Source of the DNA: an uncultured Lactobacillus sp.
GTDB lineage: Bacteria; Bacillota; Bacilli; Lactobacillales; Lactobacillaceae
Direction: 5' to 3'
Length of the DNA: 64,000 nt
Assembly (NCBI GenBank): GCA_905204935.1
Contig: CAJLBJ010000001.1
Span: forward strand, 1-64,000
In this document: positions 1 to 64,000 of the stretch, one piece after another
Numbering within the stretch: position 1 is the first letter of the stretch
Layout of the letters: each line of letters begins with the position of its first letter
The notes under the pieces: generated by a model
What the model was told of the DNA's origin: nothing
Databases searched by the model: none
The model's input: only the letters and a program-made list of their open reading frames with translations
Made by a program: the position numbers and the translations under genes

Positions 1-62
1 GGCATTCATCACCCACCTATAGAGGATGGGCGACTTCTGCCTAAATTAAGTTAAAGTACAAC

Positions 63-89
63 AAAAACAGCCAACCATGAGATTGACTG
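63..89 (-). terminator. Intrinsic terminator of the 218-aa gene
   Basis: Read on the minus strand, CAGTCAA pairs with TTGGCTG (one U-G pair) across an 8-nt loop and is followed directly by TTTTTG. It lies 12 bases past the stop codon of the adjacent gene. Confidence 0.75.
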
Positions 90-100
90 CTATAGCCAAC

Positions 101-757
101 TTATGCTAACCACCAAGTTCCATCTGGGCGCTGTTGCATACACCCAAGTTTTTCAGAGACTAAATTACCTCGAAAATCTCTGATGATGACTTTTTCGTAA
201 TACTTATAATCTTGTGTTGCACAATTGCGTTCATCGTCCCAGCCTTCTTCTATCCAGGCACCTAAATATACCTTGTCATCTGAAATCAAGCTGACGGTTT
301 CATTAGCTTTTTTAGGAAAACTAAAACTCTCCGGATAATAACAGATAAACTCATTATCTTCGCTTATAATGCAGACATCTTCTCCAATGATACGTAAATT
401 ATAAAGTTCTATTTCTGTTATTTTAAGTTGTGTGACTGGTTCTAGCAACTTACCAGGAAAATACTTAAATAACGTAATTTTTCCATTATTGAAATCCCCT
501 TGCAAAAACCAATAATAATTTTTTAAATAGACCGGCTTGCCATATAGCACATTTTTTTGTTTGACAAATGGCTCATAGACCTTGCCATTAGTATAATCAT
601 AAAAGACCAGCGTCTGACCTTGAAAATCACCTTTTTTCAGCCATTCCAACATATCATAAAATTCAGTATTATCGCTTAACAAATAACCTAGCCGTACTTG
701 ACCATAAATTTCTTCGATATAGTTTCCACTAATAACTTCAAAATGATTGAAATTCAT
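101..757 (-). CDS. Hypothetical protein, 218 aa
   Basis: I do not recognise this protein. It has no signal peptide or membrane segment and is rich in Tyr, Trp, Phe, Asp and Glu. Several short strand-turn units (GDFQGQTLVFYD, GDFNNGKITLFKYF, ISEDNEFICYY, DDKVYLGAW) suggest an all-beta, perhaps repeat-built, cytosolic protein; that fold guess is inference. The ATG at 757 is preceded by a purine-rich AAGGGAGA. It lies at the leader-distal end of the CRISPR array in the same orientation, so array transcription could run into it; a separate strong promoter is not evident in the 54 bases between them. An intrinsic terminator follows it. Nothing links it functionally to Cas proteins beyond position. 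Confidence 0.6.
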   Translation of the reverse strand: MNFNHFEVISGNYIEEIYGQVRLGYLLSDNTEFYDMLEWLKKGDFQGQTLVFYDYTNGKVYEPFVKQKNVLYGKPVYLKNYYWFLQGDFNNGKITLFKYFPGKLLEPVTQLKITEIELYNLRIIGEDVCIISEDNEFICYYPESFSFPKKANETVSLISDDKVYLGAWIEEGWDDERNCATQDYKYYEKVIIRDFRGNLVSEKLGCMQQRPDGTWWLA

Positions 758-811
758 AAAAATCTCCCTTTTCTGATAACTAAATTAATATAAAGTCGTT
801 ATTACTGTAGC

Positions 812-3800
812 TAAAAAATAGTCACTCTCACACGGAGAGCGACAAAAACGTCATTTTGATGTTTAAAGAGCATAAGGAATTTCAATCCACGCTCTCACAC
901 GGAGAGCGACCAAGTAGTTTATGTAAACATGTGGTTGCGGGATATATTTCAATCCACGCTCTCACACGGAGAGCGACAAATGGTAAATCGCTTTTTATTG
1001 ACGTCTTAGCGATTTCAATCCACGCTCTCACACGGAGAGCGACACAGACGACTTAACTAGCTCAATGCATAAATCCATTTCAATCCACGCTCTCACACGG
1101 AGAGCGACGGTATTGCATAAACTGCTGTCCTTCAACAGTTGTATTTCAATCCACGCTCTCACACGGAGAGCGACAACACCAAAAAATAGTATCATTGCTA
1201 TCGATTTTATTTCAATCCACGCTCTCACACGGAGAGCGACTTTGTAATTATTCGGATGGTACAATTTTAGGTACTATTTCAATCCACGCTCTCACACGGA
1301 GAGCGACACATTAAGTTGGCCGTAGAAGTAATAGGTAAGTGATTTCAATCCACGCTCTCACACGGAGAGCGACATACCCCTGAAGATGCTTATTTTAATG
1401 GTCGTTTATTTCAATCCACGCTCTCACACGGAGAGCGACTTTATTTTGATAATTGTATTGAACAGATTAACAAAATTTCAATCCACGCTCTCACACGGAG
1501 AGCGACGATAGAGTTATCATGCTTATTTCATTTTTATTCCAATTTCAATCCACGCTCTCACACGGAGAGCGACGGTTCTCAAAATCTGCAATATTTGTTT
1601 TGGCATTAATTTCAATCCACGCTCTCACACGGAGAGCGACTATAATTATACCCCAAACAAATAAAAATACCTTAATTTCAATCCACGCTCTCACACGGAG
1701 AGCGACTGGTCATAATTTCATCAAGTGTATATCTGTTTTATTTCAATCCACGCTCTCACACGGAGAGCGACAGTATTATTGGTTTACCGTTTGAATTTTT
1801 TTCTATTTCAATCCACGCTCTCACACGGAGAGCGACCTTTTGCGAATGCTTATCAGTGTGCAGAAGTCTTATTTCAATCCACGCTCTCACACGGAGAGCG
1901 ACGTGCGTTTTTGGGTAGCATTGATATCAATGCAGCAATTTCAATCCACGCTCTCACACGGAGAGCGACTTTTTTGGTCGTTTGTCAGCTCACGATTATT
2001 ATGCATTTCAATCCACGCTCTCACACGGAGAGCGACTGCGTTTTTTGTTTCATTCTGCTATACTAACAATTATTTCAATCCACGCTCTCACACGGAGAGC
2101 GACAAAATGTCTTAGAAATAATTTTAGGGGCGTTTGAATTTCAATCCACGCTCTCACACGGAGAGCGACGGCTCTCTTTTGCTTAGCATTAAACCGCAAC
2201 ACCATTTCAATCCACGCTCTCACACGGAGAGCGACGGTTAGAAATAAATTGAAAGCAGCACTTAGTTCTATTTCAATCCACGCTCTCACACGGAGAGCGA
2301 CTGGAGAATATGTATTTGTATTTAACGCATGAATCATTTCAATCCACGCTCTCACACGGAGAGCGACTTAACGCTTCTGCTACCATCGCCTTAGCGTTAG
2401 TGATTTCAATCCACGCTCTCACACGGAGAGCGACTGTATCCTGATGGTGACGGTTTTCCAAGTGATTGGATTTCAATCCACGCTCTCACACGGAGAGCGA
2501 CTAATAAATTTTTTAGCAGGTTTAGTATATCAAGATATTTCAATCCACGCTCTCACACGGAGAGCGACTTGTGATCTAGGAAAAGAAATAGAAATTTCTA
2601 TCATTTCAATCCACGCTCTCACACGGAGAGCGACAATATCCGTCAAAAATTAGTTCAGGTTGTTTTAAAAATTTCAATCCACGCTCTCACACGGAGAGCG
2701 ACATTGGTGGCAATACTTTTTTAATTGCTTCTGCTCATTTCAATCCACGCTCTCACACGGAGAGCGACCATAGCCTTGTTCGGCTACGGCTTGGCGAACT
2801 CTTATTTCAATCCACGCTCTCACACGGAGAGCGACAGTACCCATGTTCTTCTAAAAAATCATTTTTAAAGATTTCAATCCACGCTCTCACACGGAGAGCG
2901 ACATGTTCTTTATATAGCAAGAAATCCTGTAACGGTTATTTCAATCCACGCTCTCACACGGAGAGCGACAAGATGTGTTGAGAGACTTGGATGAAATGTC
3001 TAAATTTCAATCCACGCTCTCACACGGAGAGCGACCTACACATTCATTTTAATAATGCATATCGTCAAATATTTCAATCCACGCTCTCACACGGAGAGCG
3101 ACCAATGTCTGCAACTGTTTCAACGTCTTTTACTAGCATTTCAATCCACGCTCTCACACGGAGAGCGACGCTTCATCATTGTGAATTACTGCGTTGTAAA
3201 TGTATTTCAATCCACGCTCTCACACGGAGAGCGACTACTGTTGCCGTTGTTTCTGTTTCACAGCTATTTTATTTCAATCCACGCTCTCACACGGAGAGCG
3301 ACTGATTAGGTGCAGGCGGATTTTGTTCAGCAAGATATTTCAATCCACGCTCTCACACGGAGAGCGACAAAAGCCAATTTTTTAAAGAGTCTCCCCTTTG
3401 TAATTTCAATCCACGCTCTCACACGGAGAGCGACTTAGATGGTGCTTATCAACGTAATAAACGTAATATTTCAATCCACGCTCTCACACGGAGAGCGACT
3501 AATTAACGTTGATGATGATAACCAAAATTCTGACATTTCAATCCACGCTCTCACACGGAGAGCGACTGAATAGTAGTCATGCTTTTTGATAACAATCTGC
3601 GATTTCAATCCACGCTCTCACACGGAGAGCGACAGTACTAATGCTAACAGCGAGGAAAGTATAACATATTTCAATCCACGCTCTCACACGGAGAGCGACC
3701 TTAATTTTTGATTACTATCTGCTTGTTGTATTGGATTTCAATCCACGCTCTCACACGGAGAGCGACAATTGAACATCACGAACAATCTATTAATTTCTTA

Positions 3801-4361
3801 ATTTCAATCCACGCTCTCACACGGAGAGCGACATGGGCTACAGTATTTCATTTGCAAAACACTCTAATTTCAATCCACGCTCTCACACGGAGAGCGACAG
3901 GTCATTTCAGCTTGAAATTCTTTAACCCCTGTAATTTCAATCCACGCTCTCACACGGAGAGCGACAGAGTTAGAAAAGTACAAAGAAAAAGATAAAAATA
4001 TTTCAATCCACGCTCTCACACGGAGAGCGACAACGAACTCTATTAAAGATATTCATGAGTATAAGATTTCAATCCACGCTCTCACACGGAGAGCGACGGA
4101 GATAAACGTCAGCTTTTAAGAGATATGATTATTTCAATCCACGCTCTCACACGGAGAGCGACAGAAAGTATTCCAGATGATTGGAAAACCAAACTAATTT
4201 CAATCCACGCTCTCACACGGAGAGCGACAGTTTTTTTCTACCGAGATTGCTTTCAGCAAAACTATTTCAATCCACGCTCTCACACGGAGAGCGACACAAT
4301 GGAACACTGGTTTATCCATTTTACTAATTATTTCAATCCACGCTCTCACACGGAGAGCGAC
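812..4361 (-). CRISPR. Type I-C CRISPR array, 54 repeat copies, 53 spacers
   Basis: The repeat unit is 32 nt. In transcript (minus-strand) orientation it begins GTCGCTCTCCGTGTGAGAGC and ends GTGGATTGAAAT. This is the usual I-C layout: a GCTCTC/GAGAGC hairpin followed by an 11-nt handle TGGATTGAAAT. I counted 53 repeats that read identical by eye, plus one degenerate copy at 812-843. Repeat-to-repeat distances are 65-68, so spacers are 33-36 nt. The degenerate copy keeps the 20 bases nearest the previous spacer but has lost the handle; this marks 812 as the old, distal end. cas2 lies 148 bases from the other end, so the leader is at 4362-4509 and new spacers enter at 4361. Cas5c is the expected processing enzyme. 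Confidence 0.98.
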
Positions 4362-4509
4362 AGCGCGAAAGTACGCAATTTTTATGAGTCTTAGTCTAAA
4401 ATTAAACTTTAATTTAGCTATTGATCTTTATTTTAGGACTCAAATTATTAATTTTTTTACGCGAACCTCGTATAAATTAATGTTTAACATAGGTTCGTTA
4501 AAGACTATT
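4362..4509 (-). promoter_or_regulatory. CRISPR leader, with inverted repeat
   Basis: This AT-rich stretch runs between the cas2 stop and the first repeat and should hold the array promoter and the leader sequence used in spacer integration. Its main feature is a perfect 7-bp inverted repeat, CGAACCT at 4462-4468 and AGGTTCG at 4491-4497, with 22 bases between. No U tract follows either arm, so it is not a standard terminator. I could not assign a clear -35/-10 pair. Confidence 0.7.
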
Positions 4510-4803
4510 TTATAAAATTAAAAGATCTTTATCAGGATCGTATGAATCATTTTTTCCAATCTTTTCTAATCTTTTTTGCCAATTTTTTCCAAGAAGATAA
4601 AATCTAATACTATCATTTTTTAAATCAACTATTTTTGCTAATTTATACTTTATTTCTACAAATTCAGCTGGGGTAATTGAACATTCAAAAACAGAATTTT
4701 GAACTCTTTGTCCATAATCAACACATAGCTTCGCAACTTTTCGTAATCTAGATTTTCCAGACTTACTTTCAGTATTGACATCATAAGTAATTAAAACCAT
4801 CAT
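4510..4803 (-). CDS. cas2: CRISPR-associated endonuclease Cas2
   Basis: A 97-aa Cas2, the structural partner of Cas1 in the spacer integration complex. The N-terminal beta strand VLITYDVN carries the conserved Asp (D8), and the GQRVQNSVFEC segment is typical of the family. It is last in the cas operon, 18 bases after cas1, and next to the leader. Two consecutive Met codons open the frame; the one at 4803 was taken, with GAGGGA upstream. Confidence 0.96.
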   Translation of the reverse strand: MMVLITYDVNTESKSGKSRLRKVAKLCVDYGQRVQNSVFECSITPAEFVEIKYKLAKIVDLKNDSIRFYLLGKNWQKRLEKIGKNDSYDPDKDLLIL

Positions 4804-4821
4804 AAATATAATCCCTCATCT

Positions 4822-5850
4822 CTAAATCATAAACGGTGGATACGATTCTATTTCACCACGAATTGTCTTTGCTAAAAGTTGTGCTTGAACATACGGTAAT
4901 AACATTATCTTTATCTTTTCATCAATATACGGATGCGTAATCTCCGAAATATTTCTTTTTTGCCAATTTTCTAAAAAAACTTTTCGGCCTTTTTCGTTTA
5001 AAAAGACACTACCATTTTCCTTTATTTCAAAATGCTTTTCATTAACTTGTTTTCTGTTAATTAATGAAAAAACAAATCTATCCACCAAGTAAGATCTAAA
5101 TTCTTCTATCAAATCCAACGCCATTCCAGCTCTTCCAGGCCTATCTGTATGAAAAAAACCAACATAACTATCTATTCCAACAGTTTCTAGTGCTGCTTGA
5201 CATTGATTAGTTAACAACGAGTATCCAAAAGATAACATTGCGTTTACACAATCCATTGGAGGTCTTTTTGATCTTCCTTCAAAATAAAATATATCTTTAT
5301 TGGCTAGGATACATTCATTAAACACACTGAAATAAGTATTTGCTGCATTTCCTTCGATTCCTCGAATACTATCTTTATCACTACTATTTTGAATTTGATA
5401 AATCATATTCAAAAGATTTTCTTCAGTATCATTAAAAACATTCTCATTAATAATCGCTCTATGATCCCTTTGAAATCTAATTAGATATTTTCTAGAATTA
5501 GAAATTTTCGCAGTTATACTATTTCGAACATAATCTATAGACCTAGCATCATCGTCAGCAATTCTATACTGTTCTCTTCTTAGCAAGACATTGCCATTTG
5601 TTTTTCCAATAAACCGTCCATAAAAATGTCCGTATGGTGACAAAAATGATAATGCTATATTAGTCTCATTGCACAATTGAATAGCAGATGGAGAGACTCC
5701 TAAGTAAGAAAAACAAACTATCCCTTCTAAAACCCGAAATGGAAAGCGTTTGATAATCTTACCATCTTCCTTGATTACAATATTATCTCGATCTCGAGTG
5801 ATATAATAATTTTCTTGGGTAACGTATAAAGTATTTAATAATTTTCTCAC
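4822..5850 (-). CDS. cas1: CRISPR-associated integrase Cas1, type I-C
   Basis: A 342-aa Cas1 that joins protospacer ends to the leader-proximal repeat. The metal-binding catalytic residues are visible: E166 in GIEGNAANTYF, H234 in GFFHTDRPGR and D246 with E249 in ALDLIEEF. The start is GTG at 5850, overlapping the TGA of cas4 (GTGA), so translation is probably coupled to cas4. The length fits the I-C family. With cas4 and cas2 present, the adaptation module looks complete. Confidence 0.97.
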   Translation of the reverse strand: MRKLLNTLYVTQENYYITRDRDNIVIKEDGKIIKRFPFRVLEGIVCFSYLGVSPSAIQLCNETNIALSFLSPYGHFYGRFIGKTNGNVLLRREQYRIADDDARSIDYVRNSITAKISNSRKYLIRFQRDHRAIINENVFNDTEENLLNMIYQIQNSSDKDSIRGIEGNAANTYFSVFNECILANKDIFYFEGRSKRPPMDCVNAMLSFGYSLLTNQCQAALETVGIDSYVGFFHTDRPGRAGMALDLIEEFRSYLVDRFVFSLINRKQVNEKHFEIKENGSVFLNEKGRKVFLENWQKRNISEITHPYIDEKIKIMLLPYVQAQLLAKTIRGEIESYPPFMI

Positions 5851-6515
5851 AATACTTCATCTCCCATAATAGCATTCTTAATATAGTTACTAGTGTTTTT
5901 GGATTTTTTACTGAGTCTAGGCATACAAACATCTACTAAAGAACAGGTTTGACAATTCCTAAAATATTCCGCTTTAGGTAACTTACCTGTACTATAAAAA
6001 ATATGCATTTGTTTCGCATATGAGGTAACTTCCGCTCGTAAACTTTTGGTAATTTCAATTTCCTGTTTATTATTTGTACTATGATAATATAAATAACTTT
6101 TATCTATTTTACAACCTAATGTTTCTTCTAAACAAATCACTTCTGCAACTAGTTGAATTATGTCTCTATTATCTTTTTTAGGTTTCCCCCGTTTATATTC
6201 GACTATATACGGTTTCCACTTTCCACGCTTATGATTAACTTGAATTCCTTGCGAATCTTTATGGAATTCTACAGCATCCAAGATTCCGACTAATCCCAAT
6301 TCCTTTGAGAAAACATGCATTGCTCTAGAAATAAAGATATCTTTTCTTTTCTCTTTTAGCAAAGGATTATCAACTTTTGTATGAATAAATTGTCCTTCGA
6401 TAGTATACTCATTTTCCTGCCATTGCTGATTTATATGGATAAGCCCCCATTGACGTTTACAAAAATAAAAATGTTGAATCCCTGAAAGCATTAAATAGTC
6501 ATCTTCTATCGACAT
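5847..6515 (-). CDS. cas4: CRISPR-associated exonuclease Cas4
   Basis: A 222-aa RecB-like nuclease with an iron-sulfur cluster. In the I-C adaptation complex Cas4 trims prespacers and enforces PAM selection. The four cluster cysteines are visible: C19 (FYFCKRQWG) and C188, C191 and C197 (NCQTCSLVDVC). Nuclease residues include H45, D80 in GILDAVE and E106/K108 in VEYKRGK. It begins 2 bases after the cas7 stop and overlaps cas1 by 4 bases, within the single minus-strand cas operon. Confidence 0.96.
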   Translation of the reverse strand: MSIEDDYLMLSGIQHFYFCKRQWGLIHINQQWQENEYTIEGQFIHTKVDNPLLKEKRKDIFISRAMHVFSKELGLVGILDAVEFHKDSQGIQVNHKRGKWKPYIVEYKRGKPKKDNRDIIQLVAEVICLEETLGCKIDKSYLYYHSTNNKQEIEITKSLRAEVTSYAKQMHIFYSTGKLPKAEYFRNCQTCSLVDVCMPRLSKKSKNTSNYIKNAIMGDEVL

Positions 6516-6517
6516 GA

Positions 6518-7369
6518 TTACTTACCTGTTAAATGTTCAAATGTTAATCCTTGTGCTTGATACTTAGCTAGTTTTTCTTCATCTAACTTAATTTGATAAT
6601 CATTATATTCTACATTTGCAATATCTTTGGTATCTGCCCAAGTTAATAACTCGCGAATATTAGCACTTGAAACATTTCCTAATTTATTGCTATGTTCAAA
6701 CCAGAATAAATCTTTGATTGCCATAGATCCCTCTGGCCGTGCTGATGAAGCATCATTTTCAAATAACGTCAACAAAGCTTCTTTCAATACTGCTAAATCT
6801 TTATCATCAAATCCTGTTTTTTCGGAAAGATATGCATTTACTGATCCATAAACTACATAAACTGCTTGTTCAATAAAATGCTTGCTTCCCATCGTATCAG
6901 AAGAACGTCCAGATTCGTTTTTAGTTTCCATACCATTTGTACTACGTGTAATTTGCATAGTAGTTGTAGCAATTGGGCGTAAAGATCTCGCGATACTAAT
7001 TGAAACTGGTCCTCTAATTCCAATTGACTTTTTCAAAAATGTAATAACTTGACCAAAAGTTCTTACATCTAGCCATTTCTCATTAGATTCCTTTTCGATT
7101 TTTTCATCGCTATCTTTAGATGTAAAACTAGCTTCAAAACGTTTTTGAAGAGACATAAAATCATCATCGATTCTATCACGAGATTTAACAAAGATATCAT
7201 ACCCCATGTCTTGCATCCGATTACGAATTTTACGTTTAATCGCAACATCACTAATTAATCCATACCCATTCGAATCAATTCGTGGCATATTGCCCGCTAA
7301 TGGATCACCATTAGGGTTAGCATACTTCACATCAATAGTCATAATAAAATCAATCTTGTTATTAATCAT
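6518..7369 (-). CDS. cas7: Cascade backbone protein Cas7 (Csd2)
   Basis: A 283-aa type I-C Cas7, which polymerises along the crRNA spacer to form the Cascade filament. The Csd2 opening is clear: IDFIMTIDVKYANPNGDP, then SDVAIKRKIRNRM. It also contains the GIRGPVSISIARSLRPI and SSARPEGSMAIKDLFWFEHS segments typical of the family. The gene follows cas8c by 2 bases. If the putative regulatory RNA upstream of cas5 is real, it would be bound by this same filament. Confidence 0.97.
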   Translation of the reverse strand: MINNKIDFIMTIDVKYANPNGDPLAGNMPRIDSNGYGLISDVAIKRKIRNRMQDMGYDIFVKSRDRIDDDFMSLQKRFEASFTSKDSDEKIEKESNEKWLDVRTFGQVITFLKKSIGIRGPVSISIARSLRPIATTTMQITRSTNGMETKNESGRSSDTMGSKHFIEQAVYVVYGSVNAYLSEKTGFDDKDLAVLKEALLTLFENDASSARPEGSMAIKDLFWFEHSNKLGNVSSANIRELLTWADTKDIANVEYNDYQIKLDEEKLAKYQAQGLTFEHLTGK

Positions 7370-7371
7370 TT

Positions 7372-9237
7372 TTATTCCTCACTTTCTTTTTTAGAAAAAA
7401 TATAACCATTTTCTGCATAATATCCAAAAATAAAATTATAATCCAATGGATTGTTAACCTCTGATGATAAGTAATAATTGTCATTGATTTTTTGGATAAT
7501 TTCAGACTGCTCTTTATCAAGTTTTATAAATAAATGATAATTTGATTGTAATAAGCTTCTTTTGTAAACAGAAGTTTTTCTAATCAATGTTTCCATAAAA
7601 ATCGCTGGTTGATTAGTATACGAAGTCCAAAACTTTTGTGCATTTGTCAACCTTTTTTCATCTGCTCCAAATGTAGCAGCTTCAATTCTTTCAAAAACAG
7701 CTAACAATCGTCCATATAAATACGAACGATTTGTATATTCCCTATCTAACATAGGTGTTAATTCCTCCTTACCTTTATTGTGGAACAATCCTAACGTTAC
7801 AGACTGTATTGTCATCCACGTTTTTTCATATTTTAATCGTTGGCGAATATTTTGATCAGCAGCTCTTAAAATATTATCTGGTACATTTTTGCCATCAATT
7901 AAACTAGTAATTAATTTCTCAAATTCAGCTTTAAAAAAGCTCTCGTTTCTTAACTCTAATCCTTTGTCTTCTTCAATTCCATAAGATACTAGAATCATTT
8001 GAGCCATTGACGGAACATATTTTTTAAGCTGTTTTGTAGTTTTATCATAATATTCCCATTCATTGTCTGATTGCCACTTTTTTAAGTTATCAAATAATCT
8101 AGATACTTTTAATTCTCTGAAGTATTTTAAAGAAATTCTACCATTACTTGCTTTATCAATAATTGCAACATAATATGATGCATCATCAGAAAATTCTTGA
8201 CGACCTTTTATAAAGGATTGTCCAACTAATTTGTTCTCCTCTGTAACTACATTTTTGGCATCATCATCTAATTCGTCTAAAAATGAATTAGATGGATATA
8301 CATAATCTAATTGACTTTCATTAGAAATATCATCTGAGAACCAATTAATCATATATTGGCTTTCTTTTAACCATTTCCGACTATTATTATTTTCTAACAG
8401 ATACTTTAACATTAAGTGGATTTTTTCTGAGGTTTGATACCCTATAGAGATGATATCTTCCCCCTTATTAAATCTTCCCTTATAATTTTCCGTATTATTA
8501 CTTACAGATATTAGTTTTGCATTTCCCATCAATCCACGATGCTTAGTAGTTAACTGTTGCATTGTTCCGCTGATATTGCAAAAGCCTTTTGGTAAATCAA
8601 GATGTTCAACGTATCTTACATACTCTTGATGCAAATCAACATTTTCTGTTATAGATACATCTCTAGCTCCATTAAAATCAATAATTTTAAATGTTAGAAA
8701 AACAGCATTAAAATCAACTCTTTTAGCTTTTCCATTTTCTGAATAACTTACTTTAAGACAATCTCTATCTATATTTTGATTAGGATATAATTTTGATAAC
8801 AATAAATCGAAGAAATTTTCTTGAGTTAAAAAATTTTTTATCAAATCTACAAAGTTCTTTACTTCAGGATCTTTTATTGCTTTAAAAAATTTATTCGACT
8901 CTTCTAAATACATTTGATGTAATTGAACATTGTCATTCGTAAGATATGATAATTTATCAATCAACGGGTGACTCAAAGGAAATTTACCTGATCGAGCTAT
9001 TGAATCTTGGCTAACCGGAAAAATAATTTGTTCATCCTTAGGCAAAAAACTAGCAGAAACTAACTTACCTTCTTTATCTAAACAAGCTTCCACTATATTA
9101 GTACCACTTGACCTTAAATTTGTATGGTACAGTGGTAACAGCACAGTTTTATCACCATCATGCTTATCAACTAACTCTTTTTCCTCACAGTATTCATACG
9201 CACGTAACAACGCACTCAAAAAATCCACATTAATCAC
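7372..9237 (-). CDS. cas8c: Cascade large subunit Cas8c (Csd1)
   Basis: A 621-aa Csd1-family protein, close to the usual length. It is the large subunit that recognises the PAM and helps open target DNA; in I-C systems an internal start in this gene can also give the small subunit. Recognisable segments include VLLPLYHTNLRSSGTNI near the N-terminus, NISGTMQQLTTKHRGLMGNAKLIS, DDASYYVAIIDKASNGRISL and RSYLYGRLLAVFERIEAATFGA. It lies 10 bases after cas5 and 2 bases before cas7. I did not identify the Cas11c start. Confidence 0.96.
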   Translation of the reverse strand: MINVDFLSALLRAYEYCEEKELVDKHDGDKTVLLPLYHTNLRSSGTNIVEACLDKEGKLVSASFLPKDEQIIFPVSQDSIARSGKFPLSHPLIDKLSYLTNDNVQLHQMYLEESNKFFKAIKDPEVKNFVDLIKNFLTQENFFDLLLSKLYPNQNIDRDCLKVSYSENGKAKRVDFNAVFLTFKIIDFNGARDVSITENVDLHQEYVRYVEHLDLPKGFCNISGTMQQLTTKHRGLMGNAKLISVSNNTENYKGRFNKGEDIISIGYQTSEKIHLMLKYLLENNNSRKWLKESQYMINWFSDDISNESQLDYVYPSNSFLDELDDDAKNVVTEENKLVGQSFIKGRQEFSDDASYYVAIIDKASNGRISLKYFRELKVSRLFDNLKKWQSDNEWEYYDKTTKQLKKYVPSMAQMILVSYGIEEDKGLELRNESFFKAEFEKLITSLIDGKNVPDNILRAADQNIRQRLKYEKTWMTIQSVTLGLFHNKGKEELTPMLDREYTNRSYLYGRLLAVFERIEAATFGADEKRLTNAQKFWTSYTNQPAIFMETLIRKTSVYKRSLLQSNYHLFIKLDKEQSEIIQKINDNYYLSSEVNNPLDYNFIFGYYAENGYIFSKKESEE

Positions 9238-9247
9238 CTCTTTTTAT

Positions 9248-9967
9248 TTAAAAATTTTCATATTCTTCATACTCAGTTCCAACGTCTTTAACTTGACTAC
9301 TTTCTTTAAAAGAATATGTTGATAACTCATTTATAACTTCACAATCTTCTTGATTTTTAAAAACAATCGTACTGTCTTTCATAACAGTTTCTGTGTAACA
9401 GCTTTTTAGTTTTTCTTTAGAAGACTTAGGATATATAAATGAGTGAAACTGTAGACCAAATGAGATAGTTTGATTAAAATATGCACCTTGTGCATTATCG
9501 TAATCTTCTTTAGTGATTCCAGTTACTAAACCTACACATTCTCTAGTACCTAAAAATACATCTCTCCGTCCACCACGTTGAATTGAACGTTCCGTTATAG
9601 CTTCATGTTTTTTCATATTACGATCTTGTTTAAGATCTTCACGAGTTAGGTTCCACTCAAAATGATATTTAACTAGGTACTTTACATCTCTTAAATAAGT
9701 AACATAGTTAAGATCAGCCCCCATGTTATTTAACAACATTCTACTCCCCATTGTTTCTGTTTGAATAGGGTTTATGACTTTAACTTCATCAATAATATTA
9801 ACTATTGTAGGTTTATAATAAATCGCATCTACAATTCCATTTAGCGCTTGTCTCGAAGGCGCATTGCACGAGACGTTCTCGCCACCACCTTTAGTTGTAG
9901 GATTAGTAAACAATGCATAATCCCCTTCAAGACAGACATAGAAAAACTTCGACTTTTCATTATCCAT
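9248..9967 (-). CDS. cas5c: Cas5c (Cas5d) pre-crRNA endonuclease
   Basis: A 239-aa Cas5 of the I-C subtype. In this subtype Cas5 replaces Cas6: it cuts each repeat at the base of its hairpin, leaving an 11-nt 5' handle, and stays at the crRNA 5' end in Cascade. The catalytic Lys-His pair described for the family is present as K120-H121 (NMKKHEAI), followed by SIQRGGRRDVFLGTREC. It is first in the cas5-8c-7-4-1-2 operon. A strong AAAGGAGGTG lies just upstream of the ATG at 9967, and a consensus promoter lies at 9991-10019. Confidence 0.97.
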   Translation of the reverse strand: MDNEKSKFFYVCLEGDYALFTNPTTKGGGENVSCNAPSRQALNGIVDAIYYKPTIVNIIDEVKVINPIQTETMGSRMLLNNMGADLNYVTYLRDVKYLVKYHFEWNLTREDLKQDRNMKKHEAITERSIQRGGRRDVFLGTRECVGLVTGITKEDYDNAQGAYFNQTISFGLQFHSFIYPKSSKEKLKSCYTETVMKDSTIVFKNQEDCEVINELSTYSFKESSQVKDVGTEYEEYENF

Positions 9968-9980
9968 CTCACCACCTCCT

Positions 9981-9999
9981 TTCTATGTAAATGATAATA
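9981..9999 (+). promoter_or_regulatory. Putative CreR target: TTC PAM plus partial protospacer over the cas5 -10 box
   Basis: TTC at 9981-9983 is followed by TATGTAAATGATAATA (9984-9999). The candidate regulatory RNA carries TATGTGAAGGATAATA directly after its handle. They agree at 14 of 16 positions; the mismatches are position 6, which does not pair in type I Cascade, and position 9. Agreement ends after position 16. The site covers the -10 box (9991-9996) of the cas5 promoter and touches the Shine-Dalgarno region. Function is inferred. Confidence 0.8.
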
Positions 10000-10019
10000 A
10001 ATAACGCAGAGGATGTCAA
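9991..10019 (-). promoter_or_regulatory. Promoter of the cas5-cas8c-cas7-cas4-cas1-cas2 operon
   Basis: On the minus strand, TTGACA (10014-10019) is separated by 17 bases from TATCAT (9991-9996). Transcription should start near 9984, giving a very short leader before the AAAGGAGGTG and the ATG of cas5. The -10 box lies inside the proposed CreR target. Confidence 0.85.
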
Positions 10020-10037
10020 CATCATTTATCTAAAAAG

Positions 10038-10066
10038 TTGATTTTTTTAAAGTAACAGGTTATCAT
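10038..10066 (+). promoter_or_regulatory. Promoter of the CreR-like RNA
   Basis: On the plus strand, TTGATT (10038-10043) and TATCAT (10061-10066) are 17 bases apart. The expected start, about 7 bases downstream, is near 10073, exactly where the degenerate repeat begins. It is back to back with the cas5 promoter, and both use the same -10 hexamer. Confidence 0.75.
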
Positions 10067-10072
10067 ACAGAC

Positions 10073-10163
10073 TATAATCACGAAATTTTCGTGTGGATTG
10101 AAGTTATGTGAAGGATAATATTCCTTAAATTCAGTTGGTCGTGTCATATGGCACGACCTTTTT
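10073..10163 (+). ncRNA. creR: CreR-like crRNA-mimic RNA (degenerate repeat, 33-nt spacer, terminator)
   Basis: Bases 10073-10104 align end to end with the 32-nt array repeat. The last 12 bases, GTGGATTGAAGT, match the repeat at 11 of 12, which preserves the Cas5c handle. The upstream hairpin has a wholly different sequence (CACGAA/TTCGTG, 10079-10093) but the same place and shape, so structure has been kept rather than sequence. Bases 10105-10137 are 33 nt, a normal spacer length here, and begin with the sequence matching the cas5 promoter beside a TTC. The RNA ends in a terminator hairpin whose stem begins GTCG, like the array repeat. Family knowledge: CreR RNAs guide Cascade to repress cas promoters using short, non-cleavable matches. 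Alternative: a dead remnant of an old array; the intact promoter, terminator and PAM-flanked match argue against that. Confidence 0.82.
10137..10163 (+). terminator. Intrinsic terminator of the CreR-like RNA
   Basis: GGTCGTG (10137-10143) pairs with CACGACC (10152-10158), followed by TTTTT on the plus strand. The minus strand has no U tract past the hairpin, so it should not stop cas3 transcripts, whose stop codon lies inside the T tract (10162-10164). Confidence 0.88.
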
Positions 10164-12612
10164 ATAATACAAAAGTCGCTCCTTCTAAATTAATTCCTAA
10201 AGCATTATCGTAATAATCTTCAGGCAATATTTGAACGCTAGCATCTAGGTACTTTGATGTAAAATCTGATAGTTTATTCCCTCTTACATTAACCGTATAG
10301 GGTTGTAATTGTTGTAAAATATTTTGAATATCTTTTAGGTATTCTGAATCATAATTACGTTCATATTTGTCAATCGTCACTATTAACTCTTCAATTTTTT
10401 CTTTAGCATCACCATAATAAATAATTACACCTGTCGATTCATCTTGAATCAAATCCATTTTATCAGCAGCAGTTTTATATTTTTGATACATAAGCCACTT
10501 TCTAGGATTTCTTTTCGATAACAACTCATAAACACTTTCGTTATCTTTACCTAACGAATAGTCAAAATCTTTTTCGTTTGCATAGTATTTTTCAAAAAAT
10601 TTATCATTTAAATCAGTAATATTAATTTCTCCATGCTTATCAATAATAATTTGACTGGTTTTATCCTTTTTGCTTTTAATTTCCTTTAAAAAATCTAATT
10701 TTTCTTCTTGTGAATCAAGATTTAACAATAAAACATCACCGTTAGTTTTTTTACCTTCACGATTACATCTTCCAGCAGATTGAACTATTGAATCGATACC
10801 TGCATATGATCTGATTACCATATCAAAATCAACATCGACGCCTGCTTCGATGAGTTGTGTGCTTACACAAATGATCGGCTCATTTTCAGAAAGTTTTTTC
10901 CTAATTTCATCAATAATATCTAATCTATGCTTAGGACACATGTTTGTTGATAAATGATAAATTTTCTTTTGACTATCTAAATTTTGCAATTCTTCATACA
11001 TTTTTTTTACAGCATTTTTTGTATTTAATATTATTAAAATCGACTTATTCAAAACACCTTTAATCTGGGTAGCTGCTGTTGCTATATCTAAAATATTACT
11101 CTTCAAATTAAAATACTCTTCAAATTTGTAAATATTTGTACGTTTAAAGATATTGCTTTCTTCTTGACTTAAAGTCACCAACTCTGAACTTTCATTACCT
11201 TCTCCACCATAAACGACAGTATGCTTTAAGTATTTCGAATCAAATTTAGGTTGTGTAGCAGTGCATAATACAACTGTTGCATTCATAATATTTTTTAAGA
11301 AATTGACAGTTAAATTAAACAAAGTTGTAACTTGAACAGGTAGTGATTGTACTTCGTCTAAAATAATCACGGAATTAATTAAACTTGAAAATCGCCGCAA
11401 ATTAGCTGATTTTCCTTTAAACAGGGTTTGAAAAAATTGAACCATTGTACTCAAGACAACTGGACTATCCCAAGTATCTAATAAATATTCCTTCATAATA
11501 GAAGTTTTAGTATCTTCTTCTTGTTGGTCAATCTCATTATTGCCATCATATTCAGAAACCATATTTGAATGATGCTCTAAAACACCATTTTCGCCTAGAA
11601 TTCCTTTTATTTCTTTGGCATTTTGCTCTAAAACTGATAAATAAGGGGTAATATAAAAAAATCTTTGTTTTTCTTGATTAATTTGATGAATTCCATAACG
11701 CATACTCAATTTAGTTTTTCCTGCACCTGTTGGCAAATTCAATTTATAAATCCCAGTTGTATCATTTAAAGCTCGTTTGTTTAATCTATTAGCAATTGCC
11801 ATACGTATCTTATTTAACTCTGTTTGCTTCTCTAAATTTTTCTCATATTGTTGATAGAGTAGCTCAATTTTTTCTAAATATTGATGTTTTAAATCTAAAA
11901 CTTCATTTTGAGTATAAGGAGTAATTTCAAATTTATACGCATTAATTGTATCTAAAATATCAGCATTTTTTAGCAACGATAGATACAATCTTTGAACTAG
12001 AGAAAAATAATAAAACATTTCGTCTGTGCTTTGTTTTAATTTATTTACTTTTTTAAAAATATTTTCAAAATCATTGAACGCCGCAACTATTAATTCATCA
12101 ATATTCTTAAATTGATTATTTACAATTAAACTTTTATCTATCTCCTTTACAAATGAATCAATATCTTCATAATTATAATTTGGATTTTTTATGTATTCTT
12201 GCATTCTACGGTACAAATTACTTTCCATATAAGTAGTCTTATTTGACCCTGATAAAGGTATATCATAAATTCCATGATGTGCACTAATTGTATAGCAAAC
12301 TAATTCTGTAAAAATTTTAACAATCCCTTTATCATAAGAGTAAATTTCAAGAACTGTTGAAATTTTTTCAAATAAAAAATATGCGCCTGCCGAAGAATGA
12401 TCAACTTTATCATTAGGCTTCTTCATTAATTTATTTTGAAAAGCTTGGCTGGCTTTCCCTAAATCATGAAAAATACCAATTAAAAACAACACATTCTCTT
12501 GTCCAACAGTTTGTGCTTCCTTCGCTCCACTGCGTGCAACATTAAAAAGATGATCTAACAATAATTGGTTATCAGATCCATTATGATGTGCATAAATCTT
12601 TTCTTTTTCCAT
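10162..12612 (-). CDS. cas3: CRISPR-associated helicase-nuclease Cas3
   Basis: An 816-aa Cas3 that is recruited by target-bound Cascade, unwinds DNA and degrades it. The HD nuclease comes first: H21, H49-D50 in GIFHDLGK, H72 in DHSSAGAY and H112-H113 in SAHHGIYD. The SF2 helicase follows: Walker A PTGAGKT (294-300), DEVQ (419-422), a CTATQP motif III, QLIEAGVDVDFD and QSAGRCNREGK. The ATG at 12612 has GAGGTG upstream. It is separated from cas5 by 194 bases holding the putative CreR and so is probably transcribed from its own promoter. Readthrough from cas3 would be antisense to the CreR-like RNA and could also reach cas5. Confidence 0.97.
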   Translation of the reverse strand: MEKEKIYAHHNGSDNQLLLDHLFNVARSGAKEAQTVGQENVLFLIGIFHDLGKASQAFQNKLMKKPNDKVDHSSAGAYFLFEKISTVLEIYSYDKGIVKIFTELVCYTISAHHGIYDIPLSGSNKTTYMESNLYRRMQEYIKNPNYNYEDIDSFVKEIDKSLIVNNQFKNIDELIVAAFNDFENIFKKVNKLKQSTDEMFYYFSLVQRLYLSLLKNADILDTINAYKFEITPYTQNEVLDLKHQYLEKIELLYQQYEKNLEKQTELNKIRMAIANRLNKRALNDTTGIYKLNLPTGAGKTKLSMRYGIHQINQEKQRFFYITPYLSVLEQNAKEIKGILGENGVLEHHSNMVSEYDGNNEIDQQEEDTKTSIMKEYLLDTWDSPVVLSTMVQFFQTLFKGKSANLRRFSSLINSVIILDEVQSLPVQVTTLFNLTVNFLKNIMNATVVLCTATQPKFDSKYLKHTVVYGGEGNESSELVTLSQEESNIFKRTNIYKFEEYFNLKSNILDIATAATQIKGVLNKSILIILNTKNAVKKMYEELQNLDSQKKIYHLSTNMCPKHRLDIIDEIRKKLSENEPIICVSTQLIEAGVDVDFDMVIRSYAGIDSIVQSAGRCNREGKKTNGDVLLLNLDSQEEKLDFLKEIKSKKDKTSQIIIDKHGEINITDLNDKFFEKYYANEKDFDYSLGKDNESVYELLSKRNPRKWLMYQKYKTAADKMDLIQDESTGVIIYYGDAKEKIEELIVTIDKYERNYDSEYLKDIQNILQQLQPYTVNVRGNKLSDFTSKYLDASVQILPEDYYDNALGINLEGATFVL

Positions 12613-12660
12613 TTAGTTCACCTCAAAAATCTTATACTTTAATTATATCGTACTTAAATA
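12613..12660 (-). promoter_or_regulatory. Likely cas3 promoter region
   Basis: On the minus strand an AT-rich stretch offers TATAAT (12642-12647) and, closer to the gene, TTTAAG-16-TATAAG. Neither has a good -35. I found no TTC-flanked match here to the CreR-like spacer, so the proposed repression appears limited to cas5-cas2. Confidence 0.45.
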
Positions 12661-12680
12661 TAAAACGATTTACTTATATC

Positions 12681-12717
12681 AAAAAAACTCCTCAACATAT
12701 AAATAATAATTGAGAAG
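12681..12717 (-). terminator. Terminator of the GIY-YIG/DUF2075 gene
   Basis: On the minus strand CTTCTCAA pairs with TTGAGGAG (one wobble) across a 14-nt loop, followed by seven Ts. It separates this gene from cas3. Confidence 0.85.
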
Positions 12718-12743
12718 TTCTTTATTGATATATAACACTTCAT

Positions 12744-14462
12744 CTAATTATTTCGAACTTTTTTCATCAACTCTTTTTGTAATTGTTCATCCACAGCATA
12801 CAAATATAATCCTTTGACACCTCGAGTTAGCAAAACATTTAATTCATGCTTTAAGAGCTCTGGACCAAAAGATATCATTTGAGAACCTTCTTTAGTTATA
12901 ATTGAACGTCGTTGTGTTGCTTTTTTATTAGCACTCTTTGCTGGATCAAAGACAATTTTACCGTCACGATAAGTCACTGATGGTCCTAAAATAACACCTG
13001 CATAATTTAGATCAAAGCCTTGAATCGTATAGGTTGAACCAATTTCATTGATAGTTATCGCCTGTTCAGCCCAGGAATCTTCTTTGCTACTATTTGGATC
13101 TTTGAGTTGTAGATTCCAAGGTAATTTCCAATCACCAATTTGAACATATGACAAGTCACCTTTTGAATTTGTCTTGTATTCCCAATCAAAGGTCGCAACC
13201 ATCCGTGACAATCCTGCTTGTTCTTGGTTTTTCTCAACTATCGCTTGATGCATCTTAGCTGGATCATCAAAGACTCTCAAATCATATTTATCATCTTTAG
13301 GTAAAGTTTTAATTGTACCATCATCAATCAGCGTTCTAAGCCAATCAATTGTTTTTTCATTAGCATTCATACGCATTTGATTCATCAAGGTAAATTCTTG
13401 CACTGGATAATCATTACCTAATGTTTGTAAAATATCTTCTTGCCAGATTTGTTCACGTGTTAAAATTTGTTTATCATCAAATACCGCAATAACTACTTTG
13501 GCCCGATCTAACAAATCAATTAATTGATTTTTACCGCGATATGATTGTTTCCCTTGTGTTAATAAAAGATGAGCTTCATCCACTAAAATTACATCAACTT
13601 TTTGTTTTGGACTATGCTTATTGATAAAGGATGTTGGTTTAGCAACCACTTCATCTTTTTTCTTTTCTAAATCTAACTTACTAGCAATCGTTTTATAAAC
13701 CGTTAATTGTTCATTATGGTTAACCAAAAGATGCACATCTTTTGCTCTTTTCGCTAAATTATAAAATAAACTACTCATTAAAACTGTTTTGCCTGAACCT
13801 GCTTCGCCTCTAACTAAAATCAATTGTCCACTTTGTTTTTTAGCTATCGCTTTATCTACAAGTTCCAAAATTGCAGTTTGTGCCTTTTCTTGTTCCTTAG
13901 TCAAACTATGGAAAGGAGAGGCTTTAAAAATTGCCGAATTAACAATTTCTTGTTCTGAAATAAACAGATTTTGATTTTTTTCATGTAATTTTTTCCAAAT
14001 CTTAGTAAAAATCAATGACATTTCATTTGAAGTATAGTATTTTTTTTGAGCATTAGTGCGTTTATTATGGATTTTTTCAACATTTGGCACACAAGATAAA
14101 TACTGCATCATTTTATTTTCGATATCTAATGTCAAAGATTTATTAAAATGTTCATGTCCAATAACATACATCAGCGAAGTTTTAGAATTTCTAAAGTTAT
14201 CCCAATAATTTCCATTCTTGCTGTCTTTAATTAAATGTTCATTGGTACGTTGTGCTATATCGTTGGTTTCACCAACATAAACTTTATATTTACTTCTTTT
14301 TTTCAATCGATCATCTTGAATAATATAGACAGTTGGATAATCGGTAATGTATTCGACATTTTCTTCACCAATTTCTTGTCTTACTTTTTCCTCTAAATCA
14401 TACGTTGCTAAATCCGTATATGCTGTTTCATAAATCACCGGCGCACTAACTTGTTTTTCCAT
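12744..14462 (-). CDS. GIY-YIG nuclease fused to DUF2075 P-loop helicase-like protein
   Basis: 572 aa from the chosen start. The N-terminal GIY-YIG domain shows TVYII (44-48) and VYVGET (61-66) with an Arg shortly after. The C-terminal part is a DUF2075-type P-loop ATPase related to superfamily 1 helicases: Walker A GEAGSGKT (219-226), Walker B VILVDEAH (291-298), then TYTIQGFDLNYAGVILGP and VLLTRGVKGLYLY. A nuclease plus ATPase domain suggests DNA or RNA processing, possibly defence, but no specific function can be assigned. An ATG lies 24 bases further upstream, but GAGGTG sits just before the ATG at 14462, so I prefer that start. It is next to cas3 but has its own terminator, so it is not part of the cas operon. 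Confidence 0.85.
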   Translation of the reverse strand: MEKQVSAPVIYETAYTDLATYDLEEKVRQEIGEENVEYITDYPTVYIIQDDRLKKRSKYKVYVGETNDIAQRTNEHLIKDSKNGNYWDNFRNSKTSLMYVIGHEHFNKSLTLDIENKMMQYLSCVPNVEKIHNKRTNAQKKYYTSNEMSLIFTKIWKKLHEKNQNLFISEQEIVNSAIFKASPFHSLTKEQEKAQTAILELVDKAIAKKQSGQLILVRGEAGSGKTVLMSSLFYNLAKRAKDVHLLVNHNEQLTVYKTIASKLDLEKKKDEVVAKPTSFINKHSPKQKVDVILVDEAHLLLTQGKQSYRGKNQLIDLLDRAKVVIAVFDDKQILTREQIWQEDILQTLGNDYPVQEFTLMNQMRMNANEKTIDWLRTLIDDGTIKTLPKDDKYDLRVFDDPAKMHQAIVEKNQEQAGLSRMVATFDWEYKTNSKGDLSYVQIGDWKLPWNLQLKDPNSSKEDSWAEQAITINEIGSTYTIQGFDLNYAGVILGPSVTYRDGKIVFDPAKSANKKATQRRSIITKEGSQMISFGPELLKHELNVLLTRGVKGLYLYAVDEQLQKELMKKVRNN

Positions 14463-14482
14463 CTTTCTTTCCACCTCAAACA

Positions 14483-15076
14483 TCATACTTGTAATTCTCG
14501 TTTTTTAAAGACCCAGATGCTACTTAAAAATGATACTATAGCCGCTAAAAATAAGCTAAGGCTTTCGGTATAAGCTGGAGTATTTGCCACTAATTTATTA
14601 GCATCAAACAGCGTAAAAACCGTAAAATAGCGTAAATTAGCCAACTTATCGCCCATGTTAGCTAGCATTTGAAGCACATACATCAAGGCACAAATTCCTG
14701 CACTAACCGTTAAGCACTGTTTAGTATCGTTGGCACTGACTGAACATAAAAAGCAAAAGGCTGCTAAACTTCCTTGCTCTAGATACTTAGCCATCAAGCC
14801 GTTAGCTCGAATAATGCTATAAACCATCGGAAAGACTAATAAAATAAAGCTATACAAATAAGAAATCATAAAATGCATCAGACTATCCGGTGTTCCTTGC
14901 ATCCCAACGACTGCCATCACTTCAGGCATCACTTTTTCAAATCACTGCAAGGCTTGCGCTGTTTTTTGGTCGTACATCCCGATAATCAAGACGATATACA
15001 TTGTTAAGATTGCCATAAAAATCACTAACAACTTAAGTGAACTGCGCATTTCTTTTTTAAATAATGCTAGATTCAT
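14483..15076 (-). pseudogene. Broken ABC-2 type permease
   Basis: Reading from the ATG at 15076 gives MNLALFKKEMRSSLKLL and a first membrane helix, then an in-frame TGA at 14942-14944 where the frame otherwise continues as FEKVMPEV. Downstream, membrane helices (FMISYLYSFILLVFPMVYSII) and the C-terminus continue in the same frame. As I recall the family, members are about 280 aa; this frame totals 197, and the EQGSLAAFCFLCSVSANDTK region looks like a fusion of two separated segments, so an internal deletion is also likely. It partners the broken ATPase upstream, overlapping it by 20 bases. Confidence 0.8.
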
Positions 15077-15895
15077 TATTTAACACCTCTTTTTCATAGT
15101 AGTCTAAAAAGATTTCTTCTAAATTAGCCCGATGCTTCACTAAAACTTGACCGCCAAAATCATGGCTAAAAGCGGTCGCTAACTGCGGCGTGTCTAAGCT
15201 GACCATGTATGTTCGCACGTGTTTTTGGCTCAGTTTTTCGGATTTTTCAGACGTAATCAAGCGCCCTTTACGTAAAATGCCAACTTGATCGGCTGTTTTT
15301 TCAACTTCTTCAAAAATATGACTAGCCATTAAAATCGTGGTCCCTTTATTTTTTTGTTCTTGAATCAATTCAATAAAACGTTGTTGCATCAAAGGATCTA
15401 AACCGCTCGTTGGCTCATCTAACAACAAAATTTCTGGTTGATGCATGAAAGCGGCCACGATACCGACCTTTTGTTTCATTCCTTTACTCATTCTTTTAAG
15501 CTTAATCTTAGGATTTAATTCGAAGCGCTTTATTAATGAGTGCATCGTTTTTTATCTTGCAACCCCCGATAATTAGCCCAAAAATCGAGATACTGCTGAC
15601 CTGTCATATCATCAAAAAAGTTAATTTCTCCAGGAAGATAGCCTAGTTTTTCTTGAATCGCGCTCGCAGCTTGCCAACAATCTAAATTATTAATCCGACA
15701 AGTTCCTTGCTTGGGACGTAAAAAGCCCATCAAATGACGTAACAATGTCGATTTGCCCGCTTCATTTGGACCTAAGAGTACATAAATCTGCCCAGCTTCA
15801 ACTTTTAAAGAAACTTCAAATAAACCACGCTCGTTTCCATAATCACACGTCAAATTAGTAACTTCAATCACGGCCATTTTGCATCTTTCCTTCAC
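15057..15895 (-). pseudogene. Frameshifted ABC transporter ATPase
   Basis: Two overlapping frames make up one ATPase. The first runs from an ATG at 15877 (AGGAAAG upstream) through VLLGPNEAGKSTLLRHLMG to ANYRGLQDKK. The second continues MHSLIKRFELNPKIKLK with the signature MSKGMKQKVG, Walker B EILLLDEPTSGLDP and the H-loop ASHIFEE. The break is at 15533-15550, beside a run of six A on the coding strand. Walker A also has Glu where GPNGAGKS is normal. Together with the broken permease this is a decaying drug or peptide exporter. A sequencing error in the A run could explain the shift but not the Walker A change or the permease stop. Confidence 0.85.
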
Positions 15896-15951
15896 GTAAG
15901 TTTTAATTAAATTCTAATCAATGTAACTAGCAAAAGCAAACGTTTGTATAC

Positions 15952-15999
15952 AAAAAATCCCTAGGTCATAAAGTCCTAACTTTATTTCACCTAGAGATT
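15952..15999 (-). terminator. pepT terminator
   Basis: A long hairpin on the minus strand: the outer arms match 11 bases with one wobble around CTAGGT, with an inner stem ATAAAG/CTTTAT, followed by TTTTTT. It lies 7 bases past the pepT stop. Confidence 0.88.
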
Positions 16000-16005
16000 T
16001 ATAAT

Positions 16006-17250
16006 CTATTTCTTTTCAGTCGTTAAACGTACGATTTCTAATAAGACATCAATAGCTTGTTGCATAACTTGCACAGACACGTATTCAAAACGTCCGTGCA
16101 TGTTTTCACCACCAGCAAACAAATTAGGTGTTGGTAAGCCCATAAAGGAAATCTTAGAGCCATCAGTTCCCCCACGAACTGGATAAACTTCTGGCGTAAT
16201 ATCCAAGTTTTCCATCGCTTCTTTCGCTAAATCAACTACGGTCATATCTTTTTCGATAACTTCACGCATGTTATAGTATTGATCTTTCATTTCAATAACT
16301 ACACGTTCTTCACCTAATTGTTGATTCATCTTAGCCGCAATGTCTAACATCAATTGTTTGCGTTCTTCAAATTTATTTCGATCATGATCACGAATAATAT
16401 AGACCATTTCAGCTTCATCAACTGTTCCGTTAAAAGCAAAGAGATGGAAGAATCCTTCACGTCCTTCTGTTTTTTCTGGAACTTCAGCGGCTGGCAATTG
16501 ATTTTGATAATCGATACCAAGCTGTAAGGCGTTGACCATCAACCCTTTAGCTGTTGCCGTATGCACACTTTTACCAATTAATTTAATCTTGGCTTGAGCC
16601 GCATTAAAAGTTTCGTATTCTAATTCACCAAGTGGGCCACCATCAACGGTATAAGCAATGTCTGCGCCAAATTGGTCAACTTCAAATTTATCAGCACCCG
16701 TACCAATTTCTTCATCCGGTCCAATACCAACTTGAATTTCGCCGTGTTTAATTTCAGGATGCTGAATCAAGTATTCAACCATGGTAATGATTTCTGCGAC
16801 CCCTGCCTTGTCATCAGCACCAAGTAGCGTCGTGCCATCAGTCGTGATTAAAGTATGCCCGGCATATTTTTTCAAGCTAGCAAATTCATTAGGGTTTAAT
16901 TCATACCCACTTTGGCCTAATTTGATTGCAGAAACGCCATCATAATTTTCGATAACTTGTGGTTTAACATCTTTAGCATTAAAGTCAGCGGTATCCATAT
17001 GGGCGATAAAACCAACTTTTTTAACATTAGTATCATCGTCTAAATTACTTGGTAAAGTCGCATAAACATAACCACAAACCGGTGAAATCCGCACGTTACT
17101 CAAACCAATTTCCTTTAATTCAGCCGCAATTTCTTTGGCAAAATCAACTTGACTTTGTGTTGATGGAATGGTTGTTGAACTTTCATCAGATCTAGTTTCA
17201 GTCTGTACATACTTTAAAAAACGTGGTACTAAATTTTCGTATTTAGTCAT
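16006..17250 (-). CDS. pepT: Peptidase T (tripeptide aminopeptidase)
   Basis: A 414-aa M20-family dizinc peptidase that releases the N-terminal residue of tripeptides in the cytosol; useful for amino-acid supply in a proteolytic lactobacillus. Metal and catalytic residues: H84 and D86 in AHMDTAD, D146 in [10 protein letters not shown]180-E181 in [12 protein letters not shown]203 in TVDGG, and a C-terminal His in [10 protein letters not shown]. Length and motifs fit PepT. It is last after nif3, 24 bases downstream, and has its own terminator. A GAGGTG precedes the ATG. Confidence 0.95.
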
Positions 17251-17274
17251 TTAAAACACCTCTACTTTTAATAA

Positions 17275-18396
17275 TTAGACAAATCTGAAAGGATCGGTAT
17301 TTAACGTTGAGGTATACAACTCAATGTCCCAAGCCTCTTGTTGCTTCCATTGACTGAATTTTTGCGTTAAACGTTCCTTGCAGACTTTTTCGAAATGATG
17401 ACCAGGGTCTATCACGCTTAAGCCACTAGCCAAGATATCATGTCCTACATGATATGATACATCACCAGTTACATAAATGTCAGCCCCTTTTAGCAAAGCA
17501 TTTGAATAAAATTTCGCTCCACTGCCACCTAAGACTGCCACCGTGTTAACTTTCTTGTCTAAATCAGCACTAATTAAACGCAAGCCCTGTAAACCCAATA
17601 CCTCTTTACAATACTTGGCGTATTCCAAAACAGTTAATGGATTTTCAAAAGCGACTTTTCCGACTCTACCCATGCCATATTTTTGGCCGAGTCCTTCGAT
17701 TTGATATAAATCAAAAACGACTTCTTCATAAGGATGATTAGCATACATTGCCGCTAAAACCTGATTTTTCAAAGATTTAGGACAAACGACCTCGACTTTT
17801 TCTTCTTCAACCGCGCTAACTTGACCAGCTTGTCCAATAAATGGTTGAGCTGCATCACTTGCACTAAAGCGCCCGGTTCCTGTTTGTGAAAATGAACAAG
17901 CACTGTATTGTCCTAAACGACCAGCACCTGCATCAGCTAATGCTTGCCGCAACTGTGCTGCCTGTTGCTTAGGCACATAAACCGCTAGTTTATACATCTC
18001 TTCTTCTCTTATTGGCAGTAGTGCTTGGCAATCAACTAGATTTAATTCTTCAGCTAGCCAATCGTTCATTCCACCATTAGCATTATCTAAATTAGTGTGA
18101 GCTGCATAAACTGTAATATCGTTTTTGATTAATTCGGCATACATTTTGTTTTGCGGTTCACTTAAATCAAATTTTTTGACTGGTACAAACATCGCCGGAT
18201 GATGTGCAAAAATAAAATCAATACCGTTTTCCAAGGCTTCTTGTACAGTTTCGGGACGCACATCTAGTGTAATCATCATCTTTTTAACTTCTCGATTCAA
18301 GTCTCCTAACTGCAAACCAATCGGATCACCTGGTTCAGCCATCCATTTAGGCGCAAATTCTTCGAAGCGGGCCACGATTTCTTTAACTTTCACCAT
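17275..18396 (-). CDS. NIF3-like dinuclear metal-binding protein (YqfO type)
   Basis: A 373-aa NIF3/GTP cyclohydrolase 1 type 2-like protein. It has the first metal-binding half (FIFAHHPAMF, AHTNLDNANGGMNDW), a central insert with the fold of CutA/PII-like domains (MYKLAVYVPKQ to YANHPYEEVVFDLYQ) and the C-terminal metal half (VLGGSGAKFY, YVTGDVSYH, DPGHHFEK). The biochemical role of the family is unsettled. The start overlaps the end of trmK by 14 bases, the common Firmicute pairing, so the two are co-transcribed. Confidence 0.92.
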   Translation of the reverse strand: MVKVKEIVARFEEFAPKWMAEPGDPIGLQLGDLNREVKKMMITLDVRPETVQEALENGIDFIFAHHPAMFVPVKKFDLSEPQNKMYAELIKNDITVYAAHTNLDNANGGMNDWLAEELNLVDCQALLPIREEEMYKLAVYVPKQQAAQLRQALADAGAGRLGQYSACSFSQTGTGRFSASDAAQPFIGQAGQVSAVEEEKVEVVCPKSLKNQVLAAMYANHPYEEVVFDLYQIEGLGQKYGMGRVGKVAFENPLTVLEYAKYCKEVLGLQGLRLISADLDKKVNTVAVLGGSGAKFYSNALLKGADIYVTGDVSYHVGHDILASGLSVIDPGHHFEKVCKERLTQKFSQWKQQEAWDIELYTSTLNTDPFRFV

Positions 18397-19087
18397 TTAA
18401 AACACCTTCAATCAAAGTTATTTCCTTTTGTAGCTGCATCTTTTTAGCAAGCAAATCTCCTTTAGCATTTTCAAGTTGAGCTAATACTTTCTTTTTCTTT
18501 GTCAATTCTTTATGCCACTTCGCTTGGAAAACTTCACCAACCTTGGTTAACAAGCATGGGCCAAATAGTAATTCTTTAGGCGTATATATTACAGTATCAC
18601 GGGTATAGCATGCCACAATTATTTCGTAAATATGACCGTCTTCTGCGATGATTTCTTCTGCTTCAATACAATAATTATTAGCACTCAACCAATCACGTAC
18701 ATTTTTTTCACCTACATTAGGTTGTAAGATCAACAAAGGATGATGTGCCAATTTCTCTTTACCAGCTGTCAAGATCTCACAAATTAATGGCCCGCCCATT
18801 CCACAAATTGTAATCGTATCAATTTGATCATCTGCTTGAATTGCTGCTAAACCATTAGCCAAGCGTGCAGTAATTTGTCCGCTCAATCCTTCTTTTTGGA
18901 TTTCATTTACAGCATTTTGATATGGCCCTTTAACCACTTCACCAGCAATCCCAAAACTTATTTGTTCTTGCAATGCTAAATAGGCAGGCAAATAAGCATG
19001 ATCCGAGCCAATATCAGCTAAACGAGCTCCTTTAGGTACATATTTTGCAACTGTTAATAAGCGTTGTGATAGATTTTTTGCGTCCAT
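18383..19087 (-). CDS. trmK: tRNA (adenine22-N1)-methyltransferase TrmK
   Basis: About 234 aa. A SAM-dependent enzyme that makes m1A22 in tRNA. The SAM site is ADIGSDHAYLPAYL with TICGMGGPLI, followed by LQPNVGEKNVRDWL, and it ends in a helical coiled-coil tail (KELTKKKKVLAQLENAKG), as in the YqfN family. The frame could be extended 39 bases upstream, but that extension runs through the rpoD terminator; AGGAGG lies 7 bases before the ATG at 19087, which I chose. It lies downstream of rpoD and overlaps the NIF3 gene. Confidence 0.93.
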   Translation of the reverse strand: MDAKNLSQRLLTVAKYVPKGARLADIGSDHAYLPAYLALQEQISFGIAGEVVKGPYQNAVNEIQKEGLSGQITARLANGLAAIQADDQIDTITICGMGGPLICEILTAGKEKLAHHPLLILQPNVGEKNVRDWLSANNYCIEAEEIIAEDGHIYEIIVACYTRDTVIYTPKELLFGPCLLTKVGEVFQAKWHKELTKKKKVLAQLENAKGDLLAKKMQLQKEITLIEGVLNGES

Positions 19088-19101
19088 AGTAGCCTCCTTG
19101 C

Positions 19102-19134
19102 AAAAAAGACAGCTAGCCTTAAGCAAGCTGTCTT
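19102..19134 (-). terminator. rpoD terminator
   Basis: On the minus strand AAGACAGCT pairs perfectly with AGCTGTCTT across an 11-nt loop and runs into a T tract. It separates rpoD from trmK. Confidence 0.88.
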
Positions 19135-19142
19135 AAACATTT

Positions 19143-20276
19143 TTATTCTAAGAAATCTTTTAATTGTTTTGAACGTGATGGATGACGTAGCTTACGTAAT
19201 GCCTTAGCCTCAATCTGACGGATACGTTCTCTGGTAACGCCAAAGACCGTACCAACTTCTTCTAATGTTCTTGTGCGTCCATCGTCTAAACCAAAACGTA
19301 GTCGTAAAACATTTTCTTCACGGTCTGTCAAAGTTTCCAAGACACTTTCAAGTTGTTCTTTAAGCAATTCATAAGCCGCATGATCAGCTGGACTCGTTGC
19401 ATCTTGATCTTCGATAAAGTCACCTAAATGTGAATCATCTTCTTCACCAATTGGTGTTTCTAAAGAAACAGGTTCTTGTGCAATCTTTAAGATATCACGC
19501 ACTTTATCTGTTGGCATATCCATTTCTGCACCAATTTCTTCTGGAAGTGGTTCACGTCCTAAATCTTGTAACATTTGTCGTTGAATTCGAACCAATTTGT
19601 TAATCGTTTCAACCATATGCACTGGAATACGAATCGTTCTTGCTTGATCCGCAATCGCACGTGTAATAGCTTGACGAATCCACCATGTTGCATAGGTAGA
19701 AAATTTGAAACCTTTGCGATAATCGAATTTTTCTACAGCTTTCATCAAGCCCATATTACCTTCTTGAATCAAATCTAAAAATGACATTCCACGCCCCACA
19801 TAGCGCTTGGCAATTGACACTACTAAGCGTAAGTTTGCTTCTGCCAAACGTTGCTTAGCTTCTTCATCGCCTTCTTCGATTCTCAAAGCCAAGGCTGTTT
19901 CTTCATCGGCTGTCAACAAGTTTACTCGTCCAATTTCTTTTAAATACATTCTTACAGGGTCATTAATCTTTACACCTGATGGCGCAGAAATATCTTTAGC
20001 TTCACTTTCAGCTGCAATTTCTTCATCACTAGCGGCCTTTAAGGCTTCTTCAGTTGGATTACCATTTTCATCAACTACTGAAATGCCTGCATCTTCTAAG
20101 CGATTAATTGTATATTCGATTTGTTCGGCATCCATTTTTAATGGATTAATCATCTTTTTAGCTAACTCATCATAAGTGATTTCTTTTTTAGCTTTATAGC
20201 CTTGAACCGTTTCACGTAATAATTTGTTAAAAGCGACTTCATCTAATCCACTCATCATTTTCTTTTCTTCTGCCAA
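19143..20276 (-). CDS. rpoD: RNA polymerase primary sigma factor RpoD (SigA)
   Basis: 377 aa from a TTG start at 20276, which has AAGGAGG 8 bases upstream; the longer frame opens inside the Shine-Dalgarno region and the ATG pair lies 18 bases further in. Region 1.1 is present ([16 protein letters not shown]), then [16 protein letters not shown] (1.2), [21 protein letters not shown] and [17 protein letters not shown] (2.3-2.4), region 3, and the helix-turn-helix [20 protein letters not shown] (4.2) that reads the -35 box. It follows dnaG by 13 bases in the conserved macromolecular synthesis operon. Confidence 0.96.
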
Positions 20277-20289
20277 AGATATTACCTCC

Positions 20290-22098
20290 TTAAATTGCCA
20301 ATTGAGACTCACGCTTTACCGACAATTCAGTTATTTTTTCCAACAAACGTCTTCGTTTTTCTTCATCGGTTGTTTGGCCAACCTGATTAATCAATTCATT
20401 TATTTTTTGTTCAATTAAACTCTTAGCTATGACCCCTAAACAATCATTTATCTCTTCTAGAGTTGATGTTGGTGGATAGTCATTTTCAATATCAATCTCA
20501 GTAATCAATTCTTGTAAGGCCTTGTCTTGAACAACATCAAAAAAGACTGCTGGTTGATATTCTGCATATCTTTTAAAATAGCTTTGAGCCAAGATATATA
20601 ACACTTGGTATTTTTCATGAACAAAAATAAAATTCTCTAACTCACTAATCTTTTGATAGATTTCTGGTTCATGTAAGATACGATATAATAACAATTCCTC
20701 TGCTTTTTCTACTTGCGTTTTTTGCGCATATCGTGGCAATGGTTGTTTAACACCGATATCTTTTTCTTGAACCGTCTTTTGTTTCACAACAAATTTACTT
20801 AATCTCTGCTCTAAACTAGCCTTGTCTAACTTAAACCGCTCAGATAAACGATTCAAATATAACATTCGTTCCATTGAATCTTTAACATTAGCTAACTGTT
20901 CCAAAATATCATTGATATATGCTAGTTGTTCTGTTTCATTGTTTAAGTTACGTCCACGTTCAAAATAACGCATATAAAATGCCATTGGACTTTCAGTATG
21001 CTCATTGAGCGCTTGTTGAAAGGCTTGTTCACCATACTTTTTAATGTATTCATCAGGATCAAGTTTTTCTGGTAAACTAACTACTTCTAACTTAAATTTA
21101 CCTATTTTTTCTAACAAACTCAATGCTCGTTTAGTCGCTTGTTGTCCAGGATCGTCACCATCATAACAAATCACAACGGTATCCGTAAACCGACTCAATA
21201 TCGCGATTTGTTGTTCTGTCAAGCTTGTCCCCATCGAAGCAGTTGCATTTTTAACTCCTGCACGATAAGCGGCCAAAACATCCATAAATCCTTCACACAA
21301 GAGCACCTTTTTTTGTAAACGCATTGCTGCTTTAGCCTTATCCATGTTAAATAGCAATTCACGTTTATTAAAAATCTTAGTTTCTGGCGAGTTCAAATAT
21401 TTGGGCTGATTATCACTAGGAGTTAATTTACGTCCTGAAAAACCAATAATTTGTCCAGTCATATCTTTTAAGGGAAACATCACGCGATCAATAAAACGAT
21501 CATGTAAACTTCCATCTTCTCTCTTAGTAAACAACCCACTGGCTTGCAAAAGCTGTTCATCAATTTGTCGCTCTTTGAAAAATGGAATTAAAAGCTTCGT
21601 ACTTGGTGCATACCCCAATTCAAACTCTGCAATCAATTCATCACTTAACCCACGCTCATGTAGATAATTAAGTGCTTGTTCACCAATTTGGGTGTTAACT
21701 AAAACATGGTGATACAATTGAGCGGCTTGTTTTTGAATATCTTTTAACTTGGTATATTCTGATGTCGCTTGAACAGAATAGGCATTTTTTAACAAATACT
21801 TCGTGGAAACCTCTACATTACCAAGCTCTGCTACTCGCCGAAAAGCTTCAACAAATCCCAGTCCTTCGATTTCCATCATAAACTTATAAACATTGCCCCC
21901 ACGATGACAAGAAAAACAATTAAAAATTTGTTTTTCTTCATTAACAGAAAAAGATGGGGTCTTTTCAGCATGAAAAGGGCAAATTCCAAACCAATTGGAA
22001 CCTTGCTTTTTTAGCTGAACGTATTGACTAACGATGTCTAAAATATTTACCTGCGAACGAACTTCATCTAAAACCTCGTTTGGTATGTTTTGAACCAT
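20290..22098 (-). CDS. dnaG: DNA primase DnaG
   Basis: 602 aa from the ATG at 22098 (GGGGTGAGG just upstream); a 16-residue longer frame lacks a ribosome site. It makes RNA primers at the replication fork. The zinc-binding domain is [11 protein letters not shown]...CFSCHRGG (C40, H43, C61, C64). The Toprim core includes [14 protein letters not shown] and [15 protein letters not shown]-terminal helicase-interaction region follows. It is the first gene of the dnaG-rpoD operon. Confidence 0.96.
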
Positions 22099-22188
22099 TG
22101 CCTCACCCCTGTTCATAAACGACCAAGCATAGAAAAGCCGCACCAAAAGCGCGACTTTTACTAACGTTAAATTACATAATCATATTTA

Positions 22189-22217
22189 ATTATATGCCAT
22201 TTTTCTTTTTTTTTCAA
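22189..22217 (-). promoter_or_regulatory. Promoter of the dnaG-rpoD operon
   Basis: On the minus strand, TTGAAA (22212-22217), 17 bases, TATAAT (22189-22194). The spacer is very A-rich. The leader of about 85 bases before dnaG contains a GCGCTTTTGGTGCGGC stretch that could form a small hairpin. Confidence 0.8.
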
Positions 22218-22303
22218 CAAAATCAGTCTTTAATTTTAGAAGTTTTCTAAAAAATACTGCATATTTTTATGTTTCCCATTATAAATAACTTCTTGCTTAA
22301 CAT

Positions 22304-22363
22304 AAAAAAGAAACGTCTTCTTGAAGTAAATCTTGTTAATCACTTCATCGTTTTAGACGTTCC
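22304..22363 (-). terminator. lepA terminator
   Basis: GGAACGTC pairs with GACGTTTC and an inner TGAAGT/ACTTCA stem extends it, followed by a T run on the minus strand. A second hairpin (TATCCTTA/TAAGGATA, 22382-22407) lies right after the lepA stop without a U tract. Confidence 0.75.
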
Positions 22364-22409
22364 CTTTCTCATTATTTTAACTATCCTTATCTTTTAAGCT
22401 AAGGATACT

Positions 22410-24242
22410 TTATTTTGCATTTTCTTCATCCGTCTTTAAAACTGCCATGAAAGCTTCTTGTGGAACTTGTACTGTACCAACAGCTTTCATCCGTTTTTTA
22501 CCACGTTTTTGTTTATCTAATAATTTGGCCCGGCGATCTGGATCACCAGTATGAATCCGTGCGGTAACATCTTTACGGTAAGCCTTAATATTAGTACGTG
22601 CAATAATCTTAGCACCGATTGCAGCTTGAATTGGAATTTCGAAGTTTTGACGTGGAATAATCGTTTTCAACTTATCGGTAATCACACGTGCACGTTGTTG
22701 CGCAAATTGCCGGTGCGCAATGAAACTCAACGCATCAACACGATCGCCATTTAACAAGATATCAATCTTAACTAAATCACTGCTACGACTGCCGTCTAAT
22801 TCATAATCAAGCGAAGCATAACCGCGTGTACTTGATTTTAATTTATCAAAGAAATCAAAAATAATTTCTGATAATGGCATATCATAAACCACATTTACGC
22901 GGTAATCATCTAAATATTCCATTGTCACAAATTGACCGCGTTTACGTTGACACAAGTCCATCACAGCGCCGACGTATTCATTTGGCACCATGATTTCCGC
23001 TTTAACAAACGGCTCGTTAATTTGGCGAATCATTGGTACTTCTGGCATCTGAGCTGGATTTGAGACCTCAACATGACTACCATCAGTTAGTTCAACATCA
23101 TACGTAACCGATGGTGCTGTCGTAATTAAATCCATGTTAAATTCACGTTCTAGCCGTTCTTGAACAACATCCATGTGTAATAAACCTAAAAAACCACATC
23201 TAAAGCCAAAGCCTAAAGCTTGGGATGTTTCTGGTTCAAATTCCAAAGCCGCATCGTTTAGTTGTAATTTTTCCAAGGCTTCACGTAAGTCGTTGTACTT
23301 GGAATTTTCAGTTGGATATAATCCTGAAAAAACCATTGGATTCATATCACGATAACCAGCTAATGGCTTTTCAGTTGGATTTAATGCATTAGTTACTGTA
23401 TCACCGACACGTGTATCTTGAATATCTTTGATACTTGCAGTTAAATAGCCTACATCGCCAGCCATCAAATAATCACGTTTCAATGGTTTAGGTGAGTTAA
23501 CCCCGACTTCGACTACATCATATTCGGCACCACTATTCATTAAACGAATCTTATCACCAGGTTTAACCGTTCCTTCAACAATTCGTAAACTTAAAACAAC
23601 TCCACGATAATCATCATAAACTGAGTCAAAAATCAAAGCTTTAAGTGGTGCTTGCAAATCACCGGTTGGTGCTGGAACCTTAGCGACGATTTGTTCTAAC
23701 ATTTCTTCGATTCCTAGCCCTGTTTTGGCCGATGCTAAAACCGCCTCTGAAGCATCCAACCCAATAATGTCTTCAATTTCTTGGCGCACTCTTTCGGGTT
23801 CAGCCGACGGTAAATCAATCTTATTAATTACAGGTAAAATTTCTAAATCATCGTCGATAGCCAAATAAACGTTTGCTAAAGTCTGCGCCTCAATCCCTTG
23901 CGCTGCATCAACTACAAGAATTGCCCCTTCACACGCTGCTAAAGAACGCGACACCTCATACGAAAAATCGACGTGTCCAGGAGTGTCGATCAGGTGAAAA
24001 ATATAGGTTTCTCCATCTTTAGCTTGATAATGCAATTCAACAGCGTTTAGTTTAATAGTGATTCCACGTTCACGTTCTAACTCCATCGAATCTAAAAGTT
24101 GATCTTGCATTTCGCGCTTAGAAACCGTATCGGTCATTTCTAAAATCCGATCAGCCAAAGTTGACTTTCCATGATCGATATGAGCCACAATCGAAAAATT
24201 TCGAATATGTTTTTGACGCTCTTTCATTTCTTCTAAATTCAT
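22410..24242 (-). CDS. lepA: Elongation factor 4 (LepA)
   Basis: A 610-aa ribosome-associated GTPase that back-translocates or rescues stalled ribosomes. GTPase motifs: [13 protein letters not shown], the DTPGHVDF G3 motif and NKIDLP. The LepA-specific C-terminal domain is present ([19 protein letters not shown] and [19 protein letters not shown], then [11 protein letters not shown]). The ATG at 24242 follows GTAGGAA. It lies downstream of dnaJ as in other lactobacilli but has its own promoter. Confidence 0.97.
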
Positions 24243-24284
24243 TTAGCCTAAATTCCTACTTTCATTCAATATCTCTAACTATTA

Positions 24285-24314
24285 ATTATAGCTTTATTCA
24301 ACAGGCGCCGTCAA
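24285..24314 (-). promoter_or_regulatory. lepA promoter
   Basis: TTGACG (24309-24314), 18 bases, TATAAT (24285-24290) on the minus strand, between the dnaJ terminator and lepA. Confidence 0.75.
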
Positions 24315-24379
24315 ATCTCTTTAGATAAAAAGGTGCGATAATTTTTAGTGCCAAAAAATAAACATATAAAAGTTAAAGC

Positions 24380-24418
24380 AAAAAGCTCTCCGTACTAGAA
24401 AACCAGTAAGGAGAGCTT
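24380..24418 (-). terminator. dnaJ operon terminator
   Basis: AAGCTCTCC and GGAGAGCTT pair perfectly, with an inner TACT/AGTA stem; five Ts follow on the minus strand. A weaker hairpin without a U tract (AAAAGTATTGG paired with CCAACACTTTT, near 24465-24500) lies nearer the dnaJ stop. Confidence 0.85.
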
Positions 24419-24504
24419 AAAACTAATAACTTTAATACTCTATCAGTCCGCTACCAAAGAACCGAAAAGTATTGGAAAAACTAACTTCCCAACACTTTTA
24501 ATCA

Positions 24505-25638
24505 TTAAAGTTTACCGTTTTTTAAACGATCGAAAAACGATCCTTCACCTGTTGTTTTTTCACCTGAAGCTTCTGCAAATTCTTTTAACGCTTCTTTTTG
24601 CTTCTTGTTTAATTTCTTAGGTGTGATAATCTTGACAGTGACAAGTTGATCGCCGTTGCCATTACCACGTAAACGAGGAGCTCCTTTACCACGCAAACGG
24701 AAAGTTGTCCCAGTTTGTGTTCCAGCTGGAATTGTTAATTTAACATCACCGTGTACAGTTTGAACTTGAATTTCATCACCTAAGGCAGCTTGAACAAAAC
24801 TAATTGGTTGATCAAGATAGATTTCTGAACCGTTTCGTTTGAAAATTTCACTTGGAGAAACAGTAAAGACAATGAATAAATCGCCATATGGTCCACCATT
24901 TGTCCCAGCTTCACCTTGGCCTTGATAACGAATTTGGTTACCATCTTCAACACCGGCAGGAACCGTTACTTCGATTGCATGGTGTTCTTGAACATGTCCT
25001 GTACCATAACAAGTCGTACATTTATCCTTGATTTCTTTACCAGTTCCATGACAAAGATCACACTCTTGTTGTGTCATAATTCGACCAAGTGGCGTTTGGC
25101 GTTGAACTTGAACAAAACCACGCCCACCACATTTTGAACAGGTTACTGGTGAAGTGCCAGCTTTAGCGCCAGAACCACCACAAGTCTTACATTCAGCTTC
25201 ACGGGTATATTCAATCTTAGTTTTCTTACCAAAGATTGCTTCTTCAAAAGTTAGATGCATCTCATATTGTAAATCACGCCCTTGACGTGGTGCATTTTGG
25301 GAACGTCCACTTGTAGCACCACCACCAAAAAATGAGCTGAAAATATCTTCAAAGCCACCGCCGCCAAAACCACCAAAGCCACCATCAAATCCGCCATTAC
25401 CAAAGCCACCAAAGCCTTGAGCATCTGTCGAACCGAATTGATCATATTGTGCCTTTTTTTGTGGATCACTTAATATTTCATAGGCATCGTTAATTTCTTT
25501 GAACTTTTCTTCTGCCCCAGCTTCCTTATTTAAATCGGGATGATATTTTTTAGAAAGCTTGCGATAGGCCTTTTTTATCTCATCAGCCGATGCGTCCTTA
25601 GATACGCCCAAGACTTCATAAGGATCTCTTTGTGCCAT
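24505..25638 (-). CDS. dnaJ: Chaperone DnaJ (Hsp40)
   Basis: A 377-aa type I J protein, the co-chaperone that delivers clients to DnaK and triggers its ATPase. J domain with HPD in KYHPDLN; Gly/Phe-rich linker ([20 protein letters not shown]); four zinc-binding CxxCxGxG repeats ([32 protein letters not shown]); then the C-terminal client-binding domains. GGAGG precedes the ATG. It follows dnaK after a hairpin that may lower its expression. Confidence 0.97.
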
Positions 25639-25697
25639 ATTATATAATCCTCCATCATTTTAATACTAGTCTAGCTTACCATATCGTTAGCTAAATA

Positions 25698-25731
25698 AAA
25701 AGTCAAAGTCCCAAACGGGCTTTGACTTTTT
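25698..25731 (-). terminator. Hairpin terminator between dnaK and dnaJ
   Basis: AAAGTCAAAGTCC/GGGCTTTGACTTT flanks a 4-5 nt loop, with T tracts on both strands. It should stop or attenuate hrcA-grpE-dnaK transcripts before dnaJ. Confidence 0.85.
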
Positions 25732-25750
25732 ATCATTAGCCTATTTTTGA

Positions 25751-27592
25751 CTACTTATCGTCTGGGTCTACTTCTTTAAAGTCACCATCAACGGTTGTGT
25801 CATCTCCATTAGCAGATGTAGCATCTGGATTTGCTTGACCTTGAGCAGCTTGTTGCGCTTCTTGTGCTTGTTGATAAAGTTTTACAGATACTTCTTGAAC
25901 TTCTTTCATCAAGTCATCTTTTTTGGTCTTCATTTCTTCAAGATCATTAGCTTCTTGCGCTTTCTTCAAAGCATCGCGTGCTTCTTCAAGTTTCTTGATT
26001 TCATCAGCTGAAACTTTATCTTTAACTTCTTCTAAAGTCTTATCTGTTTGGAAGAGTAATTGATCAACTTCATTACGTAAATCAACTTCTTCTTTACGCT
26101 TCTTATCGGCAGCTTCGTTTTCCTTAGCTTCCTTAACCATACGTTCGATTTCTTCATCTGATAAACCAGAAGAACTCTTAATCGTAATCTTTTGTTCTTT
26201 GTTTGTGCCCATATCCTTAGCTGAAACATTTACAATACCGTTTTTATCGATATCAAATGTTACTTGGATTTGAGGAATACCACGTGGTGCTGGTGGAATA
26301 TCCGTTAATTGGAAGCGACCAAGTGTCTTGTTATCTGCTGCCATTGGACGTTCACCTTGTAAAACATGGATATCAACGGCTGGTTGATTATCAGCAGCTG
26401 TTGAGAAGATTTGTGATTTAGATGTTGGAATCGTTGTATTGCGATCAATTAACTTGGTAAATACGCCACCCATAGTTTCGATACCTAAAGACAATGGTGT
26501 AACATCAAGTAAGACAACATCTTTAACATCACCTGTGATAACCCCACCTTGAACTGCAGCACCTAAGGCAACTGCTTCATCTGGGTTAACTGATTCATTT
26601 GGTTTGTGGCCTGTTTCAGCTTCAACAGCTTCTTTAACAGCTGGAATACGAGTTGAACCACCAACTAAGATAACTTCATCGATATCAGCATTAGTTAAAC
26701 CAGCATCCTTTAAGGCATTACGTACAGGAATCTTTGTTCTTTCAACCAAGTCAGCTGTTAATTCATTAAATTTAGCACGAGTTAAAGTTGTTTCCAAGTG
26801 CAATGGACCAGCTGCACCAGCAGTAATAAATGGTAAGGAGATTTGAGCTGAAGTTACACCTGATAAATCTTTTTTAGCTTTTTCAGCTGCATCTTTCAAA
26901 CGTTGCATAGCCATCTTATCAGATGAAAGATCAATACCATTTTCTTGTTTGAATGTAGCAACTAACCAATCAATAATCTTGTTATCAAAGTCATCCCCAC
27001 CAAGATGTGTATCACCATTTGTAGAAAGAACTTCAAAGACACCGTCACCTAATTCAAGAATAGAAACATCAAAAGTCCCACCACCAAGGTCAAAGACTAA
27101 AATCTTTTCATCTTTATCTGTCTTATCTAAACCATATGCTAAAGCAGCTGCAGTTGGTTCATTAACAATTCGTTCAACTGTTAAACCAGCAATTTTACCA
27201 GCATCTTTAGTTGCTTGACGTTGTGAATCATTAAAGTAAGCAGGTACTGTAATAACAGCTTGAGTAACAGGTTCACCCAAGTAAGATTCAGCATAATCTT
27301 TAATATATTGTAAAATCATTGCTGAAATTTCTTGTGGTGTATATTCTTTACCTTCAATATTTACCTTATAATCTTCACCCATATGGCGTTTGATTGAGGC
27401 AACCGTGTTAGGATTTGTAATTGCTTGACGTTTAGCAACTTCACCAACTTGTGTTTCACCGTTTTTAAAGGAAACAACAGATGGGGTTGTTCGATTACCT
27501 TCTGGATTTGTAATAATTTTAGCTTCTTTACCTTCAAGAACAGCAACTGCAGAGTTTGTTGTTCCTAAGTCAATACCAATAATTTTTGACAT
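25751..27592 (-). CDS. dnaK: Chaperone DnaK (Hsp70)
   Basis: 613 aa from the ATG at 27592 (AAGAGG nine bases upstream); an in-frame TTG nine bases earlier is less likely. Nucleotide-binding domain: [28 protein letters not shown] and the GGSTRIPAV motif. Interdomain linker [12 protein letters not shown]. Substrate domain and an acidic C-terminal tail ([12 protein letters not shown]). It is third in hrcA-grpE-dnaK, under the CIRCE operator. Confidence 0.97.
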
Positions 27593-27620
27593 ACTATTCA
27601 ACCTCTTTTAAAATTATTTT

Positions 27621-28175
27621 TTACTGTGCAACAACGACCATTGCTGGACGTAAGACACGATCTTTTAACAAATATCCATCTTGGAAAACTTCCACGACAG
27701 TTTCTTTTTGACTATCTTCACTAGCTTCAACTGTTTTAACGGCTTGATGAAGCGTTGGATCAAATGGTTGACCTAAAGCTTCAATCTTAGTAACGTTATT
27801 GTTAGTCAAAGCATTATTCATATCATTTGCAACCATCTCAATACCACGTTTTAATTGTTGCGAACCTTCATCACTAACTTCAATGCTTAGTGCACGATTT
27901 AAATTATCAATCACTGGCAAAATCGCCTTTGCTAAGGATTGACCTTCATATTTTAATAACTGTTCTTGTTCTTTTTTAAACCGTGTATGCATATTAGCCA
28001 TTTCAGCTTGCGCACGTAAATACTTGTCTTCCATAGCAGCATATTTTTCTTCAAGCTCAGCAATTTGCGCAGTTAAAGCTCCAACCTCATCAGGTGCTTG
28101 CGTTTCTTCATTAGCTTGTGCTTGTTTCTGTGGTTGCTCATCTTTTAAAACTTCATCTTTAGTTTCTTCAGCCAC
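27621..28175 (-). CDS. grpE: GrpE nucleotide exchange factor
   Basis: 184 aa with a GTG start at 28175 preceded by AAGGGGTG. It releases ADP from DnaK. A charged N-terminal tail leads into a long coiled coil (AQIAELEEKYAAMEDKYLRA) and the C-terminal beta domain with QPFDPTLHQAV and VFQDGYLLKDRVLRPAMV. It sits 15 bases after hrcA and 28 before the dnaK start. Confidence 0.96.
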   Translation of the reverse strand: MAEETKDEVLKDEQPQKQAQANEETQAPDEVGALTAQIAELEEKYAAMEDKYLRAQAEMANMHTRFKKEQEQLLKYEGQSLAKAILPVIDNLNRALSIEVSDEGSQQLKRGIEMVANDMNNALTNNNVTKIEALGQPFDPTLHQAVKTVEASEDSQKETVVEVFQDGYLLKDRVLRPAMVVVAQ

Positions 28176-28190
28176 ATCAACACCCCTTTT

Positions 28191-29219
28191 CTAAAAACTA
28201 TTATAATAATCAATCAAGCGATTCGACAGTTCATCACGAAAGACATCTAACAAACCAATCATCCGTGAATATGGCATGTTTGTCGGTCCCAAAATTGCAA
28301 TCAAACCTTGACCATTATTACCATCATTATATTTAGCTGTAATAACACTATAATCCAGTAAAATATCTTTGGATAATTCACTGCCAATCTTAATCGAAAT
28401 ATCGTTACTATCATGATACAATAATTGATTCAAATCATTTTGTTGATCAAATAACGAATATAATAATTTGACTTGCTCAAGGTTATCATTATTAAGTAAG
28501 TTTAATAAATTCTTTTTGCCACCCACATAAACATGTTCACGGACTGCTTTACTTAAGACATCACCAAAGACATCAAGAAAGCCTGCAGGTTGATGCAAGT
28601 ACTTACTTAATAATGGCATGTTATTTTGTAATTGGCCACTAATTTGACTCAACGGTAATCCAACCAAGCGTTCATTAATGACACGAATAACCGCCTCTAA
28701 TTCATCACCGCTGACTTTAGGTGGTAAATTAAAGATTTGATTTTCAACTGCGCCATCACTTGTCACCATCAACAACATTACCTGTTGACTTCCAAGTGGT
28801 ACCATCCGAAACCCTTCTAAGCGTAACTCTTCTGAACCTGGTTTTAATGAAATTGCTGTGTAATTCGTCAACTCAGATAAAATCTTAGCTGAAGTGGCTA
28901 CAATTTCATCAACCTTGGAAAACTCATTTGCAAAAGATGACTTAATATTTAAGCGTTCTTGCTGATTGAGTTTGGTTGGACGTACTAAGTTATCAACATA
29001 ATACCGATAACCTAGTAAAGAAGGAATCCGCCCCGAACTGGAATGCTCTTTAGCAATATAGCCTGCCTGTTCAAGTGCTGCCATTTCGTTACGAATCGTT
29101 GCAGAGCTAACATGAACAGGTAACTGTTCTTGTAGCTTTTTAGAGCCTACCGGTAATCCGATATTAGTATAGTCACGGATGATTGCTTCTAAAATCAACA
29201 ATTGTCTTGGTGTTAACAT
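28191..29219 (-). CDS. hrcA: Heat-inducible repressor HrcA
   Basis: A 342-aa repressor of the class I heat-shock genes that binds CIRCE and needs GroEL for activity. Winged helix at the N-terminus (SSATIRNEMAALEQAGYI, then SSGRIPSLLGYRYYVD), followed by the HrcA ligand domain and the C-terminal GIIAILGPTNMPYSRMIGLLD-type motif (seen here as LIAILGPTNMPYSRM). ATG at 29219 with GAGGTG upstream. It is first in the operon it controls. Confidence 0.97.
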   Translation of the reverse strand: MLTPRQLLILEAIIRDYTNIGLPVGSKKLQEQLPVHVSSATIRNEMAALEQAGYIAKEHSSSGRIPSLLGYRYYVDNLVRPTKLNQQERLNIKSSFANEFSKVDEIVATSAKILSELTNYTAISLKPGSEELRLEGFRMVPLGSQQVMLLMVTSDGAVENQIFNLPPKVSGDELEAVIRVINERLVGLPLSQISGQLQNNMPLLSKYLHQPAGFLDVFGDVLSKAVREHVYVGGKKNLLNLLNNDNLEQVKLLYSLFDQQNDLNQLLYHDSNDISIKIGSELSKDILLDYSVITAKYNDGNNGQGLIAILGPTNMPYSRMIGLLDVFRDELSNRLIDYYNSF

Positions 29220-29234
29220 ACAATCACCTCTTTT

Positions 29235-29261
29235 TTAGCACTTGATGTATTTGAGTGCTAA
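29235..29261. promoter_or_regulatory. CIRCE operator upstream of hrcA
   Basis: TTAGCACTT, nine bases, GAGTGCTAA. The right arm is the perfect CIRCE half-site; the left arm differs from TTAGCACTC at its last base. It lies just downstream of the hrcA promoter, where HrcA would block transcription. Confidence 0.95.
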
Positions 29262-29271
29262 GTCAATTATT

Positions 29272-29300
29272 AATATACACGAGTTTTCATTAAACGTCAA
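29272..29300 (-). promoter_or_regulatory. hrcA-grpE-dnaK promoter
   Basis: TTGACG (29295-29300), 17 bases, TATATT (29272-29277) on the minus strand, with the start expected next to CIRCE. Confidence 0.85.
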
Positions 29301-29331
29301 GAATAGTCAATCTTTTTTTTGAAAATATTTC

Positions 29332-29387
29332 ACAAAAAACAAAATATCGCCTAGTCCCCTTTTACTTGAAGTTCCTAAGCGATATTT
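29332..29387 (-). terminator. Terminator of the BceAB-like operon
   Basis: AAATATCGC and GCGATATTT pair around a 28-base loop, followed on the minus strand by TGTTTTTTG. It lies directly past the permease stop. Confidence 0.8.
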
Positions 29388-29389
29388 AA

Positions 29390-31348
29390 TTAATCTTTTT
29401 GATTAACAATCTTTTGATAAACTTGTGCAGTTAACAAATAGACGCCTAAATATAATAAACTCAAACACCCAAAAACAATTAAACTGACTGTTATAAATAG
29501 TTTTTGATCATACAAAGAAAAGATTTTCATTACACTGATAATCGCTGGGAGTGCACAAGCCGTATTAAGCCCACTCCCTAATAACGGTAATAAAAAGACT
29601 GCCAAAACTTGACCAATAATTGTTTTTTTGGTTTCCTTACGACTTAAACCAACCTGTTGCATTGTTTGGAAACGTTGGCGATCAGCATATCCTTCAGATA
29701 ATTGTTTATAGTAAATAATAATAACAGTCGTCAAGCCTAAAGCAACACTCACTAAAAAGCCTACAAATAAAAAGCCACCTGTAAATTGTTTAAAGAAATC
29801 ACGCATCTCAGCTTTAAACGAATACTGTGCCGATACTAATTTGAAGTTTTGAACTACTGCTTGTACAAATGATTTTTGATTTGGTAAACTACCAGCTAAA
29901 TTAAATAATTTTAAATAAACATAATCATTATTTGAGTTAGGCAAAATTGAGTCCTTTTGATGATGTTTGCTAAAGATTTTATCAAGCTGTTGTTGATTTT
30001 TAACAACTAAAAAGACCGGTTGAAAAATTGAGTGGTCATAATTAATCGCTAATTTAAAATCTTTAATTTGTTTAATTTTTAACTTATGACTAGCAACAGT
30101 TAATTGCTGGCCTAACTTTTCATTTGGAGCATAGATTAAAGCTTCATTTTCTTTTAGCTGATAATTGGTTTGTTGCATCTTGTTATATTGGGCAAGTGTC
30201 AAGCCTGCTAGTTTATAAATTGCTGTAGAAAAGTTTTCTTCCACAAAGCGATTACCTTGAAACTTTCCAATAAGTGGTTGCGCCAAAGTCAAAGCTGTTT
30301 CATCAGTAATTTTCACCTGTGATTTTTTAGCTAAGTCATTTAGCGTTGTTTTTTGCGCCGGTGTCAAATCTTGGGGCAAATTCAAAACAACTTCTGTTGG
30401 ATTCCAAGTTGCAAGTGCTTTTTGTTGTCCTGCATATAAACTAATCGTTGATATCATCACTACACAAACTGATGAACACAATAAACAAATCGAGGCTAAG
30501 CCTGCGCCATTTTGTTTCATCCGATACAACATACCAGACAACGAAATAAAATGTTTTGGATTATAATAATAATTAGGGCGCCGCTTCAAAAATTTTAATA
30601 AAACAATGCTAAAACTAATAAAAACTAAATATGTTCCTAAAACAACTAATAAAATTGCCAACATGAATTTATTAATCCCGGCCATATTGGGCTTAGTTGT
30701 TATTGCTAAATAATAACCCCCACTTAAAATTACAATACCTAAAAGGCCTAATAAGATATTTTGTTTAGGTTCTTTTTCAGGTTTTTGGGCACCATGCCAA
30801 AGCTCAATCGGATTAACACGCCAAACATAAAAGAGATCCTTTAATAATAAAAGCAGATAGATTCCTGCGACATAAGCTACATTGATTCCTAATACATCTA
30901 ATTCAATAGTACTACTTAAACCATCCAAGCCAATAATGCGTTGAAAAATTAAGAAGAAAAACTTAGAAAAAAGGATTCCTATACTTAAACCAATGGCAAC
31001 TGTTGCTAAAAGTAGACAACAATTCTTTAAAAATTGAAAGAGGTATAAATCTCCTTTGGCAAAACCTAACATGTTATATAGACCTAATTGTTTTGCTTCA
31101 ATTTTTTTTTGCGTATTATTAATATAAAACATAAAAAACAAACCAATTAAAGCAACAAAAGAAATCCCTAAACTTGCCGTTGTTGTAATTGTTGCTCCTT
31201 GTTGTAGCTTTGCGAGACTAGGATTTTTAAAGATTGACCAAAAAATATAATTCAAAGCAGTCAAAATACTAGCTGAAAAAATAAAAGGACCATAAATTTG
31301 TTTATTTTTAAAGAAACTTTGTAAAACTAGTTTTAAATGTAACATCAT
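29390..31348 (-). CDS. BceB/FtsX-type ABC permease
   Basis: A 652-aa membrane protein with about ten predicted helices, an N-terminal FtsX domain (SLGISFVALIGLFFMFY) and a large extracellular domain of roughly 200 residues before the last helices (VGFLVSVALGLTTVIIIYY). This is the layout of BceB-like permeases that work with a two-component system in resistance to cell-wall antibiotics and bacteriocins. AGGGGG lies upstream of the two ATG codons. It is last in a regulator-kinase-ATPase-permease set. The substrate cannot be read from sequence. Confidence 0.9.
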   Translation of the reverse strand: MMLHLKLVLQSFFKNKQIYGPFIFSASILTALNYIFWSIFKNPSLAKLQQGATITTTASLGISFVALIGLFFMFYINNTQKKIEAKQLGLYNMLGFAKGDLYLFQFLKNCCLLLATVAIGLSIGILFSKFFFLIFQRIIGLDGLSSTIELDVLGINVAYVAGIYLLLLLKDLFYVWRVNPIELWHGAQKPEKEPKQNILLGLLGIVILSGGYYLAITTKPNMAGINKFMLAILLVVLGTYLVFISFSIVLLKFLKRRPNYYYNPKHFISLSGMLYRMKQNGAGLASICLLCSSVCVVMISTISLYAGQQKALATWNPTEVVLNLPQDLTPAQKTTLNDLAKKSQVKITDETALTLAQPLIGKFQGNRFVEENFSTAIYKLAGLTLAQYNKMQQTNYQLKENEALIYAPNEKLGQQLTVASHKLKIKQIKDFKLAINYDHSIFQPVFLVVKNQQQLDKIFSKHHQKDSILPNSNNDYVYLKLFNLAGSLPNQKSFVQAVVQNFKLVSAQYSFKAEMRDFFKQFTGGFLFVGFLVSVALGLTTVIIIYYKQLSEGYADRQRFQTMQQVGLSRKETKKTIIGQVLAVFLLPLLGSGLNTACALPAIISVMKIFSLYDQKLFITVSLIVFGCLSLLYLGVYLLTAQVYQKIVNQKD

Positions 31349-31358
31349 TTAAGCCCCC

Positions 31359-32105
31359 TTAATTATTCAAAGCTAAGAGACTTTGCGAAATTTTTTCGAG
31401 ATATTGTTTTCGACTCATCTCACCTTTAAAAAGTTCATGATAAATCTTACCATCTTTAATAAAAAGGGTCCGTGTAGCATAGCTAGCAGCTTTAGCACTA
31501 TGCGTTACCATCACGATTGTTTGCCCGTTTTGATTAACTAATTCCAATAATTCGAGCATCTTAGTTGCTGTAGCCGAGTCCAAAGCCCCAGTTGGTTCGT
31601 CAGCTAAAAGTAGGTCGGGCCGTGTAATCAAAGCTCTAGCCGCAGCAATCCGTTGACGTTGCCCACCTGAAATTTCATAAGGATAGCGTTCCAATAAATC
31701 TTCAATCTGTAAAATTTTGGCTAGCGGTTTTAGCCGTTTATGCATCTCAGCTGGCTTAGTCTTTGCTAAAACTAGGGGCAAAAAAATATTGTCTTTATTA
31801 TTAAATGTATCTAATAAGTTAAAGTGTTGAAAGATAAAACCTAGGTGTTCTCTTCTAAATTTAGCGGCAGCATTTTCTTTTAGTTTTTGTAGATTATTTT
31901 CCTTTAAGAAAATTTCTCCACTTGTGGGTTTATCTAAGGTCGCAATGATGTTTAAAAGTGTTGTTTTACCTGCGCCTGACTCACCCATAATGGCGACAAA
32001 TTCTCCTTCTTGAACCTCAAGATTAATGTCTTTTAAAGCTTCAACTTCAATGCTACTTTCATCTGTAAAAACTTTACGTACATGTGTTAATTTTAAAATA
32101 CTCAT
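31359..32105 (-). CDS. BceA-type ABC ATPase
   Basis: A 248-aa MacB/BceA-family ATPase: Walker A GESGAGKTTLLN, Q-loop FIFQHFNLL, signature SGGQRQRIAAA, Walker [13 protein letters not shown], and the H-loop MVTHSAKA. It energises the adjacent permease. Separated from the sensor kinase by a hairpin and probably expressed from its own promoter. Confidence 0.93.
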   Translation of the reverse strand: MSILKLTHVRKVFTDESSIEVEALKDINLEVQEGEFVAIMGESGAGKTTLLNIIATLDKPTSGEIFLKENNLQKLKENAAAKFRREHLGFIFQHFNLLDTFNNKDNIFLPLVLAKTKPAEMHKRLKPLAKILQIEDLLERYPYEISGGQRQRIAAARALITRPDLLLADEPTGALDSATATKMLELLELVNQNGQTIVMVTHSAKAASYATRTLFIKDGKIYHELFKGEMSRKQYLEKISQSLLALNN

Positions 32106-32138
32106 TTTTTGTTACCTCCTAATTGATAACTCAATTAT

Positions 32139-32185
32139 AAAAAGGTTTCTATCATACTAACAGTTACGAAGCAGATAGAAACCTT
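32139..32185 (-). terminator. Long hairpin between sensor kinase and ABC genes
   Basis: AAGGTTTCTATC and GATAGAAACCTT form a perfect 12-bp stem followed by TTTTTATAATTG on the minus strand. The TATAAT in the tail could be the -10 of the ABC operon promoter, so the inverted arms could also serve as the response-regulator site. Confidence 0.8.
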
Positions 32186-32193
32186 ACAATTTG

Positions 32194-33192
32194 TTATTTT
32201 AGTAGTAAGTCTTTTTTAAAACTTAATGCAGCACACGTACCTTGCTTAAGAACAGATGTTATTTCTAATTTTATCTCTAAGGCTTGACAGACTTTTTTGA
32301 CCATAAAAAGTCCCATCCCTGTCGCCGAACCATATATACGTCCATTTTGTCCCGTAAAGCCCGCTTCAAAGATACGTGGTAAATCACTGGCAACAATGCC
32401 AATCCCTTGATCTTGTAATATTAGCGTTTCATCTTGCCATTTAAAAGTAATCTGGCGATGTGATGGACTATATTTGATAGCATTTAGCAATAATTGTTCA
32501 ATCACAAAACCTAGCCATTTAGCATCACTAATAACCTTAACACTTACTAACTCAACTTTAATTCGAATATCTTTTTGAATACACAAAGGTGCACATTTAT
32601 GGACTTGCTGCTTCACTAATTCACCTAAATCCAACTTGTTAAAAGCCAAATCATGATTAAAATCAGCTAATCGTTCATTGGTCAAAAGCATTTCTAATTG
32701 GTAATTAGCTTGACGTAATTGTTGTTGTACACTAGTAGCATCCAATTGCTCGTTAGCTTGAGCTAAAAGATTTAAAGCTGTTAGTGGTGTTTTAATTTCA
32801 TGGCTCCACAAACGTAAATAGTCGCTTCTGGCAGTTTCTTTTTGGCTTACTTTTTGCATCAATTCTAAATAGTCTAGTTGATAGTGCCTCATGGCTTGAT
32901 AGTAGGCTTGATCTAATAAACCTTTAAAATCTTGGTCATCTAATTCTTGTAAGTTGCGCAACTTTTGTAGCCACAAAATCCGCTGATAAATCTTAGTTGC
33001 AAAATAAAGCCAAATAATCAAAATAAATAAGCTACTAAAGCGCAAAACGTCACCTAAAACCACCTTGGGCAAAGCATATAAATGCCATAGTATCAGCAAA
33101 AACGCCATAATAACTAGATAGATAAGCAACACATAGCCTTGATCTAGCAGAGCTTGACAATATAACTTAAATTTATTCGTCTTTTTTGGCAA
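32194..33192 (-). CDS. BceS-like sensor histidine kinase
   Basis: A 332-aa intramembrane-sensing kinase with two N-terminal helices (VLLIYLVIMAFLLILWHLY and FSSLFILIIWLYFA) and almost no extracellular loop, typical of kinases that sense through a BceAB transporter. Phospho-acceptor His in WSHEIKTPL, N box LLLNAIKYS, G boxes LQDQGIGI and ATGMGLFMV. Overlaps the regulator gene by 20 bases. Confidence 0.92.
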   Translation of the reverse strand: MPKKTNKFKLYCQALLDQGYVLLIYLVIMAFLLILWHLYALPKVVLGDVLRFSSLFILIIWLYFATKIYQRILWLQKLRNLQELDDQDFKGLLDQAYYQAMRHYQLDYLELMQKVSQKETARSDYLRLWSHEIKTPLTALNLLAQANEQLDATSVQQQLRQANYQLEMLLTNERLADFNHDLAFNKLDLGELVKQQVHKCAPLCIQKDIRIKVELVSVKVISDAKWLGFVIEQLLLNAIKYSPSHRQITFKWQDETLILQDQGIGIVASDLPRIFEAGFTGQNGRIYGSATGMGLFMVKKVCQALEIKLEITSVLKQGTCAALSFKKDLLLK

Positions 33193-33856
33193 TGCGATAA
33201 CCTCGTTTTCTTTCCGTAATCAATCTTTGTCCTAAATCTAAGGAAGATAACTTTGCACGCAAACGACTCAAATTAACATTTAAAGCATTTTCATCGATAA
33301 ATTCGTTCCCCGCCCATAAGGCTTGCATGATTTTTTCTTTAGTGACCGTTTGTCCATTAGCATTAAACAACAAGCGTATAATCAAAGCCTCTGTAGGTGT
33401 TAAGCGTAAACTTTGTTGTTGTCTTGTCAATGTATTAGTCAACAAATTGAGCTGATAATCTTCAAAAACTAAAATTTGTTCAAGATTTTCGTTAGGCGCA
33501 TACCGTTTAAGCAACACCTTAATTTTGGCTAACAATACATTTAAAGAAAACGGCTTAACAATATAATCATCTGCACCTAAGGCTAGTGCCATTACCGCAT
33601 TAGGATCGAGCTCACCGCCCGAAACAAACAAAATCGGCGTCTTTGTAAAAGTCCGGATCTTTTGTGTCCAATAAAAGCCATCAAATGTCGGTAAGGTTAT
33701 ATCCATTAAAATTAGATCTGGTGCAAAATTTAAAGCCTCGCGATCAACATTTTGCCAATCTTTCACGCTGGCCACTTGATAATTCCATTTTTCAAGTGTT
33801 TTCTTGACTGTTGCGATGATCATTTGGTCATCTTCAATTAAAAAGATTTTTGCCAC
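33173..33856 (-). CDS. BceR-like OmpR-family response regulator
   Basis: 227 aa from the GTG at 33856; AAGGTGG sits 7 bases before it, whereas the GTG six bases further up is too close. Receiver domain with acidic pocket IEDD, phospho-Asp in LILMDITLP and the switch Lys in DDYIVKPF. Winged-helix DNA-binding domain with RLTPTEALIIRLLF and the ENALNVNLSRLRAKL recognition helix. Forms a two-component pair with the downstream kinase. Confidence 0.93.
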   Translation of the reverse strand: MAKIFLIEDDQMIIATVKKTLEKWNYQVASVKDWQNVDREALNFAPDLILMDITLPTFDGFYWTQKIRTFTKTPILFVSGGELDPNAVMALALGADDYIVKPFSLNVLLAKIKVLLKRYAPNENLEQILVFEDYQLNLLTNTLTRQQQSLRLTPTEALIIRLLFNANGQTVTKEKIMQALWAGNEFIDENALNVNLSRLRAKLSSLDLGQRLITERKRGYRIAKKDE

Positions 33857-33868
33857 AAGCACACCACC

Positions 33869-34810
33869 TTACTCTAAGCCAAAATACTTTCTACCTACAA
33901 TTTCATCATTTTTTAGTTGCTCTATTAGTTCATCTACCGTTTTAAATTTCACAGTTGGGCGAAGATAATGACACCATTTTACGACAACATCTTGTCCATA
34001 AACATCTTGATTGAAATCAAATAAATAAACTTCCACCGTTAATTGACGATCATCACCAAAAGTTTCATTATGTCCAATGTTAGCTACTCCATAATACCAA
34101 TTATCAGCAACTTTTGTTTTAACTGCATAAACACCGGTTGCTAATAAACGCTGGTCTTTTTCATAAGCAATATTTAACGTTGGAAAACCTATTGTCCGCC
34201 CACGCGCATCACCATGAACAACACGACCACCAAATTGATAAGAATAACCTAACAAAAAATTAGCCTCTTGTAGATTCCCCTCATCAATGGCTTGTCTGAT
34301 TCTAGTTGAACTAATTCTGCCTTGCTGGTCTTTTTTATCTGGAACTGCCACAATTTCAAAACGTCCTTGAGCATAGTCTTTTAACGTCGTCATATTAGCA
34401 ATTTGTGGCTTGCCATAAGTATAATCGCTTCCCGCAACTACACATTTAGCATGCAATGCAACCATATATTTATCGACAAATTCTTGTGGTTTCATCGGCA
34501 CTAGATTTTGATTAAATTCAACTACATAAGTGATATCTACACCTAATTTGGCAAATAATTCCAGTTTAGTCGGTGTCTTAGTTAGATAAGTCACTGTTGC
34601 TTCATCTAAATTTTGATAAGCTAATTTAGGATAACGATCAAAAGTCATCACTGCTAAAAGACAGTTTAACTGCTTAGCCTTTTGTTTTGCTGCTAAAATC
34701 ACCTCTTGATGACCCAAATGAACACCATCAAAAAATCCTAAAGCTAACACAATTGATTGATTAACAATCTGCTCTTTAACATAAGGTTCCGCTAAATTTA
34801 TTACTTTCAC
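33869..34810 (-). CDS. ribF: Bifunctional riboflavin kinase/FAD synthetase RibF
   Basis: A 313-aa enzyme that phosphorylates riboflavin to FMN and adenylylates it to FAD. Nucleotidyltransferase motifs GFFDGVHLGHQ and SSTRIRQAI, then the kinase domain with GFPTLNI (RTIGFPTLNIAY) and VEVYLFDF. It is 12 bases downstream of truB, the end of the nusA-infB translation operon. Confidence 0.95.
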   Translation of the reverse strand: MKVINLAEPYVKEQIVNQSIVLALGFFDGVHLGHQEVILAAKQKAKQLNCLLAVMTFDRYPKLAYQNLDEATVTYLTKTPTKLELFAKLGVDITYVVEFNQNLVPMKPQEFVDKYMVALHAKCVVAGSDYTYGKPQIANMTTLKDYAQGRFEIVAVPDKKDQQGRISSTRIRQAIDEGNLQEANFLLGYSYQFGGRVVHGDARGRTIGFPTLNIAYEKDQRLLATGVYAVKTKVADNWYYGVANIGHNETFGDDRQLTVEVYLFDFNQDVYGQDVVVKWCHYLRPTVKFKTVDELIEQLKNDEIVGRKYFGLE

Positions 34811-34822
34811 ATTAACACTTCC

Positions 34823-35734
34823 TTACGTCAAGTCTATCATTTGTTCTGGCTGATAGCGATCTTTTTTTTCGTTGTAGCAATAAACACAGCGAACCTTACC
34901 ACCATAAAATAACGCCAGTTTAGTTACAATTTGACCTGAATTGACATATTTAGGACTTAAAAAGCCTCCATTTTTGACAAAACTCCATTGCTTAGCATCT
35001 AACTCATAGAACGTAAAATCAGTCAAAGCATGTTCAATTGGTTGTAGCTTAGTTTGTAATTGTTCTTCACTCATTTGTGCTAATTGTTCTAAGCTTACCG
35101 CTTGTCCAATTCCAAATCCTCCGCTTTTTAAACGTGTCAAGTCTGACATCACAGCCGCTACTCCTAATTTTTTGCCTAAATCAACTGCTAATGTGCGAAT
35201 ATAAGTTCCGCGTCCACAAGCTACTTCAAAAAAGATAGTTTGTTGTTGTTGTTCTTCGTCAAAGATAGGTGCTTTAGTTTGCTTATAATATTCAACATAA
35301 ATCTTTCTTTGCGGTCTTTGAACCGGATCGCCACAACGAGCATAATCATATAAACGACGCCCATTGACTTTTACCGCCGAATACATAGGGGGAATTTGAA
35401 TCATCTCACCTGTCAAACTTTGCATTGCTTGCGTGATTTCTTCACTGCTAAATGGTGTTTTTAGCGGTGTTTCTTCAATAATTTCACCATCTAAATCTTC
35501 AGTTGTTGTTGCAAACCCTAGCGTGATTTGTCCTTGATATATTTTGCCAGAATCCATCATATAATTAACTACTTTAGTTGCCTTACCAATACAAATTGGT
35601 AAAACTCCATCAACATTAGGATCTAACGTTCCAGAATGACCTACCTTTTTGGTTTTAAAAATTTTACGACACTTAAAAACAGCATCATTACTTGTCATGC
35701 CCCGCTCTTTATATAAAGGGAGAATTCCATCCAT
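34823..35734 (-). CDS. truB: tRNA pseudouridine-55 synthase TruB
   Basis: A 303-aa enzyme that forms pseudouridine 55 in the T loop of tRNAs. Catalytic Asp in GHSGTLDPNVDGVLPI; also KVGHSG, QIPPMYSAVKVNGRRLYDYAR and RTLAVDLGKKLG with the TRLKSGGF segment. Reads into ribF with 12 bases between. No obvious promoter of its own is needed if the rbfA hairpin is leaky. Confidence 0.95.
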   Translation of the reverse strand: MDGILPLYKERGMTSNDAVFKCRKIFKTKKVGHSGTLDPNVDGVLPICIGKATKVVNYMMDSGKIYQGQITLGFATTTEDLDGEIIEETPLKTPFSSEEITQAMQSLTGEMIQIPPMYSAVKVNGRRLYDYARCGDPVQRPQRKIYVEYYKQTKAPIFDEEQQQQTIFFEVACGRGTYIRTLAVDLGKKLGVAAVMSDLTRLKSGGFGIGQAVSLEQLAQMSEEQLQTKLQPIEHALTDFTFYELDAKQWSFVKNGGFLSPKYVNSGQIVTKLALFYGGKVRCVYCYNEKKDRYQPEQMIDLT

Positions 35735-35753
35735 ATCTTTTTCCTCTCATCTC

Positions 35754-35791
35754 AAAAATAAAAGGAGACCAGAAATTTCCAGTCTCCTTTT
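35754..35791 (-). terminator. Terminator after rbfA
   Basis: AAAAGGAGAC/GTCTCCTTTT flanks a short loop with a further paired GG/CT step; ATTTTT follows on the minus strand. It may only attenuate transcription into truB-ribF. Confidence 0.8.
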
Positions 35792-35828
35792 GAAAGCAAA
35801 GTGCTAAACGGCTATATGCTATCGCCGC

Positions 35829-36188
35829 TTAAAATTCACCGGAACGATGCAATTTATTTAGCAATTCATCGATATGATCGCCATATTGAACCGAGGTATC
35901 GCGTTCAAACACGATTTCCGGCGTTACATATATGCTCAAGCGATGACCCAATTCACGCCGAATTAAGCCTGTTGCTTTTTCCAAACCTTGTTGTGTCTTT
36001 TTAGCATCGGAAGCCAAATCAGATAAAATACTGTAATAAATCTTAGCGCGTTGTAAATCACCAGTTACTTCTACTCCGGTAATCGTCACACCATAAACAC
36101 GCGGATCGCGCACACGCTTTTGTAAGATATCATTGACTTCACGTTGAATTTCTTGTGATAACCGACCAACACGATACTGCTGAGCCAT
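35829..36188 (-). CDS. rbfA: Ribosome-binding factor A
   Basis: 119 aa from the ATG at 36188, which has AAGGAGG 7 bases upstream; a 9-residue longer frame has no ribosome site. It aids 30S maturation near the 5' end of 16S rRNA. KH-like fold: RLSQEIQREVNDILQKRVRDP then TGVEVTGDLQRAKIYYS. It follows infB by 36 bases. Confidence 0.95.
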   Translation of the reverse strand: MAQQYRVGRLSQEIQREVNDILQKRVRDPRVYGVTITGVEVTGDLQRAKIYYSILSDLASDAKKTQQGLEKATGLIRRELGHRLSIYVTPEIVFERDTSVQYGDHIDELLNKLHRSGEF

Positions 36189-36224
36189 ATATTTCCTCCT
36201 TAAAATGTAAAACACTCTCTATAC

Positions 36225-38474
36225 TTATTGCACAGGAACTTCTTCCATAACATAGGCTTCGATTTGATCGCCAACCTTAATGTCATTGTATTTTTCAACC
36301 ATCAAACCACATTCGTAACCTGATTTAACTTCTTTAACGTCATCTTTGAAGCGTTTCAAACTTGCAAGAGTTCCTTCATAAACTACAATACCATCACGGA
36401 TGACACGCACACCACTGTTACGTTGAATATAACCTTCTGTAACATATCCCCCACCAATTGTACCAAGCTTAGATACCTTGTAAGTTTCACGAATTTCAAC
36501 TTGACCGGTAATTTTTTCTTTAAATTCTGGTTCAAGCATACCTTTCATCGCAGTTTCAACTTCATCGATAGCCTTATAGATAACGTTATGCAAACGAATA
36601 TCAACACTGTCATTTTCCGCTTGGGATTTAGCTAATGGAGTTGGACGCACATTAAAACCGATGATAATTGCATTTGAAGCTTCTGCTAAGGTTACATCAC
36701 TTTCATTGATTGCACCAACAGCTTGGTGAATAATGTTAACACGAACACCTTCAACATCAATCTTTTTAAAACTTTGAGCCAAGGCTTCAACAGAACCTTG
36801 TACATCAGCCTTAATAATCAAAGCTACTTGTTTTAGTTCGCCTTCTTTAAGCGTAGCAAACAAATTATCCAAAGTCACATGACTTGTTTGACTTCTTTCA
36901 GCTAATAAAGCTTTTTCAGCACGTTTTTCACCAGCGGCACGTGCTGTCTTTTCGTCATCAAACGCAACGAAACGATCACCTGAGTCTGGCACGCCATTTA
37001 AACCAGTGATTTCTACTGGTGTTGCTGGAGTTGCCTTTTTAATCACCTTACCACGTGCATCTGTCATTGTTCTAACACGACCAAATGTATTACCAACAAC
37101 AATTGGATCACCAACTTGTAAAGTACCTTGTTGAACTAATAAGGATGCAACCGAGCCTTTACCTTTATCTAAACGCGCTTCAATAACAGAACCTGCACCG
37201 TGTTGCTTTGGATTAGCCTTTAATTCAAGCATTTCTGCTTGTAATAAAATCATATCTAAGAGTTCATCAATATTTTTGTTAAATTTAGCAGAAATCTCAA
37301 CAAAAATTGTATCCCCACCCCAAGCTTCTGGAATCAATTCATATTCCGATAATTGTTCCATGACATGGTTTGGATTAGCACCTGGCTTATCAATTTTGTT
37401 AACAGCCACAATAATTGGTACTTGTGCAGCTTTAGCGTGGTTGATAGCTTCAATTGTTTGTGGCATCACTCCATCATCTGCAGCTACTACTAAAACAGTA
37501 ATGTCAGTAATATCTGCTCCACGCGCACGCATGTTTGTAAACGCAGCATGTCCTGGTGTATCTAAGAAAGTAATAATCTTGTCACCTTGTTTAACTTGAT
37601 ACGCACCAATGTGTTGTGTAATTCCACCAGCTTCACCTTCTGTAATATGAGAATTACGCAACTTATCTAGCAAGGTTGTTTTACCATGGTCAACGTGACC
37701 CATAATAGTCACAACTGGTGGGCGTGATTCTTGATATTCAGTATTATTTTGTTCATCTTCAAAGAATTTATCGATATCAGAAACATCAACTTCAACTTTT
37801 TCTTGTGCTTGAATACCATAATCAGCCGCTAAAATTTCAATTGTGTCCTTATCAAGAGATTGATTTTGGTTAACCATCACACCCATCATAAACAACTTCT
37901 TGATAATTTCTGCTGGTTCACGATGAATCTTTTTAGCAATATCAGCAACATTCATTCCCACAGTATAAACTAAAACTTCTGGCAATGGCTTATTTTTACG
38001 TTGTGGCAATTGTGGTTTATTTGCATTTTGATTGCGCTGATTTTTCTTGCCACCTTTTTTATTTTTCTTTCCACCAAATTGGTTGTTACTTGCGGTGTTA
38101 TTGAATTTACCTTTACCGCGTCCATTATTACGATTATTATTGTTATTATTTTCCATCTTTTTCTCTGCATGCCTTTCATTATTTCTTTGGGCATCGCTTG
38201 CTTGGGCTTTTTTAGCAGCTAATTTTGCTTTAGCTTGATGATTGCCGCTAGCTTGCACTTTTGCAGTTGCTTTTTTATTGTCTTGCACTGCTTTTTTTGT
38301 GTTTTCTTTTTTAGGCTGTGGTGCAAATATTGCACGTAATTGTCGTTCTTCATTTTCGCCAACGACAGACATATGATTACCAACCTTGAAACCTTTTTCT
38401 TTAGCAGCGGCAATTACTTCTTTACTCGAAATATTTAGTTCTTTTGCCAATTCATAAATTCTTTTTTTAGCCAT
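36225..38474 (-). CDS. infB: Translation initiation factor IF-2
   Basis: A 749-aa GTPase that places initiator tRNA on the 30S subunit. The IF2N domain comes first ([21 protein letters not shown]), then a basic low-complexity linker with Asn runs and Lys-rich stretches, a second IF2N-like segment, and the G domain: [23 protein letters not shown] and [10 protein letters not shown]. Domains II-IV follow, ending in a C-terminal [13 protein letters not shown] at 38474 preceded by AGGAGG. Confidence 0.97.
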
Positions 38475-38531
38475 TATTTTGTCCTCCTTGGCACATCTCC
38501 CATCGCTTGCCCAAAGCCGACGGGAAGTCTG

Positions 38532-38837
38532 CTAAAAGACAAGTAATGTTTGAATTTTTTGCGCAAAGCCTTTATCAGTTAATGCTACAATCGTCCGTTT
38601 TTGTCCAATTGCTATACTTAATTCGACTTGATTGAATTCTTCACACAAATCAACCTGATAGCTTTGACATTTATCAGTTACTTTTTTGCGGGTCGCTTGT
38701 CCACAGTCACTAGCCATCAATACTAGACTTAATTGACCATTGCGTAATTTTTTTAATACCATTTCTTCACCAGCAACTACCTTACCCGCGCGGCGTGCTA
38801 ATCCTAATAAGTTAAGAATCTTTTGTCTATTTTCCAT
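38532..38837 (-). CDS. ylxQ: L7Ae-family RNA-binding protein YlxQ
   Basis: 101 aa from the ATG at 38837, which overlaps the ylxR stop by 11 bases; the longer upstream frame lies inside ylxR and is not preferred. L7Ae/L30e fold with LLGLARRAGKVVAGEEMVLK and LVLMASDCGQATRKKV, probably binding kink-turn RNA. It sits in the standard nusA-ylxR-ylxQ-infB order. No Shine-Dalgarno is obvious, so translational coupling is likely. Confidence 0.9.
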   Translation of the reverse strand: MENRQKILNLLGLARRAGKVVAGEEMVLKKLRNGQLSLVLMASDCGQATRKKVTDKCQSYQVDLCEEFNQVELSIAIGQKRTIVALTDKGFAQKIQTLLVF

Positions 38838-39126
38838 TTCCGAATAATTCTGCCCGTGCAACTTGATGATCAACATAAGCGATTAATTCTTCATAAAAAT
38901 CATCTGTTATTTTTATTCCAAATGCCTTATCAAATGTTTTTTGTTGTTGTGCTTTCTTAGCTGTTGCAACATCTAAATGAATATATGCACCGCGTCCAGC
39001 TTTTTTACCTGTTGGATCAATGCTAACTTCATTTTCCTTATTTTTAACCACACGTACTAATTCTTTTTTAGGTTTCATTTCACCTGTCACAATATCTTTA
39101 CGCATTGGTATTTTGCGTTGCGCCAT
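38827..39126 (-). CDS. ylxR: YlxR (DUF448) protein
   Basis: 99 aa from the ATG at 39126 with GAGGTGAG upstream; a GTG nine bases earlier lies in that site. The family signature is present: IPMRKDIVTGEMKPKKELVR and the GRGAYIHLD loop. Members bind RNA and are linked to RNase P or transcription control in some Firmicutes; the role here is not shown. Between nusA (11 bases) and ylxQ (overlap). Confidence 0.92.
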   Translation of the reverse strand: MAQRKIPMRKDIVTGEMKPKKELVRVVKNKENEVSIDPTGKKAGRGAYIHLDVATAKKAQQQKTFDKAFGIKITDDFYEELIAYVDHQVARAELFGNGK

Positions 39127-39137
39127 TTGACTCACCT

Positions 39138-40238
39138 CTATTCGTTGTCAAACACATCTTCTTGTTGACCTTCACTATTTGTTTCTTCAACTTCTGGTTG
39201 TGAAAGCATATCTTGTTGTGACTTGATATCAATCTTATAACCCGTTAAACGTGCTGCCAGACGAACATTTTGACCTCGTTTGCCAATTGCTAATGATAAT
39301 TGATTATCGGGAACAACGACTGTACAAGCATGTTCATTTTCAGGATCAAAAATCACTTCCAAAACCTCAGCCGGATTTAAAGCATTAGCAATGAACTTGG
39401 CTGGTTCTTCACACCATTCAACGATATCCATGTTTTCACCTTTTAACTCATTTACGATCGCTTGAACACGTTCACCACGTGGACCAACACAGGTACCGAC
39501 AGAATCAACCCCTTCTGCATGTGAATAAACCGCAACCTTAGCACGATCGCCTGCTTCGCGTGCGATTGATTTAATTTCAACCGTGCCATCAAAGATTTCA
39601 GGAATTTCTTGTTCAAATAAACGTTTTAACAAGTCAGGATGCGAACGACTCACATAAACTTGTGGACCTTTACTTGTATTATCAACTTTATAAATATAAA
39701 CCTTGATACGATCATGTGATTTATATTCTTCACCTGCAATTTGATCTTGGCGTGAAAGTAAAGCTTCAACCTTACCTAAGTTAACGTAGATATAGCGACT
39801 ATCATGACGTTCAACTTCACCTGTTACGATTTCATTTTCGTATTGAATATATTGATTATAAATAATTGTATGTTCTTCTTCACGCATACGTTGAATAATA
39901 ACTTGTTTAGCAGCTTGTGTTGCGATACGACCAAAATCTTTTGGTGTAACTTCAAATTTAATTTTATCGCCAATTTCATATGCTTTGTTAATCATTAAAG
40001 CATCTTCTAGACTAACCTCTAAATTTGAATCAAAAACTTCATTAACAACTTCTTTTTCAGCGTAAACATGAATATCGCCACGTAGATTATCAAATTCTAC
40101 AACAGCGTTTTGAGCTGATCCATAGTTTTTTTTGTAGGCAGATACCAACGCATTTTCTAACGCTTCAATGACAACTTCTTTTTTAATTCCTTTTTCTACT
40201 TCAAGCGTATTTAATGCACTTAGTAATTCTTTACTCAT
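39138..40238 (-). CDS. nusA: Transcription termination/antitermination factor NusA
   Basis: A 366-aa factor that binds RNA polymerase and modulates pausing and termination. N-terminal domain (LNTLEVEKGIKKEVVIEALE), S1 domain (IVTGEVERHDSRYIYVNLG), and two KH domains (VGTCVGPRGERVQAIVNEL and LAIGKRGQNVRLAARLTG). It lacks the extra C-terminal acidic repeats of proteobacteria, as usual in Firmicutes. It follows rimP by 28 bases. Confidence 0.97.
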   Translation of the reverse strand: MSKELLSALNTLEVEKGIKKEVVIEALENALVSAYKKNYGSAQNAVVEFDNLRGDIHVYAEKEVVNEVFDSNLEVSLEDALMINKAYEIGDKIKFEVTPKDFGRIATQAAKQVIIQRMREEEHTIIYNQYIQYENEIVTGEVERHDSRYIYVNLGKVEALLSRQDQIAGEEYKSHDRIKVYIYKVDNTSKGPQVYVSRSHPDLLKRLFEQEIPEIFDGTVEIKSIAREAGDRAKVAVYSHAEGVDSVGTCVGPRGERVQAIVNELKGENMDIVEWCEEPAKFIANALNPAEVLEVIFDPENEHACTVVVPDNQLSLAIGKRGQNVRLAARLTGYKIDIKSQQDMLSQPEVEETNSEGQQEDVFDNE

Positions 40239-40266
40239 TTTTTCTTTAACTCCTTTAAGAAACTTT

Positions 40267-40740
40267 TTAAAACTTAATTGCTAAGCGAGCCTTGGCAATC
40301 TTATCTCTTGGAATTACAACGCTTCGTTCACGCGTCTTATCCATATATACTAAGGTCAATTCAGTGGCAGTCAATTCTACCATTGTCCCTTCAAAAACCT
40401 TGCAACCATCGATAGGCTGATACAAAGAAATATTGACATAACTATTCAAAGCTCTTTGATAGTCACGTTCTTTTTTTAGTGGTCGTTCTGCACCCGGTGA
40501 AGAAACTTCCAAATAGTAAGCCTGAGGAATCGGATCTGGCTCACAATTATCAAGTTTTTCACTCAATTGGTCACTTACCAATGCACACTCTTCGATATTA
40601 ATTCCATTTGGCTTATCGATATAGACACGTAAATACCAGCTTTTTCCTTCCTTAACAAATTCAATATCAACTAATTCAAATTGATATTCATCTAAAATCG
40701 GCGTTACTAGTTCGGTAACTGTTTCAACAACACTACTCAC
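40267..40740 (-). CDS. rimP: Ribosome maturation factor RimP
   Basis: 157 aa with a GTG start preceded by TAGGAGG. It assists 30S assembly. Typical segments: [56 protein letters not shown] and a C-terminal SH3-like domain. It is the first gene of rimP-nusA-ylxR-ylxQ-infB-rbfA. Its promoter lies beyond a terminator-like hairpin. Confidence 0.95.
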
Positions 40741-40794
40741 GCTTTAACCTCCTAAAATTTTTTTGACCTTGATGGTTCAAGCATTTACTCCAAT

Positions 40795-40821
40795 AAAAAG
40801 AGTGAGCATTGCTGCTCACTC
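40795..40821 (-). terminator. polC terminator, lying inside the rimP leader
   Basis: GAGTGAGCA and TGCTCACTC form a perfect 9-bp stem with a 4-nt loop, followed by TTTTTATT on the minus strand. It is downstream of both polC and the rimP promoter. Confidence 0.9.
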
Positions 40822-40848
40822 CTCGCGAGTTATCAAATTACCTCAATC

Positions 40849-40877
40849 AGTATAGCACACTTGGCATTAAAACTCAA
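40849..40877 (-). promoter_or_regulatory. Promoter of the rimP-nusA-infB operon
   Basis: TTGAGT (40872-40877), 17 bases, TATACT (40849-40854) on the minus strand, beginning just past the polC stop. Start expected near 40842, giving a leader of about 100 bases that includes the hairpin at 40800-40821. Confidence 0.75.
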
Positions 40878-40879
40878 GT

Positions 40880-43800
40880 TTAAAACAAGTCTTCAAACAA
40901 ACTGAGTTGGTTTTCATCTGGTAAATGATCTAAGACATGGTTTTGGTTCATATATTCAATTAAAGAATTAGAAACATGTCCTCGTTTAGCCAAATCTTCT
41001 TTAGAAATAAATTCTTGTTCTTCCCTAGCTGCAACGATTTGTTTAGCAACGTTTAAGCCTAGCCCTGGTATCGCAGAAAACGGAGCCAATAATGTCTTAT
41101 CATCTAAAATTATCCAATCAGATGAATGTGAACGATTGATATCAACCATTTTAAAATTAAATCCACGTTCTATCATTTCATTTGCCAATTCTAAAACAGT
41201 CAATAAATTCTTTTCTTTAGCCGATGCATCATTGCCTTTATCATTGATAGCTTGCATCGCTGCTTTGACCGATTGTTTACCATGTGCCATTGCGATTAAA
41301 TCAAAATCATCTGCTCTCACTGAAAAATATGCTGAATAATAAACTAATGGGAAGTAAACTTTAAAATATGCTATACGCAATGCCATCAAAACATATGCAG
41401 CCGCATGAGCTTTAGGGAACATGTATTTAATCTTCAAACATGCTTCGATATACCATTCAGGAACATTTGCTTCGCGCATTTGCTTTTGCCAATCATCTGG
41501 AATACCTTTGCCTTTACGCACAGATTCCATGATTTTAAAGGCGATATCCGATTCAACTCCCATATGAATCAAATCCATCATGATATCATCACGACAACCA
41601 ATAACTTCTGGCATCGTAACCGTACCATTTTTAATTAACTCTTCGGCATTTCCTAACCAAACATCGGTTCCATGCGATAAGCCAGAAATTTTTAATAACT
41701 CAGCAAACGTCTTTGGATGTGTTTCTTCTAACATTCCTCTAACAAAGCGAGTTCCAAATTCAGGAATTCCCAGTGTTCCTGTTTTCGATTCAATTTGTTC
41801 AGGTGTTACACCTAAAATCTCTGTCCCAGAAAATAACGCCATCACTCCTGGATCATCGGTTGGAATCGTCTTAGGATCAATTCCTGATAAATCTTGGAGC
41901 ATCCGAATCATCGTTGGATCATCATGCCCTAAAATATCAAGTTTCAAGATATTATCGTGGATCGAATGAAAATCAAAGTGTGTGGTCTTCCAAGCTGCCG
42001 TTAAATCGTCAGCTGGGTACTGAATAGGTGTAAAATCATAGATATCCATGTATTTAGGCACAACTAAGATACCAGCTGGATGTTGCCCAGTTGTTCGTTT
42101 GACCCCAGTAGCACCTTTAGCTAAGCGATCTACTTCTGCACCTCGCAAAGTAATTTCATTATCACGCTCATATGCTTTAACATATCCATAAGCCGTCTTA
42201 TCTGCAACCGTTCCAATTGTTCCGGCCCTAAAAACATTGTTTTCGCCAAACAAAACTTTGGTATAGTTATGTGCAATCGGCTGATAATCACCGGAGAAAT
42301 TCAAATCAATATCTGGAACCTTATCACCTTTAAAACCTAAAAAGGTTTCAAATGGAATATCTTGACCGTCTTTGACCAATTCACTACCGCAGTTTGGACA
42401 ATTTTTATCTGGCAAATCATATCCAGAACCATATTCACCTTTTTCAAAAAACTCGGTCCAACAACAATTTGGACAACGATAATGTGGAGGCAGCGGGTTA
42501 ACTTCGGTAATTCCTGTCATTGTCGCGACTAAACTTGAACCAACCGATCCCCGTGAACCAACTAAATAGCCATCTTTATTAGATTTATGCACTAATTTTT
42601 GTGAAATCAAATAAATAACCGAAAAGCCGTTACCTACAACAGATTTGAGTTCTTTATCAATGCGCGCTTCAACAACACGCGGTAAGTTTTCACCATAAAG
42701 TTCATGTGCTTTATTAAACGTTAAATTATTGATATCATCTTCTGCGCCTTCCATTTTAGGCGTGTAAAGTTCATTTTTAACAGGAGAAACATCATCACAC
42801 AAAGCTACAATTTTATTAGGATTAACCACGACTATTTGATGTGCACACTGCTCACCTAAAAAAGCAAAATCAGCTAACATTTCATCTGTTGTTCTAAAAT
42901 GTGCATCAGGTAATTGTTTTAATTTATTCAGTGGATTAGCACCACCTTGGGAATTAATTAAAATCTTACGATAAATGCTATCTTCTTTATTCATGAAGTG
43001 CACATCACCTGTTGCTACTACTGGAATGTTTAATTCTTCACCTAAACGTACCATATCAGCGATAATTTCTTCTAAGTTATTTTCATCACGTACCAATTCT
43101 TGTTCAAGTAAAGGTTGATATAAAGCTTTAGGCTGAACTTCTAAATAATCATAAAATGTTGCTTTTTGTTTTGCTGCCGCGTAACCTTTTTGCATCATTG
43201 CAGTAAAGACTTCACCATTAGCACAAGCAGATCCAACTATTAAACCTTCACGATATTTTTGTAAAACTGCGCGTGGAATTCGCGGAACTCTATGAAAATA
43301 TTTTGTCATCGACGCTGAAACGACCTTAAATAAATTTTTAAGACCCGCTTGCGTCGTTGCCAAAATAATCGCATGAAACGGATGCTCATGTTTATAAGCA
43401 TCATGTTGTCCCGTATATTGATTAAATTCATCATGATATATTATTTGATATTTTTCTTGCGCTTCTTTTAACATCGCATAATAAATATAACCTGTTGCTT
43501 CAGCATCATAAACAGCACGGTGATGATGTTCCAAATTTACATTTAACTTCTTAGCTAAAGTGTTCAATCTGAAACCACGCATTTCAGGATATAAGAAACG
43601 AGCTAACGGCAAGGTATCTAACCAAGGCTCTTGGATTGGTTCCATATCATGACGTAAATAACCGGCATTCATAAAATCAATATCAAACGTTGCATTATGC
43701 CCTACAATAATACTATCTTGACAAAACTCTTTAAACATTTCAAAAACTTCACGTTCTGTCTTAGAGCCTTTAACCATATCATCTGTTATACTTGTCAACT

Positions 43801-45220
43801 CAATTGTTGTTTGAGATAAAGGATGTCCTGGATCTATGAATTGTTCAAATTTATCGATAACTACGCCATCTTTCATTTTAACAGCCGCCAACTCGATAAC
43901 CTTATCATACCGCGCTGATAGACCTGTTGTTTCCGTATCAAAGATTACGTAGGTCGCATTTTTTAATTCTTGGTGTGCTTCATTATAAGCAATCGGCGTT
44001 TGATCGTTGACGATATTAGCTTCAACACCATACAAAATCTTGACGTTATTCTTTTTTCCTGCTGCATGTGCATCTGGGAAAGCCTGTAAATTACCATGAT
44101 CAGTAATTGCAATTGCCTTTTGTCCCCATTTAGCGGCCTGAGCCACATATTCACCGATACTATTGGTTGCATCCATAGTACTCATATTAGAATGCACATG
44201 TAATTCTACTCTTTTTTGATCATTTGGTTGTGTGTCTTTTCGTTGTTCATGTTTTACTTCTACTAAATCATAAATATTAATCACTAATTCATGCGCATAT
44301 GCATCTTCTTGAACACTTCCACGAATCTTAACCCACTGCCCTACTTTGATTGCATCAAATAATGCTTCGTCATTTTCATCTCGTGAAAACTTCCGAACAA
44401 TAAACGAAGAAGTATAATCTGTAACCTTTAGATTCATCAATTTACGTTCAGAGCGTAGTTCTTTGACTTCTTTATCGAAAATATAACCTTGAACGATAAC
44501 AGATCTTTCTTCTTCATTTATATCAACCATCTGTCTTATCGGTACATCAGCTGCTATCTTTTTACCAATTTGCAACGGACCTTCAAAATCATTAAGGTCT
44601 TTAGCTTTAACCTTATTTTGATTTTGCGCCTTGATTGCCTCTAAAGCTTGTTTTGCTAGTTGCTCATCTTGCTTTGCTTGCATCGCTTGATAATCTTTAA
44701 GTTGTTCTGCAACTTGTTTTTGATCACATACAGTCATAAAATTTAGGCGTGGGAAACCTAATTGCTGATAAGTCTGGCTAATTGGACCTAGTGCTTGATT
44801 ATCCAAGTATTGTTTAGCAAATTCACTATTAGCTTGTAATATGATTGCATCCGCATCAACTTTTGGGCCTCCGTTACACAGGCTTTGCAACTGTGATTCA
44901 TTAATCCCGCATTGAGTCGTTATCCAAGACCAATAAGCTTGTAAGTGTTCAGTTGTTACTTTAGGATTAGTAGTTGTAATAAAAACCTGCGTTTGTGCAA
45001 TGTCTTTAAATGCCAAACCTATAGATTGTTGTAAGGCCATAAATGTCTGGTAAGGTAAAATATCTGATAATTGGAGATAAAAATCCCAACATTTCGATTG
45101 CGTGTGCACTTTTACCTTTTCAATCAAAGCAGTTGCTAACAAGCTTTGCTCTTGTTGACTAGGTTGCCAGTTGACTTGTTCCAACAGTTTTTGAAACATC
45201 TCTTTTTTATCAAGTGCCAT
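40880..45220 (-). CDS. polC: DNA polymerase III alpha subunit, PolC type
   Basis: A 1446-aa replicative polymerase with built-in proofreading, as in low-GC Gram-positives. Order: N-terminal domain, OB fold (around [21 protein letters not shown]), PHP domain ([19 protein letters not shown]), inserted DEDDh exonuclease ([20 protein letters not shown] to [13 protein letters not shown]), rest of PHP, zinc cysteines ([14 protein letters not shown]), and the polymerase core with [12 protein letters not shown] and [19 protein letters not shown] at 45220. The ribosome site AAAGGAT overlaps a palindrome. It follows proS after a terminator. Confidence 0.98.
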
Positions 45221-45229
45221 CTTTTTATC

Positions 45230-45245
45230 CTTTCTTGCAAGAAAG
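45230..45245. repeat. Palindrome in the polC leader, also found at pyrH
   Basis: CTTTCTTGCAAGAAAG is a perfect 16-bp palindrome. Its right arm on the minus strand carries the polC AAAGG ribosome site, and it overlaps the proS terminator arm. The 14-bp core TTTCTTGCAAGAAA recurs at 51412-51425. Confidence 0.7.
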
Positions 45246-45272
45246 ACTGAAACAAAACTTGTTTCAGTCTTT
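45242..45272 (-). terminator. proS terminator
   Basis: AAAGACTGAAAC and GTTTCAGTCTTT pair perfectly over 12 bases with a 7-nt loop; CTTGC follows the T triplet, so the U tract is poor. Confidence 0.7.
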
Positions 45273-45280
45273 TTTGCTTA

Positions 45281-48321
<3,041 letters not shown>

Positions 48322-48342
48322 TTAGACTCCCTTCTGCTCATT

Positions 48343-49137
48343 TTAAATCAAGCCCGTAAAATGTAATAACGGTAAAACAAATAATAATGAATCAAAACGA
48401 TCCAAGATTCCACCGTGTCCAGGTAAAATATTTCCTGAATCTTTGACACCATAATGACGTTTAAAAGCCGATTCAATTAAATCGCCTAGCTGGCCTCCAA
48501 TTGAGAAAAATAGTGTTAATACTAACATAACTGGCAAGCTATAAAAACCTGCTTGGTTGCCAAAAAAGTATAGGTAAATCCCTACCAAAACAACTGCGCT
48601 AAGCGTTCCTCCAATTGAACCTTCCCAAGTTTTATTAGGACTAATATGTGGTGCAAGTTTATTTTTACCAATTTTCCGGCCAATCATATAAGCACCGCTA
48701 TCAGTAATCCATACAATTAATAACGCATATAAAATCATTTGCCAGCTTTGTGCTCGAGCTACTAGCATATAATGAAAACCAAAGCCAGCATACAATGCCC
48801 CTAAAACTAATACACCCGCATCATCAAAAGAAAAGCGATTTTTTGATACTACCATGTGAATTAGTAAACACAATAACCCAATATATAATATTTCTAACAA
48901 AGTTATTTGTTTAGGCAAGAAACTTAGCCAATCTTCTGGAACTAACAAAGCTGCAATCATCAAAAAGCTAATTATTGCTTCTGGTGATACCAATAGTTTC
49001 TTTTTCATTCTTAAAAATTCAGACATTGCGACTAGACCCATCGCAATAACTAAAATATTAAACGCAGTCCCACCAATCACCAAAAGTGGTACAAAAATGA
49101 TTAAGGCAACAATAGCCGTTATCACACGTTGTTTCAT
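48343..49137 (-). CDS. cdsA: Phosphatidate cytidylyltransferase CdsA
   Basis: 264 aa, about seven membrane helices. It makes CDP-diacylglycerol, the precursor of the anionic phospholipids. The signature is at the C-terminal half: ITDSGAYMIGRKIGKNKLAP, ISPNKTWEGSIGG, GQLGDLIESAFKRHYGVKDSG and LPGHGGILDRFDS. Start ATG overlaps the uppS TGA by 4 bases. Confidence 0.96.
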   Translation of the reverse strand: MKQRVITAIVALIIFVPLLVIGGTAFNILVIAMGLVAMSEFLRMKKKLLVSPEAIISFLMIAALLVPEDWLSFLPKQITLLEILYIGLLCLLIHMVVSKNRFSFDDAGVLVLGALYAGFGFHYMLVARAQSWQMILYALLIVWITDSGAYMIGRKIGKNKLAPHISPNKTWEGSIGGTLSAVVLVGIYLYFFGNQAGFYSLPVMLVLTLFFSIGGQLGDLIESAFKRHYGVKDSGNILPGHGGILDRFDSLLFVLPLLHFTGLI

Positions 49138-49934
49138 TTATCAGTACTCTCCTTTTTCGTTTCCTTAATACCACCATAGCGTCGATCTCTAGCTTGATAT
49201 TTGGCAATATCAGCTAATAAATTAACTGGCTTATAGTCTGGCCATAATACATCTGTAAAAATCAATTCACTATAAGCTATTTGCCACAATAAAAAATTTG
49301 AGATTCTTTCTTCACCACTTGTGCGAATCAACAAATCCGGATCGTTATATGGCGCAACTTGTTGTGTCATCAAGACACGATCAAGCGTTTTTTCATCAAT
49401 TTCATCAGGTTTTAGTTTGTTTTCTAAAACTTCTGTAGCTAATGTTTGAATCCCGCTAATAATCTCTGCTCTACTACCATAGTTTAAAGCAAAGTTTAAA
49501 ATCATGCCGGTATTTTGCGATGTTTGTGCAATTGCATCATCAACTGCCTTACGCGTTGAAGCAGGCAATTGATCTGTATATCCCATAACATTAACTTTAA
49601 CATTTTTTTCAATTAATTCTGGTACAAATTTGTCAAAAAATTTAACTGGCAAATCCATTAAAAAATTAACTTCAGATGCCGGTCTTTTCCAGTTTTCAGT
49701 TGAAAAAGCATATAATGTTAAGACTTTAACACCTAGATCACTAGCCGTTTTAGTTATCTCTTTAACTACTTCCATTCCTTGTTTATGTCCAGCAACACGT
49801 GGCAATAATTTTTTTTGAGCCCAGCGTCCATTGCCATCCATGATAATTGCGACATGCTTTGGAATTCGTTCTTCATCTAACTTAATTTCAACTGTCGTAT
49901 CATCGGCAGCTTTTTGCTTGAAAATCTTAAACAA
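49134..49934 (-). CDS. uppS: Undecaprenyl pyrophosphate synthase UppS
   Basis: About 266 aa. A cis-prenyltransferase that makes the C55 lipid carrier for peptidoglycan and teichoic acid. Motifs: HVAIIMDGNGRWAQKK (catalytic Asp), GHKQGMEVVKE, LTLYAFSTENWKRP, LNFALNYGSRAEI and DLLIRTSGEERISNFLLWQ. I chose TTG at 49934 because GGGGGTG lies 6 bases before it; GTG codons at 49943 and 49949 are alternatives without a site. First gene of uppS-cdsA-rseP-proS. Confidence 0.94.
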   Translation of the reverse strand: MFKIFKQKAADDTTVEIKLDEERIPKHVAIIMDGNGRWAQKKLLPRVAGHKQGMEVVKEITKTASDLGVKVLTLYAFSTENWKRPASEVNFLMDLPVKFFDKFVPELIEKNVKVNVMGYTDQLPASTRKAVDDAIAQTSQNTGMILNFALNYGSRAEIISGIQTLATEVLENKLKPDEIDEKTLDRVLMTQQVAPYNDPDLLIRTSGEERISNFLLWQIAYSELIFTDVLWPDYKPVNLLADIAKYQARDRRYGGIKETKKESTDK

Positions 49935-50022
49935 AAAATTCACCCCCACAGGTCATATGCTTAATTGTATCAAAAATCTAGCTATTTCAAACCAGATTTT
50001 TGATATTTTTTACTAACATTAA

Positions 50023-50070
50023 TAAAAGGAGCAAAATTTAATTGGAAGACTCAAATCTTCATTTTGCCCC
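50023..50070 (-). terminator. frr terminator
   Basis: GGGGCAAAAT and ATTTTGCTCC pair with one wobble, with an inner GAAGA/TCTTC stem, followed by TTTTA on the minus strand. It separates pyrH-frr from uppS. Confidence 0.82.
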
Positions 50071-50092
50071 TTTCATACTTATTTATTTAATT

Positions 50093-50656
50093 TTAGCCTT
50101 CCAAGATTTCTTTTTCTTTTTCAGCTGTAATTTGATCGATATTTTTGATTGATGCATCCGTTACTTTTTGTGCTTGATCTTCCAAATCGCGCAAATCATC
50201 TTCGGTTAATTCACCATTTTTTTGCGCTTTCTTTAAGGCATCCATCATTTCACGACGCACGTTACGCACAGCAACCTTACCTGTTTCAGCAACAGATTTT
50301 ACTTCCTTAGCAAGTTCTTTTCTACGTTCTTCTGTCAATTGTGGAATTACCAAGCGAATGGAATTACCATCACTAGCTGGAGAAATCCCTAAATCAGAAG
50401 CTAAGATAGCATGCTCAACATCTTTAATAGATGACTTATCATATGGTGTAATCAATAATACACGTGCTTCTGGCACAGAAATTTGAGCTAATTGATTCAA
50501 TGGTGTTGGTGCTCCATAGTATTCAACCATAATTCTGTTTAATAAACTAGCATTTGCACGTCCTGCACGAATATTGCCTAATTCACGTTGTAATGATTGT
50601 TCTGATTTGGTCATCTTTTCTTGACCATCTTTAATAATTTGATTAGTAATCTTCAT
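50093..50656 (-). CDS. frr: Ribosome recycling factor
   Basis: 187 aa. Splits post-termination ribosomes with EF-G. Typical sequence: [59 protein letters not shown] and [17 protein letters not shown]. It begins 3 bases after pyrH. Confidence 0.97.
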
Positions 50657-50659
50657 AAA

Positions 50660-51463
<804 letters not shown>

Positions 51464-51507
51464 CTATCCTTAATCGTACAAATAGCATCAAAAATTCGCT
51501 AAAACTG

Positions 51508-51534
51508 AAAAACGCCACCTAAAAAGATGACGTT
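51508..51534 (-). terminator. Terminator of the metallohydrolase gene
   Basis: AACGTCATC pairs with GGTGGCGTT using G-U pairs across a 6-nt loop, followed by TTTTC on the minus strand. Directly past the stop. Confidence 0.75.
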
Positions 51535-51538
51535 TAGT

Positions 51539-52180
51539 TTATTTCAAAAGACACAAACCTTCAATGTCTGATTGCAAGCAAGCAATAAATTCTGCGCCTT
51601 GTTGCATATTACCAACTACACTGCCGTAATGTGTTGGAATAGCTAATTTAGGTTTGATTTGATTGATGAGTTGAGCTGCTTGTTGAGGATCCATTGTATA
51701 ATGACCACCAACTGGTACAAATGCCACATCACAAACTACCTTTTTGACTTCATCAATTAGATCTAAATCACCGGAAATATAATATTTAACACCAAAAAGT
51801 TCAACAACATATCCTACCCAGCCGTTTGCTTTAGGATGAAATGGCTTATCAATATTATAGGCTGGAATCGTTGCAAAATTAATATTTAGCATTTCATAAT
51901 GTTGGTTTGGCTCCACTAACATGAAATCAAGACCTAATTTTTCTAAGGCCTCTTTCATCTCTATTGGAGCAACAACCTTAGTCTCAGCATTAATAACTTT
52001 GTTTAAATCCGATACGCTGAAATGATCACCATGACTATGTGTCAAAAAAACTAAGTTAGCATCATGTGTTGCTTTTGCAATATTATAGGGATCAAAATAA
52101 ATGCTAAATTGTTCAGTTGTCGTTAATTTAATGGCACTTTGACAAATGACTTCCATTTTAACAAGGTTATTCATTGTCAT
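51539..52180 (-). CDS. Metallo-beta-lactamase-fold hydrolase
   Basis: 213 aa from the ATG at 52180 (AAAGGAG 8 bases upstream). Zinc motif THSHGDH (HxHxDH), a further Asp in ISGDLDLID and a late His in IPTHYGS, as in UlaG-like or UPF0173 family members. The substrate is unknown; likely an intracellular hydrolase. It has its own promoter and terminator, so it is monocistronic. Confidence 0.88.
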   Translation of the reverse strand: MTMNNLVKMEVICQSAIKLTTTEQFSIYFDPYNIAKATHDANLVFLTHSHGDHFSVSDLNKVINAETKVVAPIEMKEALEKLGLDFMLVEPNQHYEMLNINFATIPAYNIDKPFHPKANGWVGYVVELFGVKYYISGDLDLIDEVKKVVCDVAFVPVGGHYTMDPQQAAQLINQIKPKLAIPTHYGSVVGNMQQGAEFIACLQSDIEGLCLLK

Positions 52181-52211
52181 TGATATCACTCCTTTATCAA
52201 TTATCACAGAA

Positions 52212-52241
52212 ATTATAATACATCATGAACGATAAAATCAA
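52212..52241 (-). promoter_or_regulatory. Promoter of the metallohydrolase gene
   Basis: TTGATT (52236-52241), 18 bases, TATAAT (52212-52217) on the minus strand. Confidence 0.75.
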
Positions 52242-52343
52242 AGTTTAATATAGATATTAAATTTTCTTATTAATTGGGCATTTATTAGTTTAAAATTCAA
52301 ATGTTTTTATACATTTTTTCAAAAACATAGGTAGTCATACACT

Positions 52344-52375
52344 AAAAAAGTGGCCAATCCTAAGACCAACCACTT
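52344..52375 (-). terminator. Terminator of the aldo/keto reductase gene
   Basis: AAGTGG/CCACTT stem with inner G-U pairs, followed by TTTTTTAG on the minus strand. It lies about 85 bases past the stop. The rest of 52208-52457 holds only the metallohydrolase promoter. Confidence 0.7.
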
Positions 52376-52457
52376 CATAAGCAATAGCTCATTTATTAAC
52401 CTTCAAAGTAAAATTCAAAAGATCTATATCATGGACATATCGCTACATCTCAAAATG

Positions 52458-53441
52458 TTATATATTATAACCAACAATTTTATGCGGCTCATACAATTCT
52501 TCAAGATAAGCGATATCGTCTTTACTAATGCAAACCTCAAAACTCGAGCTATAATCAGTCAAATACTGCACTTTAGTCACTCCTAAAATTGGCGCACAAA
52601 CTCCTTTAGCATATAACCAAGCTAAAGCAATTTGTGTCATACTAACATCATACTTTTGTGCTAATTGTGCCACTCTTTTAATGATTAAACTATCTTGTTG
52701 TAACGTTTTATCATACTTTTGTTGTGCAATCCTATCATTTTTAGCACGTAAACTTTGCCCTTGATTAATTCGCGCTAAACGACCGGCTGCTAACGGACTA
52801 TATGGTACTAAAGCTACTCCTAAGTCCTGACATAAAGGAATCATTTCACGTTCTTCTTCACGATACAAGAGATTATAATGATTTTGCATCACGCTAAATG
52901 GTGTCCAATTGTTTTTTAATGCTAAATACTGCGCCTTTTGAAATTGCCATGCAGCCATACTCGAAGCACCTAGGGCTAAAACTTTACCACTACGAACTAA
53001 ATCGTTTAAAGCACTTAAGGTTTCGGCTAAATCTGTTTGCGAATCAAAACGATGAATATATAACAGGTCTAAGTAATCTGTTTGCAGACGTTTTAAAGAA
53101 CACTCTACTTCATAAAAAATTTCCTTGCGCGATAAGCCACAACCATTTGGCGTTGAACGCATCGGTTCACTTAATTTAGTTGCTAAAACAACTTCATGTC
53201 GTTTAGTATATTTGTTAAGTAAGTCTCCTAAAATTTCTTCACTACTGCCTATACCATAAACATTAGCGGTATCAAAAAAATTAATTCCTATGTTGACAGC
53301 TTCTTTAACAATACTTTCTGCTTGTTGCTTAGATAAGACCCAATTATGTATCCATTTGTTTGGATCTCCAAAGCTCATCGCTCCTAAACAAATTCTTGAA
53401 ACATCCATTCCTGTTTTCCCTAGTTTAGTATATTCCATCAT
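52458..53441 (-). CDS. Aldo/keto reductase
   Basis: 327 aa, an NADPH-dependent oxidoreductase with the TIM-barrel AKR fold. Catalytic tetrad visible: D and Y in INFFDTANVYGIGSSEEI, K in VVLATKLS, H in LLYIHRFD. Also GRSS-like GLSRKEIFYEVECSLKRLQ. The C-terminal cofactor region ends in PILGVTKVQYL. Two ATG codons open the frame after AAAGGAG. It lies 105 bases downstream of a TetR regulator gene that probably controls it. The physiological substrate is not evident. Confidence 0.93.
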   Translation of the reverse strand: MMEYTKLGKTGMDVSRICLGAMSFGDPNKWIHNWVLSKQQAESIVKEAVNIGINFFDTANVYGIGSSEEILGDLLNKYTKRHEVVLATKLSEPMRSTPNGCGLSRKEIFYEVECSLKRLQTDYLDLLYIHRFDSQTDLAETLSALNDLVRSGKVLALGASSMAAWQFQKAQYLALKNNWTPFSVMQNHYNLLYREEEREMIPLCQDLGVALVPYSPLAAGRLARINQGQSLRAKNDRIAQQKYDKTLQQDSLIIKRVAQLAQKYDVSMTQIALAWLYAKGVCAPILGVTKVQYLTDYSSSFEVCISKDDIAYLEELYEPHKIVGYNI

Positions 53442-53526
53442 CTCAGCTCCTTTAACTTAACTATCTTTAGTTTAAAAAAAACAGTTGCTAAAGCGAATAG
53501 ACAAATCCAGCCATTTATCTATCTTT

Positions 53527-53550
53527 TTGACATTTACACAAAACTGTCAA
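53527..53550. promoter_or_regulatory. Inverted repeat between TetR gene and reductase
   Basis: TTGACA, twelve bases, TGTCAA: a perfect 6-bp inverted repeat overlapping the TetR stop codon. Neither strand has a U tract after it, so it may be an operator rather than a terminator. On the minus strand TTGACA could also serve as a -35, but no -10 is found at proper spacing. Confidence 0.45.
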
Positions 53551-54107
53551 TTTGTGATAGCGTAAGGATTTTTATCTCCTAAAAATTGTTCCATGCCAAT
53601 ATTTCGCATTTGTGTAATTAATTTAGCCATCTCAAAACTAGACGTTGGAAAATCCGCTAAAATCCACGATAGCGTCATACTACTTGAGGCTGTCGCATGA
53701 TATTTAGTCGCTAAAACTAATCTTTTTGGCATTGGGTCTGAGCCATATAAATATTGATGCCACTGTAAATCAAAATCCTCACAATGTTTAAACATATATT
53801 CTTTTAAACTATTGGGACCACTTAACAAACAAGCTTGTTGCATAAAGGCACGATAGCTTTGCATCTGGTCGTAAACTTGCGTCAATTCTTGACAAAAATC
53901 AAATGTTTGATTAGCTTTCGCAAAACCACCTAAAATTCTAGTAGTATACACATATTGAATCAAATCATCCTTATCTAAGAAATGATTATAAAAAGTTTGG
54001 CGACTGATTTTAGCTTCTTTAAGCAATTGACTAATCGTAATTTTATCCAAAGCCTCTCCAGCTTGGATCAACGTTAGCAACGCTTGACTTATTTGTTCTT
54101 TAATCAT
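53547..54107 (-). CDS. TetR-family transcriptional regulator
   Basis: 186 aa from the ATG at 54107 with AAGGAG upstream; a longer frame overlaps the preceding terminator. Helix-turn-helix TISQLLKEAKISRQTFYNHF at the N-terminus, followed by a C-terminal domain of the DhaS-like TetR_C type (ASSSMTLSWILADFP). Likely represses itself and the reductase gene. Confidence 0.9.
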   Translation of the reverse strand: MIKEQISQALLTLIQAGEALDKITISQLLKEAKISRQTFYNHFLDKDDLIQYVYTTRILGGFAKANQTFDFCQELTQVYDQMQSYRAFMQQACLLSGPNSLKEYMFKHCEDFDLQWHQYLYGSDPMPKRLVLATKYHATASSSMTLSWILADFPTSSFEMAKLITQMRNIGMEQFLGDKNPYAITN

Positions 54108-54120
54108 TATTTTGCTCCTT

Positions 54121-54160
54121 AAAAACAAAAACAAGTTTGGGGCATCCAAAACTTGTTTTT
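54121..54160 (-). terminator. Terminator of the small membrane protein gene
   Basis: AAAAACAAGTTT/AAACTTGTTTTT, 12-bp stem, with GTTTTTAAGG following on the minus strand. Confidence 0.85.
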
Positions 54161-54165
54161 ACTTA

Positions 54166-54525
54166 CTATCCTTTAACCAATAAACGCCCACTAGTAATTT
54201 CGTAGGTTAAACTTTCAATTTCAGGTCCTTTACGCCCATTATCAGCACGCCGCAATTTTAAACGTCCATTTTGTTTTTCATCAATTGCAGCAACACGATC
54301 TGCTTGTGCTAAAGCCATATCTAAACACGAATAGCGCGTTTCCACATGCAACAAATCGTGTGATAAATCCGTTGTTTTAGTTTTAAAAACACTCGTTGCT
54401 GACTGGGTTAAGCAAACCGCTTTGGATTTTTCCATTAAATCTGCTGCCGTTACTACGGGAAACGAAAAATTTAAACTTGTGACAAATAATAAGATTGCCC
54501 CGGCAATCCTGTCCGATTCACTCAA
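54166..54525 (-). CDS. Hypothetical protein with one N-terminal membrane segment
   Basis: 119 aa from a TTG at 54525 with AGGAGAG upstream; no ATG start fits. An N-terminal hydrophobic segment (AGAILLFVTSLNFSFPVV) is followed by a polar domain with two Cys (AVCLTQS, RYSCLDM) and a C-terminal beta-rich tail. The layout recalls a small secreted or pseudopilin-like protein, but I cannot assign it to a family. It has its own terminator and lies upstream of the TetR gene. Confidence 0.55.
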   Translation of the reverse strand: MSESDRIAGAILLFVTSLNFSFPVVTAADLMEKSKAVCLTQSATSVFKTKTTDLSHDLLHVETRYSCLDMALAQADRVAAIDEKQNGRLKLRRADNGRKGPEIESLTYEITSGRLLVKG

Positions 54526-54679
54526 AAATGATCTCTCCTAAAACTTATTTTTTTGGTTCACCTAAATTCTAGCTAACTCAAACCAAAAAGTAAAGGTATT
54601 TTATTTATAAAAAAACTAGAAAAGGTTAAAGTTTTTCTAAGAGAACAAATAAAAAATCCCACTAACTATGAAATAACTA

Positions 54680-54708
54680 TTGTCATTTGATTTATTAATT
54701 GTTATAAT
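54680..54708 (+). promoter_or_regulatory. tRNA-Ser promoter
   Basis: TTGTCA (54680-54685), 17 bases, TATAAT (54703-54708) on the plus strand, 15 bases before the mature tRNA. Confidence 0.85.
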
Positions 54709-54723
54709 AACATTTGTTATTTC

Positions 54724-54809
54724 GGAGAGTTGGCAGAGTGGTAATGCACCGGACTCGAAATCCGGCGAACCGGTAATACGGCGCGCAGGTTCAAATCCTG
54801 TACTCTCCT
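54724..54809 (+). tRNA. tRNA-Ser, anticodon CGA
   Basis: A class II cloverleaf with acceptor GGAGAGT/ACTCTCC, a short D arm, anticodon stem CCGGA/TCCGG with loop CTCGAAA (anticodon CGA, decoding UCG), a long variable arm and T loop TTCAAAT. CCA is not encoded. The base after the acceptor is T, whereas G73 is usual in tRNA-Ser, which is odd. It is the only classical plus-strand gene here. Confidence 0.97.
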
Positions 54810-54814
54810 TAAGT

Positions 54815-54856
54815 AAACACCTACAAACATTTTGTTGTTTGTAGGTGTTTTTATTT
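54815..54856 (+). terminator. tRNA-Ser terminator
   Basis: AAACACCTACAAA and TTTGTAGGTGTTT pair over 13 bases, followed by TTATTTT on the plus strand. Confidence 0.9.
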
Positions 54857-54878
54857 TCCCCAATAAATAGTCTTTTAA

Positions 54879-57404
54879 TCACTCATTTGAATTTAACGCT
54901 TCAATCATCTTAATTTCTTTTAACTTACGATCAGCAAAGTACATCACAATTATCGAAAAAATAATAGTTAGTACAGTTGCATACGCATAGTCCGGCCATT
55001 TGATAATTAACGGAAACAAAATCATCGCAGACGAAGCATTTTGTAAGATAAACCACGTCAAAATATTTCCAATCAAAAAACCTAAAACAATTCCACCTAA
55101 TGTAAAAATAATATTTTCTCTCACAATATAGCCTGTAACTTCTCGATCATAAAAACCTAAAACCTTAAAAGTCGCCAATTCACGCTGCCGTTCAGCGATA
55201 TTAATATTAGTCAGATTATATAATACAACAAAAGCTAAAGTCCCTGACAACAAAATAAAGATTAATACAACAATCCCTAAGTTATCAGTTGTCTTCTTTT
55301 GCTTAGCAATTTGTTCACTCACTAGATTTACACTGATAAAATTCTTAGAATCAAGTAGTTTTTGCGCCAATTTTTCTTCTTGTTTAGAATTTAGCTTTTT
55401 TGTCTTTAATAAATATGAATTGTTTACACTTACCAAGCCACATTTTTCAGCGTATTCTTTAGCTAAATAAATATTATGTGCCACATAATTTTGTGTTATG
55501 TGTGCTACCTTAATACGATAAGTTTTACCATCTACTTCTAAGTTAAATTTATCCCCTGGCTGTAAATCAAGACTTTGTGCCAACTGTTGACTAACAATAG
55601 CTCCCCTATCATCTAATTTAATGGAGTGGTTTTGTAAATCTTTTAAGGTGATAAACTTGGCTAGATTTTGTTGTCCTTTTTGATCAAACAAATATACACT
55701 ACTCGTTTGCGTATCTTTATTCTTTCTTTTAATATTTGCTTGGAATAAATCAATTGCCAAAGCATCTGTGATTTCATGATTATTAAAAATCACCTTTTGA
55801 GATATATTTTGTGTCGCTATCATCTGATAATGCATTATTTCGCCAAATTGCTTATGGATTGGAGCTGGCAAAGAATCATTTAAACCAAAACCTGCCAATA
55901 ACAAACCACTGCAGCCTGCAATTCCAAAAATTGTTAAAAACATTCGTGCTTTATATCTAAATAAATTACGGTACGTCACTTTTTGATTAAAACTTAATCT
56001 TTGCCATAAAGTAGATTTTTCTAACCATACACGTTTTCCGGCCTTAGGCGCTCTTGGTAACAACAACTCGACTGGTTTTTCATGCAATTCTTTAAGTAAA
56101 ACATAACTACATGAACCAAGTGTTGCGATTAAAGCACCTAATGTCGCTAAAATAATCGGTGTACTCCAATATAAAATATTATAATCAGCAAAAATATATT
56201 GCTTTTTTAAAAGCATACATATAATGCTTGGAATAAAATAAGTTCCAACTACCACACCTGTGATAATCCCAAATAAAGCTGTTAATACTGCATATAATAA
56301 ATACTTGCTGGCAATTTCTGCATTACGATAACCAAGAGCTTTTAAAGTCCCAATCTCCTTGCGATTTTCTTCAATCATTCGTGTCATAGTGGTAAAAGTA
56401 ATCAAAACTGCTATGAAAAAGAAAAAGATTGGAAAAACATTGGCAATCGCATCTATTCGATCAGAAAGACTTGTATATTCAACTAATCCCGGCCAATCAC
56501 TGCGCTTTGATAAAACATAATTAATCTGTGATGCTTGTTGTACCTGAGATAACTTAGCTTGAATTTCTCGTTTAGCTTGCTGTAATTGTTGTGCTTGTGC
56601 AGTTGATTGAGCAAATTCTTGTTGTTGATCTATTTTAGCTTGCTTTGCTAATAGAGTTTGTTTTTGTTGCTGTAATCGTTTAATCTTTTGCGTTTTTAAC
56701 ATATTAAGTTGCTTTTTTAGGGTTGTTATTTGAGCATCCAAGGTCGTATTATACGCATTTGAAAAATAATCTACATCTATCAGATCATTGAAGGTAATAT
56801 CAATTAAACTATATGGTAATCCAACAAACTGATTTTGTTTTAAATAAAGATAACCATCTAATTGACCATCACCTGTCGTGGTCGTTCCACGTTCTTCCAA
56901 CGATAAATAAAGTGGTGAAGTTACATAGCCAACTACCCGATACTTTGTGTGCTTTAGTGTTTTTTCAAGAAAAATCTGTGATCCTAAAGGATAGTCTTTA
57001 GCTAATTTTTGATCAACTAAAACATCAGTATCTTTATCCAACCAGTTTCCTTTGACTAAAGTTAATTTATTAGGCATATCCGCTTGATAAGAATAAAGTT
57101 TTAAATTAAGCTGTTTTTTCTCTTCAAAGTATGGAATACTGTAGCTTGCAGATATCTTGCTTCCCTTGAGATTTTCTAACTTAGTTACATCTTTTTTATC
57201 AAAACCTACCGTTGAAAGCAATTGAACATCTGAAACCTTTTGCACATCAAACATCTGCCTGAGTGTTTGTTGCAAGTCAGGTCCCACCGATTTAATCCCA
57301 ACAAATAATAATACTCCTAAAAAAATAATCAAAACAATCGCGATAAAGCGCCCTAACGAAGTTTTAATCGCACGAAGACTGGCTGTTAAATACGTTTTAT
57401 TCAT
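54879..57404 (-). CDS. Large FtsX-type ABC export permease
   Basis: An 841-aa permease with the MacB/YvrN-like double-FtsX layout: one N-terminal helix (IAIVLIIFLGVLLFVGI), a large external domain with a long Gln/Lys-rich coiled coil (about residues 225-290), three helices (FFFFIAVLITFTTMTRM first), another N-type helix (IFGIAGCSGLLLAGF), a second external domain, and three final helices. It is paired with the ATPase upstream and probably exports or extracts a peptide or lipid. ATG at 57404; the permease lies 9 bases after the ATPase stop. Confidence 0.92.
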   Translation of the reverse strand: MNKTYLTASLRAIKTSLGRFIAIVLIIFLGVLLFVGIKSVGPDLQQTLRQMFDVQKVSDVQLLSTVGFDKKDVTKLENLKGSKISASYSIPYFEEKKQLNLKLYSYQADMPNKLTLVKGNWLDKDTDVLVDQKLAKDYPLGSQIFLEKTLKHTKYRVVGYVTSPLYLSLEERGTTTTGDGQLDGYLYLKQNQFVGLPYSLIDITFNDLIDVDYFSNAYNTTLDAQITTLKKQLNMLKTQKIKRLQQQKQTLLAKQAKIDQQQEFAQSTAQAQQLQQAKREIQAKLSQVQQASQINYVLSKRSDWPGLVEYTSLSDRIDAIANVFPIFFFFIAVLITFTTMTRMIEENRKEIGTLKALGYRNAEIASKYLLYAVLTALFGIITGVVVGTYFIPSIICMLLKKQYIFADYNILYWSTPIILATLGALIATLGSCSYVLLKELHEKPVELLLPRAPKAGKRVWLEKSTLWQRLSFNQKVTYRNLFRYKARMFLTIFGIAGCSGLLLAGFGLNDSLPAPIHKQFGEIMHYQMIATQNISQKVIFNNHEITDALAIDLFQANIKRKNKDTQTSSVYLFDQKGQQNLAKFITLKDLQNHSIKLDDRGAIVSQQLAQSLDLQPGDKFNLEVDGKTYRIKVAHITQNYVAHNIYLAKEYAEKCGLVSVNNSYLLKTKKLNSKQEEKLAQKLLDSKNFISVNLVSEQIAKQKKTTDNLGIVVLIFILLSGTLAFVVLYNLTNINIAERQRELATFKVLGFYDREVTGYIVRENIIFTLGGIVLGFLIGNILTWFILQNASSAMILFPLIIKWPDYAYATVLTIIFSIIVMYFADRKLKEIKMIEALNSNE

Positions 57405-57413
57405 TGTTTTTCC

Positions 57414-58115
57414 CTACCATTCTAATTGAGCTACTTCTAGCGGATTATCATTGACGACAACTTTACGAACCGTCGCATCATTAATATAAATTACTCGATC
57501 AGCCATCTGTGCTAAAGATGAATTATGCGTGACAATAATCACTGTTTGTTTTTGCTCGCGACTAGCTTGTTGTAACAATGTCAAAACTTGCTTACCAGTC
57601 AAATAGTCAAGGGCTCCAGTTGGCTCATCACAAAGCAATAACTTAGGTTTTTTAGCCAATGCCCGTGCAATTGCTACACGTTGCTGTTCACCACCTGAAA
57701 GTTGTGCTGGAAAATTATCTAGCCTCTTTTCTAGACCGACTTGACACAAAATCTGTCGACTATCCAAACTATCTTTAACAACTGCTGTTGCCAATTCTAC
57801 ATTTTCTTTAGCAGTCAAATTAGGAACGAGATTATAAAACTGAAAAACAAAACCAATATCTTGCCGACGATAAGTTGTTAACTGGTTAGCAGAAAACTGC
57901 GCAATATCGATGCCATCAATGATGATTTGTCCATTGGTCGGGCTATCCATACCACCTAACAAGTTCAACAAAGTCGATTTACCCGCACCACTAGGTCCTA
58001 AAATTACAACTAGCTCACCTTTTGTTATCGTGAAATTAATATTGCGATTAGCCATAATAATGGTCTCGCCCATTTGATATTGTTTATCTTCATTTTTGAC
58101 CTCGATAAAACTCAT
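57414..58115 (-). CDS. ABC export ATPase (MacB/LolD type)
   Basis: 233 aa. Walker [18 protein letters not shown]-loop FVFQFYNLV, signature [15 protein letters not shown], Walker [13 protein letters not shown] and H-loop VTHNSS. It energises the 841-aa permease as a two-gene operon. ATG at 58115 with AAGGAGC upstream. No two-component genes adjoin it, unlike the other ABC module at 29-34 kb. Confidence 0.94.
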
Positions 58116-58190
58116 CTTACTTAAGCTCCTTCATTTAAATCTATTTACCTATATTTTAAAGCGATTACAAAAAATATTCAATTTAAATCT

Positions 58191-58232
58191 AAAAAAGACC
58201 TTTCTAGCCAAAAACTTAGCTAGAAAGGTCTT
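58191..58232 (-). terminator. rplS terminator
   Basis: AAGACCTTTCTAGC and GCTAGAAAGGTCTT form a perfect 14-bp stem followed by a T tract on the minus strand. Confidence 0.92.
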
Positions 58233-58245
58233 AAAAAGTCTTTTA

Positions 58246-58599
58246 TTAACGACGACGTTCTGGAATACGAGCAGCCTTACCTTGTAATGCACGTAAGTAG
58301 TACAATTTAGCACGACGTACACGACCGTAACGTACAACTTCAATCTTATCTACACGTGGTGTGTGTAATGGGAAAGTACGTTCAACCCCGATACCGTTAC
58401 TGATCTTACGAACAGTATAAGTTTCAGAGATACCTTCGCCACGGCGTTTGATAACAACACCTTCGAAGATTTGGATACGTTCACGTTTACCTTCAACGAT
58501 ACGTGCATGTACACGTACAGTATCACCGGCACGGAATTCTGGAATATCGTTACGCAATTGAGATTCTGTAATCTTTGCGATTAATGGATTAACTGACAT
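58246..58599 (-). CDS. rplS: 50S ribosomal protein L19
   Basis: 117 aa. It sits at the 30S-50S interface. Typical sequence: [59 protein letters not shown] and a basic tail [18 protein letters not shown] lies before the ATG. Last in the trmD/rimM region but apparently expressed from its own promoter and leader. Confidence 0.98.
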
Positions 58600-58707
58600 T
58601 AAAATTTCTCCTATTCATCGACATTCTTGTCCAGTCGCAGCGGAATATCGTTAATATGGCTTTTTTAAGCCGAGAGTTATTTTAACACAAATCAAATATT
58701 AAGTAAA
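58600..58707 (-). promoter_or_regulatory. rplS promoter and structured leader (possible L19 leader)
   Basis: Promoter TTTACT (58702-58707), 17 bases, TAAAAT (58679-58684) on the minus strand. The roughly 70-base leader has a GGCTT/AAGCC hairpin (58658-58671) and a second CGAC/GTCG hairpin (58618-58637) before the AGGAGA. L19 leaders are known in Firmicutes, and placement fits autoregulation by L19. I matched position and structure, not a covariance model. Confidence 0.5.
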
Positions 58708-58776
58708 GAGTAATTTATTTTTTAAATAGTTTTTTTGCACAAAACTAACACTTATACTAATTAAAAAAGCAGATAT

Positions 58777-59514
58777 TTACTCATGTTCTTGCATCTTAAT
58801 TTCAGCTAACATTTGTTGCTCTTCTATGCTTAACGGATAGCCTTCCAATAAATCTGGGCGTCGTAGCCAAGTACGCCGTAAAGCTTCTTTTTGGCGCCAC
58901 TGAGCAATTTTTTGATGATTCCCACTTAACAAGATATCTGGAACCTTTTGACCGTTAAACTCAGCCGGACGTGTATATTGAGGGTACTCCAATAACCCCG
59001 TTGAAAATGAATCTCCACTAGCTGATTGTTCATTTCCTAAAACATCTGGTAATAAACGAACCGTAGCATCAATCATTACCATTGCACCTAATTCGCCACC
59101 AGTTAAAACATAATCGCCTAATGAAAGCTCATCAGTAACTAAAGCACGAATCCGTTCATCATATCCTTCATAATGACCACAAATGAAAGTTAAGTGTTCT
59201 TCTTTAGACAACTGTTCAGCAACACTTTGATCAAATCTTTTCCCGGCTGGATCTAATAAAATCACACGCCCTTTAGTCTTAGTTTGTTGCATGATATCAG
59301 CTAATGCATCATAAATTGGTTGTACTTGCAGTAACATTCCAGCGCCGCCACCATACGGATAATCATCGACATGTCGTTGTTTATTTGTAGTATAATCTCT
59401 GAAATTTGTTACTTTAATATCTAGTTTACCTTTTTTTACCGCTTTCCCCACAATTGATTCAGTCAATGGGCCGGTAAACATCTCAGGAAATAGGCTTAAA
59501 ATATCAATTCGCAT
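58777..59514 (-). CDS. trmD: tRNA (guanine37-N1)-methyltransferase TrmD
   Basis: A 245-aa SPOUT-class knotted enzyme that makes m1G37. [13 protein letters not shown] start, [31 protein letters not shown] and the knot [22 protein letters not shown], then the C-terminal DNA-like helix region. The first base overlaps the end of rimM. Confidence 0.97.
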
Positions 59515-60029
59515 TAATCATCCAGCCCTTCCAAAACTTCGACAACAACTTCGCCTTTTTCGATATCAATGCTTTTAATTACATCTTTAATTGCGGGCAA
59601 TAACAAGTCTTTTTTCCCTTTACGTTTGACTACCCAAACGTCATTAGCTCCTGGGCTTAAAATTTCTTTAATTGTCCCAATTTCTTCTTGCTGTTCATCT
59701 AAAACATTAAGCCCAATAATTTCATGATAATAATATTCATCTTCAGGTAAACTTGCTTGTTGTTCTTCGCTGATTTTCAACTCACATTGTTTAAACTTTT
59801 CAACTAAATTGATATTATCATAACCATCAAAACTTAACATCTCAAATTGTTTATGCTTACGATGACTTTTAATTATCAACTCTAATGGTTGACTTTGTTG
59901 AGGCAAAAATAAGTACAATTTATTGCCAATAACAAAACGTTCTTCACTAAAATCAGTTGTAGCAATAACTTTTACTTCTCCTCGAATGCCATGAGTATTA
60001 ACAATCTTTCCGACAGTGTAGTAATTCAT
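59514..60029 (-). CDS. rimM: 16S rRNA processing protein RimM
   Basis: 171 aa. A 30S assembly factor that binds S19. N-terminal RimM domain ([21 protein letters not shown]) and C-terminal PRC barrel ([40 protein letters not shown]). AAAGGAG lies upstream of the ATG, which follows a terminator-like hairpin after khpA. Confidence 0.95.
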
Positions 60030-60052
60030 GCATTAACTCCTTTCTTAAAAAG

Positions 60053-60099
60053 AAAAACCCCTAAACAAAACATCACTGCTTCATCAAGGGGCTTTTTTT
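60053..60099 (-). terminator. Hairpin between khpA and rimM
   Basis: CCCCT/AGGGG stem with A- and T-rich flanks on both sides, so it can act on either strand. It may attenuate transcription from rpsP-khpA into rimM-trmD. Confidence 0.65.
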
Positions 60100-60346
60100 A
60101 GTCGTCCACGATATTTAAACGAATTCGCACATCTTCATCCAAACGGATACTATAAACAATCGTCCGAATCGCTTGTGCTACTCGACCACGCTTCCCGATG
60201 ACACGACCAATGTCTTCAGGAGCAACAGACAAATTAAAATTCAAAAAGTGGTTATCTTTTTGTGTAATAATACTTACTGCACTTTGATCAGCCACTAAAG
60301 GTTCAACAATCGTTAAAATTAATTGTTTAACATCTGCTTCTGTCAT
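60098..60346 (-). CDS. khpA: KH-domain RNA-binding protein KhpA
   Basis: 82 aa, a single KH domain with the GxxG loop in RVIGKRGRVAQAIRTIV. In related cocci KhpA works with KhpB in RNA-based control of cell division and envelope genes. It lies 10 bases after rpsP, the conserved order. Confidence 0.94.
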   Translation of the reverse strand: MTEADVKQLILTIVEPLVADQSAVSIITQKDNHFLNFNLSVAPEDIGRVIGKRGRVAQAIRTIVYSIRLDEDVRIRLNIVDD

Positions 60347-60356
60347 TTAGTCTACC

Positions 60357-60632
60357 TTATTTCTTGGAAAACTTAGCTTCATGGAATTTCTTCATAACAC
60401 CTTGTTTGGAAAGAATGTTACGAACTGTGTCTGAAGGTTGTGCACCGTTGTTTAACCAGTTCATGATTTCTTCTTCTTTAAGTGTTACTGTTTCAGGTTC
60501 TGTTAATGGATTGTATGTCCCGACTGTTTCGATGAAACGACCATCACGTGGTGAACGTGAATCAGCTACAACGATACGGTAGAAAGGACGCTTCTTAGAA
60601 CCCATACGCTTTAAACGAATCTTTACTGACAT
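60357..60632 (-). CDS. rpsP: 30S ribosomal protein S16
   Basis: 91 aa from the ATG at 60632 (AGGAGGTG 9 bases upstream); a GTG within the ribosome site is rejected. [30 protein letters not shown] is the family core, seen here in shorter pieces: [18 protein letters not shown]. First gene of rpsP-khpA-rimM-trmD. Confidence 0.98.
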
Positions 60633-60670
60633 CTTGAAATACACCTCCTAATATCTTCTCAACGATTAAT

Positions 60671-60699
60671 AATATACCAGTATTTTGCTCTGGTGTAAA
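60671..60699 (-). promoter_or_regulatory. rpsP operon promoter
   Basis: TTTACA (60694-60699), 17 bases, TATATT (60671-60676) with an extended TGG before the -10. The spacer contains an ACCAG/CTGGT inverted repeat. Confidence 0.78.
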
Positions 60700-60842
60700 G
60701 GAAAATTTCTTGACAGTTTATTATTTTTTTCAAAGCAGCGCAATTTTTAGTATTAAAAACCTTATTATACCAAGCTTTTTTAGCTTCAAATTAATTATAT
60801 ATTTAATTAATTTATTTAGGATTGCTATTGTATTCTTAGTCT

Positions 60843-60869
60843 AAAAAAGCAAGACTTTCCAGCCTTGCT
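60843..60869 (-). terminator. ffh terminator
   Basis: AGCAAG/CTTGCT stem across a short loop, followed by TTTTTT on the minus strand. The rest of the 60633-60874 gap is the AT-rich rpsP promoter region. Confidence 0.85.
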
Positions 60870-60874
60870 CTTTA

Positions 60875-62308
60875 TCATTTGCGTTTACGCGCCTTTTTAA
60901 GACGTTTTAACTTGCGTTTCTTATTATCACGCATCATTTTGTTCATTGACATCTTAGCTAACTTTCCTTGAAGCCCATTACCAAACAAGCCTTCCATCCC
61001 TGCAAAATTACCGTTAGACATTTTTTGCATCATTTCACGCATTTGTTTGAATTGTTTAATCATGCGGTTAACTTCTTGGATTGGTCGCCCTGAACCTGCA
61101 GCAATCCGCCGACGTCGACTTGGATTTAACAAATCTGGATCTTCTCGTTCTTGTGGTGTCATAGAATAAACAATTGCCTTAGTTCTTTCAATATCTTTAG
61201 GATCTACTTGAAAATTCTTTAAAGCTGGGTTATTCGCCATTCCTGGAATCATCTTAATTACATCTTCAAGTGGCCCCATATTTTGAACTTGTTGCATTTG
61301 ATCCAAAAAGTCATTGAAATCAAATGAATTTTCACGCATTTTTTCTTGCAATTCAAGAGCTTTTTGTTCATCGTAATCACGTTGTGCCTTTTCAATTAAG
61401 GTCAACATGTCACCCATACCTAAAATACGCGAAGCCATTCGTTCTGGATAAAAAATATCTAAATCTGTGAGCTTTTCACCTTGTCCGATGAATTTAATTG
61501 GCTTACCTGTTACTGCACGAATCGATAGAGCAGCCCCACCACGGGTATCGCCATCCAATTTGGTTAATACGATCCCAGTCACATCTAATTGGTCATTAAA
61601 ACCTTTAGCTACTTCAACTGCATTTTGACCAGTCATAGCATCGACTGTTAAAAGAATTTCATCTGGTTGAACCAACTGTTTAATATTAACGAGTTCGTCC
61701 ATCAATGCTTCATCAATTTGCAATCGCCCGGCTGTATCGATTAAAACATAATCGTTTTTTTGCTCTTTAGCCAAAGCCATCCCTTGACGCACAATCTCAA
61801 TCGGATCAACATCTGTTCCTAATTCAAACACAGGCACATCAATATCTTGTCCCAAGATTTTCAACTGATCAACAGCAGCCGGACGATAAACGTCAGCTGC
61901 AATCATCAACGGACGCGCATTTTGTTCATTTTTTAATTTCAAGGCGAGTTTACCTGCAGTTGTAGTCTTACCTGCCCCTTGCAAACCAACCATCATAATA
62001 ACAGTTGGTATCTTAGGTGATTTATTTAATAAGACTTCATCTTCTCCCATCACCTTGATTAATTCTTCATTAACAATTTTGACAATTTGTTGCGCAGGCG
62101 TCAAACTTTCTAAAACTTCTGCACCCACAGCTCTTGTCCGAACATTTTTAACAAAATCCTTAACTACGCCAAAATTAACATCGGCTTCAAGCAAAGCCAA
62201 GCGAATTTCACGCATGACCTCTTTGACATCATTTTCACTAATTTTGCCTTTGCGGCGTAACTTACCTATCGCATTTTGTAAGCGTTCAGTTAATCCTTCA
62301 AATGCCAT
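60875..62308 (-). CDS. ffh: Signal recognition particle GTPase Ffh
   Basis: 477 aa. It recognises signal peptides on the ribosome together with 4.5S/scRNA. N domain, then the GTPase with GLQGAGKTTTAGKLALKLK, DTAGRLQ, TKLDGDTRGGAAL, and the Met-rich M domain with SRRRRIAAGSGRP and QMREMMQKMSNGN, ending in a basic tail. It follows ylxM by 11 bases. Confidence 0.97.
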   Translation of the reverse strand: MAFEGLTERLQNAIGKLRRKGKISENDVKEVMREIRLALLEADVNFGVVKDFVKNVRTRAVGAEVLESLTPAQQIVKIVNEELIKVMGEDEVLLNKSPKIPTVIMMVGLQGAGKTTTAGKLALKLKNEQNARPLMIAADVYRPAAVDQLKILGQDIDVPVFELGTDVDPIEIVRQGMALAKEQKNDYVLIDTAGRLQIDEALMDELVNIKQLVQPDEILLTVDAMTGQNAVEVAKGFNDQLDVTGIVLTKLDGDTRGGAALSIRAVTGKPIKFIGQGEKLTDLDIFYPERMASRILGMGDMLTLIEKAQRDYDEQKALELQEKMRENSFDFNDFLDQMQQVQNMGPLEDVIKMIPGMANNPALKNFQVDPKDIERTKAIVYSMTPQEREDPDLLNPSRRRRIAAGSGRPIQEVNRMIKQFKQMREMMQKMSNGNFAGMEGLFGNGLQGKLAKMSMNKMMRDNKKRKLKRLKKARKRK

Positions 62309-62319
62309 TATAACTGCAC

Positions 62320-62664
62320 CTAACTTTCATCTTCTAGATTTTCAAGCTCCTCTATCAAATCAAGTAAATCTTGATCTTTAGGATATTTAACCTGTACATA
62401 TTCATAGATCTTATCAATTTTTTCAGATTGTTTAGCAAACGTTGCATATAAATGGAGTTTTTGTTCATACTCTTCTAAAATTTTTTCCGTTCGCCGAATA
62501 TTATCATAAACTGCTTGACGTGATACATCGTAATTTTCTGCAATTTCTCCTAAAGAGTAATCATCGCGATAATACAATGCGATATATGTCATTTGTTTTT
62601 CAGTCAACAAAGGTTCATAAAATTCAAATAACGCATTGATTCGATTCGTCTTTTCGATTGCCAT
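62320..62664 (-). CDS. ylxM: SRP-associated HTH protein YlxM
   Basis: 114 aa from the ATG at 62664; AGGACGTGAG lies upstream. A sigma-region-4-like helix-turn-helix ([20 protein letters not shown]) that in streptococci modulates SRP pathway assembly on scRNA. Conserved order ftsY-ylxM-ffh. Confidence 0.94.
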
Positions 62665-62675
62665 CAACTCACGTC

Positions 62676-63926
62676 CTAATCTTTTTTAGGGGTAACTAAC
62701 CCCTTAAACAAGCCATAAACAAAGTCTTCAGCATTAAAGTCACGTAAATCATCCATTCCTTCACCTAACCCGACTAATTTAACCGGCAAGTGTAATTCAT
62801 TACGAATAGCCAAGACAATTCCCCCACGTGCAGTACCATCAAGTTTGGTCAACACGATTCCCGTTACATCGGTAACTTCTTTAAATTGTTTAGCTTGTGT
62901 CAATGCATTTTGACCAGTTGTTGCATCAAGCGCCAATAAAACTTCATGTGGCGCATCTGGAATTTCTTTTTGCAAAATCCGTTTAATCTTAGCTAACTCA
63001 TTCATTAAATTAACTTTATTTTGTAAACGTCCAGCAGTATCAACTAATAAGATATCGTAATTTTCCGCTTTAGCCTTCTTGATAGCGTCAAAGGCAACAG
63101 CAGCTGGATCGCTTTTTTCTGGCTTTTGAACAACTTCTACTGAGACTCTTTCGCCCCATTTAGCCAACTGTTGAATAGCCCCTGCTCTAAAAGTATCACA
63201 TGCTGCTAATAAAACTTTTTTGCCTTGCATATTATAACGATGAGCTAGTTTACCAATTGTAGTCGTCTTGCCGACACCATTAACACCAACAAATAAAATA
63301 ACTGTTGGCCCTTGTTTGGCAAAATGCAGACTGTTATCTTCATTTTGTCCTTCTTCTTCATACATATCAACTAACTTTTCAATAATTGCATCAGAAACAT
63401 CAGCCTTGGACTTAGCATTTCTTAACTTAACTTCTGCACGTAATTGTTCACTAATATTCATTGCAGTTTCAAAGCCAACATCAGCTTCAATCAAAGTTTC
63501 TTCTAACTCTTCGAAAAAGTCTTCATCAACAGATCTGAAATTGGCCAATAAAGCATTAATCTTAGCCCCAAAGCCTTGGCGTGACTTTTCTAAACCTTTA
63601 TCATAGTGTTTAGCTTCGTCAACATTTGCTTGGCTATTTAATTCATTTACATTTTGAATTTCAATTTCTTGGTTATCTGCTTGTAAATTATTTTCAGCAT
63701 CTGCTATTTCACTTACTGATTGATCAATCGTTTCATCTTCAACTACTTGACTTGGTTCAGTTGAGTCAAGTTCTACTTTTTCACTAGCTTCATCAACTAC
63801 AGGCGTTTCGTTTTCTTCAACCTCTTTTTCTTGTAGCTCAGCTTGTTTTTCGTCTTCTTGTTTGACTTTTAGTTCTTCTTCTGGTTGAGCGCTAAATGCA
63901 CGCCGCAACTTATCAAAAAGTCCCAT
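62676..63926 (-). CDS. ftsY: SRP receptor FtsY
   Basis: 416 aa. Membrane-associated GTPase that docks Ffh-ribosome complexes at the translocon. A long acidic N-terminal region rich in Glu and Gln (about residues 15-110) as in lactobacilli, then N domain, GTPase [32 protein letters not shown] and [13 protein letters not shown] at 63926 with AAGGGAAG upstream. Relatives have rnc-smc directly upstream; that would be beyond the window edge. Confidence 0.97.
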
Positions 63927-64000
63927 TAATATCTTCCCTTCATCTGATTAAACTATATGCTTATTTTACCAAATCATCATCTAAATTACATCATCCAATG

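Follow-up and report, generated by a model that had tools for sequence, protein, structure and literature searches.

Liu et al. 2023 (Cell Host Microbe) reportedly showed CreR RNAs for types I-B, I-E and V-A, and Shmakov et al. 2023 (NAR) are said to have catalogued crRNA-like regulatory elements, mostly of type I and often in the form of two-repeat mini-arrays. In type II, Cas9 is said to regulate itself by means of a natural single-guide RNA with a short match to a cas promoter (reportedly in Workman 2021). CreR is reported for type I and type V-A in the available text of PMC12737573, and it is also described in PMC12948488, in passages that give no subtype names. A degenerate ectopic repeat and a partial match that guides Cascade to a promoter are likewise found in the CreA RNA of CreTA pairs, whose target, as far as the accessible passages go, is a toxin RNA gene (PMC9458426) and whose seed is 11 bp long (PMC10989794). 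The CrePA RNA uses the same logic of repression through the Cas complex on a KilA-N protein toxin and reacts to anti-CRISPR proteins (PMC12737573), while the solitary repeats called Racr, known also for I-C, are phage-encoded inhibitors that lead to aberrant Cas subcomplexes in I-F (PMC10651486). Type I-C is among the commonest CRISPR subtypes (PMC7684278). The locus presented here carries the idea of autorepression to this subtype: an element in it is very likely the gene of a guide RNA of the CreR type, by means of which Cascade would hold down the expression of the genes that encode it.

The window, by which we mean the whole 64-kb stretch of DNA analysed, has on its minus strand a complete type I-C locus composed of cas3, cas5c, cas8c, cas7, cas4, cas1, cas2 and an array (Table 1). 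Among the array copies listed the repeat spacings are 65-68, corresponding to spacers of 33-36 nt, with 23 further copies beyond these. Its Cas5c shares 99% identity with a protein cluster that bears the name of Ligilactobacillus sp. Marseille-Q7487, and the window therefore most probably comes from this genus, in which I-C is rare according to the available passages of PMC11288051; no guide RNA of this kind is mentioned in those passages. Just upstream of cas3, between 12550 and 12800, no promoter-like site was found (2.0 are expected by chance), and cas3 may therefore be transcribed from further upstream. The frame directly upstream of it on the same strand (12744-14486) has a GIY-YIG match near the protein start and a Schlafen group 3 helicase domain, and cas3 may be co-transcribed with this Schlafen-domain gene. 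Two overlapping frames at 15057-15895 correspond to the end and the beginning of ATPase profiles (AAA_21 and ABC_tran, with mad3, AriA and PtuA-like hits) and are perhaps one interrupted defence gene.

Table 1. Features of the type I-C locus and of the guide element in the cas3-cas5c gap (window coordinates).
Feature	Position	Strand	Details
CRISPR array	879..4365 (end approximate)	-	53 repeats GTCGCTCTCCGTGTGAGAGCGTGGATTGAAAT
cas2	4510..4803	-	TIGR01573
cas1	4822..5850	-	TIGR03640 (type I-C)
cas4	5847..6515	-	TIGR00372
cas7 (csd2)	6518..7369	-	TIGR02589
cas8c (csd1)	7372..9237	-	TIGR01863
cas5c	9248..9967	-	TIGR01876, 2e-73; first gene behind the targeted promoter
PAM TTC	9981..9983	+	directly ahead of the target
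Protospacer-like target TATGTAAATGATAATA	9984..9999	+	14/16 against the guide; within the predicted cas5c promoter
Predicted promoter of cas5c-cas8c-cas7-cas4-cas1-cas2	9991..10019	-	TTGACA 10019-10014, 17 nt, TATCAT 9996-9991; 11/12
Predicted guide-RNA promoter	10038..10066	+	TTGATT, 17 nt, TATCAT; 9/12 consensus
Hairpin CACGAAATTTTCGTG	10079..10093	+	15 nt; 6 bp stem, 3 nt loop
Degenerate repeat handle TGGATTGAAGT	10094..10104	+	10/11 identical to the handle of its own array, TGGATTGAAAT; predicted 5' handle after the Cas5c cut
Guide part, start of the spacer-like stretch, TATGTGAAGGATAATA	10105..10120	+	14/16 against the predicted cas5c promoter, mismatches at 6 and 9
Remainder of the spacer-like stretch	10121..10136	+	positions 17-24 without target match; 32 nt in all ahead of the terminator
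Intrinsic terminator GGTCGTGTCATATGGCACGACC, then TTTTT	10137..10163 (10137-10158 plus T-tract)	+	predicted RNA 3' end
cas3	10162..12612	-	TIGR01587, TIGR01596; ends at the terminator of the guide RNA, upstream of the targeted promoter

The gap between cas3 and cas5c is 194 bases long (9968-10161) and holds a lone degenerate CRISPR repeat together with a stretch that matches a cas promoter, an earlier observation that our analysis confirms. On the plus strand, opposite to the cas genes, a promoter-like site is followed by a hairpin and an 11-base handle, then by 32 bases that resemble a spacer, and lastly by an intrinsic terminator. A sequence-only reading of this DNA had claimed that the Cas5c handle is almost intact and that a hairpin of new sequence occupies the place of the CRISPR repeat's hairpin; both statements hold, and the last base of the hairpin is the G that precedes the handle. 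It is thus a repeat-like sequence, with its processing handle kept, that lies within the cas locus and is not part of the array, as is characteristic of CreR. The promoter-like site, from which an RNA 5' end near 10073 is predicted, is weak taken alone (the consensus scan gave 4 sites in the stretch against 1.9 expected). The terminator is the only terminator-like site between 9900 and 10250, where shuffled sequences lead one to expect 0.1, and the predicted fold of the 88-nt RNA beats 200 of 200 shuffles (z -4.4).

TTC is the type I-C PAM. The same reading had placed the partial match beside a TTC and over a -10 box, and this is what we find: the target covers the -10 hexamer of the cas5c promoter-like site, which has the top score of the consensus scan in the stretch. 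That the match then stops was equally correct, since positions 17-24 all differ. The window thus has a PAM-flanked partial match to the promoter of its own cas genes, confined to the PAM-near part, as is also characteristic of CreR. The pattern of PAM plus site, searched over the 64 kb with the two mismatched positions open and at most 2 mismatches allowed, occurs once and exactly, against 0.05 expected, an expectation that is generous because the pattern was derived from the finding itself.

For the comparison, 96 I-C loci were gathered through Cas5c, of which 93 had a cas5 hit and 92 were analysed after removal of one near-duplicate. Excluded were L158, L166 and L175, in which tblastn detected no cas5, and L069 as a near-duplicate of L070; L004, L005 and L043, at the same places as L069, L070 and L002, and L006, whose cas5 is cut at the contig end, never entered. 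The Bacilli set comprises the window and three named loci, together with the order samples taken around Streptococcus thoraltensis (of the Lactobacillales) and around Lacicoccus alkaliphilus (L001; placed by NCBI in the Caryophanales), and the phylum sample derives from 56 fetched places, mostly the best-scoring, of 110 matches in 106 genomes. No more than one element was chosen per locus, by handle and hairpin only and blind to any target, in a region that began 1.5 kb upstream of the first cas gene and extended to cas8, with arrays and cas genes left out. A qualifying hairpin-handle element was present in 37 of the 92 loci. The other 55 had none, among them L003, L042 and L073, with a cas5 57-58% identical to that of the window, and there the element is either dispensable or was missed.

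The spacer of each of the 37 elements was then scored against its own locus and, as a control, against the other loci. When sites were sought within 400 bp of the element and beside TTC only, with a threshold of at least 12 of 16 positions, this first swap test gave 21/37 own-locus matches and 17/1332 with swapped spacers. Eleven of its 16 misses, taken up again under looser rules, yielded four convincing sites (L044, L055, L060 and L140). The search rule was widened after these misses had been seen (L044-type distant targets; L051 and L054 with CTC), and the second swap test added 600 bp upstream of cas3, 400 bp upstream of cas5 and the CTC PAM, for real and swapped spacers alike. At the same threshold the own-locus matches now numbered 27/37, against 31/1332 for the swapped ones; at 14 or more of 16 positions they were 20/37 and 8/1332, all 8 of the latter between loci with near-identical spacers. 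As no real score of 11 occurred, the scores form two groups. Within the 27 matching loci the PAM is TTC in 25 and CTC in 2, the only PAMs allowed in the search. The matches are unevenly distributed: in the Bacilli set (35 loci) 23 elements were found and 23/23 have a target, in the phylum sample (53 loci) only 3 of 13 elements do, and a further 4 loci from the family of G193 contributed 1 element, which has one. L059 (13/16, exact handle, no hairpin) fell below the selection score and is uncounted. In L141, outside the formally tested regions, the guide matches 14/14 readable positions at position 72 (cas sense), with mismatches only at 6 and 12 and the PAM TTT instead of TTC.

The 27 guides form 20 clusters, which makes it possible to see how guide and site have changed with respect to each other. 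Two guides from different clusters agree at a mean of 4.9 of 14 readable positions and never at more than 9, whereas a guide and its own site share 13.2 of 14 (at least 12). The expectation of the sequence-only reading that seed and promoter site would change together across relatives while the handle stays is thereby borne out: the base before the handle is G in 20/20 cluster representatives, and the handle core is nearly invariant across the 20 clusters, a constancy that is partly by construction because the elements were chosen by handle. L065 and L072 have a different array handle, their repeats ending in TGAATTGAAAT, and the elements carry CGAATTGAAAT and CGAATTGAAAA, that is, the handle core of their own array.

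The mismatches that do occur are far from randomly placed. Although the choice of site weighted all 16 positions equally, the 27 pairs are mismatched at position 6 in 20 cases, at 12 in 15, at 16 in 8 and at 10 in 4, and at positions 1-5 and 7 in none (0/27). With one locus per cluster, 28/44 mismatches are at 6 or 12 against 5.5 expected, a result reached in 0/200,000 simulations. L045 and L046, which have a common site, carry guides whose first 16 positions are identical except for 6 and 12. In the type I-E Cascade every sixth crRNA base (6, 12, 18 and so on) is flipped out (PMC5965380), and the I-C complex, too, is described as a filament of Cas7 in which Cas5c occupies the handle (PMC7684278). 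The earlier proposal that a mismatch is tolerated at a base that Cascade flips out is thus sustained for position 6, in the window and in most of the 27 pairs, and extends to position 12; it does not cover the second mismatch of the window, at position 9, which is not a flipped base. This signature at 6 and 12 is more direct evidence that the elements serve as Cascade guides than any single match could be.

The position of the targets with respect to promoters is less uniform. Of the 27 targets, 11 score at least 9/12 against consensus promoters, compared with 26% of random placements, and their mean promoter-overlap score was reached in 1/200 simulations, modestly above chance and with a control that is poor for L065 and L072, where its range ran to cas3, which is downstream there. 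The generalization that targets are on a -10 box is consequently unsupported. The nearest Cas5c among the fetched loci is that of L044 (66%; proteins at 67% exist without fetched DNA). Its element is in the same cas3-cas5 gap as in the window, but the guide is aimed at cas3 and not at cas5: it matches at 15/16, differing only at 6, and its site follows closely on the -10 box of a TTGACA-17-TATTAT promoter-like sequence, 29 bases upstream of cas3. In other relatives the element is upstream of cas3 and the target is in that region. Between target and cas3, six relatives (L051, L054, L056, L057, L061 and L064, possibly also L063) have a conserved hydrophobic protein of 50-56 aa, for example at 2243-2410 in L057 and 2270-2437 in L061 (cas-sense coordinates), which is absent from the window and for which 0/4 sequences scanned reach a Pfam cut-off; the repressed unit in these six may include a small membrane protein. 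In L002 (Streptococcus thoraltensis) about 1.3 kb (8684-9989) separates target and cas5, and a frame there gives the impression of a transposase piece.

Could the RNA instead be mainly an antitoxin guide, the CreA of a CreTA or CrePA pair, that silences a toxin and matches a cas promoter incidentally? The hydrophobic protein of the six relatives would suit such a role, and CrePA provides a precedent for the same repression of a protein toxin (PMC12737573, available passages). We nevertheless regard this as very improbable. In the window, 17 nt separate the end of the target from the start of cas5c, which leaves room for only about that much untranslated toxic RNA, and examination of the short frames in the window revealed no credible gene between site and cas5c that could be a toxin under the targeted promoter. 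Of five short frames (21-48 aa) that touch the gap, a single one, a 44-aa GTG frame, has its start behind the targeted promoter and on the same strand; as it is almost wholly within cas5c and out of frame, it was judged no gene. The distance from the end of the site to the gene is similarly short in L001 (18 nt) and L044 (29 nt), and no frame of at least 25 aa occurs in the gap of L066, which is 170 nt long.

Slightly less probable still is that the element is a stray, decaying repeat from an old array or leader, its similarity to the promoter being accidental or due to a local duplication. The repeat is indeed degenerate, the hairpin half sharing on average 7.0 of 21 letters with the repeat of its own array (25 loci with known repeat), and the many loci in which no element was found would fit with decay. 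Decay would not, however, preserve the combination of handle, hairpin, PAM and guide match in 27/37 elements and 20 guide clusters, nor would it place the mismatches at positions 6 and 12; stems of at least 5 pairs in 20/27 elements against 15% at random places point in the same direction, as supportive evidence only, the elements having been chosen partly on the stem. Least probable of all, in our judgement, is a decoy RNA whose degenerate repeat binds Cas5c or Cas7 and inhibits directly, like phage Racr, with no promoter targeting. The solitary I-C repeat unit RacrIC1 gave a phage an advantage against I-C in strain PAO1 (PMC10651486, available text), but a decoy has no need of a PAM-flanked match and leaves both the co-changing match and the 6/12 signature unexplained. 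Racr genes belong to phages or other mobile elements and are separate from cas genes; the present element is inside the cas locus, between cas3 and cas5c. The gap DNA gave no match to plasmids, no Cas5c pattern was found in viral contigs, and the 21-mer formed by the handle and the first 10 guide letters is absent from these contigs (exact match only).

The interpretation offered in the sequence-only reading, a CreR-like autorepressor of a type I-C system, is thus supported by the genome comparisons, and it can be put as a predicted mechanism. A short RNA, starting near 10073 and ending at the terminator near 10163, would be cut by Cas5c between hairpin and handle (before 10094), with Cas5c remaining on the handle. 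Cas7 and Cas8c would assemble on the 32-nt spacer-like part, and the 3' end would be provided by the terminator in place of a second repeat. The complex would then pair over about 16 bp at the site on the -10 box of the cas5c promoter and block RNA polymerase. As the pairing ends after about 16 bp, cutting by Cas3 is not expected; in type I-B, Cascade is reported to repress without cutting at spacers of 24 nt or less (PMC10989794, available passages), and by analogy we infer that the short match prevents cutting here. When Cascade is occupied by crRNAs from the 53-repeat array, or an inhibitor blocks it, expression of cas5c-cas8c-cas7-cas4-cas1-cas2 would resume.

We lean, with some reserve, towards a wider reading of these results, namely that the I-C systems of Lactobacillales and relatives possess a distinct class of self-silencing guide, which has a single repeat, is cut by Cas5c and ends in a terminator, and which has repeatedly been re-aimed at the controlling cas promoter, that of cas5 in the window and that of cas3 in L044. 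RNA and promoter would form a lock and key on which selection acts only via the bases that Cascade can pair, with 6 and 12 drifting freely and 1-5 never differing, and the Cascade of the window, where the targeted promoter is behind cas3, would shut off the effector and spacer-acquisition genes and may leave Cas3 alone. A test that uses genomes only predicts guide, target and mismatch pattern for each locus, and the natural pairs of guide and site would be an evolutionary read-out of the bases read by type I-C Cascade. If autorepression by the element is true, I-C cas levels are set by the amount of free Cascade, so that cas expression would go up in the presence of anti-CRISPR proteins or a long array, and the guide would put a limit on genome editing with I-C tools in these bacteria.

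With the type II case the element would share RNA-guided autorepression of a cas promoter via a short match, although type II uses a long-form tracrRNA with Cas9 and not a repeat-derived RNA with Cascade. It resembles Racr in being a solitary repeat and differs from it in that promoter targeting is no part of the Racr mechanism in the available passages of PMC10651486. The degenerate repeat and partial promoter match recall CreTA, whose target is not a cas promoter in the accessible text (PMC9458426); CrePA resembles it as a crRNA-like RNA that represses a gene through a Cas complex, but the window gap has no KilA-N gene (PMC12737573, available text). Neither a toxin RNA nor a toxin protein, the mark of both pairs, was found under the targeted promoter of the window. 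The resemblance is closest with CreR as described in the available passages of PMC12737573 and PMC12948488: a crRNA-like RNA, a degenerate repeat outside the array, a partial cas-promoter match and, as predicted for the window, Cascade-dependent autorepression. Word searches of a limited literature collection returned no I-C example of CreR. The window differs from the reported CreR cases in subtype (I-C), in relying on Cas5c in place of Cas6, and in having one repeat and an intrinsic terminator in place of a second repeat. The elements reportedly catalogued in Shmakov 2023 are similar as stand-alone repeats with a spacer partly complementary to a cas promoter, and are often two-repeat mini-arrays where the window element has a single repeat. 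The element would act in the manner of CreR and be set apart by the combination of one repeat, a terminator and Cas5c.
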